DNA from: Apostichopus japonicus
Taxonomy: Eukaryota; Echinodermata; Holothuroidea; Aspidochirotida; Stichopodidae
DNA: 64,000 nt
Direction: 5' to 3'
NCBI RefSeq assembly: GCF_037975245.1
Contig: NC_092568.1
Span: forward strand, 868,001 to 932,000
The position numbers and the translations under genes were made by a program. This document shows positions 1-64,000 of this stretch, piece after piece (positions within the stretch are counted from its first letter, which is position 1; every line of letters begins with the position of its first letter). The notes beneath the pieces were generated by a model that worked only from the letters and a program-made list of their open reading frames with translations, was not told where the DNA came from and searched no databases.

Positions 1-324
1 ACCCTCACTGTGCCATGTATGGAGTGACCTGGTAACCTTGACACTGACCACCCCTGATGACCAATCACTCTAGACACAGTATAGCAATGGTGTGGATGTT
101 GTGGGGAGACAGGTCACTCAGTGACCTTGTAATTATTTCTTTGCTGAAAGTAATGGCAGAACATTGCCCAAAAGAGGATGAGAGTACAGTGGTTATGAGG
201 ACATAGTTATGTGAACTAAGTTGAACATGCATACATCATGGTTTAGCGGTTACGTCATAATGTCAAATGCCACAAGAAGGTTAAAATTCACAATAAAATC
301 CACAATTCAAATCCAACATTTTAC

Positions 325-700
325 CTGCACTGTTAACTTCAGGTGATAAAGTCATGTGACTTGTTTGCCTTGTAAGGGATCCAGAGAGTCTTCTAGCGAT
401 TTCTTCATAATCTTTTGGTAACGTTCCAGGTAACGCAGGTGGGATGTTTTCAGTGTCTTTCCTCTGCGACCTTTCACCTTCCTCAAAAGGTGACTGCCTC
501 TCCTTGAGGAGTTTTCTCTTAATTTTCACTCTACGTGAGCCACTGCCGAGGGAACCACCAGATTTATCCAGATTCTCCGAGGGTAGATTAGCCATGCTGG
601 ATTTCCTCAAGACGGAACTTTCGGAGGAGGTTTCAGAAACGTTTGAGGCACTTGCACCGGCCTTAACATCCGAGCGTAATTCCATTATCGTGCAAATAGG
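325..700 (-). CDS. coding exon of an unidentified gene (partial)
   Basis: This is an open exon read on the minus strand, with a good splice donor at its low-coordinate end (GCAG then GTAAAA, exon end 325). A possible acceptor (CAACCAG, exon start 700) lies 15 nt before an in-frame ATG at 685. The roughly 125 encoded residues are rich in Ser, Lys, Arg and Glu, with a basic stretch (RVKIKRKLLKERQ) and a Pro-rich stretch. This looks like a disordered region and I recognise no domain. The reading frame stays open upstream of the ATG, so the ATG may be internal. Joining it to the exon at 2716-2793 keeps the frame. The gene continues beyond the left edge of the window. I cannot name the product. 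Confidence 0.5.
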
Positions 701-1082
701 CTGGTTGAATGTATATCTATAGATATAAATGATTAGATCTGTGAGGAAATAATATGATAGTTTAAATTTAGGGGTGATAAAGTTTCAAACTACTCCTATT
801 TTCCTCCCAGTGTCTGAACTGAAGTTAACAAGCTAATGACCTGCTTCGTTAAAGAATTTCATTTAAATTATCAAATAGTAACTGTTCTTCTTTTGGACAC
901 CTGTATTTCATGCGAATTTATATCCAATCTGCCGCCAACATAAATTAGTTGGAAACTACTGTAGCTATCATGAACACTTGAGATTATTTAAAATGTACTG
1001 AAAATGAAAAAAAGTAGATGATTTTTTTGCCAAATTCTTGTTTGCGCATTGAGTCTGAAGAAATGATCTCATGGTCTGTGTA

Positions 1083-1738
1083 CTGTGGCAGCACCAACCC
1101 GGGGGGATTCCCCCATCATGATGCTTACCCCAGTTACCCTTCCCACCACCTCCCCCCCCCCAGTCGACTGCGGTATGACAGAATTAAAACGTTCTCTCGT
1201 TACGTCCGAATTTATTTGGTTAATATCACGATAACAAAAATGCTAAACCTTCAGGGAGCTTTTCCTCCCCGGATCCCCTACCAGAGCTTTGACAAAAATT
1301 CCATAGAAATTATAGGGCCCTGAGATACATTCCATAGAAATGTAATCGTACTGTATATTCTTCTTCTGACATGTTCTTTTGCACTATAAAAATCTCTACA
1401 AAGAGGTGACAAGAACTATCTAAGTGTTGATTCTTCGGTGAATCCTGCACTCCCAGCTAATAACAGTGTAAAGTTGTAATTATAAAGGATGATGCCACTT
1501 TTGTTGGTTTCAAAACATTGCTCACTTCAAGTCTGAAAATTAATTATTTACAATTTAGTTCACATAGCATAAGATGGGCAGGACGTACTCCATAGCCCCC
1601 TGATTTTATACAGGCGTGCTTTTGCCCGCCTCCAACTATTTATTTGTCCCCGAAAACTGTTTACTTTCCCCCTCCTAGATGTGCCACCCCCCCCCCCCAG
1701 TTGTACCCCCAACTTTGGAACTTCTGGTGCTGCCACTG
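1083..1738. mobile_element. hAT-like non-autonomous DNA transposon
   Basis: Terminal inverted repeats CTGTGGCAGCACCA and, at the right end read in reverse, CAGTGGCAGCACCA bound a 656-bp segment. The flanks are TCTGTGTA (1075-1082) and TATGTGTA (1739-1746), an 8-bp target duplication with one mismatch. An 8-bp duplication and CAG-type ends are hAT features. No transposase is present. Long C runs occur inside. Confidence 0.6.
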
Positions 1739-2715
1739 TATGTGTATTAGACTTTACAGCCTAATCACATTATATCACATTTATATGGTTCTACTAATCA
1801 CATTAGTTGATGACATTCTCTTCTTTAAAGGGTCATTTTTCAAACATTAAAAGTGTTATAGGAATCGAAAACTGGACTGGACGCAAACTAACAGACAGTG
1901 GCTTGTTAACTTATCCACCTCAATCGATAATATGAGATAATAAATGATATATGAGATAATGATGGTAACCTGTACATATCAAAAGATACACAGGAGGGAG
2001 AGAGACAATAACACAGAGCATGCAATTGCCCACAACTGGTCCCCCCCCCCACCCCACCCCTCACACCACAAACAGAGGAAATGTTTGGTTCTCGGAAAAC
2101 GCCCTGATTGAAAAGGATCTTTGTCTAATTTTCATGTCCTTTCCAGTGCTTCTGATGAAAAATAAGAGGATCGTGAGAGACAGAATTTGATCCCAAATAA
2201 ACAGCATTGTAGGTACTTGCAGTAGGGTGATAGATTGAGAAGATGGTTCTGTAGACTGGAACAGGCCAATCAGGGAGAGAGGATGGTGGCTACAAGCTTC
2301 ACCAATTAACCTCTAGACACAGTACAGACAGGGTGATGGTTGTTGTGATTTGACAGATAAGTGAGTGATGAAGTTGTTAACAATGTCAACGTTTCAAAAT
2401 TTCAACTTTGTAGTCTGGCAAGTGAGGAATGCTTAGGTATTTGATGTCTGGGATGTCGGAATGTTGAGATTTTATTGCAAATCGTTAATAACTCCGAAGC
2501 ATTAAAGTTCATTCATTTCTAAAATCTATCAGAGTGTGTTTATCAGTTTATCTTTTCTTTTTGAGAAAATATTTGCTGAAATTTACAAACAAAAATACAA
2601 ACCGCAGCCTAAATGCGATAATGTACTGTCGTATCGAAAGTCAACAAAGCACTACTGTAGCCGTGCTTTTAAAATTTGATTTGGTGGTAATTGCAAGTTG
2701 AAACGTTCAATGTAC

Positions 2716-2793
2716 CTTCTTTGTTAGATGGACTACATTGCAAACCTCTAAAAAGTGAAGGGTCTGCTCTTTTGTGTCCAAAGGCATAAAATC
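2716..2793 (-). CDS. candidate internal exon of the same unidentified gene
   Basis: This 78-nt minus-strand segment is bounded by a strong acceptor (long T-rich tract ending ACATTGCAG) and a donor (AAGAAG then GTACAT). In phase 0 it encodes 26 residues beginning DFMPLDTKEQTLHF and ending NVVHLTKK. A second open frame also crosses it, so phase is not proven. The phase-0 reading joins in frame to the exon at 325-700. No family is recognised. Transcript evidence would decide both the exon and the link. Confidence 0.35.
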
Positions 2794-5038
2794 CTGCAAT
2801 GTGACAAAAGTAAAAACATTGAAAAAAACCTCTTTGTCTGCGTTTGAGAATGTTGAAATCGTGAGACGGTCCTGAAGATTTTGCGGGTAGCTGCCGTATT
2901 GATTTACAATTAATACCATGTGGATGCGATTGGCATATGGACAATAGAAATAAGGCCGTAAAAGAAGTTGGGAGAAAAGTATACCACAAAACCTTGAATA
3001 ACCTTGATGGGATAATGAAGTATGAGATTTCAAAACTATATTTAGTACAAAGCTTGTGAAATGTTTTGTGAAGGTCAAATCAAGTGATTGTAAACATTAA
3101 AATTAAACTATGATTTCAAACGTGGAAAGGGATTCTAATATAGCAATATTAATGGAGAACGATCAAATACAATGACGGTTTGGTGTGTGGTTCATGTACA
3201 GTACAGTATAAAATCACAGGGTTTTTACACACGTAAGACACTTTTACACAAAAAAATAGGAATTAAACTGAAAATCTCAGTAATGGAATAAAATAACATG
3301 ACAGGAGTTGAAAAAATTGCAGGAAATCCATTGAATTAAGGCTGAAATAAAGATATATATTGTAGATTCATGTACCTGTTTCATGGATACCTGTTCACCC
3401 ACTCTTAATCCTGCCGGACACTGCTGCCCCAACTAAGCAGGATATCACTCAACTCGACTTTCTTCACTCAGTTTTCAATAGTCGTGAAGAAAAGTTCTCT
3501 TACAACTGACACTGCACAGCGAATAACTAGTGAGCACACACAATGACTGTTGTCAGTTAAGTGCTCGATTGGGTCGCATAAATATACTGTAAGCTTATTT
3601 CCCTGTGATCGGTTATAAATATTTGTTAAAACTTTGTAGTATTAGTTGTAAACCACCACACATTGCCAAAAGCCACACAGTTTGAGTTAAAAATCTTGTC
3701 CAATCATAATCATTGGCATATGCACACTGCTAAGCAATCCATGATTTTCCACGAAGCATTAGTCAACTCTACAGTAGCCGAGATAAGAAGGGCAGTGTGC
3801 GGCCAGCATTTATCATAAAATCAAATCTAATCGTAAATGGCCAGTTAACTCAGGACTGTGATGAATGGTACATGTGACCTGGCTTAAAACATTTAATGGA
3901 TTTTGGTCAGCAATTTTACCAAACCTTCGGTACAGCACCAGGTATTTATCAAGATACCTGTAAGATCGTAATTTGTAACACGCCCTCTTTAAGATTTTAA
4001 GAAATGTCTCAGATTATTGTTTCTTCACAAGTAAAACTGAAGACTTAAACAAGTCTACATGACATTGTCATGCCACATGTGTTTCAATTTTTTATGTTTC
4101 TCTGTATTTATTACAATGTTTATTTGCCAAAATGGAGATGAGTTTTGCAAATGCTGACTCTAATTTGCATTCTGTTGGGTCATTGTAAAAATGCAGAAAG
4201 GGAAAAAAAACAGACACAGAAAGTAGAAAACAGATATCTTTCTTTATATTTCTTGACATAGGTAAACAGGAAAGAGTTAATTTAAGTCTACTTGATTACG
4301 AGTGTACCTGATATTCCTGCATATAGTTCCCTGGGTTTGTGTAGAGTGAAGTTGGTAGCTCTATTAGATAGGGATTCCAGGTACAACCCATTAACACATT
4401 TTATATGAATGCAAAAGAAATAATCAAGTTTTACTGAAAAGTTGAAAACAAGGATGTAAATAAGGTGTTCCAGACAAGCTTCAAAGTGTTCATAACAAAA
4501 ACTTGAGATTCTTGGGAATCACATTACACGTGACCAACAAAGTGACATGTATGGAAATATTTTCAAACCATGAGTTCACTAGAGCTTTAGTAACACTTAG
4601 TAAAAGGAAATGCATCATATCAGATAAACCTCTCTAAAAAATATGTGATGTTCATGTATGAGACACACAGATCTATGTGGACAACCTCCACTACGGGGAC
4701 TTCAAAGCAGAGCGAGATTTTAACGTGGACACAAACCTAGCCATCGTCTCTGACTATTAATATGTCAGAGATCTTTGTGAAGAACAATTCCCCAAGCAGC
4801 TAAGAAACATTCTTGTTGTGTCTTGGAGATACAGTATGTGCTTGTGTCTGAGAGCTGTCAGTTGTAAGCTGGTGATGTCATAGTGTCACTAAAGTAGGAT
4901 TTGAAGCCTTCTACCTCCTTTTTTGCTTTTCATTTCTTTTCCTTTTTCCAAGGTAGAATGTTAAATGTTGCCACTGAAACTACTGCCATAATTAGGTCAT
5001 GTTACACAAAAGAGAGGAAACATACCAGGAGTGTTATT
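2794..5038. other. non-coding, nothing recognised
   Basis: AT-rich sequence with short homopolymers. The open frames here are under about 125 codons and have no family resemblance. I see no inverted-repeat element or tRNA-like sequence. Confidence 0.5.
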
Positions 5039-5290
5039 AGGAGTGTTAGCTCAGTGGTTAACGCCGGTGCCTTCCAATCATAAGGTCCCCGGTTCGAGAC
5101 AATCCAAGATTAATGTATGTTGTCCAGTTACAGAGTTGTTGACAATTGACAATTCATAATCATGGACGTTAAATATGAATGTTGGAGACTGACTTCGGTC
5201 AGCTTGCGGCTTTGATAAGCCAATGAGGCTTCATCGCGAGTTCCTGCTTGCAGGAGGATCTAAAATTTATACAAACTGTACATACATACC
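5039..5290 (+). mobile_element. tRNA-derived SINE, copy 1
   Basis: The head carries RNA polymerase III box A (TTAGCTCAGTGGTTAACGCC) and box B (GGTTCGAGAC) at tRNA-like spacing. It is followed by a non-tRNA body (CAAGATTAATGTATG ... GACTTCGGTCAGCTTG ... TTCCTGCTTGCAGG) shared with the two other copies. The 3' tail is a short CATAC repeat. Confidence 0.8.
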
Positions 5291-8150
5291 AATTGAAAAG
5301 ATACAGTATGCAGTTTTTTTTTCAATTAGCTAATTAGACTCGGTTTCAATTATTCAGTTTTCAGTTTTCTACATTGGCACTGGGTTTTTTTTGGAAAATT
5401 TCAAGGGATGAACTTAAAATATTCAGTTCACCAAGTTCTCTAAAAACAATTCTAGTTGAGGGATAGAGTTTAGGTTTTATATACTTCCATTAAAAGATTG
5501 AAGTTTATGTGTTCTAAGACTAACATTTCATGAATAATTGTCGGCATTATTTTCATCTTATCATCTGACTTGCCTGGCTACTGCTTACGTAACGCCAGGC
5601 CTCAAAATTCAGGCAATTTTTTAGCTAGTGGCTCATTTTGTCTCAATTTTGCATCAGTTGTAGAGATATATAAGTAAGTTACTGTAGCAAGGTCCGTAAA
5701 AGTTTGAGTGTCCTCAGCCATGTACTTTTTGAGTTACAGCTGTTCAAAGTCGTGGTGCCATCCCTACTTTTGCTCGACTGATCGTGCCCCTAGTACAAAG
5801 TAGGCTACAGTACCTACTTTGAGTCCTAATAAATTCTTGGAAAACATGTTGTACGCATGAAAATGGCTGTCTAGAGCTAGTTTGGCCATAAAATTTAAAA
5901 AAGGGAATGTTAAAGATGATTTGAATTTACTGTTATGGAGATATATTGCATCAAAAATGGAACCTTTCACAGTCATTTCTGCTGGGCCATGTTTGGCCAG
6001 ATCTTACCAAGTAAACCAAGATAACAATAGCCCTGGGCCAAACTTTCAGGTTCCACAGCCTATAAGGGTTAAAATCTGTTGCTTGAATAAGAGCCATATA
6101 CCACTCACATTGGGAGATAATTTGTATTGAAAGTGCCATATTTTTATTTTGATAAAATATGACCTTGACATAGGGTATGGGCCAAAATTCATAGTGAAAC
6201 TTAATTTTTCAATATTGTAAGTTGAAATTCTATATTGGAACAATGTATGAAGCATAAAATTGACCAGAAGTGAAAATCCTCAGTCTGGAACTATACCTTA
6301 GTCTGGCAAATGAAAGACATTTTGCTTTAACTACTTTCAATTTTTTGTTTCAAGGCACACAGTATACTCATAGGGCCCACCTAAGGCCTTAAAATAACAA
6401 CTGACTCATTGATGAGCATTTGTAATTCCCATTCACTTTAACAACTAGGCTGAAAATTTCCAGTGTACATTGCTAAAAATGAACAATGACCAAATTTAAG
6501 GAACTGTGGCTTTTCAGTTAATACTTAGAAGGCAGTGGGAAAGATCAACAGACAGGTTAGCTCATAACTTGCAGAGTACATTTTTGTATTATCTAGATAA
6601 ATGGATTACATTGTGAAGAGCACCTGTGCTTGGAATGACTTGATGAGAGGCCTTATGTTTCCATGCAGCATCAAAATAGCATATCAAATTCCTACAGTAG
6701 CCGCAAGGATCCTACCAATGCTGCAATCATTTGTTTATTTATCAAAAGCTCGGCAAATGTGGAAGAAATGCATACGGTATATCCTCGCAACAAAAAACCC
6801 TCCAAAGATCCTTTTTAAATGACACTTCTGTAAGGAAGTAAACATTGCTGTCTCGAGGAACTACAGCCACTATACTATAAAAGTGTTTTAATTTCTGTGA
6901 TCATGTTTTAATCTATATTGTCCAGGTGAACTGCAATAAATACACTTGTAACTGAAAGAATATTAAAGGCACACATACACATGATTTCCATTCCATATAA
7001 AAGAAAACTAAAATCCTCATTTCTCTTAAGAATTTAATACGATTAACTTTACAAGCTTGATAAATGCCTACCCTAGAGCTACATAGATTTTGACATTAAT
7101 AGACCATTAATCCAGATGAAATATTTCATGCTCATCATGGAAGTCAACTGATCATTATGCCTTAATACTTATTTGTTTTCACAGGCACTTACAGGTAGTA
7201 ACATTGGTTACAGTTACAAGCCCTATCAAGACTATCAACTTGCTATAATTCATTTGCTGTGAGCAAAATAAAGCAAAAATGCTGCTTGAACATCTTTGTA
7301 TTTCCACTAAATGTGGTCACATTCTCAATTGGCACTTAGCCATGACAATGTCATTTTGCTACTGTATGTTACTTCTTATTTTGCAAAATATGTATGGTAA
7401 ACTACAGTACTGTAGCCTAACAGTTAGAGATGAGTCAAGTAACTCTGAGGACTTGGGCCTAGCCTAAATAGTACGATTAGGGTCGACAGTTAGCATGTTC
7501 TCAGTTTTTGTATGCCTACAGTAACATTAAGCTAGTTATTGGACATTGAAGTCAATAAATGTTCAAAGCTGCAAACAGTTGAGCTGTTCAGAAGTAAGCT
7601 ACTGTGACCAATGAAGAATGCTACTGAATTGTGATGATTTTGGACCTACGCTAGTTGTAAAAGTTATATCATTGACTTCACTTCAAATTGTGAAAGAAAA
7701 CAGACTTAAGCTCTTGAGTCTGACAAGTAAGTACCTTAGTCTTGAAATTACTTGTGAAGCATAGCATACTCTAATGCAAGTTCTGTTTACTTTCTGTTGC
7801 TATGCCATGGTAAAATCATGAAATTTCCAAAAAAAAATTATAATAGGCACCACTTGATTATCGCGTATGCTAGGTGTCTCAATTATACGTTGAATATTTA
7901 TGAAATATAAATCTGTGTAAGTCTTATAACTTAATAAGTAAAAATATGTATGTTCATTGTTCAACGCAAATTTAGTATTGCTGATTCTCATATCGGTCTC
8001 GCGAAATCGGATCACATAGAAAATACATATGATTTTGAGATCTTCGTCAGTAAAACAGTCCTACTTCAAACAGCTATGCCTAGCTATATATACATTTCAT
8101 ATGGTTTCATATAGTAAATGAGACTAAATAAGTATATTCGAAACGTTTAC
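5291..8150. other. non-coding, nothing recognised
   Basis: Only open frames shorter than 85 codons occur, on both strands. If the exons at 8151 and 2716 belong together, this stretch is intron. Confidence 0.5.
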
Positions 8151-8269
8151 CTTAGGTGATCGAAATATCGACTCCGATAAAAGAGATAAACACAATATAC
8201 GCTGATAATTGTCTTGAACAAATCCGGCAAAATTGCAAGTTCAAAGAGCGCCGCTAAAAAATCCAACAT
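8151..8269 (-). CDS. candidate first coding exon, hydrophobic N-terminus
   Basis: On the minus strand the first ATG after a 5' region is at 8269. It opens a 40-residue frame beginning MLDFLAALFELAILPDLF, which runs to a consensus-like donor (CTAAG then GTAAAC at 8151). The peptide is mostly hydrophobic over residues 1-30 and could be a signal anchor or membrane segment. The neighbourhood is richer in CpG than the surrounding sequence, as expected near a promoter. It could be the 5' exon of the gene with exons at 2716-2793 and 325-700, or an unrelated short gene. Function is unknown. Confidence 0.3.
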
Positions 8270-8492
8270 TGTACGTGGCGCTCTTTGCAAATTGTTTGGT
8301 GATTTCTGTACATCTAGTTGATCTAATTGTATTTGTGATAACACATTAGAGAGAGGGTTCAAAACCTGTCTTGGTAAGTTGGTAGTTTGTTTAGTAGTTT
8401 AGTAGAAAGAAAGTTGGGGTCGGAAGACAAAGAACTACAGATCAAGGATCACATGGGAGAAAAAGGTTTGCTACAAAAATAGAAAAAACTCA

Positions 8493-8834
8493 ATGCCTAT
8501 TAAACTACGTGTTCATGACAGCTTTCGAGAGGCCGATGAAGCGACGCAGACTATCCATATCATTGATATTTATGAAGTCACTAAGGTTCGAAGACTGGGG
8601 CGGCCTTTTTTGTCCTACAAATATCTCGAAGTCCCCATAACGGCAATTCCTAACTGGACTCTGTCACTGCAGTATGAACAATTAAGTGGTCCATTTACTA
8701 TCATGAGCAGTCGAGTGAAAAATTTAGTGTGTTTTTTTTCGGGTGGGGAGGGGGGGGGGGGGATCGATACAAAAAAGATATCGAAAAAATCCGTCAAAAT
8801 TTCGATATTTCAGAATACAAGGTCGAAAGTCTGA
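8493..8834 (+). CDS. unassigned ORF of 113 codons, doubtful
   Basis: The first ~75 residues (starting MPIKLRVHDSFREADEATQ) have ordinary protein-like composition, while the rest is read through a G run and is not credible. It lies just upstream of the minus-strand candidate exon at 8151-8269 and diverges from it, so it may be a 5' exon of another gene or non-coding promoter-proximal sequence. No family is recognised. Confidence 0.2.
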   Translation: MPIKLRVHDSFREADEATQTIHIIDIYEVTKVRRLGRPFLSYKYLEVPITAIPNWTLSLQYEQLSGPFTIMSSRVKNLVCFFSGGEGGGGIDTKKISKKSVKISIFQNTRSKV

Positions 8835-9049
8835 GATGAAACGTCGAGAGGGCTATCTACACAAATGAAAATTTGCAAGCTATTGAAAGGTTCCATCGAA
8901 TTTGAGCTTTCAGCTCTTACGTTTTGGAAAGCTTTACTATGCGAATAATTTGCTAATTATTGGCTACACGGTAGGCCTACTTTTTCTGTGATTGATATTA
9001 CGTGTTGATATTAAGAAACTAGTGACCATTAGAAATAGTTTAGTTTAGT

Positions 9050-9320
9050 AGAAAAAAGGGATCAGGAGGGACACTCAAGTCCCCATCAAGGACCCTATAG
9101 GACCCTTAGAAAAAAACTGAAGACACAAACACTCAGACCCGATTACAATGCTTAAAGTGCTTGTCCAAAGCATTCTTAAACCCATTGACACTTCTTGCAA
9201 GTACAACTTTCTCAGGCAAACCGTTCCACTCATTCACAACCCTATTAGAAAAAAATGCCGAATATTAATCCTACTTTGTGACTTTTGGAGTTTAAGACAG
9301 TGACCTCTGTTTATGTTCCA
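9050..9320 (-). mobile_element. 3'-end fragment of a non-LTR retrotransposon (CR1/L2/Jockey-like)
   Basis: The minus strand encodes the C-terminal tail seen in many invertebrate LINE reverse transcriptases: FSNRVVNEWNGLPEKVV, then SVNGFKNALDKH, ending at a stop at 9133-9135. Upstream of 9258 the homologous frame (GHCLKLQKSQSRINIR) lies one base out of register at a run of T, so the copy is frameshifted. The rest of the element is missing, consistent with 5' truncation. The family assignment is by motif only. Confidence 0.65.
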
Positions 9321-9849
9321 GTGAATATAGGCTACTGCGAGTGTGAAAAAAAAAAAATCTGCATCGTAAGTGGAAAGCGGAGAACGCTGAAAACGCAGGT
9401 TTACTGCAATGTCACACTTGATCTATCGAAAAAGTACAAGAAACAGTATTCGATGGACGAGAGTGCAAATTGAGACTGCCAAAAAGGATAAGCATAATCG
9501 GAGATCGCAAAAATGATCTAGTCCTACGATTTACCATCATATATGATAAAAATTGTAATCATTCAAGTTCGTAATCGCCATCATTGCAAAGTTTCTCAGT
9601 ACAACACCTACCAAGTCCTTTCCGACAAACCAGGTGAATGACATCACACTACCTGTGACAGCTTGTTGAATCATCGACTCATCGCCCTGATGAGATTTAA
9701 CATGTTCCCGACACGTTACATACCGAAAACGTCATTATTTTCCTGGAGAAAACGCAAAAATTCGCCAGCAACCGGGGCTAAAGCCCTTCGGAAAAAAATC
9801 ATTTCCTGTTGGTGGGGTGCGTTCCTACTTTGATTGCGATCCCCCTCGG

Positions 9850-11486
9850 CAGTGGCGTCGCCAAGGGGGGGCCAGGGGGGCACGTGCCCCCCCTGGAAAA
9901 CCTAGTGCCCCCCCGAGTGCCCCCCCCCATCTGAGATTTGGGTTGGTAAAAAAATATATATATATTTTGTTATATTCAACTCCCATCATCTGAGTTGGTT
10001 TTTCATAAGGACAAAGAAGCACAGTAATTCGTATTTTCTTCAAATGAGCTGCGAAAAAATGAAAAAGTTTATCCTTGAACGTCGGGTATCGAAGTCTTAA
10101 CCCGCGCCATCACAACAGGTGTCGATATTTACATTGAATGTGTCAGTGCTCACGCCATACCAGCGGATGTACACGTCCGCTTCGCGAGCTACATGACTGT
10201 GAGAAGGGAGGGTACTGCAATATGTTGCCTTGGTCTGAGGTTGACAGGTTAGGAGCTGACGAAATGTGAGAATGTGAGGGTCCGCAGGCACCATACTTGC
10301 CTACATTTGTGGACCCATATATTAACCCTGTTGTGTAGGGGGTGCAGAGGTCATTTGAGGTCAGATGCTTGTAGGAACAATGGCGAATGTTCACACCTGC
10401 ATACTGAGCCATACTCGATGTGTGATCAAACTTTGGATTGCATGGTGAGATCCCTGATAGGAGCCAATAACGATGCTGGAACCTGTTAAATCTTAATAGA
10501 TAATGGGCGAAAACGAGAAGGACAAGAAAGGAGTCGGGGGTCATGCACACATTAATTCAACAAATGTAGGTTCTATTGATATAGGGTTAGGCATAATATC
10601 GACAGCATGTGGTTCATATCCTCTGCAAAATTTTGCGCCTTGTTAAAATCATTACCTCAAAAATAGCAATTTCTGGAGATATCTTCAGATCGAATTTAGC
10701 ATCAAATGTGGCAGCATTTTGCATCTAGCCCATCCTCCGTATGTGAAAATTTTCCAAAGGGGAGGGGGGCAGTGGCCGCGGAACCGGGGGGGGGCTTGGG
10801 GGCTCACCCCCAATGAAAAAGTTGAGGGGGCACATGCATGATAAGCCCCCCCAATATTTACCCAGGCTCCGAAACGTGCATCTGCCCATTTTTCAATGCA
10901 TACTTGTCGATCTGTCCGATGCACACGTATACTATATAGGTGTAATAATTTTAGTAAATGCTGGGGGACCCTCGGCCAGTCCCCTGGCTATAGACCACAT
11001 AGGCCAATGACTTGCTTCATTTCAGCCAGTTCTCCAACATCCCCTTACTACACTCAAAAACGTCTTTGCGAGTACACTACGAGTAATAGCTACTCTCTTA
11101 AAACACCATCGAATATACAAATTACAATGTTTTAAAGACTTTTACGTGCAATCTGAGAAATTGCAGGCTTGAGACCCATATTTTAGGGCTAGGTATTCGC
11201 AGCATAAAACACTCGGGAAGTGCCGTTTCCGGCCATCTGGGGGTTTGAAAAACCCAAAATTTTCTTGTACGCTCCGCGCCAACCGATGGTGGCGCTCCGC
11301 TTAGATAGTCTCTATACATTAGCCCCACCCCCCAATAATTTTCCCGTTCCGCCGCGCCTGGAGGGGCACCCCCTCCCCTTAGACCCCTCCCCCAGGACGG
11401 CGATCCGTATCCACCTAAGTGCCCCCCATCAAATGCTGGTGCCCCCCTGTGCCCCCCCCAGACTGAAAAGTCTGGTGACGCCACTG
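9850..11486. mobile_element. hAT-like non-autonomous DNA transposon with perfect 8-bp target duplication
   Basis: The ends are CAGTGGCGTCGCCA and, on the reverse strand at the right end, CAGTGGCGTCACCA. Both sides are flanked by the identical octamer CCCCTCGG (9842-9849 and 11487-11494). The 1,637-bp interior has C- and G-rich tracts and open frames up to 135 codons, none of which resembles a transposase. It is probably a deletion derivative mobilised in trans. Confidence 0.75.
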
Positions 11487-11494
11487 CCCCTCGG

Positions 11495-12444
11495 GCATGC
11501 TAACAGAGATAATTATGATTTGTTGGTTGGACAAGTCTGTCGTAAGTAAAAAAAAAACAAGAGTTCGAAATTCTACCTTTCGATCTCCTTCAAGCAAGCA
11601 CCAATACGCTCTTCAATTTCCCTGCACTTTTTATCTCCTCTTCTGAAATTGGACACTCAGTCTCTTCGACCTCTTCACTGAGAGGGAGATACATGAATTA
11701 ACGAACAGAGGCCACAGAAATTCAACACATATGAGGTCAACCCTGACTTTAGTATAGAACCCTTTCTCTTTTCAGAAGTCTCTGGTGTCGAAGCTATTGT
11801 ATTTAGTTATGTGCGTCGGCCAGTAACCACTCGTGCAAATTTCATCCATCTTTCGGAAATCGGTAATAAGATGGTGAACCCGGTTATGCTTTATTTGAGT
11901 CTCATAATTTATCATTGATTGCCGTAAAAGTTAATTCGTAAAATCAATTTCATTAATAATTTGGTCATGTTCCTGACAACTGATTAGGCCACAGCTCGAG
12001 CAGTCATTTCTCCTGTAATTAACATGAGGCCTATTTCCACGACACGATTTAAAAATGACAGACATGAGTGTTCTCCTGAATAATAATGTAGAACAACTAA
12101 GCTTAGCCAAACTTCATTAGGACTACACAAAATACTTGAACAATATACTTATTTTATCTTGACAAGCACAATTTGTTAAGCTGTTGGATGTACACTTTAC
12201 AGGCCAGTACAGTTAGATACCATCCGATTGTAAGCCTTGGCTATGCCTAGTATTACTATTAGTAGTAGTACAAGTACTAGTACGTAGTACTACTAAGCTA
12301 GACGATGCCTATGCAATAGACTTACAACTACAACTTGTACAAGGCTTCAGTAGTCTATTGCTTGGCGGAGGGAAATGTAAAATAAAATACATAATCTAAC
12401 CTTAGCAATGTACATTTTAGCTTGATTCAGCATTAATAAAACGT
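11495..12444. other. spacer between two hAT-like elements
   Basis: Unique-looking AT-rich sequence. A palindromic AGTACTAGTACGTAGTACTA stretch lies near 12270-12290. No coding signal was seen. Confidence 0.5.
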
Positions 12445-12452
12445 GTAATAAC

Positions 12453-14174
12453 TAGGGTTGGGCGATATTTGCTTTTTAACGTCACGATAAATAGTTCAAA
12501 AATTATCGCGATATTTCGATAATTACGATAATTTTTCCTTGTTGTTTTTAGTGTGTTCGCAAACACACTAAAAACAACTGCCGATTTACCACCGGTGTTT
12601 TCGCGCAGCGAACACACCAAACCCTGTTGCGTGCGAGCATAATGGCGTGGGGTCAAGGGGCCCGCCTTGGGGCCCCAGTGGGGTTAAGGGATGGAACCCC
12701 TTGTGTGGGGTCCAGGGGCGAAGGCCCCGGAAAATTTTAGTATTTTTGCGTGTCTGGCGATAACAAACTCGCAGTTGAGGATTCAAAATACTAACAACTT
12801 TCTGAATATATAAATTGTCACGAAACTGATGAAAATTTGAAAATGACAAGTTAGAGTACTGTAGCTATATTTTGTGATAAAATGAAAAGAGATTTAATCT
12901 GTCTTACAATCTTTAAAAAGTTTAACTTACAAAACTGACGATATTATGAAAGAAACTATGTTCGACAAAGCCCCGTTTCTAGACTGCCTAACAATGAACA
13001 GCGTGCGCTATACGTACATCAGTTTACAAGTTAACTGCAGTGTTTACCCCTACTTAAATATCACGGTAGGCTACTGTACATGTGCTGCGGATTTTCCCAG
13101 GTAAATTGCCAAACAACCCCCCTAACACCTGTTTGTTAACATTTTTGGCACGTTTCCAAAAAACTTTTTATGGAGTAAACTATTTTGACTCCACTCTAGA
13201 ATTAATTAGGTCAGTCAGTAAAGGATCTGTAAAGTTATGCGAAATATTATTTTAGACGTTTAAGAAAATTTATATCCCCGTAACATTAAGGTAGGTAAAA
13301 CCATGGAGGTAAAAACACACCTCAAGCCAACCGACTCATCCGCATGAACAAAACAATATGTTCCCCATGATACACGAGGCACAGTCTATACCATACAGAC
13401 AGCACGATATCAAGGCCCCAGTAGCTACAGTATGGTCATCTTTATGAAAGTATGTCTTGCAATCCCATGTTTTAGGCCATTTGGCATGATTAACTAAATG
13501 ATAAATATTGTTTCCATGTCCTTGTAGAAAACGTCAACTTCGCAAAATACAATTAGTTGTGTTTTTGTTGTTACGTGAGATTCGTAACCAACGAAGTGGT
13601 TAGGCTATGTACTATACTCCTAACTATGGTAGGATATTTTTTTCCTTTTTTTGTGGAAATTCTAGAAAATACTTTCTCTTTCCCCCGCTTAACAGCAGAT
13701 GTGGTCGTATGGTTTATTCATAAATGGGTGTACTAGAGCCTTGTTTACATGACATTTGTTGCATTTAGCACGATATGCCAGTTTCGCGTGAATTTTTCGA
13801 AAGTATTTTGCTCGATCTTTCGTAAAATTTGAAAGGTGTACCAACTTAATGTTCGTGCACATTTGGTAATTTCTCAACTGATTTTCGAGGTTTTTTCTCT
13901 ATACAGTTAATGTTGTAAAGGACGGGTTTTTTACGAAGTTCAAAAGTCAGTAAATGAAGTTGATCAACTTTATTTTGTTTCAACTTTCTTAACCAGGGAA
14001 TGCTAGAATAAACATTTACACATAAAACGGAGAAAGGATAATCGCATTTTTATCCACACTTATTTCAAATTTCTTTCACAAGAAATTATCGTCATTTGTT
14101 CAATCCTCAAAAAATATCGTCTTGAAAAAAAATTATCGCGATAATAATAATTTTCGATATATCGCCCAACCATA
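12453..14174. mobile_element. hAT-like non-autonomous DNA transposon with perfect 8-bp target duplication
   Basis: The terminal inverted repeats are TAGGGTTGGGCGATAT and, on the reverse strand at the right end, TATGGTTGGGCGATAT. They are flanked by GTAATAAC at 12445-12452 and 14175-14182. The subterminal regions are rich in CGATA and TATCG words. The 1.7-kb interior contains a perfect 17-bp hairpin (12541-12578) and no recognisable coding sequence. Confidence 0.78.
12541..12578. repeat. perfect 17-bp hairpin inside a hAT-like element
   Basis: Arms GTTGTTTTTAGTGTGTT (12541-12557) and its exact reverse complement (12562-12578) enclose a 4-nt loop (CGCA). Confidence 0.85.
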
Positions 14175-14836
14175 GTAATAACCATGAACATAGCCTGCTT
14201 CAAATTGCTTTATTGCTGTTTAGACAGAGGTGTGTTGTTCCCAAAGTGACCAAGACCATGGAAGATTGAAACCTTTAATTATGCCAATAAAATCAAACAC
14301 TAAGTCTTCACTTTTGATCTCCAAGAAGGACTTTTGTTATTTGTTGCCAAGCAAATATGATAAATATGCAATGCAAGAAAAAAGAGAACTGGAGAATCAG
14401 TCAAAGCTATGATGAAGTGAAAGAGAATTTAGGGAAAGTGTTAAAATGAACAGTTCTTTTCTTTGACTTAAGTCATCCAAACAGTAAGTCAGGCTGCTGA
14501 TCTAGATTGTTTCTCATTTTCCATGTATAACAACATCAGAAGTTATTGAAGATTGTGGTTGTACAGTACAGCTCAGACAGTGCTTGATAACACATTACTG
14601 TACTTGTTTGTCCAGCTTCAGTAGTCAACCAGAACGAAAGAGATACACTGTAAGAGATTAGACAGTAAAGCTGTACGAAGAGTTAGAGGTCATGAACTCA
14701 ATGAAAAAGCAAGGTCAACTTAAGCTGAATATTGATGTTTAATTAAATAAGGTGAACATTACTTTCAAATGAAAAAAAATGGACTTGTAGTTTGTTTTTT
14801 TAAATTTGTTATAGTATGTAAAGAAGAAAACAGACA

Positions 14837-16384
14837 ATGGCTCAGACTCAAGGACAAGACATTGAAGTCAAGCAGGTGATTTCTTCTTATTTGATTTCTT
14901 CCTGCCAGCCCCAGCAGTTTGCTCTAGTTGAATAAGGGAGTTGTTTCCATAAGAACTCCCTGGTTGAATATCAAGAAATTATATGCGCTAAGGTGCAAGG
15001 AATGGAAAACCTGCATGACCCTCCCATCTTTGCTTCTTCACATTAGAAAATATTCATTACTCCTGAATATTATATTGTGTTATAACAGTACTTTGTTGTA
15101 TGTCCAGTTGATCACAAAACTAACAATTGCCTTATTATGTAATGTAACAGTTTGAAGTTGTATAAGAGTGGTGGAAACTAGACTTTTGGAGATCACTTTT
15201 GCCCATTGTTTTTCTGTGAATAAGGTCTGTTAATTTGAAATCAGTTGTTTTCCAATAACAGACTTAGTGATTGCATAAAAGCTTGGACCCCACATTCTGG
15301 TTACCACCCTTCTGTCCTCCCCCTCTTAAAATACATCAGCACTTTTACTCTGAATAAAGCACATTCGATTGAAATTGTATTCCTACACAAAAAAATTGTT
15401 ACATCACACTAAGTGTAACTATCGTTTCTTGACAGTTAAAAGAGTTCCTGGGTTCCTACAACCGGATGACAGAGCTGTGCTTTACAGACTGCGTTAATGA
15501 TTTCACTGCAAGGAAACCATCAGATGCTGAGGTATGTCAAGTTCTATACTATCATGTCTTCAGTAGAATGCTGAACCTAGAAATGAGATCCTTTGTCTGA
15601 GTACGAAACTAAGTATGAACGTCATTTTAATGCCAGCTAAATACTCTACAAGACAATAAGCCTAAGAGACTGAGCATGCAATGTTTGAACATGTGAATAT
15701 AGTGACTGCCATAAAAAATAAATATGTCTATAATTTGACACAGCCAGTTGCTTTCAGTGGGTTAAAATAAAATTATGTAACTGTTATGCATTTTCCAACA
15801 TATTTACTCTTTCTTCACTCAAGAAGCGACAGTATATAACTTTGTTTCAGGAAAGTATTTCTTCTTCTGTTTCCCGTAGCTCGTTGTATTTCTTTCAGAC
15901 TAAACGTTACACAATCCCTAGACTACTTCCAAAATGGTTCACTTGTTTTTCACTCAACTTTTACACAATGCAAATTTCTGAACAAATGCTATTAAGTATT
16001 TGTTCTTGCCTGACATGCTGCAATCAGCTGGCAATTAAAGTAACTACTAACTAGTCTCATCTCTTGATGACAAGTACGAGTTATGCCCAGAGCTTTGGGC
16101 TGTGGGAGACATACAAGATCAAACAGAATCAGATGTTTTAAGTGAAAATTTTAGATTTCTTATGAAATCCAAATCAACTTTGACATTAATAGTGATTTGA
16201 TGAAATTATGATAACATTTCCTGTATTGATTTATTGTGGTTCATTTTCAATACAGGTCAAATGTTCACATCTCTGTCTGGAAAAGTTCTTAAAGATGTCG
16301 CAAAGAGTAACTAATCGTTTCCAAGAGTATCAGATGCAACAGAATGAAGGTCTTCTGGCAGCCCAAAGCAAGCTAACAAGATGA
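14837..16384 (+). CDS. TIMM9: mitochondrial import inner membrane translocase subunit Tim9
   Basis: Three coding exons join in phase 0: 14837-14875, 15436-15531 and 16256-16384. Each intron has GT-AG ends. The 87-aa product matches small Tim proteins in length (human TIMM9 is 89 aa) and in layout. A twin CX3C motif is present (C28-x3-C32 and C48-x3-C52, 15 residues apart), and the family-typical LKEFLGSYN and RFQEYQMQQNE segments flank it. Small Tims form a Tim9-Tim10 hexamer in the mitochondrial intermembrane space that escorts hydrophobic carrier and beta-barrel precursors; the paired cysteines form disulfides. The start is the first ATG, 18 nt after a possible acceptor (GTTATAG), which suggests an upstream non-coding exon. 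The 3' UTR is AT-rich; an AATAAA at 17262 is a candidate polyadenylation signal. Confidence 0.93.
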
Positions 16385-19300
16385 TGAAGCAAGATAAAAA
16401 AAAGGTCTTTGGAAAGACGCAATTATGAGAGTGAGGACAACCTACCAGATGTTGGTTCAAAGAAGAACAGTGGGAATGATTGATGAACTCTCATTCAATC
16501 TGGAAGCAATTTCATACATCAGAGATTTGTATGTTGAACTGGAGAGCTAGCTTCAAGATTGAAATTCAGTCTTCAATTGTCCGGTTAAGGATTTCTTGCT
16601 GGGATATATTATGTGTGTTAAAACGATTAAAAATGATGAAAATGAACACCTAAATTTCGGGAACAGTTCGGGGCATTTCGTGAACGTAACAGTTGGATTG
16701 GGGCACCTTCACTGACTGTTTAAATCAAATAGTCACTGATAAGAGAAGACAATTTTTAGACACTACTATCTTGTTCCTAACTCAACGTATGGTTGTTAAG
16801 ATATTCCAGTCAATGACTCATAAATGTACTTTAATATGTGGTCTACGATATTATTGTGGATTGTATATCATTTCTCTAGATAATATAATACATCTGTGAT
16901 AATTTGTACCGGTAGCTATCAGTGAACCCAGACTAACCCAACTGCAACATATACCTCTTCTACTTGCTTTCTGTTAATTGGAGTAAGCTTAAGTTATGTG
17001 CATTCACAATAAGAAATATATTGTACATGACTACTCAATTGAGTGGGTCAGGACTGTTATGCGCCACAATTCCAATCTCGTCAGGAACTGGTTAGTTTGA
17101 AACTAAAATTGAGCGGTGGTGTACAGTACCTTGTAATGCGCATACTTGTGTTGATTTGGACAATTTCACAGTATTGTGTACAAACTATGTGACCTTTCTG
17201 ATAATTGAAAGAACCATGTTATATATTTAACTCAAGCCTTCTTGTAAACTATCAAATTGCAAATAAATGAAAGATTGGCATACATCATATGCTCAAATCG
17301 TATTTATTTTTCATGTTCAGTATAAAATTCTCATATTTATAGTAAATATTTCATAATTTTGCATACCAATAGACATACTTTTTACTCTCTTTTTTTTGGC
17401 ATGCAGTGCAGTGTATCTGTGAATAGAATTGATTATATAAAATATAGATTAAATGGACTGCGATTAAATTCTAGTTGTAAAATTATAAGAAAAATTTAAA
17501 AATACAAAATATAAAAAAAAAGGTGAAACTTATTACAAAAAGTAAACAAATGATATAATTCCCACAAAATGCTTCTTCACCCTTAATAACAATATTCATT
17601 GGTTTATGTGCAATATTAAAGACAAAACTTAGCCTACCCAACCTTAGAACCAGGCGCTTGATAACATTTAGTAAAGATTTGGGTAACTTAAATAGGAATG
17701 TCGTAATGTCTCAATTTTTTTTATTTTGGTGATGCCATGACTATTTTTGACAGTTTTGTTACCCTTATCACTTTTGAGACATTTAAAACAAAAAACTATC
17801 ATAATCTGTGAGAGTGGTGACTTCATAAAATGTGCGCCAAGTAGGACACAACACAGACTCACAAAACATAAATCTGAAACAGTCTAGTCAATCTATGTGA
17901 GGCAGTCCTCTGCACTTTCTGATTGCAACTTAAAATAAACCTTTGGTTTCATTCAGATCTGATGATCAAGTCTTTCATTTAGTATTAATAATTAATGTTT
18001 TCACACATAAAAGAGATAAAAAACATTCATTGACATTTCATTCTGGTGACACTTAATAGGACATCAAGATTGGCACCAACTTTTAGCACGTTTTAGAAGT
18101 TTTCAAAACTTGACATACTTTGAGGTTCTGATCCTCGAAAATTATTCCCAGACATTTAGGATCGTTAGAATTAGACAATTAAAGATCACGTGTAGATAAT
18201 TGTAGTAAATATGTTTGTGAAACTTTAGTTCATGGGTGACCATTATTGGAGCATGGGTGACCATTATTGGATTTCTAGCATATTTGGTGGCAGTATTGAT
18301 GACCTTTAACCTTCCTACTTTATATAAATAGATGCAACTCACATATTCATATATATTTATTATATCTTACAACCATAAGGCTTTAACTTTCATTGCTGTC
18401 CAATTTATTTAAATAACACAAATTTTATAACCTGTTTTCTTTATAACATGATTCAGTAGTCTTGAATTTCATCAAGATATCCAAGCCATTTACAGAAGCT
18501 GAATATATTAGCATTGTGTATCACAAAAAGCATTGCACTGTAACTTAATAATTTTACACTGTAACATGATGAAGACGATACTGTAAAGAAATGCCTTGTA
18601 AAGATATTACCAGATTTGCACGCTACCATTTGAGCAAATCTTTAAAGCTCGACTGAGGCAGGAAGGAAAGGAATTTGTTAATATGTAAGAAAGTGTCCTT
18701 CTTAACTTTTACACTGTTCACATATATAAAATTAGAACTAGCCATCCACACATCTGAAGTTAAGATCAGGGAATAAATTATCCAATATCGCAAAATGCTA
18801 TTCAAAAATGGGCAAATTGTTGCACAAAGATGCATGGCAGTTTTGTACACAGAGACCATAGTATATTATACTAGTCAAAGGTCAGAACCTTCACCATTGC
18901 TACACAAAGTTTGAACACCAAATTATTCTCTGAAGATGTACTGGTAGCTTCTTTTGGAAATTTGTGTTCTAACAGACAAGTGTGAAATAGTATGGATATC
19001 TTTTTACTTGAAAATATGAACACCTTTGAGAAACTTGCATCTACTAAATTGTAATTTAGCACCTGGTGAAACAGAGTCATCAAGTTACATGTGCAAGGGC
19101 GATTCTGTAAGGTTAACTCTTCCTACATATATTAAAACGTACTACATTTTATAGTCGTTATTTGTCATATAATTTGCCTCTCATTTGGAGAGGCAGGCAG
19201 GCAGGTGTAATCTCTGGAAACTTGCTATCCTACTCATCTTTACCCATCCTCACACTGGTACACTGGTTACACCACTCTCTTGTATGCTATAACCAGGGGT

Positions 19301-20465
19301 AAAGCTTGGTCACCTCTGATATGGAAAACTAACGGTTGGATCCAGGGGGAGGACCCATTCTCCCCACTCCCACCACCCCTATGGAGAACTTATCTTTGGC
19401 ACTAAAAATGACTTCTTTTTTTTAAAGTATGTAATGGAAAATTTAGGGTTCATTTGTACCTATATTTTCTTATGGAATGCTGTTATGGGTGTAATGTCAG
19501 TATCTACCTACACTTGTCCAGTCTGCGCCCATCTTCAGAGGAGTCCTGGTTCGGCCCCTGACTAGCCTACTGCCACCAATATAGATGATCTTTTATACAT
19601 TGTTTAGAAATACAAACTTGAGAATGCTGATACAGAGATATTTCTGTTTACAATTAGTGACAATTTTAATAACAGTAGTGGTACTGTACAAAACAAAATA
19701 TGCATCTATTTTCCCTTATAATAAATAATTTTATTAATATTTTTTAAGGTTAATATATTAATAATTATTAACAAAAATAATTACTATTACATTTTCCCTT
19801 ATTAAAGTACAATTCTAAAGCATATATAAAGCATATATATTAAGCACTTATAGTTAAATTTTCAATAATTGATAAGTACAAGTCACCAAAAATAAGTCAA
19901 AAATTTCATGTTGGAAATGATTGCTGGAATGTTTCAAATGTTTCAAAAGTACTTGAGGTTTCCTCAAAAGATTGAAAAGGATGCTAACATCAGACAAATA
20001 AATCTCTCAGTGAGTAAAACCAAATGCTCAGCGAGTGGCAAGAAAAAGTCTAAAACTTATGTTTTTTTTTTACCTCATGTGATCTTTCATGTGTATTCCT
20101 GAGATCGGAATTACTAAATCAAGTTGAAACAAGTGAATGTCAAGTTGTGAAATGTGAATCAAATTGTGGCAGATTTAAGTCATGTTGAAATCTATAACCC
20201 TCCTCGGTGTTGATTAATAATTTTTAGCTTTCTAAAACTTGCTAAAAAGTCTTCAAAATTACTCTCATGTACGTCATTGCCGATCAATTTATTCCCACAC
20301 ATTGATGAGGGTTCAGCTATATGATCAAATGTCCTCAATGAGATGAAATTCCTTTTTGGTGTGGTTGAAGAATCCATGTTATTGACGTCTATGCATGAGT
20401 CACCATTACTTGAGTATATTTAAGTATATTTAGCGCCAACACTGATAACCTTAATCAACGCTATT
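16385..20465. other. TIMM9 3' UTR and convergent intergenic sequence
   Basis: TIMM9 (+) and the Rab gene (-) converge here. An AATAAA at 17262 is the first convincing polyadenylation signal for TIMM9. The remainder is AT-rich with no recognised genes or elements. The 3' UTR of the Rab gene would occupy the right end. Confidence 0.5.
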
Positions 20466-23400
20466 TTACCCACAACATTGATCCTTCATCTTATTCACAG
20501 CTGTTTTCTCATAATCAACAATTTCAAAGTACTCCTTATCCTGATGCAGTGATATGTGCTCCTGGGGCAGGACATTCTCACTTGTTAATTTCAGAATATT
20601 TTCCACAAGAAAATGCATTGCTTCATCTGTAAAGAGAGGAGGCGAGTAAAATGAAAATTTTCACAAAAGTTGAAAAACAATACTACCGAGATACCTGCAA
20701 CATTCAACTCTCCCCAAGAGGCATGAAAAGGTTAAATTGTGGACACACTTTGTGGGAAGCAGAGGAGGGAAGGGATGAAAAGGGCCAAATGGGGTTCACC
20801 TTTCACCCCTATCATTAAATATGGCAAAGGTATTGCATCATTCAACTAAAATAAAATTATTTTGTATCAAGGCATGTAACAAGGTATGTCGAGTTTGGGA
20901 CGTTTTCCTCCTGCTTTACATTACACATGCCCCCCCCCCCCCCTTAACCGGGTAACACCAATAACAATGTGTATGAGAGCCCAAGAAAAGTCACTTGAAC
21001 GACTTGCATCACAGTTTTTGCTTTTCAAGAACATTTCAGATTGGAGCCAACTATTGGATGTAATAATATAAATGTAAATGGTACCTAAATAGATTCATGC
21101 TTAGATTTAATATGAAAGGGAAATAAACATTAAAAGACAGCATTTGGATTCCTAGTACATTTCATTTTTCAGCTAACTAGTAACCAAAAAAGCTTATTTT
21201 CTTGCAGAGATACAGTCTTATTGTATTTAAAACCACAGACCGTGGGAATAAAATTTCACTCACCAACATTAACATCATTTTTTGCAGAAGTTGCAAACCA
21301 TCCCAGGAAGTTTTGTTGAGTACAAAATTGATTCAAGGCAGTGTCATCGATTGAAATATCCCCGAGATCACACTGAGAATATCAAAACAGAATTGTACTT
21401 TCATCAATAATTAGAAGATTGGGTTAGGGTTAATACCTGTCCTAGTGCCTGTACTAATTTAGGGTAAATATCTGTCAATCATGGAATTGTTATTAAAAAA
21501 AAATTTAAAAAATTCTGACCAGACTCTTGATTTCCTGTAACAATGTGGTATGCATTTTATGTAATTAAATTGACTATACATGATATTAACACTGGGAAAG
21601 ATGAACATGAGTATCAGCAGATAGCAAAATTACTACTAAAATAGCAGTGGATAAGAAAACATGGTTATAAAGTAAGAAATGCACACACATGAAACAAGCT
21701 AAACTTTTCGACTATGTACATGTTTTGAGAAAAAAAATATATTTGCAGCTAATGTTTGATGCCAAAATACTTTCGAGATTGGATTCCCCATGCTCATAGT
21801 GTCGGGGAGTGGGGGGGGGGGAGACGGGCGACAAGCCTGATCAAGCTCCTGCAGGTTACCAAAACAGACTATTAAATATTAAGACATTGGTAAGGGTAAG
21901 AAGACAAGCAATATACACTGAATGGAAGCTTAAAAACTACAACAAGGGAAGCTTAAATACTGGGAGGCTGCTCCAGACCAGGAAATCCCACCCTCCAGGG
22001 TGGAGAACTAGGCTGGGAAAAAGAAAAAGATAAAAAAAATCCCTATTTTCCTCCCTGCATCCGTCTCTGATAAGACCAAGATGGCCAACAATGATAAGGA
22101 CAAAGTCATAGTGAGAAATGGTTCACACACACCGTTTGATGTTACTAACCTTGTTAGCTAAGAGTAGTACTGGAATTGGCTGTTCATTGGCTAACATTAC
22201 TTTCTGATTAACATCATCAATCCACTGAAAGCGAGAAAATGAGAGATAAATTAATTGCCTCATTAGGTATCAACATAATAACGTACTCTGTGAAACAGCA
22301 ATGTTTGTAAAATGCCATTCACAATTGATTAAAAAAAACTAATAATTTTCAAGAGCATTGGTTTTCTGAGAAAAAAAATGCCACATTTTGGTCAAAGTTT
22401 CAATATGAGAAACTTTCAAAGATCATGACAACACACACTTCTTTCCTTTTTTCTCCCCTTCTTTGTAAACAAAACGACAAAATGAGTTTACAGCAGCTGT
22501 TATTAGGACTTGAGACAGATCTTATTTAAATCACCAGAGTTAACATATGTCATGTTATAATATTATATTATATTATCTAGTAATATTTGAAGCTCTCTTC
22601 GTGATATGGTTGCAAACCAGTGACTCCGCTAAAACTAGTCCGGCACAGCTATGATGATTCTAATGGAGTCATGCAGTGACTCCAGCCAGTCTCACTTTGT
22701 TTCTTAAAAAAATATAACAGAATCTCAGGACAAAACCTAAAGCTGTAGCCCTTATCAAAACTTGAAGCATTATGATATTTTCGGCACAGAACAGTATCAC
22801 CATGTCTATGGGGAGATTGTATACAAAACACTGCATACAACTGATCCACATAAAATTTAACAAATTTGGTACTATGTGAATTCATAATCAAACATGAATT
22901 GAACTTTGAACTACATTTATCATACTCATGTATCAAGTGTGTGTTCTGTATGGATGTCTGCAGCTGACTCGGTAAATCAGGGGTTCAGTAAAGTATCAGA
23001 AATCTAAGAAGGCATTTTCTTGATTAATTACCACATCTAATTTGAAAGAAAGACAAATATTTGTTTAGCTGAGCCAAACAAGTTTATAACTATAGCTTGC
23101 TATTGAAACCTTTAGATTCTAGGTCCTTGTTGACATGGACTTTTATGGCTATTGGAAATGGGATCACTCTTAAATATTTGGTTCTTTTGGGGTCCGATGC
23201 ATAAGGTTTCTTTGGCTTTGGGGAATGTATTAAAGATGCCAGGGGTTTTCCAGTATTTCTGGCATTATTGCTGTCAATGACATTGTTGTTCAACAGTTTT
23301 TGTGAGAATTTAGAAGTAATAAAATAAAATACCTTTATTACAGAGTCAAATGTGGCAGGTCTGCAAAAAGAAGGAGGTCATAAATAAATATGCATAAAAT

Positions 23401-26400
23401 GGATGAAAATCAGAAAAGGCATGTTAGAAAAAAATAACAAACTTGCAATGAAAAAACTATGTTTTCAATTTTGTTCTTTGCATTAAAAAAAGGAAGAAAA
23501 AATGCTTTCAGACACAGATTTGAAAATGTAACTACTTAAGCTGAGGGATTGTTGCCTACATAAACCCCTCTAACATCAGTATACACCAACTCTTCCCCTC
23601 TCCCCTCCCCTCCCCTATCCGATGCCCTTTCCAAAATGTCAAAAGGAGAATGGCTAGCATACTTTCGAAACTCCTAAATGTGTAGGTAAACTGAGTTGTA
23701 GAGGTCTCATGCTTATAATTTGATAAACTTTTCTTTTTCACAGATTATTTGCTTCACCCAGTAATCCTTTCTTATTTATTAGTTAATAACAACAATTCAA
23801 TAGCCATAGTTATTTATGATATCTTACCTTGATAAGTCAAACATGATAATGGCAGCAATTCTGTAACCAAGAAGAAACACAAAATGAAAAAAAAATGTCT
23901 TATTACTTTGCAGTTTAATCTAAAGGCATTCCAACCTAACAATTATCACACCTAACATGGGATGATTCTTGTTCTAAGAGGGAGCTATCACCAGTTACAC
24001 TTTCTACGTGTTATTGTTACATATATATTTTGGTATTTTGAAGTGTACAATTTATTACTTAACCCCTTTTTATTTCAATATTATTACTGTACGCAAATTG
24101 ATATAAGATGCAATATATTATCCATATTATCGATAGCTTCAGTATACGATTCCTTGTGCCAATAATTTATGTCTCGATCATGTTTGGAAGACAATTTTCA
24201 TCCAAAAGTCAGTCTGGAGAGTAACTCCTGTTTTTGATCAAAAGACGTAAAAAACAATCAGGTACATCAAAGCCTCGATACTTGTGGCAATATAATATTT
24301 GTTTAGATGAAATCAAGATACTTACGCATATTTGTAATATACCCTGGTCATATGTCCAAATCTTTCATGGCCAGCTATGTCCCTGGTAAAAAAAAATTGT
24401 ATTTAAAGACAAATGAGATTTAACATTAAAGCTCTGTTCTGCAATCCTATATAAAACACTGATTAATATCCAACCCGATGACCAATATCCTCACTTTAAG
24501 AGCTATATCCTTACTTTAAGAGCTAACAGGTCACCTACAACCCAACTACTATCACAAATGACTCTCCAGTTGTAGGTTTATAAGCTGACAGACCTAGATT
24601 TTGTCAACAAAGCAAGCCTGCCTCAATGTCAGAGTTAACACTGTCACTTTTGAGTGTTTTCGGTCTTTGTGAAAGATTTAAATCCTGTGGAAGTTTTACA
24701 TCATCATAATAATGCAATCGTAGGAAACATGACGGCACTGAAAGAGATCACTGACAGGATCTTCTTCTAAAGAAAAACTTAATGAACAGGTTAAGGACTA
24801 TTAAGGATTAACACATGAATGATTCAAGCGTGAATTAAAAGCTTACCTCTTTAAGAAAGCACTTTATTTTTAGACATTTCTTGACTGTTTGACTATGTAT
24901 GTACTTAATATTTTTATCTTTATTTTTATTTTTTTATTTTATTTTTTTGTACAGCGCCACTGAATGTACTTTTTCTCGCTTTATAAGTTAATAAACATGA
25001 ACACTAGACAAGATAGACAGACAACAAATTGGACCAATGGACGATGGATATAGTAAAAAATAGACTGAAATAAAGAAGATGAAAGGACTACAGAGATTCT
25101 TAAGATGTTTCAGATTTACTGTACAATTTAAAAAAAATCCCACTTTCTAGACAAGAACTAAAGTGTGAACATGTAGAACTATTTTCTAAATATTTTGGGA
25201 TCATGGAAAGCTATTCCTGTTCCACTTAAACTGAAATAACATCAAACATATAATCTCTTAAATAGTTGACTTTAATGCTGAGATAATTGAATTGAAAAGG
25301 GGGGGGGGGGGGGGAAACAGAGTGTGATTGTTAATTGTCACTCACCATAACTGTAAATTAACCTTTGTATTCTCATTCCAATCAATTGTTTTCAGACAAA
25401 AGTCGACACCTATGGTGAGTTTGTAGTTAGGTGAAAATGTACCTTGGAGAGGAAGAAAAAATACCATGGAAACAGATCACACATAATCATACATAATCAC
25501 ACAATCATAATCACACAAATCATAATCAATCATAATCACACAAATCATAATCAATCATAATCACACAAATTAGGAGGTCACTGTAAGACTCACTAATGCA
25601 ACCTTGGCTAATATATACACATGAATAAATTAAACTAAGCAATATACCATTTTACAGTCAATTAACATTAATGTGAATCAACATTACATTGGAATGCTGT
25701 GCAAATCCAAAAGTGACACTGGTTTGCCTAGGTGACATCTGTAGATATCTTCCCCACCAGGGAAAGGGGTTGAAGGAAAGAAGAAGGGAGGTGGCAATGA
25801 GGAGAAGGGGCCAGGAACCGATTTTAGACCTGAAATTTAAAATGATCCTCCAATGTGAAGACAAAGACTGATATCTCCCGCCTTCTGTATTAATACTGTG
25901 GGGGGGGGGGGGTTGGGAGTGGTTGGAGAGGGGAAGATTGTCCTCTACCCCATAATCTCCTATGCCAGTGAATTTTCCCTCACTTTTTCAGCAAATTTTT
26001 TATCAATTTTGTCTGCAAATAACTTGCAATTCCCAGAACAGGGATCCTGGAAACTTAAACACACTGCAGTTCTGAGAATATATAAATAACTTTGAAATGC
26101 TTCAGTTGGTGTTTGTAAAGCTCAATTATTATTTCTAGTTGTTTATTTCCTTTCATTTATGCAGCAGTCTGGTATCCTATTCCAGATTTGTATTTGTATT
26201 TCTGGGTGGCTATGAGAAATATTTTGCAAAAGAAACAACTTTTTCCAATCAGTACATCAACTTTAACTTAGTAGTTTGAATGAAGTCAAACAAACTAACT
26301 TACCTTCTGTGTATCTTCTTATAATGGAAGTCTGAGCAAATGAACGTAGAGAGACAGCAGGAAATGAAAATTAGTAGCCATTACAAAATCAACTTATTTA

Positions 26401-28842
26401 AAACTGATGATTAAAACTGTTCATTACACAAGGTTTTGAATCCTGTTCTAGTCATAAAGTTCCATCCCCATTCCAACAATTTCCCAGACAGTTTTCTGAA
26501 TTATTAATCTTCTTATACAATTTTACATAAAAAAAAAATGAATTTCTCATGACATCCCTTCCCTGCCACTTCCTGGGTTGTATCGAATGCATGATCCCTG
26601 GTTACACTGAATGCAAGGCACTGTGACTTCTGACTGTCTCCCCCCCCCCCCCCCCAGGAAAGAAAAGGCTATATTGGGATCACCACCGACTAAAGGCTGG
26701 ATTAAGCAGTTGTTATGTTGTTTGTACTTCTTGAAACATATGTTTCATGAAACATATTTAACATCTTCCTGTCTCAATGGTAAATTTTATGTTAAATAAT
26801 CAGTTTATTAGCCAAGGCATGCAAAGCTTTCCCATGACTTATACCTATGTTTTACCTACAGTAATTTCTGTTGAAATAATGTGTTGTTACCATCATGAAA
26901 TGACTTGGGTAATGCCTACTTCACAGATACATCTCCTGTGGTTACAACCAGTTTTGTACATTGTGCTGATACATGAGATAAACAGAATATACTGTACTAA
27001 GGGATCTTATTCTTATTATTAGTAAAATATTTAAAATTGTGACGTTCTTGACTTTGAAAGTCTATACAATGAGCATATTGAGATGTTTGCTAAATATGAC
27101 TTATAAGCACAAATCTGGAATGTCTTCACACATGGGAAAAACTGCAAAATGCCAGAATTCTTACCTTTCCTGGAAATGAAAAGAAAGGGAAAAAATGATA
27201 AACAATTTATTTGAGCAAAACTTTGTTAATCCTATTAGAAATTTTTCATATTTGACGGCAGACACTTTGAAATAGCTGTACTTTTACATGGCCTATATGC
27301 TATTGCAGAGGTGACATGTAGATCCTAAAAATTGCCCAAATTCTCCCGATTAGTCCTGAATTTCCTGATTTCTGATAATGAAACTTTTCAATGGAAACAA
27401 AGTCAATATCATACTTTCAGTCTGGTTTTAATTGCTTTGGAATGGGTATGGAACAAGACAACATAATAAACATTGATTTCTCACACTAAAATGTACACAA
27501 AATTATCACTTTATGCATAAAACTTCCTTAAGCAAATCTGTCTTTCTCATTTTCTCAGGTTTTTATCAACCAAAACAATTAAATATAAGCTGTGCCTTAT
27601 TTGCAAGGCAGTTGGCTAAATAACAGAAATGTGTTGTGTTATTCGCCAGGTAATAAGGACTAATACTACAATTCGTCAAGCTGCTGGGTGAATAAGGAAA
27701 CGTTTGATGCTATTTGCCATGTGAATAACATGAGAGTTGTTCTTATTCACCCAGCAGCTGGACAAACTTGAAATATCTGGAACACTGTAATGTTTTAGAA
27801 TTGTGGATGTGGTGTATCTTCTACAGTACAACATGCCAAGTGTTGTTTTGGATAGAACATTGAGCAAGTTAAGGAGTATTAGCTCAGTGGTTAACGCCAG
27901 TGCCTTTCAATCATAATGTCCCAAGTTCGAGTCACTCCAAGATTAATGTATGTCGTCCAGTTAAAGAGATGTTTACAATTGTCAATTCATAATCATGGAC
28001 GTTAAATATGAGTCTAAGTGACTGACTTCGGTCAGCTTGCAGCTTTGATAAGCCAATGAGGCTTCTTCGCGAGTTCCTGCTTGCAGAATCTAAAATACAT
28101 ACATACAAGTTCTTTGAAGGACTGCCTGTTGTTTACTACAGTTTCAAAAAGGGGAATGTTTATACCAATCACATTGAACCCCCAATAAGCTGAATCCCCA
28201 ACTGTGGCAAATGTGTACCCTGCCCCTAGATTGGTGAATTAACTGCTGGACAAATAGTGAGGTAATAGTACATTGTTTTTTTGCCTGGCTGTCAGACGAA
28301 TAGTCACAATGATTCAAATTGCTCATCATGCTTTGCTGCTGATAATACTAACTACCAATCCTAATAGAATTATTGGCCTAACTTTTGAATCAGTACCATA
28401 TGAATGGGAAAGCTTACTTCGAATCGGCAGAATAAGGTTAGGGGTTAGGAAGTAGGGTTAGGGGTTAGGAATTAGGGTTAGGAAGTAGGGAATAGGGTTA
28501 GGGAGTAGGGTTAGGAAGAAAGGTTAGGGGTTAGGAAGTAGGGTCGAATGGTACAGATTCTAAATTAGTACCAAATTATTGAATAAGTCCAAACTCATGG
28601 AACAATAAATTAACCACATGGCAGATAATCCAACTTCATGTTTCAATATTACAACTGCACAGTCCGTATGTATGATTGCACCAACGTATTATACGCTAGC
28701 TTTAGTTGCAACACATAATGTCCTAGTTTCGCGAATCTCCGGGCGCGGCTATCGAAAAATTGTTTCACTTACCCACACCAAAATCACCTATGACCAAAAT
28801 TTTATACAAATGTTCTGTGACATCTGCTTCGTTTGAAGTCAT
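20466..28842 (-). CDS. Rab32/38/29-group small GTPase, ten coding exons
   Basis: Coding exons in transcript order are 28773-28842, 27165-27169, 26304-26331, 25346-25442, 24326-24382, 23828-23860, 23333-23360, 22150-22224, 21264-21372 and 20466-20626, all with GT-AG borders and compatible phases. The product has 220 residues. Motifs are: P-loop GDFGVGKT at 19-26, switch-I region TIGVDF 44-49, WDIAGHERF 67-75, NKCD 130-133, TSAK 159-162 and a C-terminal CCG. The isoleucine in DIAG and the phrases MTRVYYK and IPVLLLANKCDL are typical of the Rab32/38/29 group, which directs traffic to lysosomes and lysosome-related organelles. I cannot choose between Rab32, Rab38 and Rab29 by eye. Three oddities stand out: a 5-nt exon completes the P-loop, several exons are only 28-33 nt, and His72 replaces the catalytic Gln. 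The adjacent cysteines near the end fit double geranylgeranylation. Introns carry a SINE, a LINE end and a TTAGGG-like tract. Confidence 0.92.
24800..25000 (+). mobile_element. LINE 3'-end fragment in a Rab intron
   Basis: From 24823 to the TAG at 24871-24873 the frame reads FKRELKAYLFKKALYF, a tail common at the C-terminus of invertebrate non-LTR reverse transcriptases. A 3' segment with TGTACAGCGCCAC and CTTTATAAGTTAATAAA follows, resembling the usual 3' ends of such elements. Nothing upstream is recognisable. Confidence 0.45.
25475..25572 (+). repeat. ATAATCACACAA minisatellite
   Basis: Tandem repeats of CATAATCACACAAAT with CATAATCAAT insertions, giving a ~25-bp higher unit repeated at least twice. 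It lies in the Rab intron upstream of the exon at 25346-25442. Confidence 0.75.
27590..28295 (+). repeat. palindromic ~41-bp dispersed repeat family, cluster A
   Basis: Several words of the type TTATTCACCCAGCAGCTGG and CTGCTGGGTGAATAA occur at 27640-27780 and again past the SINE at 28235-28300. The SINE copy at 27872-28108 splits the cluster. The core is near-palindromic. Confidence 0.55.
27872..28108 (+). mobile_element. tRNA-derived SINE, copy 2 (intron 1 of the Rab gene, antisense)
   Basis: It has the same head and body as the copies at 5039 and 48060, with small indels in the 3' part and a short ACATACATAC tail. Box B is slightly degraded (AAGTTCGAGTC). Confidence 0.78.
28436..28543 (+). 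repeat. interstitial TTAGGG-like repeat tract
   Basis: About 108 bp of degenerate GGTTAGG, GTAGGGTTAGG and TTAGGAA words with many exact TTAGGG units. It lies in intron 1 of the Rab gene. It resembles an internal telomere-like tract or a simple minisatellite of the same composition. Confidence 0.7.
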
Positions 28843-29690
28843 CGCCCGTAGCTGTTTATCATCGCAAAAATAAAACAATCAATGAAAATTTAAATATCCG
28901 ACGGACAGCGCGTTACAGGTGACATTGGGTGATGGCCGTGATTATTGTTTACAATGGGAGTCACAAGCCGGAAGTTTAAAGTCATCTCATGACTATTGCG
29001 CAATCACATCATGGCAACACTGTGAACAGAGGCGGCGGAATATGCATTGGGCCTCGAAGGTAAAGAAAGGCCGTGACATGCAGAAATGAAACATTTGAAA
29101 ATTTGCTGTTCATGATGCAGGAAACCTTTCAACACTTGTATCGCATTATTAGTTGATCTGACGTAAAGAAAGTTTACGACAAAATTTGTTTTCAAAAGAA
29201 GACCATTGGCAACAGGCTGACAGGATCATCTGTTTGTTCACAATAATGTATGGTACATTCATAGCAACCAAAGTTTGAACAGTGGTGGGCACAGGATTTC
29301 AAAAGTGGGGAAGGGAGGTGGAAGAAATCCACAATTCCCAGAGGTTTATTGGCCATGTCTAATCATCAAGTTATTCCCATAAAGAAGTGCCTATTATTAC
29401 TGAACCTAACCATTTCTCTTTAATAAAAAGGTGATTCGGGTGGCAAACTATTGGTCGGTGGAAACTTGGAAAATTGTATGGGGCCTCAGAGAAATAATAA
29501 TTCTAAGAATGAGGCCTACCCGTATTAGCGTTTGAGAGTGGGTTTTGAGGGGTGGGAGAGATAAGGGGGGGTTGATTGTGTAACCCTATTACATATAGAG
29601 TATAGGCATGCCATTGGCTATGTTTCTTATCAGTTTAAAAAAATAATTGTGTTGACTTAAAAATATACACACAAATTGAAAGAAAGATGT
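28843..29690. other. upstream region of the Rab gene
   Basis: 5' UTR and promoter are expected here for the minus-strand Rab gene; the first 200 bp are richer in CpG and GC than the surroundings. No core promoter motif stands out. Confidence 0.4.
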
Positions 29691-29698
29691 TTCTATTG

Positions 29699-30607
29699 CG
29701 GGGTGGGCAACCTACGGCCCGCGGGCCACATGCGGCCCGCCAGTGATTATTTTGCAGCCCGTGAGATGTCTCAAGAAAAAGAAAAAAATTCAATCTATTT
29801 TACATCATCACAAAAACGAGCTAGCTGCTTAGAATTTATTGGCACTAACAGACCTGTCAACCTGTTTGACCCCTAAATAGGGAGAATAACATTTTCAGGG
29901 CCAAAAAATAGGGAGAACAAGGGGAAAATAGGGAGGTTGGTAATCATCAACTGAAATGATATAAATACTCCTAAATAAGTATAGTCTACTTATGCAATAC
30001 AATGAGAGAATCATCCAATCAGTGTTTCTTGTTGTAGTTTACAGCAGCTCGCTTCGCTTTCTACAGGGTTTCTTTAGTAGGCTTCCATTTGAAACAGGGA
30101 ACAGTGGCCTCTGGATACTGTGACTTCATGGCTAGTATGCTAGATAGAGTCCAATCAAGCTTGAGACTTGACCGACTGTCTGTCTTGTTCTTGCGAACTA
30201 CACTGAATAGCCTTCCCTGTTCAGCGTTACTGTGGGGAATAAGCATAGGACTAAATTGTTGGCTATTTTCAGAAATGTCACAAGTGATGAAACATTAATA
30301 AGTCGGGAGAATAGAATATGAAACTGGGAGATTCGCGTAAAAACCGTGAGTCTCCTGGTAAAACCGGGAGTGTTGACGGGTCTGCACTAATGATGCTGTC
30401 AGGTAGGCCTATTATCCCCATTAATTATCAACTGTACTGTATTGACATTATGTTTTGTGAATACAGATTAAGTACACACACCTATTGCTTGAAAGTCCTC
30501 GGAATCAAAGGTTTGAAATCAACAGCAGATCGTTGGTTAGGTGCGGCCCGGTCAATTTTTCACCCCTTATATCTGGCCCATTCATTCAAAAAGGATGCCC
30601 ACCCCTG
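29699..30607. mobile_element. hAT-like non-autonomous DNA transposon with perfect 8-bp target duplication
   Basis: The left end CGGGGTGGGCAACC and right end (reverse strand) CAGGGGTGGGCATCC differ by a one-base gap and one substitution. The flanks are TTCTATTG at 29691-29698 and 30608-30615. The CGGCCCGCGGGCCA motif just inside the left end is typical of Charlie-like hAT families. A second, smaller element lies inside it. Confidence 0.75.
29849..30384. mobile_element. small inverted-repeat element nested in the hAT-like element
   Basis: The ends CAGACCTGTCAAC and, reverse strand, CAGACCCGTCAAC are flanked by CACTAA at 29843-29848 and 30385-30390. This fits a 536-bp MITE inserted into the older hAT-like copy. 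A 6-bp duplication does not settle the superfamily. Confidence 0.5.
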
Positions 30608-31885
30608 TTCTATTGGTAAGAAAGGGGATGGAAACAAAATGGGAATTATTGAAACGCACGTCAGACAAAAGAATACAAATGAGGCAATTGGATGTTTTAA
30701 TCCGTCAATAGGTGGTGAATCTATTTGCAGAGTTGCATACACCTGCTTCTAACTGGTATGAACCTGGTATGATTATCACAATGCACTAATTTCATGATTC
30801 TTAACAAACAATAACCCACCCAATTACCACATTTGGTCTTTTATGAAGATCATTTAAAAAACAAAACAATTTCACAACCTTTTCATCAACAGAGAAATGT
30901 TAACTATTCTGTATCTGGCAATATTGACATATTGTAGTCATGGTGATTGTGTGTTTGACTACTATACAATATCCAATACCTTGGTAACATCGACATCCTA
31001 AATGACGTTACCAGGATGCAACCTTTGGAACTCCATACCAATTTACAAAAGACAATTTTAAATGTTAAATATGTACACTTGGAAAGACTATAATCATTGT
31101 AACAGATGGTAAAATAATAACATGTCTATTATGTAGAGACATAGACCAAAGGAATGGTAAATCAGAGTTTAATGTTTGGCTGCCAGGCGGCTTTATGACA
31201 ATTAATTCTATCAATTGTACTTTTCAACTGATCCTACTACAACACCATCATATCAACTTAATGAGTAAATAATCTCCTACTTTTACTTCATTCTGAAAAT
31301 TTTCATCACATCAATGTACTTTTTCACTTTATCAGCTAAACGTAAAAATAACTTTTTCCTTGAAATGATTCCTAATGAACCTCATTGTTTGGAATTAAAG
31401 TATTGAAAATTATTACATATGAAAGATTTACCTCAAAACAATGGAATATGTAACAACAACAACAACCATGTCTCCCAAACACCAACATAGGTTCTTACTT
31501 TGTTGTAAACAACAATTGGTGAAAATAAGCAGTTTTTGGATCAAAATTAAGTACAGGTAACACAATAGCCGTGCCTTCGCATAGTGTGAGCAATTATCAT
31601 AATACATGATATTTGTGTACAGAAGAGCGCTAAAGGTTTAAAAGGTGCTAATATTCCAACTGAATAGAGGAGAAAGGGAAAGGGGGAAGCTCCCTGCACA
31701 TCGCACTCAACAATTCATATTGAAGAATATATTCCGTAAATTTCAAACCCCCCCCCCTTCCAAAAAAAAAACAAACAAACAATATCTATCAAAACAATTG
31801 TCTATAGGCAGTATAAAAGTAAAATCAACAATGGAAAGCAGACTAGGAAATTATTACAAAAGAATTTAAAGAACAAAGTCCTTTA

Positions 31886-31958
31886 GCAGACCAGGATAAA
31901 AACCAGTGACCTCAGGATTAAAAGATCCTCTGTTCTACCGACTGAGCAAATACAGCCC
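31886..31958 (-). mobile_element. decayed tRNA-Lys-like sequence (pseudogene or SINE head)
   Basis: Read on the minus strand from 31958, it shows GGGCTGTATTTGCTCAGTCG (box A region), an anticodon-arm-like AGGATCTTTTAATCCT with a UUU anticodon, and AGGTCACTGG before a degraded T-arm (TTTTTATCC instead of TTCRANNCC). The acceptor stem does not close. It is best read as a tRNA-Lys-derived relic rather than a working tRNA gene. Confidence 0.5.
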
Positions 31959-32761
31959 TTATTTAATGGAGATAAATCATTTATATTCTGGAGTGTGCCA
32001 GTCAGAATAAAAGGTTACCTCGCACACCATATGGCATCTAACCAGGGACCACACCAGTCCAGAGGCATAGCTGTGAGACTTCTTTCTTTAGGGGGCCCAA
32101 TGCTATTTGGAAGGAGGGGCAGGCAGAAAAAAAAGTCTGACAAATTCTGGGTTGTAAAAACTGGAAAGCAGCAGGGAATCCCATTTTGGCTCTGTCAAAC
32201 CATTTTGTCTTACAGCTACGAAGACGTAGACACTTTCTGTTTGAATATTCCTATCACAATTTCATCTCTTGTTGTATATTTATTTTGGAAATTCTACACT
32301 TTTCTCAGAAAAGAAGTTAATATATCAATATACCCAAACATTACTAATTTACAATCTAAAGGGAAGACATTTTACTGCAATTTTTTTTCCTCAAGAATAT
32401 CAGCACCATATTTTCCAACAACAAGTAATATTTTATCTTATATTCATAAGAAACAGACAAATACACCTATTCTTTCTTGCACGTACACTATTTACACAAA
32501 CATAGATTGTTCGTCTGTATCCCTATGGGGACATGAGTATCACATTGTACGTGTGAAATGTGAAGGGTGTAAACCTCACGCAGGCTTTAAAAAAAAACTC
32601 ATATCGTAGCATAATGATCACTTTGTGAGAAATATATATCAACATTTTTCCTCCCTTAACAGAGAATTGAATTTATGATCAAATAAATGTCAATGCAGAA
32701 TTTCCTGGATGCATTCTGGTTCAGTTACCACTGAATTTGATTTGACACTTTGTCATTGATA

Positions 32762-32777
32762 GATATATGAATATATA

Positions 32778-32813
<36 letters not shown>
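32762..32813. repeat. (AT)n microsatellite
   Basis: A near-perfect AT dinucleotide run with two GA interruptions at its left end. Confidence 0.95.
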
Positions 32814-32815
<2 letters not shown>

Positions 32816-34177
32816 CTTCAGCACTGATGACACCCACAGTACTGACACCATAGTTCACACAATGTTTAAGGAGTGAGTGCATACACTGCAGTATCATTTG
32901 AAGTGAATGACATGACTTGAACTTTTAGACCAGGCAAGCATGGGAGAAGAACTTGTATCTTTTGAGGGAGGTGAGAAGGGATCAAGATTTTTTTATCGGA
33001 AAATGTTAATGAAATGCCATGCTTATTTAGTAACAGTATCCTACGATTGGTTTGTGTACCCGCACTAGTGCGCTTAACAAAGTCTGCAACACTGCAAGTC
33101 AATACTGACCATAATTCATGAACAAAATTGATTATGAAACCTGCCCGATCTTACCATCAATAAGAACACAAGGTGGTTGAAAAAAAATGTTAAAAAACCC
33201 TGTAGATATGACTACCATCAGTAAATCCTTTGCTAAAAGTCACAATATTGTTGCATAACACAGAGGTGAAAACACTTACTAATACATTGTTGATTAAACT
33301 GTACTACAAAGCCTCAATCACAGGCAACCAGAAAATGATAAAATCATTTTATTTGATAAGTAGACGTGGTCTCCCTTTCCCTGCTCCTGCATTTAGATCG
33401 ATCATTTCTAAAACATTGTTAGTCATGTCAGACAAATTTACACATATTTCTTTTCAATAAACTAATTGATTGCTTACTATTTCAAATATTTAAGGACAAC
33501 ACAGTCAGCATGCCGACTACAAACATGACAGTAACACTATTACACTTTAAGTGAATTTGGGCTTCTGAGTTTGGGATAATACGTCTTTTTACATGATGAA
33601 ACATCCAAACACGATAATTACTGTCGAATGTCTTTATGAGTCATATGTTGTCTGTCTCTCTCTCTATATATATTTCCCCCTTCATTTCCCCTTCATTTTC
33701 TACGACACAATTTCCAATTACAACTACCAGAAAAGCTGCTGAATATATTGTGAGTAGACAAATGTTTCTCGGTTTCAACTGTTATAAAGTGTAATAATTA
33801 CTTCATGTGTAGCAAAAAAATAATGTGTTTGATGAAATAACTTTTAGCTCAAGGGCTACCAAACTGAGAGTAATTTTAAGTATGATTTATTGTTGTTTTT
33901 TTATTAATACTTACCACAGAATATTAACATATGGCAATGTAATCAATCCACTACTGTAGTGACAAACTTAATACATTTCTTCTTCTTATACTGTCTTGTA
34001 CTTTCTTTTTCTCTCAAAACTCTTAAATTAAATTTAAATTAATGAATAGTAAGTTAAAGCTTTTCCTCTATTTACCATTCCTGTGAATACAGCCTGGACG
34101 ATCATGTAATAATAGACTACAGTAATGGTTAAAACTGATGTATGTTAGTAAAAAAAAAAACTTGATTCTGCCCAAAA

Positions 34178-34300
34178 ATGACATCAAAAGCAGCCCCTCG
34201 ACGAGGCCTTCTTGAAAGTCTGTTCTGTGAAAATATTGACAGCCTTACCATCGCGAGACTATCCTCTCGGGTAGATTCAATTACTGATGAGATTTCAAAG
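34178..34300 (+). other. candidate exon, strand uncertain
   Basis: On the + strand an ATG at 34178 opens 41 codons ending at a possible donor (TCAAAG then GTGTGA). On the - strand 34249-34283 is a 35-nt segment bounded by CTCATCAG and GTAAGG. Base composition is less AT-rich than the surroundings. One of the two may be a real exon; I cannot decide. Confidence 0.25.
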
Positions 34301-35857
34301 GTGTGATTGATATGTAGCTCATTGTATTTTTGGCGGGGCTGTTTCATTTTTTCTGGGATATCGTCTTATGGATACAATCATAGGGAATGAGGTATAATGT
34401 AGGCTTTCACGGTTCAACCGAGTACACTACACACACGTTTTATTACCTTCTATCTGTTATGACATTTCTGTAAGTATAGGTCTTGTGACAGATACGATCA
34501 CTCACGTAAGGAGACGAAAATGAAAACATTCGCAATAGACAAAAAAAAATACTGTGCAAAACTCTAAACAAATTTAATGATGATCTTCGATGGAGGAAGG
34601 GAAGACCTCATGGTTGGTTGGGTTAATATGGGCCGTGGAAACTATTCATAAATTACTTGTACAGAAAGAAAATGATAAGTGTAATTGTTGAGAGGGGACA
34701 AGTTAACTATTACAGATGTAAATTACAGTATGTACTATTTACACTGCCAACTGCTTTATAACATAAATGCAAATAGATGTGATTATACACCTTTTAGCAG
34801 GAAGAATTTATGTCCTATAAGTTTCCTTGAAAATGCCCATCATGAGGTGAAAATAAGCCAATATCTGAGTAAATCATGAATTGTTATATATTACTAAGAT
34901 ATCAGGTAATATATTATTTACAGTATTTATTTAATTTTCTTGTTAGAAAACACTACATGTTTAAGGCAATTAACAACTTGGGATATCAAGTTGTATCAAG
35001 ATTTCAAGAAGGATATCTTCTGGATATCCAATGCTATCCACCGAGGGAAAATTCCACGTTAGGATAGGAAATGTCCCTTTTGGTAATGAACTAATTCTGT
35101 CAACCATCAATATGGGAGATGAAGCATGATCAGTTGATCACCTACTTAAAATTCTTTGTTTTTGAAATAAATGTCACAGGTGAAAATAAAAGTGCACTGT
35201 TAGCATGATACTGATTAAATTCAAACAGAACTACTGGATGTGTACATGGTAAGTGTCCTTTAAATTTAACAATTTCAAATTAGGGATTAAATTAACAATT
35301 TCAATTTAAGGATTAAGTGAACAATTCCATTCTAACAAATGGCAGTCCTAGAAACTTTAGTCAGATTAGCTCATTAACTACATGCAAACCACAGGCAACA
35401 TTGGTTTAAACAAAACAGATCTTATTTACAAATAATTTGTAACCAAACTCAGTATTTCACGTAGTACAATATCATTGCTTTTCGGGTTGGGCCCATTTAC
35501 TTGGCTCTTTTCACATTGTGGGCGAGGAGCCCGGCCGGATACCATGAAATAGCACTGCTTTACGTATGACCCTGTATGTTAGTAACATCATGTGAAACAT
35601 TTACAAGTTTCTGTCATGCAACTTGAGAGAGAAAGATGAATTATCAGAAAAATGATGTTTATCAAAATTTCCACTCATGTCTGCCTGTTTTGTCGTAACG
35701 AGAATCTGCGAATACAGCAACATGATTATTTTCTTCCTGTCTCCTCCACCAGAATCCCCTGAATAATAACATCTCAGGCACTTGGGTCTCTATTTAATCC
35801 AGCAACCTTCAAGATTGTTCCCGATTCCATCCTTGAGTACACACTCTAATGGTTTTA
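34301..35857. other. probable 3' flank of LYSET
   Basis: AT-rich sequence downstream of the LYSET stop codon. No additional gene or element was recognised. Confidence 0.45.
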
Positions 35858-36301
35858 TCAAGGACTTACATTACTGTGTCCATTTGACATTAGTTTACCT
35901 GTTTCCACAGCCTCTACTTCTAATATAGTTTGTCTCGGAGTCTGCCTGTGAGTGTTCCAACTTGCTAATCGTAAGCATAGAAAACAGGGAACCACCATGA
36001 CTGTCGCGTTGGCCGGATCGCTTTTCGTGCAGGCTACTAATAAACAGAAGACTTGAAGGTAGGGAATGAGTAGAATGATGAGCCACCCCCAGAACGGTAA
36101 CGAAAAAAGTTTCCGCTTGACCGATTGTTCCACCGTCAAAGAACTGGGATCTTTCTTGAGGTCCATTTCGTATTGGCTCATATGGGTTATGGCCAGGCTG
36201 TTGTATTGGTCACTGATTTCAAACATGTAATAAACGATGAGGAACGATAGCATCAGAAACAGCGCCACCAACAGCCACGAGATCCTCTGTCTGAAATTCA
36301 T
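35858..36301 (-). CDS. LYSET: lysosomal enzyme trafficking factor (LYSET/TMEM251)
   Basis: The 147-aa frame starts MNFRQR, as the animal LYSET core does. It carries two membrane segments (about residues 9-27 and 68-90), the signatures YYMFEIS at 24-30 and LFSLPFWGW at 65-73, and PYLQVF followed by CTKSDP at 91-96, all close to vertebrate TMEM251. In mammals this protein sits in the Golgi and retains GlcNAc-1-phosphotransferase, so mannose-6-phosphate tagging of lysosomal hydrolases depends on it. The open frame extends 29 codons further upstream, but a good splice acceptor (TTCTGTCTTCAG, exon start about 36366) lies inside that extension. I therefore place the start at 36301 and expect a 5' exon farther to the right. 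The last codons contain GTAAGT, so a further splice is possible. The C-terminal tail after residue 112 is unlike the vertebrate protein. Confidence 0.9.
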   Translation of the reverse strand: MNFRQRISWLLVALFLMLSFLIVYYMFEISDQYNSLAITHMSQYEMDLKKDPSSLTVEQSVKRKLFSLPFWGWLIILLIPYLQVFCLLVACTKSDPANATVMVVPCFLCLRLASWNTHRQTPRQTILEVEAVETGKLMSNGHSNVSP

Positions 36302-36924
36302 GGTCGTTAACCCTGGTCGATGCCTTCGTGACGGTTGCTTTGTAAAGACTCTACGACACCCAAGCCTGAAGACAGAAGAAACACACAAAAGAGAACAATG
36401 AACTAGTTAACCATCCCCGATTCTTATGTTTAGAAGCATGATGCTCCCTTCCCTCACCCCCCCCCCCCCCGAGTGTCTACATAGTTGTGTCAAGATCTAT
36501 CTGTCTATCTTGTATGAGGAGATAGGTAAGTGAAGAAGCAAATTAAATCCATCCATTCACCTTGCCTTCTTCTTGACTGTGAACAAAATATATGTACAAC
36601 AATTTATTTCGTTATTATTGCATCAACTGTATCTTATCAGAAATCAAATTTTAGCTGAAAATCTTGCAATTGGGAAATTCATTATTACCTACCTTGAAAA
36701 TCTGTTGCAAATTTAATTACAAAACATCAAAGTGATGTTGCTTTTCATTTTGGTATTAAGTTAATATTAATCATCCTGTAGTCTTTAATTACTGTTTCCA
36801 TGGTGTCACCATTGCATCACCATCACACATGTACAGGAGAGAACAGTACACACTACACACAGTAAGCTTTACACAGTATGCTTACAATTTCTTCCAAATC
36901 TACTTTAATCTACAATCTACAATA

Positions 36925-37035
36925 ATTAACTATTGATTTTTATGACAAATTTAATAGCATTTGGCATTATGAAAAATTGACAGTTGATGTTTATGACAAA
37001 TTTTATAGCATGTACCATTGTGAAAAATTCATTAA
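36925..37035 (+). repeat. short tandem duplication
   Basis: Two copies of a ~57-bp unit recognised by TTTATGACAAATTT, ATAGCAT and ATTATGAAAAATT or ATTGTGAAAAATT. Confidence 0.6.
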
Positions 37036-37333
37036 AAGTGGGTGACATTTATCATTTACTAATTAAGTAAAATACAAAGAAGGAAGTTCTTTCGCAATGG
37101 TGGTGGACATTACAGTAAGTGCGTTGTAACATATTACACTGTACAGAATTGGTTAATTTGTTTAATATCTTATCAGTACGATAACATGTGGACTTAAACA
37201 TCATTATGTAATTAGAATCTGCCATTTATAAAATATCCAACAAGGGATTCTCGGATTAAACATGGCCAGACAAAATATGTAGTTGACTTCTGAATGGTAC
37301 AGTAGATAGGGAAGGAGGAGAAAGTGTGAGGTA

Positions 37334-37505
37334 TAACATCAATGGGATACCACATATCCCATCAATGAGATACCACATATCCCATCAATGGGACACTGGC
37401 ACATATCCCATCCATGGGATACTGGCACATATCCCATCAATGTGATACCACATATCCCATCAATGGGCACATATCCCATAAATGGAATACTGGCACATAT
37501 CCCAT
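37334..37505 (+). repeat. minisatellite of ATATCCCAT units
   Basis: About seven imperfect units of roughly 18-28 bp built on CACATATCCCATCAATGGGA, with variable GATACCA or ATACTGG spacers. Each unit is partly palindromic (CCCAT/ATGGG). The Met-Gly-Tyr-Val open frame across it on the minus strand is a by-product. Confidence 0.85.
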
Positions 37506-37895
37506 ACAACGGACGCAGTTCTTCAAAGCCTTTCAAGTCATGTAGTTTTTGGCAGATGGTACAGTAAATGATGTAATGTAGATTGGTGACAGACCTTAAG
37601 AGAGGGTTGAAGTAAATTTAATTTCTTTTCATCAAAGGAAGCATTAATAAGCTGATAAATTAACGATGACATTCAATTAAATAGATACAGTATGTCATTG
37701 CCCGACACAACATTATGTTAATGACGTGCAATAAGGATATCAGTTATTTCCCATTGGTCTGTTACTTTCTTATATTTTTTGTTTTAAGTGAAGTTACAGT
37801 AGTTTATTCCCACTAATTGTATCTCCATTGCAATAAGATTTTAGCATCAAACAGCATTAAAGACCTTAATACTGTAATCAGTTGCAAACATGCAG

Positions 37896-37909
37896 CATAA
37901 AAAAAACAA
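37896..37909 (+). repeat. target-site duplication, left side of the palindromic element
   Basis: CATAAAAAAAACAA, identical to 44616-44629. The last two or three bases overlap the element's own terminal CAAAATAAAA, and on the right side the first CAT overlaps the element end, so the true duplication is about 10-14 bp. Confidence 0.75.
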
Positions 37910-38331
37910 AATAAAATAAAACTGTTAGCAAACTGCTTATCCACTAGAGAGCCTGTGTAATAGAATGTGTAAAAGTAAGTTGGCCTGACGTTTCGATCCT
38001 AGCAGGATCTTCTTCAGAGGCTAAATGACAAGTTACAGTAACAGAGGGGACAAAAACACGCACAGAATACAGACAGGTTAATGAGCACGGTGAACACAAT
38101 GAGATGGATGAAAGGGGATTATAAGTAGAAAGCAACAGGAGAAGAGGAGAGGAAGGAGATAAACTGTGGAGGGACAAAGAGAGGATTAAAGGCACAGGGT
38201 AAGGAATAAACTGGAGAGGGACAAAGACAGAAAGGTGTGAAGAAAAATGGAGGGGAAGAGAGCTGTGAGAAGAAGAGTGAAAGGGGGGGGGGGAGGGAGA
38301 AAGGGGAGAAGGAGTAGGGAACAGAGGAAAG

Positions 38332-38856
38332 TTAGTCATGTCCTTCCTGAATGTTCAGCCCATGAGGTTGAATGGTACGAAGGCGTTGCATCCAGAGCCT
38401 CTCTCTGCTGATTCGTACTAGGTCAGGACGGCTACCTAAGGATTCAATCCCCTGTAGGGACATGTCGTTAATGGTATGGTTGGGAAGGTTAAAATGTTCT
38501 CCAACTGGGGTCTCAGTCTTCATGGTGTTGACTGTGGATCTGTGACCATAGAATCGCTTCTTGAGGGTGGTTTTGGTTTCGCCAACATACTGGATGCCGC
38601 AAACTCTACAAGAGATCAGATAGATGACATTGGTGGTAGTGCAAGTGATGTGACCCTTAGTCTTGTGTGTGAGTTGCATGCTGTGGCTGGTGATGGAGTT
38701 GGATTCAACAATGTGGTGGCTGCAGACGATGCATCTCGAAGTACGATCACATTTGAAGGTACCATGCTGAATGGGTGTGGGGTTAGAAGTTAGAGGTGGA
38801 ACAGCAGCACGTACAAGAAGGTCTCGTAGGGTCGTCTGTAGGCGATGATGGGTTTT
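38332..38856 (-). CDS. GIY-YIG endonuclease ORF of the Penelope-like element (left copy)
   Basis: This open frame overlaps the end of the reverse transcriptase frame. From an internal Met at 38679 it gives 115 residues. It has the GIY-YIG core (VIY at 18-20, YVG at 31-33), Arg42, His46 and a C-terminal RERLWMQRL with Glu93, plus upstream cysteines (HGTFKC, CIVC) typical of Penelope endonucleases. The nuclease nicks target DNA to prime reverse transcription. Because it is out of frame with the reverse transcriptase, a frameshift or a mutation separates them. Confidence 0.82.
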   Translation of the reverse strand, partial: KTHHRLQTTLRDLLVRAAVPPLTSNPTPIQHGTFKCDRTSRCIVCSHHIVESNSITSHSMQLTHKTKGHITCTTTNVIYLISCRVCGIQYVGETKTTLKKRFYGHRSTVNTMKTETPVGEHFNLPNHTINDMSLQGIESLGSRPDLVRISRERLWMQRLRTIQPHGLNIQEGHD

Positions 38857-41159
38857 TCAGGGACGGCTCGTTGGAGTCTATCTGAAGTGAGGAGAATGTT
38901 GTGGTTGTTAGAGGTGATTTTCTGAAGGGGAGGAAGATTTGGGTGGAAAGTAACAACCAGGGGCAGCTTGTTGTCGCAATCTCGTCCCTTTTTGTCCTTC
39001 ACTGCCAAAGTAGATGATCTGGAAAGGGAGCGGACTCTCTGAATGGCTTCACGCACCCTTCTGGCACTATGGCCCCTGGCAATAAGGTGTTTTTCCAAAG
39101 CATCTGTATGGCGAATGAAAGAGGAATTGTTAGAGCAAATGCGACGAAGACGAAGTGCTTGACTGTAGGCAATTCCAGACTTGCAGTGACGGGGATGGCA
39201 GCTTGAAGAATGGAGATACTGGTGTGTGTCTGTGGGCTTGGTGTATAAGTCTGTAGAGAGAGAACCGTGTTCCTTGCGAACAGTCACATCGAGAAAGTTA
39301 ACCTGTTGGTGAGAGTAATCAGAGGTGAATTTGATGGTGCTGTGGAAAGAATTGATGTGATGGATGAAGGTGAGCAGGCTATCCTCATCACTGGTCCAAA
39401 TGAAGAAGATGTCATCAATGTAGCGCCACCAGATAAGGGGACGGCAGGGAGCCGTACTGAGCATGCGTTCTTCAAGGCTAGACATAAACAGACATGCAAA
39501 GGAAGGAGCCATCCTGGTTCCCATGGCAGTCCCGTGTCTTTGAAGGTAATGCTTGTCCATGAACGTGAAGTTGTTTTTGGTGAGAACCTGTTGCATGAGA
39601 GCTTTGATGTCAGAGATGGGTGGACAAGGGTGGACCTTCTTAGACAGGGCTGCACACGTGGCTGCGATACCTTCAGCATGAGGGATGTTAGTGTACAGAG
39701 AAGTGACGTCGAAAGTACCGATGATGGCTGTACTGGGGATTTGGTTTTTGATATCTTCAAGTTTCCTGAGGAAATCTGGAGTGTCATGGATATAAGAATT
39801 AATCTGAGGAACAAGAGGTTTGATGAAGTGGTCCACAAACAAGGATATCTTCTCGGTGGGGGACCCATTGCCCGAGATGATAGGCCTACCAGGGTTACCA
39901 GGCTTGTGAATTTTGGGCAGGAGATAAAACCTGGCTGCCTTACAGTCTGTGGGAGAAAGGAAAGAAAAAGCCTTCTTAGAGATCTGGTTCCGCTGGTACA
40001 TATCAGTGATGGTCTGTTTTATCTGCTGGGAGAAAATATCTGTGGGATCAGAATCAAGAAGAGTGTAAATATCACTGTTGGAGAGATGACGCATGGCTTC
40101 CTTGATGTAATCCTGTCGATCCTGGATGACAACTGCAGAACCTTTGTCGGCTGGCTTGATGATAATGTCACTGCGAGACATCAGTGAGGAGAGTGCTGTA
40201 CGCTCATCTCTTGGAAGGTTGTCGTGTGTTCTGCAGAGAGGAGAGTTTGACTGGTTAGTCTCAGAGCTGACGACCTGTGTGTAGGCTTCTAAAACAGGGA
40301 CTCTGTTCTTAGGAGGCATCCAAGAACTTTTCTTGCAGAAGGGTTCCCGTTCAGTTGGAGGATCATCTAGGAAAAACTCACGAAGGCGAATTCTGCGAAA
40401 GAAATGAGTAAGATCTTGACTCAGTTCCGCTTGGTCAAATGCTGGAGGAGTAGGACAGAAGTTGAGTCCTTTGGAGAGAAGCCTAAGGTCTGCACTGGTA
40501 AGAGTAGAAGAAGATAAGTTAACAACTGCAGTTGAGGATGGTGGTTCAGACTCAGGTGGAGTCTGGGGCCTTCTAAAACGGTTGCAAGCGGTACGTTTGC
40601 GTCTTTTCTGAAGGTCAGTCATTTTCTTATTTCTTCTTTCTGTGAGTTCAATGTTCTGCTGAGACAAACACAAGTTAATTTTGTTAGTGTACTGAGTCCA
40701 TTCGTCATCGGTGCAGCATGACTGTAATTCAAGCTTCAGCCTCAGGATATCATCGTTGAGGCTATCTAAGGACAATTGGCAGTGTTTGGTGAGGATGTTG
40801 ATGAGACGGATGGAGGTGCTGTGTAAGACTCGGTTCCACTCTCTCTGGAGTCCTGGAGGGAGTGTCCCTAGTGCTGGTTGGTGTGTAACCTGTAGACCTG
40901 AGGGAATAATGCGGGAGAGAGAGTAGAACCTGTAGTTGGAAAGATGGAAAGAATAGCGCTGGGATTTCTGCATCAATTTTCTGAGCTTCTGAAACAAAAG
41001 AAAATGGTGAGACATGGTGAAAGCAGCGGGATGAGTAAATGATAAAAGTGAAATGAAAAACTGAAACACAAGAATACAAATACAAGTACAAATACAAAGT
41101 ACAAAGTAGATAAGGAGGATCACCCGAAGGGATACAGTAACAGAGCAGCTGAAAATCAA
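38790..41159 (-). CDS. Penelope-like element reverse transcriptase ORF (left copy)
   Basis: The 789-codon open frame holds a Penelope-type reverse transcriptase. IKPADKGSAVV is at about residues 335-344, YLLPKIHKPGNPGRPIISG at 412-430, motif A FDVTSLYTNIP with Asp484, motif B GTAMGTRMAPSF at 543-554, motif C YIDD at 580-583, and QVNFLDV at 619-625. The first 48 residues look like translated 5' UTR, so Met49 (MSHHFLLFQ) is a likelier start. The frame ends shortly after AYRRP, where homology moves into the next frame, which carries the endonuclease. The catalytic aspartates are intact. Confidence 0.88.
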   Translation of the reverse strand: MIFSCSVTVSLRVILLIYFVLCICTCICILVFQFFISLLSFTHPAAFTMSHHFLLFQKLRKLMQKSQRYSFHLSNYRFYSLSRIIPSGLQVTHQPALGTLPPGLQREWNRVLHSTSIRLINILTKHCQLSLDSLNDDILRLKLELQSCCTDDEWTQYTNKINLCLSQQNIELTERRNKKMTDLQKRRKRTACNRFRRPQTPPESEPPSSTAVVNLSSSTLTSADLRLLSKGLNFCPTPPAFDQAELSQDLTHFFRRIRLREFFLDDPPTEREPFCKKSSWMPPKNRVPVLEAYTQVVSSETNQSNSPLCRTHDNLPRDERTALSSLMSRSDIIIKPADKGSAVVIQDRQDYIKEAMRHLSNSDIYTLLDSDPTDIFSQQIKQTITDMYQRNQISKKAFSFLSPTDCKAARFYLLPKIHKPGNPGRPIISGNGSPTEKISLFVDHFIKPLVPQINSYIHDTPDFLRKLEDIKNQIPSTAIIGTFDVTSLYTNIPHAEGIAATCAALSKKVHPCPPISDIKALMQQVLTKNNFTFMDKHYLQRHGTAMGTRMAPSFACLFMSSLEERMLSTAPCRPLIWWRYIDDIFFIWTSDEDSLLTFIHHINSFHSTIKFTSDYSHQQVNFLDVTVRKEHGSLSTDLYTKPTDTHQYLHSSSCHPRHCKSGIAYSQALRLRRICSNNSSFIRHTDALEKHLIARGHSARRVREAIQRVRSLSRSSTLAVKDKKGRDCDNKLPLVVTFHPNLPPLQKITSNNHNILLTSDRLQRAVPEKPIIAYRRPYETFLYVLLFHL

Positions 41160-41270
41160 AATAAAATAAAACTGTTAGCAAACTGCTTATCCACTAGAGA
41201 GCCTGTGTAATAGAATGTGTAAAAGTAAGTTGGCCTGACGTTTCGATCCTAGCAGGATCTTCTTCAGAGG

Positions 41271-41272
<2 letters not shown>

Positions 41273-41311
<39 letters not shown>
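41273..41311 (+). repeat. 39-nt A tract at the centre of the palindrome
   Basis: An uninterrupted A run on the + strand separates the two head-to-head Penelope-like copies. It is not itself part of the inverted repeat (A on one arm, T on the other), so it was added or captured when the two 5' ends were joined. The last A also matches the first base of the right copy. Confidence 0.95.
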
Positions 41312-41312
<1 letters not shown>

Positions 41313-41350
41313 CCTCTGAAGAAGATCCTGCTAGGATCGAAACGTCAGGC
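41312..41350 (+). ncRNA. hammerhead-ribozyme-like motif in the Penelope-like pseudo-LTR
   Basis: The order of parts is GCCT, CTGAAGA, a 5-bp stem (GATCC/GGATC) with a 5-nt loop, GAAACGTC, then AGGC, which pairs with the initial GCCT. CUGANGA and GAAA are the conserved hammerhead core and GUC is a canonical cleavage triplet. Two deviations are visible: an extra A before stem II, and a stem III reduced to the self-complementary ACGU, which could only pair between two molecules. Equivalent copies are at 44562-44600 (+), 41233-41271 (-) and 37983-38021 (-). Hammerheads in Penelope-like pseudo-LTRs are established; activity here is inferred. Confidence 0.5.
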
Positions 41351-41423
41351 CAACTTACTTTTACACATTCTATTACACAGGCTCTCTAGTGGATAAGCAG
41401 TTTGCTAACAGTTTTATTTTATT

Positions 41424-43793
41424 TTGATTTTCAGCTGCTCTGTTACTGTATCCCTTCGGGTGATCCTCCTTATCTACTTTGTACTTTGTATTTGTACTTG
41501 TATTTGTATTCTTGTGTTTCAGTTTTTCATTTCACTTTTATCATTTACTCATCCCGCTGCTTTCACCATGTCTCACCATTTTCTTTTGTTTCAGAAGCTC
41601 AGAAAATTGATGCAGAAATCCCAGCGCTATTCTTTCCATCTTTCCAACTACAGGTTCTACTCTCTCTCCCGCATTATTCCCTCAGGTCTACAGGTTACAC
41701 ACCAACCAGCACTAGGGACACTCCCTCCAGGACTCCAGAGAGAGTGGAACCGAGTCTTACACAGCACCTCCATCCGTCTCATCAACATCCTCACCAAACA
41801 CTGCCAATTGTCCTTAGATAGCCTCAACGATGATATCCTGAGGCTGAAGCTTGAATTACAGTCATGCTGCACCGATGACGAATGGACTCAGTACACTAAC
41901 AAAATTAACTTGTGTTTGTCTCAGCAGAACATTGAACTCACAGAAAGAAGAAATAAGAAAATGACTGACCTTCAGAAAAGACGCAAACGTACCGCTTGCA
42001 ACCGTTTTAGAAGGCCCCAGACTCCACCTGAGTCTGAACCACCATCCTCAACTGCAGTTGTTAACTTATCTTCTTCTACTCTTACCAGTGCAGACCTTAG
42101 GCTTCTCTCCAAAGGACTCAACTTCTGTCCTACTCCTCCAGCATTTGACCAAGCGGAACTGAGTCAAGATCTTACTCATTTCTTTCGCAGAATTCACCTT
42201 CGTGAGTTTTTCCTAGATGATCCTCCAACTGAACGGGAACCCTTCTGCAAGAAAAGTTCTTGGATGCCTCCTAAGAACAGAGTCCCTGTTTTAGAAGCCT
42301 ACACACAGGTCGTCAGCTCTGAGACTAACCAGTCAAACTCTCCTCTCTGCAGAACACACGACAACCTTCCAAGAGATGAGCGTACAGCACTCTCCTCACT
42401 GATGTCTCGCAGTGACATTATCATCAAGCCAGCCGACAAAGGTTCTGCAGTTGTCATCCAGGATCGACAGGATTACATCAAGGAAGCCATGCGTCATCTC
42501 TCCAACAGTGATATTTACACTCTTCTTGATTCTGATCCCACAGATATTTTCTCCCAGCAGATAAAACAGACCATCACTGATATGTACCAGCGGAACCAGA
42601 TCTCTAAGAAGGCTTTTTCTTTCCTTTCTCCCACAGACTGTAAGGCAGCCAGGTTTTATCTCCTGCCCAAAATTCACAAGCCTGGTAACCCTGGTAGGCC
42701 TATCATCTCGGGCAATGGGTCCCCCACCGAGAAGATATCCTTGTTTGTGGACCACTTCATCAAACCTCTTGTTCCTCAGATTAATTCTTATATCCATGAC
42801 ACTCCAGATTTCCTCAGGAAACTTGAAGATATCAAAAACCAAATCCCCAGTACAGCCATCATCGGTACTTTCGACGTCACTTCTCTGTACACTAACATCC
42901 CTCATGCTGAAGGTATCGCAGCCACGTGTGCAGCCCTGTCTAAGAAGGTCCACCCTTGTCCACCCATCTCTGACATCAAAGCTCTCATGCAACAGGTTCT
43001 CACCAAAAACAACTTCACGTTCATGGACAAGCATTACCTTCAAAGACACGGGACTGCCATGGGAACCAGGATGGCTCCTTCCTTTGCATGTCTGTTTATG
43101 TCTAGCCTTGAAGAACGCATGCTCAGTACGGCTCCCTGCCGTCCCCTTATCTGGTGGCGCTACATTGATGACATCTTCTTCATTTGGACCAGTGATGAGG
43201 ATAGCCTGCTCACCTTCATCCATCACATCAATTCTTTCCACAGCACCATCAAATTCACCTCTGATTACTCTCACCAACAGGTTAACTTTCTCGATGTGAC
43301 TGTTCGCAAGGAACACGGTTCTCTCTCTACAGACTTATACACCAAGCCCACAGACACACACCAGTATCTCCATTCTTCAAGCTGCCATCCCCGTCACTGC
43401 AAGTCTGGAATTGCCTACAGTCAAGCACTTCGTCTTCGTCGCATTTGCTCTAACAATTCCTCTTTCATTCGCCATACAGATGCTTTGGAAAAACACCTTA
43501 TTGCCAGGGGCCATAGTGCCAGAAGGGTGCGTGAAGCCATTCAGAGAGTCCGCTCCCTTTCCAGATCATCTACTTTGGCAGTGAAGGACAAAAAGGGACG
43601 AGATTGCGACAACAAGCTGCCCCTGGTTGTTACTTTCCACCCAAATCTTCCTCCCCTTCAGAAAATCACCTCTAACAACCACAACATTCTCCTCACTTCA
43701 GATAGACTCCAACGAGCCGTCCCTGAAAAACCCATCATCGCCTACAGACGACCCTACGAGACCTTCTTGTACGTGCTGCTGTTCCACCTCTAA
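41424..43793 (+). CDS. Penelope-like element reverse transcriptase ORF (right copy)
   Basis: The 789-codon frame is identical to the left copy except for His258 in place of Arg258 (CAC at 42195-42197 against CGC). Motif A Asp484 and the YIDD motif at 580-583 are present. As in the left copy, homology leaves this frame near 43750, before the stop. Near identity of two full-length copies implies recent insertion. Confidence 0.88.
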   Translation: MIFSCSVTVSLRVILLIYFVLCICTCICILVFQFFISLLSFTHPAAFTMSHHFLLFQKLRKLMQKSQRYSFHLSNYRFYSLSRIIPSGLQVTHQPALGTLPPGLQREWNRVLHSTSIRLINILTKHCQLSLDSLNDDILRLKLELQSCCTDDEWTQYTNKINLCLSQQNIELTERRNKKMTDLQKRRKRTACNRFRRPQTPPESEPPSSTAVVNLSSSTLTSADLRLLSKGLNFCPTPPAFDQAELSQDLTHFFRRIHLREFFLDDPPTEREPFCKKSSWMPPKNRVPVLEAYTQVVSSETNQSNSPLCRTHDNLPRDERTALSSLMSRSDIIIKPADKGSAVVIQDRQDYIKEAMRHLSNSDIYTLLDSDPTDIFSQQIKQTITDMYQRNQISKKAFSFLSPTDCKAARFYLLPKIHKPGNPGRPIISGNGSPTEKISLFVDHFIKPLVPQINSYIHDTPDFLRKLEDIKNQIPSTAIIGTFDVTSLYTNIPHAEGIAATCAALSKKVHPCPPISDIKALMQQVLTKNNFTFMDKHYLQRHGTAMGTRMAPSFACLFMSSLEERMLSTAPCRPLIWWRYIDDIFFIWTSDEDSLLTFIHHINSFHSTIKFTSDYSHQQVNFLDVTVRKEHGSLSTDLYTKPTDTHQYLHSSSCHPRHCKSGIAYSQALRLRRICSNNSSFIRHTDALEKHLIARGHSARRVREAIQRVRSLSRSSTLAVKDKKGRDCDNKLPLVVTFHPNLPPLQKITSNNHNILLTSDRLQRAVPEKPIIAYRRPYETFLYVLLFHL

Positions 43794-44251
43794 CTTCTAA
43801 CCCCACACCCATTCAGCATGGTACCTTCAAATGTGATCGTACTTCGAGATGCATCGTCTGCAGCCACCACATTGTTGAATCCAACTCCATCACCAGCCAC
43901 AGCATGCAACTCACACACAAGACTAAGGGTCACATCACTTGCACTACCACCAATGTCATCTATCTGATCTCTTGTAGAGTTTGCGGCATCCAGTATGTTG
44001 GCGAAACCAAAACCACCCTCAAGAAGCGATTCTATGGTCACAGATCCACAGTCAACACCATGAAGACTGAGACCCCAGTTGGAGAACATTTTAACCTTCC
44101 CAACCATACCATTAACGACATGTCCCTACAGGGGATTGAATCCTTAGGTAGCCGTCCTGACCTAGTACGAATCAGCAGAGAGAGGCTCTGGATGCAACGC
44201 CTTCGTACCATTCAACCTCATGGGCTGAACATTCAGGAAGGACATGACTAA
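43727..44251 (+). CDS. GIY-YIG endonuclease ORF of the Penelope-like element (right copy)
   Basis: Open from 43727, it overlaps the reverse transcriptase frame by 67 nt in another register; the internal ATG at 43904 gives 115 residues. It has the same GIY-YIG residues as the left copy (VIY, YVG, Arg42, His46, Glu93). The region upstream of that ATG encodes the cysteine-bearing linker usual before the nuclease in this family, which argues that translation should enter from the reverse transcriptase rather than from this ATG. Confidence 0.82.
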   Translation, partial: KTHHRLQTTLRDLLVRAAVPPLTSNPTPIQHGTFKCDRTSRCIVCSHHIVESNSITSHSMQLTHKTKGHITCTTTNVIYLISCRVCGIQYVGETKTTLKKRFYGHRSTVNTMKTETPVGEHFNLPNHTINDMSLQGIESLGSRPDLVRISRERLWMQRLRTIQPHGLNIQEGHD

Positions 44252-44615
44252 CTTTCCTCTGTTCCCTACTCCTTCTCCCCTTTCTCCCTCCCCCCCCCCC
44301 TTTCACTCTTCTTCTCACAGCTCTCTTCCCCTCCATTTTTCTTCACACCTTTCTGTCTTTGTCCCTCTCCAGTTTATTCCTTACCCTGTGCCTTTAATCC
44401 TCTCTTTGTCCCTCCACAGTTTATCTCCTTCCTCTCCTCTTCTCCTGTTGCTTTCTACTTATAATCCCCTTTCATCCATCTCATTGTGTTCACCGTGCTC
44501 ATTAACCTGTCTGTATTCTGTGCGTGTTTTTGTCCCCTCTGTTACTGTAACTTGTCATTTAGCCTCTGAAGAAGATCCTGCTAGGATCGAAACGTCAGGC
44601 CAACTTACTTTTACA

Positions 44616-44629
44616 CATAAAAAAAACAA
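44616..44629 (+). repeat. target-site duplication, right side of the palindromic element
   Basis: CATAAAAAAAACAA, the partner of 37896-37909. It lies on the outer side of the second copy, so the pair encloses both elements and not each one separately. Confidence 0.75.
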
Positions 44630-45039
44630 GGCAGTGAATATTTTCCTAACAACCCACCCACTAAGTTGGGCATGTGCTTCTACTGAAAGTGTATACTGTT
44701 CACCAGTACATGCAAATGTCCATGGCATGGAGGAGCGTAAACAATATGTGACGATTCAGACTACACCTGCCTCAGCAGTTTTTAAATCACTCGTTCATTA
44801 AATATGCTTCTATTGTTTTTGTTTAAAAAATTATCACACACTCTGTATAACAGCACATGACTAGGAAAGCTTGTATACGTTGCCAGATGATTGCCTCACA
44901 CTACAGGCGTGAAACTCCAGTAACAACATGCTGTAAGTTACCATATAGGTAGAATATATGATATATAGATATATATCTATATATATCTATATATATATTT
45001 ATGATACATCATACCAGCAAAACAGCCAGCAGAATCCCA

Positions 45040-45560
45040 AAGGAAGTAAACGCCAAAGAATGATAATATGGTTCAACCCACGGTACAGCATACACGTAAA
45101 GACCAACGTTGGCAGAACCTTCTTAGCGCGATATCCAAGAACTTCCCCAAAACGCACGCGCTTAACAAGATCTTCAATAGAAAGAACATGAAAATCAGCT
45201 ACAGCTGTAGCTGTATGGGAAACATAAATCAGTCATCAAAGCCCACAACACGAAGATCCTGAAAAAGCAACCACCCCCACCCCAACAAAGACATGCAATT
45301 GTAGGGACACCAACGCATGCCCCCTGGCAGAAAAATGCTTGACTAAATCCATTGTATACAAGCCCACATTTCAGCACAATAGCATTGAACACGCGTATAT
45401 TGGCATGTGCTGAGGACAATTTAAGACAAGGTTCAACAACCACACAAAATCCTTCCAGAAGTGTCACACATTGCAGAAAGTGGCAATAATCGCTGCACAA
45501 CCACAAAAGCTAGACTAACTCAACAAACGATCAGAGCTTATCTCCAAATGCAGACACCTC
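45040..45560 (+). pseudogene. decayed 3' part of a second Penelope-like family
   Basis: Fragments in shifting frames read IIWFNPRYSIHVKTNVGR, then NKIFNRKNMKISYSCSC, then CNCRDTNACPLAEKCLTK, IVYK, AYIG and FKTRFNNH. The order matches the linker, cysteine motif and GIY-YIG nuclease of Penelope-like proteins that differ clearly from the intact copies next door. At least three frameshifts and several stops break it. A TATATA tract lies on either side (about 44955-45000 and 45723-45776). Confidence 0.6.
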
Positions 45561-45722
45561 CGTTCACTGAACCGATAAAGAAGAAAAAAGCCGTAATGTT
45601 CAAGAGAGAGAGAAACAGACTAGCAACTCACTTGCCTGGAGAAGGCAGAAGAGCGTGAGACTAATAGTCGCAAGTTGCGACCCGGGAAAAAAACACGCAC
45701 ACACACACATACTGTATGCATC

Positions 45723-45726
45723 TATA

Positions 45727-45776
<50 letters not shown>
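45723..45776. repeat. (AT)n microsatellite
   Basis: A near-perfect AT dinucleotide run following a short (CA)n tract at 45694-45710. Confidence 0.95.
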
Positions 45777-45781
<5 letters not shown>

Positions 45782-48059
45782 GTGATGTGATTGCTGTTGA
45801 AAATACAATGAAATGAAACAGCCTCTAATCCTCTACAGGGAATATAAATTTCTCACTATAGTCTGTACCCCTTTATAATTTTGACAGACTTTATTCTTCA
45901 CAGCTTACACAAGATAAAAGTCATTTTTCTTGCAATAAAACACAACATAATGTCAATGCGGAGCATATTTATCCTCGGCTCAGTCAATAATTGATCCCAT
46001 GTCGCATCAAGATGCTACACTTATACTGTGACGCAAAATTGGTCAAATTGCTTTGCAAGTGCAACCATGAACAGTACAACAGTTTTTGTACACAGGCACA
46101 ATAGTATAATATATTTGGACAAAATCCAGAATCTTCAAAAACAGCACACAAATTTTGAACATTACAATATTCCCTGAATCCTAGAACATTTGGGTAAGTC
46201 CTGTTAGATGGAAAGTCCGAGAGAGTTCCCATTTGCAATGAGCCCCTCAAACACATAGCATATTTATTAATAGATTTCATTACCTTGTCTTACAACATGT
46301 ATGCAGATAACAAAGGGAGTCCAACATTTACGTTGCCATTGTGCCAAGAAATAATGGTTAATTGTTAGTGATAGTTTTTTTTAAAGATAATTTCCTTGTT
46401 ACATTTTGGATCGAAGGAAGCAAATATGGTGGAAAACAGCATATAGCTTGCAGATTATGACAATTGATATTTTGGTAAAAGAGGTGAGTTGTTATGAACA
46501 ATGGAGATGGTTGGGAGCTGACAATAGGACCATGCACGACTTTTAGTGTTAAAGTTGACTGTATTATAGTAATGCAAATTTATCACATCGTTGGGTCTGC
46601 CTATCATCAGTCACATGATCTAATAATGCAATGGAAACTGGAATGATACTTAAATCCACAATCTTTGGATACAAACAACCCTTTATGAAGGAAAAAAGGG
46701 TCAAACTGGCCAAGAATTTGTCAATGATGAAGTTTTCAAATTGTACAGTGTACTGTTCAAATACCTCAAAGTTTCTATCTCTTATGAATAGACTGGTAAT
46801 TATCTTGTAAACCTCCTGCACTTATAATCCTCAAACATCTTTGCTCCTACACTCCTCTTCCCCACTCCTCCTCCCCAACCCTCCTCCCCACCCCTCCTCC
46901 CCATTTAATATGTAACCTCTCATGAGAAAGAGCTATTCTAGCCTTAGTCTTAATAAAGTCATCCAGTTGTAACTTCATGAGTCTATTTTTATGCTATTTT
47001 TATTATTATGCTATTTTATTTATATTTTACCATCTAGGTGGTGTTGACAAAATTTGTTCGAAGGTGACAATCATCCTGTTTATGGCTATCTTAGAAAATG
47101 AAAGGACACAAATTTTGTTACAGGAGTTTTTATTTAGAGAAAGTAAAGAGTCTACACAAAATGTGATTTTCTCGATAAACCTCTTCAAGAGACTCACTTT
47201 GACCAAGTATACAGTATGTCCTGCAGAAGGTGTGTAGGAATGAGGACTATAATGTTTATGGATTCTAAGATACTGCATGAATATGTTTTGACTTTTCACA
47301 AGTATCGTACTTTGATTGTACCTTGTAAATATGCTTTAATCTGTAATCCTCTTGACTGCAAATTTTGTGAGGCAATGGTGGTATCAGACTGTGTAAAAAA
47401 TCCCCTCAAATTCAAATTTTTATATTATGCAAGATCATCAAAGATTTGGCATGGTCATGGGGGTCAACCTTCCAACGAAACTGCAGAAAACCAAAATGTG
47501 GCAATACCAGGAAGCTGTACATGTTTTGGCTTAGAAGGATTGTGACTGAGTTCCAATTAAACGCAATTCAATTGGATAGATCTGGGTTTCTCCTTATGCC
47601 ATAGCTACTGTACTGTATTTGCCATGTTTATACGCTATTTGCACCTGTCCTGTACATTACATAGGTTCGTGACTGTAGGATACAATATTCCGTAGGTGTA
47701 ATGCATGTACAGTATACATATAAATTTGTTTACAACACACGCCTGTGTCCGTTGACTTGTTCATAATAAACAATTTAAGTTTAGTTTGTTCATTCTGTAC
47801 CAAAGGACTACTTTCTCTGAGGAAGAAGTTTCCCATCGTAATAATCTGATCGTACAGTAGGGAAATTGTCACACCGGAAAAGTAATCTACAGTAGGCCAT
47901 CGTGACAGGCACTGGTGTGTGAGTTTTTATTCTGGAATGCATAATATGGCTTTAACAGGTTAAGAAATATATATTTTATTATATATTATACACATGTTGC
48001 TTTTGAACACAGGATTCCATTGTTGTCTAGTCGGTGTGAATAAGACGGTGTGAATAAGA
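45777..48059. other. non-coding, nothing recognised
   Basis: Contains a CT-rich tandem tract (CTCCTCCCCA words, 46850-46905) and only chance-sized open frames. Confidence 0.5.
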
Positions 48060-48290
48060 CAGGAGTGTTAGCTCAGTGGTTAACGCCGGTACCTTTCAAT
48101 TATAAGGTCACAAATTCGAGTCACTCCAAGATTAATGTATGTCGTCCAGTTACAGAGTTGTTGGCAAATGATAATTCATAATCATGGACGTTAAATATGA
48201 ATCTAGGAGACTGACTTCGGTCAGCTTGCCGCTTTGATAAGCCAATGATTGCTTCTTTGCAAGTTCCTGCTTGCAGGAGGATCTAAAATA
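48060..48290 (+). mobile_element. tRNA-derived SINE, copy 3
   Basis: This is the third copy of the family. Box A is intact; box B is decayed (AAATTCGAGTC). Its terminal CATA repeat runs directly into a long microsatellite, which suggests the tail seeded the expansion. Confidence 0.8.
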
Positions 48291-48497
48291 CATACATACA
48301 TACATACATACATACATACATACATACATACGCGCATACATACATACATACATACATACATACATACATACATACATACATACATACATACATACATACA
48401 TACATACATACATACATACATACATACACACATACATACACACATACATACACCCATACATACATACATGCACACATACATACATACATACATACAA
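48288..48497. repeat. (CATA)n microsatellite growing from a SINE tail
   Basis: About 210 bp of CATA/TACA tetranucleotides with a few interruptions (CGCG, CACA, CCCA, TGCA). It produces long spurious open frames of repeating Met-Tyr-Val-Cys or Ile-His-Thr-Tyr on both strands, which are not genes. Confidence 0.95.
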
Positions 48498-48539
48498 GAC
48501 AATGGGCGATGCCTTCATGGGGTAGTTGATAGATTACAG

Positions 48540-49410
48540 TATATTCTTGATTGCCTGGCAGCCAGGGATCATAGTGTAATTGTGTCCATTTGGCTGCCAG
48601 GGAATATCATGATGCATTCTCTTATAGATCTATTACAGTCAGATGAATGGTAAGGGCACTACGCATTCTGCAACCAGCTGGCATATGAATAACATGATGC
48701 ATTTCTCATATTCAGCCAGCTACCCTGAGAACAGGTACTGTACAACCTTTTGATATTTGGGGACTAAGAACAACAGTGTGTAATTAAATTGTTCCCTCTT
48801 GCTTAACAGCTGGTCACAGATGACATCACAATCTAATGGCCACATGGTGACCACAGTAAACATTAGTAAGAAATATTACTTAAGAATAGGCCCAGCAATT
48901 ATGCAAGTGAAGATATCCCACTTTTAATTAAATAAAGGTCTGTTCTCACACAAAGGCTTTTATTCACTCTGTTTCACATTCAAATTTATATACATGCATA
49001 CAGGGGGCCTACATCACCTGTTGATAACATATCACCCACTAGGCCCTAGTCATGATATTGAAGTGATTCACACTGTGATTGGTTTTAGTGGCTGCCGGGC
49101 CAAATAGTGATTAAATTATATATGGTAAGATTATAATCCTATGACTCCCTTTAAGTCTACAGCCAAGGGTCGCTCCCTATTCACTCTGCAGCCAGCCAAA
49201 TAGGAAATTAGTCACGTTATTCACACCACAGCTGAACGAATAAGAAGTTGTGCCCTCACTATTCATCTTACTGCTGGGCGAATAAGATAATGCATCATGT
49301 TATTCACCTGATAGTTGGATGAATAATGAGTACTACCTTGTTATAAGTCTGGCAGCCAGGTATATCACATGACATGTTTCCTTATTCACCAGGCTGCTGG
49401 ACAAAGATGG
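48540..49410 (+). repeat. palindromic ~41-bp dispersed repeat family, cluster B
   Basis: It is clearest from 49165 to 49405, where units of 39-43 bp recur. Each begins TATTCA(C/T)C, passes through a CAGCTGG-like centre and ends CGAATAAG or similar. More degraded units with CTGGCAGCCAGG are at 48555-48720. Like cluster A, it follows closely on a SINE copy. Confidence 0.55.
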
Positions 49411-50748
49411 AATCCCATGTTAAAAGCTACATGTTCTTAGACCTAGATGAATGCAAGTATTGCAGATAGATTTGTCAACAGGTTACTTGCAAGGCTGCAT
49501 CTGTAGTCTGAGCAAAGTCAATGTAGGTGGTATGCAAAATAGCACCTGCTTAAAGGGTGTGAAGACTCACGCAAAAAGAAATGTCTAATGCCGGTAATCT
49601 GACCTAGTTTTGAATGAGGTGTAACAGAAGTGTTAGACACCACCATCAATCCCAGAAAATGCACACACAACTTGCTACCGTCGGTAATTAGACACTAGTG
49701 TACAGTCAGTACATATAGCTGCGGTCAATACCCACAGCACAGTGTAAAAACAATACAGCGATGGACATCTCAGGTCCAGCTAAAGATAACAAGGTATCAC
49801 GTTTCATTACTGTCTGCATTTTGTAGCGACACGAACAAAACGTCACTTGCAAGCAACAGAAAGTTAACTTTTTCAAATGGTGGCACGCGGTTTGGGGCGA
49901 GTCTTCAATGCCTTTAAGATTAGAAAGCTGGTGCTTGTCACTCTTGTGGATGTGGCTGATAGCTATCTCCCAAAACATGCCAAATGTTGTGTTGGAGAGA
50001 ATACTTTTGAGATAGTTTGAAGAACTAAACATATGGGCTACTTGTTGCTCACCCTTATTTCATAGAATTTTATGTTAACACTTGAATCCTTGCTTGGCAC
50101 TTCATCAACAATTGTTGAAATGATGTACTCTGATTTGTCCATTAACCGCCAGAAAAAAAAGTGAGGTAATAAATTGCTATTCATCAGACTGACTGGCGGA
50201 TATCCACAAAGACTCATAATGACATTGGCTTATGTTAGCCTAGGCTAGGTCATGTTATAACTGATTGAATGTATAATAGCATCCTAACCGAAAATGGTTT
50301 CAATCATCATTCTCAAATACGTATCATCATAATGGGAAGATAAATGGAAGTGAAAGTGAGGTGCCAGGCAAGTTGAGGATCAACAGCTTTGCATGTCAGA
50401 CCTAACTTGATACACATGACTTGGGTAACTTAGGCTAGACGCAATTTAAATTTATAGCCACGACAATAGACAGCAGTTTCGTGAAACTAATGCTCGATCA
50501 CGTATTGTGTAACGATCATAGACATACACGTCACGAAAGGTATACATAGAAAACATCGTTTCCTATGTAAGGTTTGATTCGTAATCAACTCACCAAAATT
50601 CCTGTGCTAGTTAACAAATTATTAGACAATGGTAGTTTCGTCTGGTATTTTAAACTCCAAAGAAGATAAAAGTTAAACTCCGTCACATAGATTGCTAGAT
50701 GATGTCGATTCGAGTGTTCATGTTCAACGTCAAAGCTTTTCACAAGTA

Positions 50749-50757
50749 GCGATTTTT
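50749..50757 (+). repeat. 9-bp target-site duplication, left
   Basis: GCGATTTTT immediately before the terminal ACCGGTGTG, repeated at 60193-60201 immediately after the mirror end. Confidence 0.8.
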
Positions 50758-50943
50758 ACCGGTGTGAAGTTAGATACTTATTCCCCGTTCCTCGTTCGAT
50801 ATTCGCGAATGAGTAACTGCTACCGATTCAGTTACGTATTCGACAATGGTATCGACGTAACACCTCTGGCAAGACAAAAGCTTTCTTACAAGATGTTCAA
50901 CATATGGTCGTGGAAAGAGGTTTATCTATGGCCCATGGGTCAT

Positions 50944-53875
50944 ATGAACTCTAATAACTATGTAGAAGGGTACCATAATGCATCTTGCCCGGTCCAAATA
51001 GTTTTTGACCAACTAAAATGACCAGTACTTCATCAGCTCTTAAATTAATGTAAAAAATTACTTTAGGCCCTAATCAAGACTAGCACGCCTTGGACCACCT
51101 TACCAATGGGTCATATGAATTCTTAACACATTGTAGAAGGATACCATAATGCGTCTTGCCCGGTCCAAAGAGTGCTTGACCAATTAAAATGACCATTAAA
51201 TCAACTTTTTTTTTAAATAAATGTAACGGGAACTGAAATAAAAACATTTGGGCCCTAATCAAATCCAGCACGCCTTGGACCGCCCAACCAATGGGTCATG
51301 GGAAGTCTGAGGACATTGTAGAAGAGTACCATAATGCGTCTTGCCCGATCCAAAGCGTGCTTGACCAATTAAACTGACCATTAAAGCATTACTTCATCAT
51401 CGAGTGTAACCGGACCACGAAAAAGCTTTGGGCCCTAATCCATGCAGCACGCTTTGGACCACCAAACCGATGGTTAACATGAACTCTAAGGACATTGTAG
51501 AAGAGTACCATAATGCGTCTTGCCCGGTCCAAAGCGTGCTTGACCAATTAAACTGACCATGAAATCATTACTTCATCATCGAGTGTAACGGGACCATGAA
51601 AAAGCTTTGGGCCCTAATCCATGCAGCACGCTTTGGACCACCAAACCGATGGTTAACATGAACTCTAAGGACATTGTAGAAGAGTACCATAATACGTCTT
51701 GCCCGGTCCAAAGCGTGCTTGACTAATTAAACTGACCATGAAATCATTACTTCATCATCGAGTGTAACGGGACCACGAAAAAGCTTTGGGCCCTAATCCA
51801 TGCAGCACGCTTTGGACCACCAAACCGATGGTTAACATGAACTCTAAGGACATTGTAGAAGAGTACCGTAATGCGTCTTGCCCGGTCCAAAGCGTGCTTG
51901 ACCAATTAAACTGACCATGAAATCATTACTTAATCATCGAGTGTAACGGGACCACGAAAAAGCTTTGGGCCCTAATCCATGCAGCACGCTTTGGACCACC
52001 AAACCGATGGTTAACATGAACTCTAAGGACATTGTAGAAGAGTACCATAATGCGTCTTGCCCGGTCCAAAGCGTGCTTGACCAATTAAACTGACCATGAA
52101 ATCATTACTTAATCATCGAGTGTAACGGGACCACGAAAAAGCTTTGGGCCCTAATCCATGCAGCACGCTTTGGACCACCAAACCGATGGTTAACATGAAC
52201 TCTAAGGACATTGCAGAAGAGTACCATAATGCGTCTTGCCCGGTCCAAAGCGTGCTTGACCAATTAAACTGACCATGAAATCATTACTTCATCATCGAGT
52301 GTAACGGGACCACGAAAAAGCTTTGGGCCCTAATCCATGCAGCACGCTTTGGACCACCAAACCGATGGTTAACATGAACTCTAAGGACATTGTAGAAGAG
52401 TACCATAATGTGTCTTGCCCGGTCCAAAGCGTGCTTGACCAATTAAACTGACCATGAAATCATTACTTCATCATCGAGTGTAACGGGACCACGAAAAAGC
52501 TTTGGGCCCTAATCCATGCAGCACGCTTTGGACCACCAAACCGATGGTTAACATGAACTCTAAGGACATTGTAGAAGAGTACCGTAATGCGTCTTGCCCG
52601 GTCCAAAGCGTGCTTGACCAATTAAACTGACCATGAAATCATTACTTAATCATCGAGTGTAACGGGACCACGAAAAAGCTTTGGGCCCTAATCCATGCAG
52701 CACGCTTTGGACCACCAAACCGATGGTTAACATGAACTCTAAGGACATTGTAGAAGAGTACCATAATGTGTCTTGCCCGGTCCAAAGCGTGCTTGACCAA
52801 TTAAACTGACCATGAAATCATTACTTCATCATCGAGTGTAACGGGACCACGAAAAAGCTTTGGGCCCTAATCCATGCAGCACGCTTTGGACCACCAAACC
52901 GATGGTTAACATGAACTCTAAGGACATTGTAGAAGAGTACCGTAATGCGTCTTGCCCGGTCCAAAGCGTGCTTGACCAATTAAACTGACCATGAAATCAT
53001 TACTTAATCATCGAGTGTAACGGGACCACGAAAAAGCTTTGGGCCCTAATCCATGCAGCACGCTTTGGACCACCAAACCGATGGTTAACATGAACTCTAA
53101 GGACATTGTAGAAGAGTACCATAATGCGTCTTGCCCGGTCCAAAGCGTGCTTGACCAATTAAACTGACCATGAAATCATTACTTAATCATCGAGTGTAAC
53201 GGGACCACGAAAAAGCTTTGGGCCCTAATCCATGCAGCACGCTTTGGACCACCAAACCGATGGTTAACATGAACTCTAAGGACATTGTAGAAGAGTACCA
53301 TAATGCGTCTTGCCCGGTCCAAAGCGTGCTTGACCAATTAAACTGACCATGAAATCATTACTTCATCATCGAGTGTAACGGGACCACGAAAAAGCTTTGG
53401 GCCCTAATCCATGCAGCACGCTTTGGACCACCAAACCGATGGTTAACATGAACTCTAAGGACATTGTAGAAGAGTACCATAATGCGTCTTGCCCGGTCCA
53501 AAGCGTGCTTGACCAATTAAACTGACCATGAAATCATTACTTCATCATCGAGTGTAACGGGACCACGAAAAAGCTTTGGGCCCTAATCCATGCAGCACGC
53601 TTTGGACCACCAAACCGATGGTTAACATGAACTCTAAGGACATTGTAGAAGAGTACCATAATGCGTCTTGCCCGGTCCAAAGCGTGCTTGACCAATTAAA
53701 CTGACCATGAAATCATTACTTCATCATCGAGTGTAACGGGACCACGAAAAAGCTTTGGGCCCTAATCCATGCAGCACGCTTTGGACCACCAAACCGATGG
53801 TTAACATGAACTCTAAGGACATTGTAGAAGAGTACCGTAATGCGTCTTACCCGGTCCAAATAGTATTTGACCAAT
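50944..53875 (+). repeat. 179-bp tandem array, left arm of the fold-back element
   Basis: Seventeen unit starts can be followed by the phrase GAACTCTAAGGACATTGTAG. Those from 51481 to 53808 are spaced exactly 179 bp apart (14 units), while the outer three (50944, 51117, 51301) are spaced 173-184 bp apart and are diverged. Each unit contains GGTCCAAAGCGTGCT and its exact reverse complement. No open frame is conserved across units. Confidence 0.95.
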
Positions 53876-54868
53876 ACAAACGACTAATGCACAATCATTA
53901 TCCAGTAGATTCATCAATATCTTCTTTTTTGAATTTCAACTCTACGTCTGTACCAGTGTGGTGATACAAAACAAAAGCAACACCTTTGGCTCGCAAGTTT
54001 AATGCTTATTGGTGCTTTACAATCATCAGCATACAAAGTTTCCTTCCCATTCCGGAGAAACACACGCGCACTCTTCTTTTTTTTTTGGGGGGGGGGGGGA
54101 GGGCCTTAGCGCAACTACATTTTCAGAATGAAGTGATTTCTGTAGACTGGCAACGAACTGAAAACGTTGTTGTTTTAATTATTCGTTTATAGAACTTAAT
54201 TTTATTTCTTTTATTCATTTCACCCGTCAACCCTTCACATATTTACAGATTTAAAGAACAAAGAAGTGTTCTTGCCTCTCTTCATGAAAGTGGTTTTGAA
54301 CGCTTTAACCCCCTTCGTAGATTCTGAAAGATTCCACTGCTACATTCTAGAGCTGACCATCGAGCTATAAACAGACAATCAGTCATCTCGGGTCAAGCGG
54401 AGATAAACTGACTTTAATAGTTTATTGAGCAAAATAGTCTTCAAGTGAAATAGGTCTACCCAGACATATATTTTATGCCGAAATCCCTTTCTGATTTATT
54501 TATGATCTCCATTAGCCATAGTTGGTAATGAACCATCCAAGTTACCCTATAGTGCCATTCTATGCATTTTGATTTTATCGTGTTCCCATGCATGTGCTTG
54601 TTCTTTCTCTTAGCGATTTTTCAATAGAAAGTTTCTCTTGGAGTGTAGAAGGCAGATCCACCATAAGAAGTCTCACTGGGTTTATTCCAACTAAACATAG
54701 ACCAGAGTTAGTGTGATTTTATAGTTGATTTCCTTTCATTCAGTTCTACCTAATTATTAATTATAACGTCCATAATCTAGCCAGGGACGTCGCTAGAGGG
54801 GGGTGTGGGGTGTCTCATCCCCCCCCCCCCCAAATCTTGGTAAAACTGACGAAAGTTGGAAAAATTTT

Positions 54869-54899
54869 GTGCGACAGTCGGAATTTCCGACTGTCGCAC
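54869..54899. repeat. perfect 14-bp hairpin inside the loop element
   Basis: GTGCGACAGTCGGA and its exact reverse complement enclose a 3-nt loop. A degraded further copy of the right arm (TCCGACTGGCGCAC) follows at once. Confidence 0.85.
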
Positions 54900-55259
54900 T
54901 CGAATTTTTCCGACTGGCGCACTCGAATTTTCAAATATTCTTGTAGTGACCTAAAACTTTCGGTCAAAATTGACCTTGAATCAGTCATATTTGCTACGAT
55001 TTCCTTGTCACAATGAGAAATTGTATGTCGCGATCTTTATACTCCACCATACAAAACTTCGTATGATTTTGAATACTCTAAAAAAAATGCCTAATAGAAC
55101 TTCTGCACAACATATACTATTAAAACGCGCAATGCTAATCTACGGAAGCTTAAAAATGCCATCAACATAAGAAAAACTTTGCCCCATAAGGTGAAATTTT
55201 TCTGTAAATTGTTTAGATAACAAGATAAAATGTTATCAAAAAACAGAAAAATGTTGCAT

Positions 55260-55610
55260 TGCTTACTTGCTTTAAATGAGTAATTGAACAATTTTGTGAA
55301 AAATGTTTAATTGAAAACTAATCAAATCTTGTCAATTAGTCATTTTTTGTTGCAAAATGTTCATTTGTTTACTTCATTCCATAAGAACAATTGAAAAACT
55401 TTTCTGCGAAATGTTTAATTGACAACTTATCTTATCTCGTCAATTGGACATTTTTGGCAAAATGTTCAATTGTTCACTTCATTCCAACTGAGCAATTGAA
55501 AAAATTTCTGCAAAATGTTTAATTGACAACTTATCGTATAACGTCAACTCAACATTTTTCTGCAAAATGTTTAATTGTTCACATCATTCCAAATGCTCAG
55601 TTGGAATGAA
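55260..55610 (+). repeat. ~105-bp tandem repeat in the fold-back loop
   Basis: About three and a half copies recognised by CAATTGAAAAA, AATGTTTAATTGACAACTTA and TTCACTTCATTCCA phrases at 105-bp spacing. The array ends with an inverted copy of its last phrase (CAGTTGGAATGAAGTGAACA near 55595), giving a hairpin. Confidence 0.7.
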
Positions 55611-56989
55611 GTGAACAATGTTTTCTTTATTCATGTGAGTGATAAATAGCCCCACCCCCACCCCCAAGAAAATAATATTAAGCCCGCTAGGAAAAAGCAC
55701 TGTATTTTTGGGTAATTCACTATGTCGTCGAATATAATTTTCGAAAAAAAGTTTCCCCTTTGTTACATTAACATAGCTTTTTTAGTCAGTAGTCTATGTA
55801 GCTTATCAAGCAGATAACTTGTACTCAGTTGCTTACTCGCTTAACCAGAGTGATTGATAAGTTTGTAAAGTGAGGGCCAGTGGTACAAATGTACCGAGAA
55901 AAGTTTGGAACAAAAGTGCAGTCGCGAAAGATAGGGTGTCTGACTGACACTGACCGTATCGCTGACGAGTATAGTGCGGGGGGGGGGGGGTACAAGGCAG
56001 CAGTCGGCATTTTCTGGCTCCAAAACCCATCCAGTTGGAATTTCAGCCACTAAACCCCCAATCATCATGCATTAGCTACGTCCCTGTATCTAGCTATACA
56101 AATTTTACACAATACACAAAACACATTCAATCCATTAGCAAAAGTGCTAGATTTAAGGTCAATTTCGCGTTTGTTAATTTAAGTCAAAAATACACTTTCT
56201 AATCACTTACAATTGTATTTAATGTATTAATTCTTCGGTAAATATCAATTAGGCTATATGCTGAGTCAATTATGGAAGTATAGAAGTCAAGAGAAATATT
56301 ACATGCTTAATATCCACCCCCCCCCCACCCCTCCCCATTTATTCTCTGATTGGATTGAAATGTACTTGCAGAAGAAAAATTTTCATGCCAAATTACTTTA
56401 ATCTGGTAGAATTGATACACTTTTACCAATCTATGTGCAAAGATGTTCCATACACTATTACTCAATACTTCATAAGATAAATTTGAAGGAGCGGAATAAA
56501 GGACCATGCGTTCTGATTGTAATTGAATGATTCATTCAGGATGTTTCCTAGAAGTTTTCTCTCGTTAAAGAGCGCTTGAACATTAGGCTCGAACTAATTG
56601 ATACCGATGTACGAGCTGACTGCCTACCGTCATTTAACGTCCATGGAATACCTTTAAAGGCTGAGAGTTCATATTTATCACAGCGTGATTGCTCCCTTGC
56701 GTCGAACCATTAAAATTGATAGATAACTGAAATAATCTGCAGCATGTTGACAGTTTAACTGCTTTTTTGCATTTGTATTCCCAAATGAATGAAATATCGG
56801 AATATCTTTCCTTCAACGAATGTCTCTGACCCACGTTAGGAGAGTTAAAGTGATATTGTTCAATGTTTGAACGTTACTGCATGTACCATTAATTCATGGT
56901 ACTTGGTAGGCCTATATAGGGGATGGTTTATTTCTTTGATTGTTTCTCCGGCTGTAAGCTTCCTAAGCTTCATTGGGCTATCATGACAG

Positions 56990-57052
56990 TGCAAGCCTGC
57001 TACAAGCCTGCTACAGCCTTGCTACGGCCTTGCTACGGCCTTGCTACAGCCA
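56990..57052 (+). repeat. 11-12-bp minisatellite
   Basis: Five or so tandem units of the form CCTTGCTACGG or CCTGCTACAAG in the fold-back loop. Confidence 0.7.
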
Positions 57053-57384
57053 TAGAAAGATGCTGTCGCTTTATGCCATCGTGTTCAAATATCTGCCACA
57101 TTGCAATTTTTCCCTTTTGATTAGGCTGAAATTTCGTAAGTGATTTGAGTAAGTTAAAGTGTTATATGCTAACATATCGATGAATTCGGAAGTCATTTAG
57201 AGGCTTTTTTAAATTGTAAAAACTTTCCGACAGAATTTGGCCATGTATATAGACATTCTGCCATTAATTGGAATGCACTTAAAACGAGTTCTCTCTTTTT
57301 CATTCCTTGAGGGTCCAAAGTGCAATTTGTAATGCTACCGGTTGACACTAAACGCACGATACATAACATATGAGATGGACACTC

Positions 57385-60000
57385 ATTTAAGAAGTGATGA
57401 TGTAGTGGTCATTTAAATTGGTCAAGCACACTTTGGACCTGGCAAGACGTATTATGGTACTCTTCTACACTGTCTTAAAAAATCATATGACCCATCGGTT
57501 AGGTGGTCCAAGGCGTTGTGGTCTGGATTAGGGCCCAAAGCTTTTTCGTGGTTCCTTTTCACTCATTAAAGAAGCAATGATTTAGTGGTCATTTAAATTG
57601 GTCAAGCACGCTTTGGACCGGGCAAGACGCATTATGGTACCCTTCTACAATGTCCTTAGAGTTCATGTTAACCATCGGTTTGGTGGTCCAAAGCGTGCTG
57701 CATGGATTAGGGCCCAAAGCTATTTCGTGGTCCGGTTACACTCGATGATGAAGTAATGATTTCATGGTCAGTTTAATTGGTCAAGCACGCTTTGGACCGG
57801 GCAAGACGCATTATGGTACTCTTCTACAATGTCCTTAGAGTTCATGTTAACCATCGGTTTGGTGGTCCAAAGCGTGCTGCATGGATTAGGACCCAAAGCT
57901 TTTTCGTGGTCCCGTTACACTCGATGATGAAGTAATGATTTCATGGTCAGTTTAATTGGTCAAGCACGCTTTGGACCGGGCAAGACGCATTATGGTACTC
58001 TTCTACAATGTCCTTAGAGTTCATGTTAACCATCGGTTTGGTGGTCCAAAGCGTGCTGCATGGATTAGGTCCCAAAGCTTTTTCGTGGTCCCGTTACACT
58101 CGATGATGAAGTATATAATGATTTAATGGTCAGTTTAATTGGTCAAGCACGCTTTGGACCGGGCAAGACGCATGATGGTACTCTTCTACAATGTCCTTAG
58201 AGTTCATGTTAACCATCGGTTTGGTGGTCCAAAGCGTGCTGCATGGATTAGGGCCCAAAGCTTTTTCGTGGTCCCGTTACACTCGATGATGAAGTATATA
58301 ATGATTTAATGGTCAGTTTAATTGGTCAAGCACGCTTTGGACCGGGCAAGACGCATTATGGTACTCTTTTACAAAGTCCTTAGAGTACATGTTACCCATT
58401 GGTTAGGTGGTCCAAAGCGTGCTGCATGGATTAGGGCCCAAAGCTTTTTCATGGTCCAATTACACTCATTAAAGAAGTAATGATTTAGTGGTCATTTAAA
58501 TTGGTCAAGCACGCTTTGGACCGGGCAAGACGCATTACGGTACTCTTCTACAATGTCCTTAGAGTTCATGTTAACCATCGGTTTGGTGGTCCAAAGCGTG
58601 CTGCATGGATTAGGGCCCAAAGCTTTTTCGTGGTCCCGTTACACTCGATGATGAAGTAATGATTTAATGGTCAGTTTAATTGGTCAAGCACGCTTTGGAC
58701 CGGGCAAGACGCATTATGGTACTCTTCTACAATGTCCTTAGAGTTCATGTTAACCATCGGTTTGGTGGTCCAAAGCGTGCTGCATGGATTAGGGCCCAAA
58801 GCTTTTTCGTGGTCCGGTTACACTCGATAATGAAGTATATAATGATTTCATGGTCAGTTTAATTGGTCAAGCACGCTTTGGACCGGGCAAGACGCATTAT
58901 GGTACTCTTCTACAATGTCCTTAGAGTTCATGTTAACCATCGGTTTGGTGGTCCAAAGCGTGCTGCATGGATTAGGGCCCAAAGCTTTTTCGTGGTCCCG
59001 TTACACTCGATGATGAAGTAATGATTTAATGGTCAGTTTAATTGGTCAAGCACGCTTTGGACCGGGCAAGACGCATTATGGTACTCTTCTACAATGTCCT
59101 TAGAGTTCATGTTAACCATCGGTTTGGTGGTCCAAAGCGTGCTGCATGGATTAGGGCCCAAAGCTTTTTCGTGGTCCGGTTACACTCGATGATGAAGTAA
59201 TGATTTAATGGTCAGTTTAATTGGTCAAGCACGCTTTGGACCGGGCAAGACGCATTATGGTACTCTTTTACAAAGTCCTTAGAGTACATGTTACCCATTG
59301 GTTAGGTGGTCCAAAGCGTGCTGCATGGATTAGGGCCCAAAGCTTTTTCATGGTCCAATTACACTCATTAAAGAAGTAATGATTTAGTGGTCATTTAAAT
59401 TGGTCAAGCACGCTTTGGACCGGGCAAGACGCATTACGGTACTCTTCTACAATGTCCTTAGAGTACATGTTACCCATTGGTTAGGTGGTCCAAGGCGTGC
59501 TGCATGGATTAGGGCCCAAAGCTTTTTCGTGGTCCCGTTACACTCATTGAAGAAGTAATGATTTAATGGTCATTTAAATTGGTCAAGCACGCTTTGGACC
59601 GGGCAAGACGCATTATGTTACCCTTCTACAAGGTCCTCAGACTTCCCATGACCCATTGGTTGGGCGGTCCAAGGCGTGCTGGATTTGATTAGGGCCCAAA
59701 TGTTTTTATTTCAGTTCCCGTTACATTTATTTTAAAAAAATGTTGATTTAATGGTCATTTTAATTGGTCAAGCACTCTTTGGACCGGGCAAGACGCATTA
59801 TGGTATCCTTCTACAATGTGTCAAGAATTCATATGACCCATTGGTAAGGTGGTCCAAGGCGTGCTAGTCTTGATTAGGGCCTAAAGTAATTTTTTTACAT
59901 TAATTTAAGAGCTGATGAAGTACTGGTCATTTTAGTTGGTCAAAAACTATTTGGACCGGGCAAGATGCATTATGGTACCCTTCTACATAGTCATCGGAGT
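57385..60000 (-). repeat. 179-bp tandem array, right arm of the fold-back element
   Basis: About fifteen copies of the same unit in reverse orientation. Several units carry a TATA insertion (spacing 183 bp), and a distinct diverged unit recurs at 58372 and 59271, about five units apart. The outermost copies match the diverged outer copies of the left arm, as expected of a true inverted repeat. Confidence 0.93.
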
Positions 60001-60192
60001 TCATATGACCCATGGGCCATAGATAAACCTCTTTCCACGACCAAATGTTGAACATCTTGTAAGAAAACTTTTGTCTTGCCAGAGGTGTTACGTCGATACC
60101 ATTGTCGAATACGTAACCGAATAGGCAGCTCAGTTACTCATTCGCGAATATCGAACGAGGAACGGGGAATAAGTATCTAACTTCACACCGGT

Positions 60193-60201
60193 GCGATTTT
60201 T
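60193..60201 (+). repeat. 9-bp target-site duplication, right
   Basis: GCGATTTTT directly after the terminal CACACCGGT; partner of 50749-50757. Confidence 0.8.
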
Positions 60202-61907
60202 TTCCTTGCTGAACCAGAGTAACCAAAATTGAGCACATAAAACAGCTATCAAATAGTATGCTGGATGGAATCCAAATATCTCTAATCGAAACGATGGCAA
60301 TATACAGAAACCTCGTACTTGTTACATAAACCCACGCATGGATTATTCTTCTACGGTAAGACAGTCCCTGGCAGTACTTGCTTATTTTTTAGGTTTACAA
60401 TGGTCGCAGATCACTGGAGGCAAAGTGCACCTCGTTTACACTCTTTGACAAGTCACGAGTTTTCAAAACTTGTTAAAAAAGACTGTTGAGCAGGCAGAAC
60501 CACGGTAGAAAATCATTTGTAATTATATTTTGCAATAGATAATGAAATGCATGAAGCTACTTAAACAATACCAAATACCAAATGTTTGATAATATCTAAA
60601 CTGTGTCTCGGAGAGTGTGGCGGACAAGAAAGAAAAAACATGGCGTAGCCAAAGTATATATCTGAATGACACTAACAACTTGCTTTATAGTTCAAGAGAT
60701 ACGCACGACTGATCTGGGAAATTGCTTTTAGCATTGGGGGAATGTTCTAACTGGCGGGAAGTTTGCAGAACAGAATATTTCACATGCTAATCTGTGGAAA
60801 AGCATACCTATGTATACGGCTCTGAAACGGAAGCAATTCTAGCGCACTCACTTTCTTTGTAACTTTCCTGCAGTGAGTAAAGTGAAAGCATTCGGTTACA
60901 AGGAACTCACCGTGTCAGAATTATTCACGTCAATCATAAAGATATATTTACTGATTTATTTTTCGGCAAAAGGTATTCGGATTCCTGGAACATGTCCAGT
61001 GTTTTGTTAGCTGTTTTGTTACTCTGTGAAGAGTAATGAGTTTTTAAGCTCATACTCGACAGTTTTGTTCGTTTATCGTTGCCATGGACCAGTTGTTGAG
61101 AACTTACCTATGGGGAGAAAAGGCAAGGTCCCACAGTACAAAATATAGGGTAACTGTGCGAGTATACGACTTGACGCTTACGACGTACGAGGATAGGAAA
61201 AGACCACTGTTAAATCCCTGGTCACTTTGTAAGCATCAACTTACCAACTCAAACTGTTGGCATCATTTGTCTTGATAAAGTTTGGATTTCAGGGGGAAGT
61301 CAAAAAATGTGTTTGAGGCCGCCCTCACTTCACAAAAGTGAAATGAATGCATTTGTCCACACCCCAATGCCCCGCCCCCACCTTAACCCATTCACTCCCA
61401 CCTAACCAAACCCCAATTCTCACCTCACTCCCACCTTGAGCTGCATCTTCAATACCTATCATCTGGTTCTACTATATCGAACAAAGACATTAAATGCACA
61501 TACAAACTTTTAGACTTAAGAACATAGCAGCACATTCAAGAAAACAACAGGCAAAACCATTTCATATTTTACATAATATATCTGTATTTAAAGCTTTTCA
61601 AAGAAGTTTACATCAAGTAAAACCTGGAAAAATACATCTTTTGATAATGAACAACCTAACAACAAAAACATCTTGAAGAATGAATAACATTTGATAAAAG
61701 AAAAAAAAATTAATGTTAAATATTTGTACTTTTCTCTTGTCATGCAAGGTCACACCCTAACACATGCACACAAAAATAACCTAAACATTGATAGTTAGAT
61801 ACAAGAAATACAAATCATTTAAATATTTGACATGCTCAATCTAATTACAATCCAAGAATTCTGACTGCAGAAATAGCAATAATTAAACCAAGCTAACAGC
61901 ATTAGTG
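60202..61907. other. non-coding flank of the fold-back element
   Basis: An ATG at 61084 opens 63 codons beginning MDQLLRTYLWGEKARS; it is flanked by a weak donor-like AGG/GTAACT but has no recognised family. The rest shows no coding or repeat signal. Confidence 0.4.
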
Positions 61908-61915
61908 GCTTAATA

Positions 61916-62349
61916 CAGTGGTTCCCAAACTTTGGAGCCGCTACCCAAAAATGGCATCTCCTCAGATCTCAGCCCTGGCCCTGTCCACCCTATGTCCTAT
62001 CTATGTAAAAGGCTGCCCTTCAAAGCAGTTGATGTTATTTCCTTGTGCTGTGGTGTATTAGATGTTAGTAAGGCAGTCTTACACTACAGTACATCACAAC
62101 ATGTTACATGCTAGGGGTGACCAAAGGCCTACAAAGCCGAGTTGGTTATTCGGCTTATTGTAGTCTCCAAAAAGCTATCAATTGCAGCATTTCAATGATA
62201 AAAATATAAACAGGTCTTAAACAATGAATCTAGCTTAAGTTTCTACAATAATGATATTTTATGACAGCAACAGTACCCCCCTCCATCCCCTCCCAAAAAA
62301 TCATTACCCCCATCCTCCCCCCTCCCAAATCCAAGGTTGGGAACCACTG
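61916..62349. mobile_element. short hAT-like MITE
   Basis: The inverted ends are CAGTGGTTCCCAAACTTTGG and, reverse strand, CAGTGGTTCCCAACCTTGG. The flanks GCTTAATA (61908-61915) and GTTTAATA (62350-62357) match at 7 of 8 positions. At 434 bp it is non-coding. CAGTGGTTCNCAA termini are widespread in hAT families of animals. Confidence 0.7.
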
Positions 62350-63126
62350 GTTTAATACAACCAAATCGCAACTGCCAAGTCTCGTCTGGTCAGGTGGATA
62401 AACTTAACAATAATAAATGAAAACAAATTTCTTTCTTGTGAGGGCATCAATCCTTTGGAAGGCTTCTGAGATATCTTTAGCAAGAAATGATATAGCAGGA
62501 CACCACAATGCACAGGGATTCAAGGCATGCCGATAGTGTCAATGGTACTGACAAAGGATAGCCTGGAATTTTACTTTTCCACAAGAAGTATACTTCTTTA
62601 CTTAATCTGATAAAGTAGAAAGACTGTTAATTATATTTTTCAAAGGTAGATGACAATTGTCAATTAATTACTTCATGATACATAATTTGTATAAATATTT
62701 ATTGGAGGGGGGGGGGGCTGAGTACACAACAACATTCACGTTTATAGATTAACATGGATTTTACATAGAATTGAGGGTCTTTGAACAATAGAACAGTTAG
62801 TCACAGTTCTTGGAGCTTGAACTTGTATCATTTATTATTAATGTTAAACTGAAATATGGAAAAGAGAGTCCACAGAATCATCACCATAAGACACATACTA
62901 ATCTCTGGATTCTTTGATTCGGCTAAAAGTTCTTTATGTTACCATTCTTAGAAGACACAAGAACATTGTAACACTCCCACATTGATCAAAAGTTGAACAC
63001 CGTTGGCTGTATTCTTGATGTGAGGCAGCAAAATTAATGTATGGCTATGCGAAAAAAAGGGAATGAATTTACGGATTTAGCCATGATCCAGTATCTGATT
63101 GATATTAATGTATTTGCCTTTCAAAG

Positions 63127-63175
63127 GCACAGAAGATGGTGACATGAGCTCATCGTTCAGGGCTGAATCGCTACG
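63127..63175 (+). other. candidate small exon near the right edge
   Basis: A T-rich tract ending CTTTCAAAG and a good donor (CTACG then GTAAGA) bound 49 nt. Only one frame is open, reading TEDGDMSSSFRAESL. A second possible exon is at 63848-63902 (acceptor ATCATCAAAG, donor AAGAAG then GTAAAT). The gene, if real, would continue past the window. Confidence 0.2.
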
Positions 63176-64000
63176 GTAAGATCATTATTTTATAAATCTT
63201 AAATAATGGATGCAATATTATTTGGTCAGTTTAGTAAAACAAATAAACTAGGCAGACGATGCAGTTAAATTCCAATCAACTAATTTCAAATCGATTGCAA
63301 CATATGTTACTGTCCAGAGATAACAAGCATAATGTTTGCACACAGAATGTGTGGACTTTCTGAGGAGATGACTGACTGTATTAATATGCTAAGCTTGTTT
63401 TTGACTTATAAGTCTAAATTCAAAGGAAATTGATTCTACCCCCTGCACTGGTGATAAGATTCCATAGAAATTCTTACATTTCAAGTTTTTCTTCGACACT
63501 AATTACATTAGCACTGCCACAGACAAGGATCTAGGGATGTGGGGTTGGGGGAGATAAGTGCTCACCCCACCCCCAACCCTTTTCAACACCACACAAAAAG
63601 TTAAAAAGTAGGTATTACCACAACTGTGCATTTAAACCTACAGTAAGGCCTACTATATAGCCTATATATGCGTCAGAATGCTCCTTTTCACCCCTAAAAT
63701 ATTAAGTCTTTCGTGCGTGGAGGATCACAAGGCCCTTTACATGGGAATCAGCTTCAATGACCTCAGGTGCGCACCCCCTCCTTTTTAAAAACACTTGGCT
63801 CCGTTCCTGCATTAACATGATTTTTCTTCTGTTTTATATCATCAAAGTGCTGCACTATGATGTCATGGATCATGCCTGTCTCCTCACAGCAAAGTAAAGA
63901 AGGTAAATGGTGACAAAACGACCAGTCTTGTTCGTTCAAGTTCTCGTTACGTAATATGACTACCTCCTCCCCCTCCTCCTCTTAGATCCACATCTCATCC

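Follow-up and report, generated by a model that had tools for sequence, protein, structure and literature searches.

How did two complete copies of one retroelement come to lie head-to-head, as near-perfect mirror images, at a single target? The locus that raises this question lies in a 64,000-nucleotide stretch of the Apostichopus japonicus genome (C8:868001-932000, hereafter the window), which we analysed together with searches of 671.6 Mb of genome sequence in 35 contigs.

Layout of the palindrome and identity of the element

The features of the insertion, in window coordinates, are as follows.

37896..37909, no strand: left target-duplication copy, with A8 certain at 37899-37906 and CAA at 37907-37909 also element sequence
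37907..37964, minus strand: tail of the left copy, ending 3' at the outer start site and lacking in the right copy (direct repeat; scored tailed by script)
37965..41272, minus strand: left arm, a complete Penelope-like element (PLE) copy in reverse orientation (window self-comparison)
38332..38856, minus strand: GIY-YIG endonuclease frame of the left copy, mirrored by 43727-44251 (Pfam match from the right copy)
38790..41174, minus strand: reverse transcriptase frame of the left copy, mirrored by 41409-43793 (Pfam match from the right copy)
41215..41272, minus strand: 5' pseudo-LTR of the left copy, 58 nt, repeated at 37965-38022
41273..41310, no strand: centre, A38 between the two 5' ends (letters read)
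41311..41368, plus strand: 5' pseudo-LTR of the right copy, 58 nt, repeated at 44561-44618
41311..44618, plus strand: right arm, a complete PLE copy with a tail-less 3' end at 44618 (self-comparison, end script)
41312..41349, plus strand: hammerhead-like motif, showing the core letters; stems I and II form when 51 nt are folded
41409..43793, plus strand: reverse transcriptase frame of the right copy (Pfam RVT_1, E 7.3e-9)
43727..44251, plus strand: GIY-YIG endonuclease frame of the right copy (Pfam GIY-YIG, E 4.5e-5), in a frame different from that of the reverse transcriptase
44616..44629, no strand: right target-duplication copy, with A8 certain at 44619-44626 and CAT at 44616-44618 also the element end

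The two 3308-nt arms are reverse complements with one mismatch (40387 C and 42196 T), which is coding and gives R in one translation and H in the other. The first-pass annotation had placed an exact mirror axis at which position p pairs with 82583-p, and this holds (37965 + 44618 = 82583), as does its count of one coding difference in about 3.3 kb per arm; its placing of the 3' ends outward and of the 5' ends at the centre is borne out. The termini are nevertheless unlike despite the mirrored arms, in that the right copy stops at its arm end, while the left copy runs on past the mirror for 58-63 nt (37902/37907-37964) that match element sequence downstream of the 5' repeat, an extension supported by the direct repeat 37902-38025 = 41152-41275. 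This difference, which stems from the PLE tail and is the informative feature of the locus, had been overlooked. The palindrome in the window is confirmed as real, with corrections to the 3' end and to the duplication length.

The latter correction concerns the 14-bp flank repeat CATAAAAAAAACAA, which occurs within the window only at 37896 and 44616, with no occurrence between the copies. That it occurs once at each outer edge stands as first described; that all 14 bp are target sequence does not, since both edges overlap element letters. Because CAT in the right repeat is also the element end and CAA in the left repeat is also element sequence, only A8 is certain as target duplication, and 14 bp is the maximum. 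A chance match in an A-rich site had been named as a possible refutation, and in 3000 random draws of 25+25 nt junction pairs within the window (pairs less than 200 apart skipped), at least 11 shared bases occurred once and at least 12 never, though an A-run is weaker evidence of duplication than this figure implies.

The identification as a PLE is upheld by the reverse transcriptase and GIY-YIG domains in each copy, by the 58-nt pseudo-LTR repeats, and by tandems of about 3250 nt and inverted pairs of the element in its own genome. The two domains lie in different frames in both window arms, and in a single frame of 902-929 codons in five of six other copies tested, representing four of five insertions, with different frames in the remaining copy. 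Because both arms share the split that five of the six others lack, the template of the window insertion probably had its reading frame broken beforehand and relied on protein supplied from another source. The putative hammerhead shows the core letters of the motif; its stems I and II fold in 51 nt and not in 123 nt, and Rfam searches returned no hammerhead match at the gathering score or at E values up to 5.

The surroundings hold other repeats. A short tandem array of CACATATCCCATCAATGGGA-like units lies at 37328-37513, just left of the insertion; two arrays with units of about 179 bp (50758-53897 and 57379-60192) are mutually inverted and about 95% identical; and a dispersed repeat of about 250 bp is present in three copies (5039-5289, 27872-28107 and 48061-48311) that are 88-90% identical. 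A plasmid search gave no match.

Head-to-head insertions in the genome and their outer ends

Mirror-image double insertion is a regular product of this PLE family in this genome. A 28-mer near the 3' end has 2011 genome matches with at most two mismatches, and the 100 exact matches listed fall at 90 places, nine of which hold two or more ends; the first 20 of these places, fetched whole, comprise one head-to-head insertion (L027) and 19 single ones. The 117-nt exact 3' end (window 44501-44617) has 131 genome matches, and when neighbouring 3' ends less than 12 kb apart are joined, 100 of the 131 form 71 clusters: 49 single, 20 head-to-head, two tandem only and none tail-to-tail. Sixteen of the 20 head-to-head clusters are simple, two have a second unit on the right arm and two have further units on both arms. 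A cluster scored as single could include a short second arm that escaped the count, as was the case at L027; inspection of L053, L055 and L059 for a second arm found none. With 20 of 71 clusters head-to-head among these 100 listed ends, and head-to-head PLEs already published (PMC3846280), the earlier description of an unusual integration mode has to be withdrawn. Insertions with intact ends are plentiful in this genome, and a palindrome of this kind is in itself nothing unusual for the family.

What is not ordinary is the pairing of the outer 3' ends. These ends form two groups, stopping at element positions 3297-3315 (tail-less) or 3363-3374 (tailed), two classes that answer to the optional 3' tail produced by two start sites in PLEs. 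All 26 head-to-head insertions read at both outer ends have one tailed and one tail-less end, and none has two ends alike. The end script scored 14 as tail-less on the left and tailed on the right and 11 as the reverse, and left C20:31.54M undecided where its blast alignment ran into the flank, an end that by eye is at the tail-less site. An apparent exception, C16:32.742M, was missing from the exact tail list at its right end and proved to carry an altered tail there. The idea that the longer arm is always the one without a tail was considered and rejected, the pairs read being mixed.

The 26 independent insertions comprise 18 from the 20 head-to-head clusters and eight from other genome searches, and the rule covers these, other head-to-head centres at the pseudo-LTR start lying outside the count. 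Two were left out: C10:5.617M, which is head-to-head at its centre and whose left outer end is not an element 3' end, so that it is unscored, and C11:10.647M, which has the same flanks as C11:7.254M and was counted with it once. The latter two (C11:10646586-10646881 and C11:7254092-7254387), an identical short head-to-head insertion with its flanks at sites about 3.4 Mb apart, are probably a segmental duplication. Single insertions, classed by hand, are tailed in nine and tail-less in 10 of 19 cases, and under independent choice at this ratio 26 unlike pairs of 26 would have a chance of about 1e-8. Selection of the insertions should not favour unlike ends, because the 117-nt 3'-end pattern finds both kinds, and among the 54 genome matches of the tail pattern no pair has two tailed outer ends, C10:5.617M apart.

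The flanks of these insertions point to a single target each. A genome search for other head-to-head pairs sharing one duplication, proposed with the original observation, found them: at least 11 flanking bases are common to both sides in 25 of the 26 insertions (24 by script and one by eye), namely the window, 23 sister insertions and C20:31.54M, where 14 bases match by eye and 6 by script, although such shared bases can in part belong to the element too. One duplication around two outward 3' ends, as dual target-primed insertion demands, is therefore present in 25 of 26. The exception, C7:18.217M, is a diverged and very short pair with only seven shared bases, and at C11:7.254M, which sits in an AAT repeat, the 27 shared bases do not measure duplication. 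Among the 19 single insertions from the first 20 places fetched whole, 10 share at least 11 bases between their flanks and nine do not.

Relatedness of the arms and structure of the centres

The arms are mostly of like source. Arms overlap in 18 of 19 pairs, and their distance was counted as mismatches plus gap openings and compared with that to the nearest other copy, where nearest means nearest among those sampled: five for each of the window and C13, and as many as 37 for the remaining pairs. In the ten pairs with more than 500 nt of overlap, the distances between arms and to the nearest other copy are as follows.

Window: 1 between arms, 12 to the nearest other
C13:11.69M: 0 between arms, 4 to the nearest other
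C14:1.27M: 1 between arms, 3 to the nearest other
C9:23.53M: 2 between arms, 7 to the nearest other
C16:32.567M: 2 between arms, 5 to the nearest other
C11:15.67M: 3 between arms, 6 to the nearest other
C6:9.51M: 1 between arms, 2 to the nearest other
C17:32.26M: 1 between arms, 2 to the nearest other
C14:8.95M: 2 between arms, 2 to the nearest other (tie)
C8:41.31M: 3 between arms, 2 to the nearest other (reversal)

In eight of the ten, therefore, the two arms resemble each other more than either resembles any other locus sampled; the eight shorter pairs comprise one that is closer within (C3:25.304M), six ties and one reversal (C11:7.254M). States common to both arms and absent from all other sampled copies covering the place occur in nine of 18 pairs, the C6:9.51M row of this comparison holding an alignment fault (544 differing columns). 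The 23 private shared states of C3:25.304M reflect a diverged copy, and the six private shared columns of the window arms amount to two indels, one judged against four other copies and one against 22. Gene conversion between arms could add to their likeness.

The centres were scored in 19 insertions, of which 13 are blunt or overlapping and six have extra bases, and 11 of the 13 have at least two shared bases at the joint, compared with 16% expected by chance under equal base use. Outside the 19 are the window (A38), C7:18.217M (A10) and C13:11.69M (48 nt), all with extra bases, and four further centres. The centres are consistent with the joining of two cDNA ends, in many cases through microhomology. 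Arm lengths differ in most of the other pairs read; the equal lengths in the window would follow from both cDNAs having run to the 5' end of the RNA.

The window centre has its closest counterpart at C7:18217170-18217207, where A10, or A11 counting the element's own A, lies between the arms. Both belong to a class of centres at the pseudo-LTR start; arms stopping at or near this point were found at 67 and 22 places in two genome searches, with at least one place in both. Of the 50 centres listed from the first search, 14 read GGC-TAAAA or longer in one or both arms, although the element itself has three A at that point (GGCTAAATG, read on the strand opposite to 44557-44566). A38 would be accounted for if cDNAs reaching the RNA 5' end gained extra A, whether by slippage or by jumping to a poly(A) tail as template. 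A poly-A leader as a family trait was rejected, A10 in front of the 5' end being present, as an exact pattern, at three genome places, and one of these, L049 (C2:20800636-20800693), is a solo 58-nt pseudo-LTR with a complete 5' end that appears to be inserted in a T/A tract.

Proposed mechanism, alternatives and known systems

We consider it probable, at roughly 0.7, that the palindrome arose in a single integration in which both DNA ends of one staggered break served as primers, reverse transcription began at different adjacent start sites, and the products were joined head-to-head. Two-strand priming with joining of the cDNAs, as first proposed for this locus, is also the best explanation for the 25 sister insertions, its supposed rarity aside. 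The PLE endonuclease would cut the two strands about 8-14 nt apart, as the duplication suggests, leaving 3' overhangs; reverse transcriptase on one DNA end would begin at the tail-less start site and that on the other at the tail start site, some 58 nt beyond; most likely the two sites would be on one RNA held between the DNA ends. In the window both cDNAs would be copied to the RNA 5' end, giving complete and equal arms, and the two same-sense cDNAs would then be joined at their 3' ends, through the A-tract here and through short microhomology in many other events, after which fill-in would make the palindrome and the duplication.

One RNA serving both broken ends is suggested because each pair read uses one of each start point. 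A more specific version, which we hold tentatively and at a little under even odds, is that one RNA is copied twice by two reverse transcriptase units, one per DNA end, seated on start sites about 58 nt apart, with the trailing unit displacing the leading cDNA, so that pairs are always one-tailed. If so, integration at both ends would be what the paired start sites are built for, and the tail would be the trace it leaves. We infer a single RNA, as opposed to two RNAs of one locus, and likewise the order of priming and joining.

The alternative that survives best, and which we still regard as unlikely, is dual priming with two separate RNAs, in which strand order sets the start site and the first-nicked strand always uses one site and the second the other. 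It would account for all 26 unlike pairs without a shared RNA, and near-identical arms would follow if both RNAs came from one locus, but the private states common to both arms in half of the pairs compared ask for the same source each time, and if single insertions are cases in which second-strand priming failed, one end type should dominate among them, against the nearly even division observed. Far less probable is self-priming, as proposed for Adineta PLEs (PMC3846280), in which a cDNA or antisense transcript snaps back and the second arm copies the first. Near-identical arms and the GAATTC palindrome at the nearly equal-length joint of C14:1.27M are what it would produce; several pairs, however, are clearly unequal, one having its 5' ends at element positions 3077 and 2641 and another at 3081 and 1408, a snap-back copy would not give outer ends that differ in type in every insertion, and in the window the extra 58 nt at the left end only contradict it, so that we reject it for unequal arms and unlike ends. 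A single insertion later duplicated in inverted orientation, or an assembly fold-back of one copy, has a negligible probability and is rejected, since it accounts for the high arm identity but predicts 3' ends of one type at the two sides, with flanks that mirror each other, whereas the ends and flanks differ and the target repeat is direct.

Dual priming brings to mind the twin priming of L1, in which primers come from the two strands of one target and the product is inverted; L1 copies different parts of one RNA, whereas here both arms copy the same sequence. Among PLEs themselves, the Penelope elements of Adineta vaga are most frequently observed head-to-head, with duplications of 8-10 bp in several copies and none in others, and with a tail that is called optional and lies on one of the inverted pLTRs (PMC3846280). 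They resemble the window element in their head-to-head inverted pLTRs, in the duplications of several copies and in the optional tail, and they differ in that self-priming on an antisense template was proposed for them; the text covered of PMC3846280 does not tally end types. For single copies, too, inverted pLTRs and short 3' extensions have been described (PMC8969392). A literature search, to which older PLE papers in subscription journals were out of reach, yielded no paper in which every insertion is said to pair one start site with the other; earlier work has described PLEs lying head-to-head, tails that are optional and, in vitro, priming on both strands, and the strict start-site pairing per insertion appears to be what is new here.

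The mode of PLE integration has been described as largely open (PMC11167929), and the closest comparator is PAc, a Penelope/Poseidon-type PLE of the green anole, whose enzyme in vitro cuts both strands and extends them, initiates internally at two adjacent sites with the tail between them, and is predicted to form a dimer (PMC11167929). It is like the window element in combining a reverse transcriptase with a GIY-YIG endonuclease, pseudo-LTRs, two internal start sites and two-strand cleavage and extension, the PAc observations being in vitro; its tail is quoted as 30-40 bp (PMC11167929), compared with about 58 here, and the text covered of that paper gives no per-insertion rule like the one-of-each pairing of this family. 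Because no start-site difference between strands was seen for the anole enzyme in vitro (PMC11167929), the rule needs a step absent from those results. Conversely, the pairing of one tailed with one tail-less end turns the optional tail into a test of how many RNAs and reverse transcriptase units act at one target, and it would account for the presence of two start sites in the in vitro assays.
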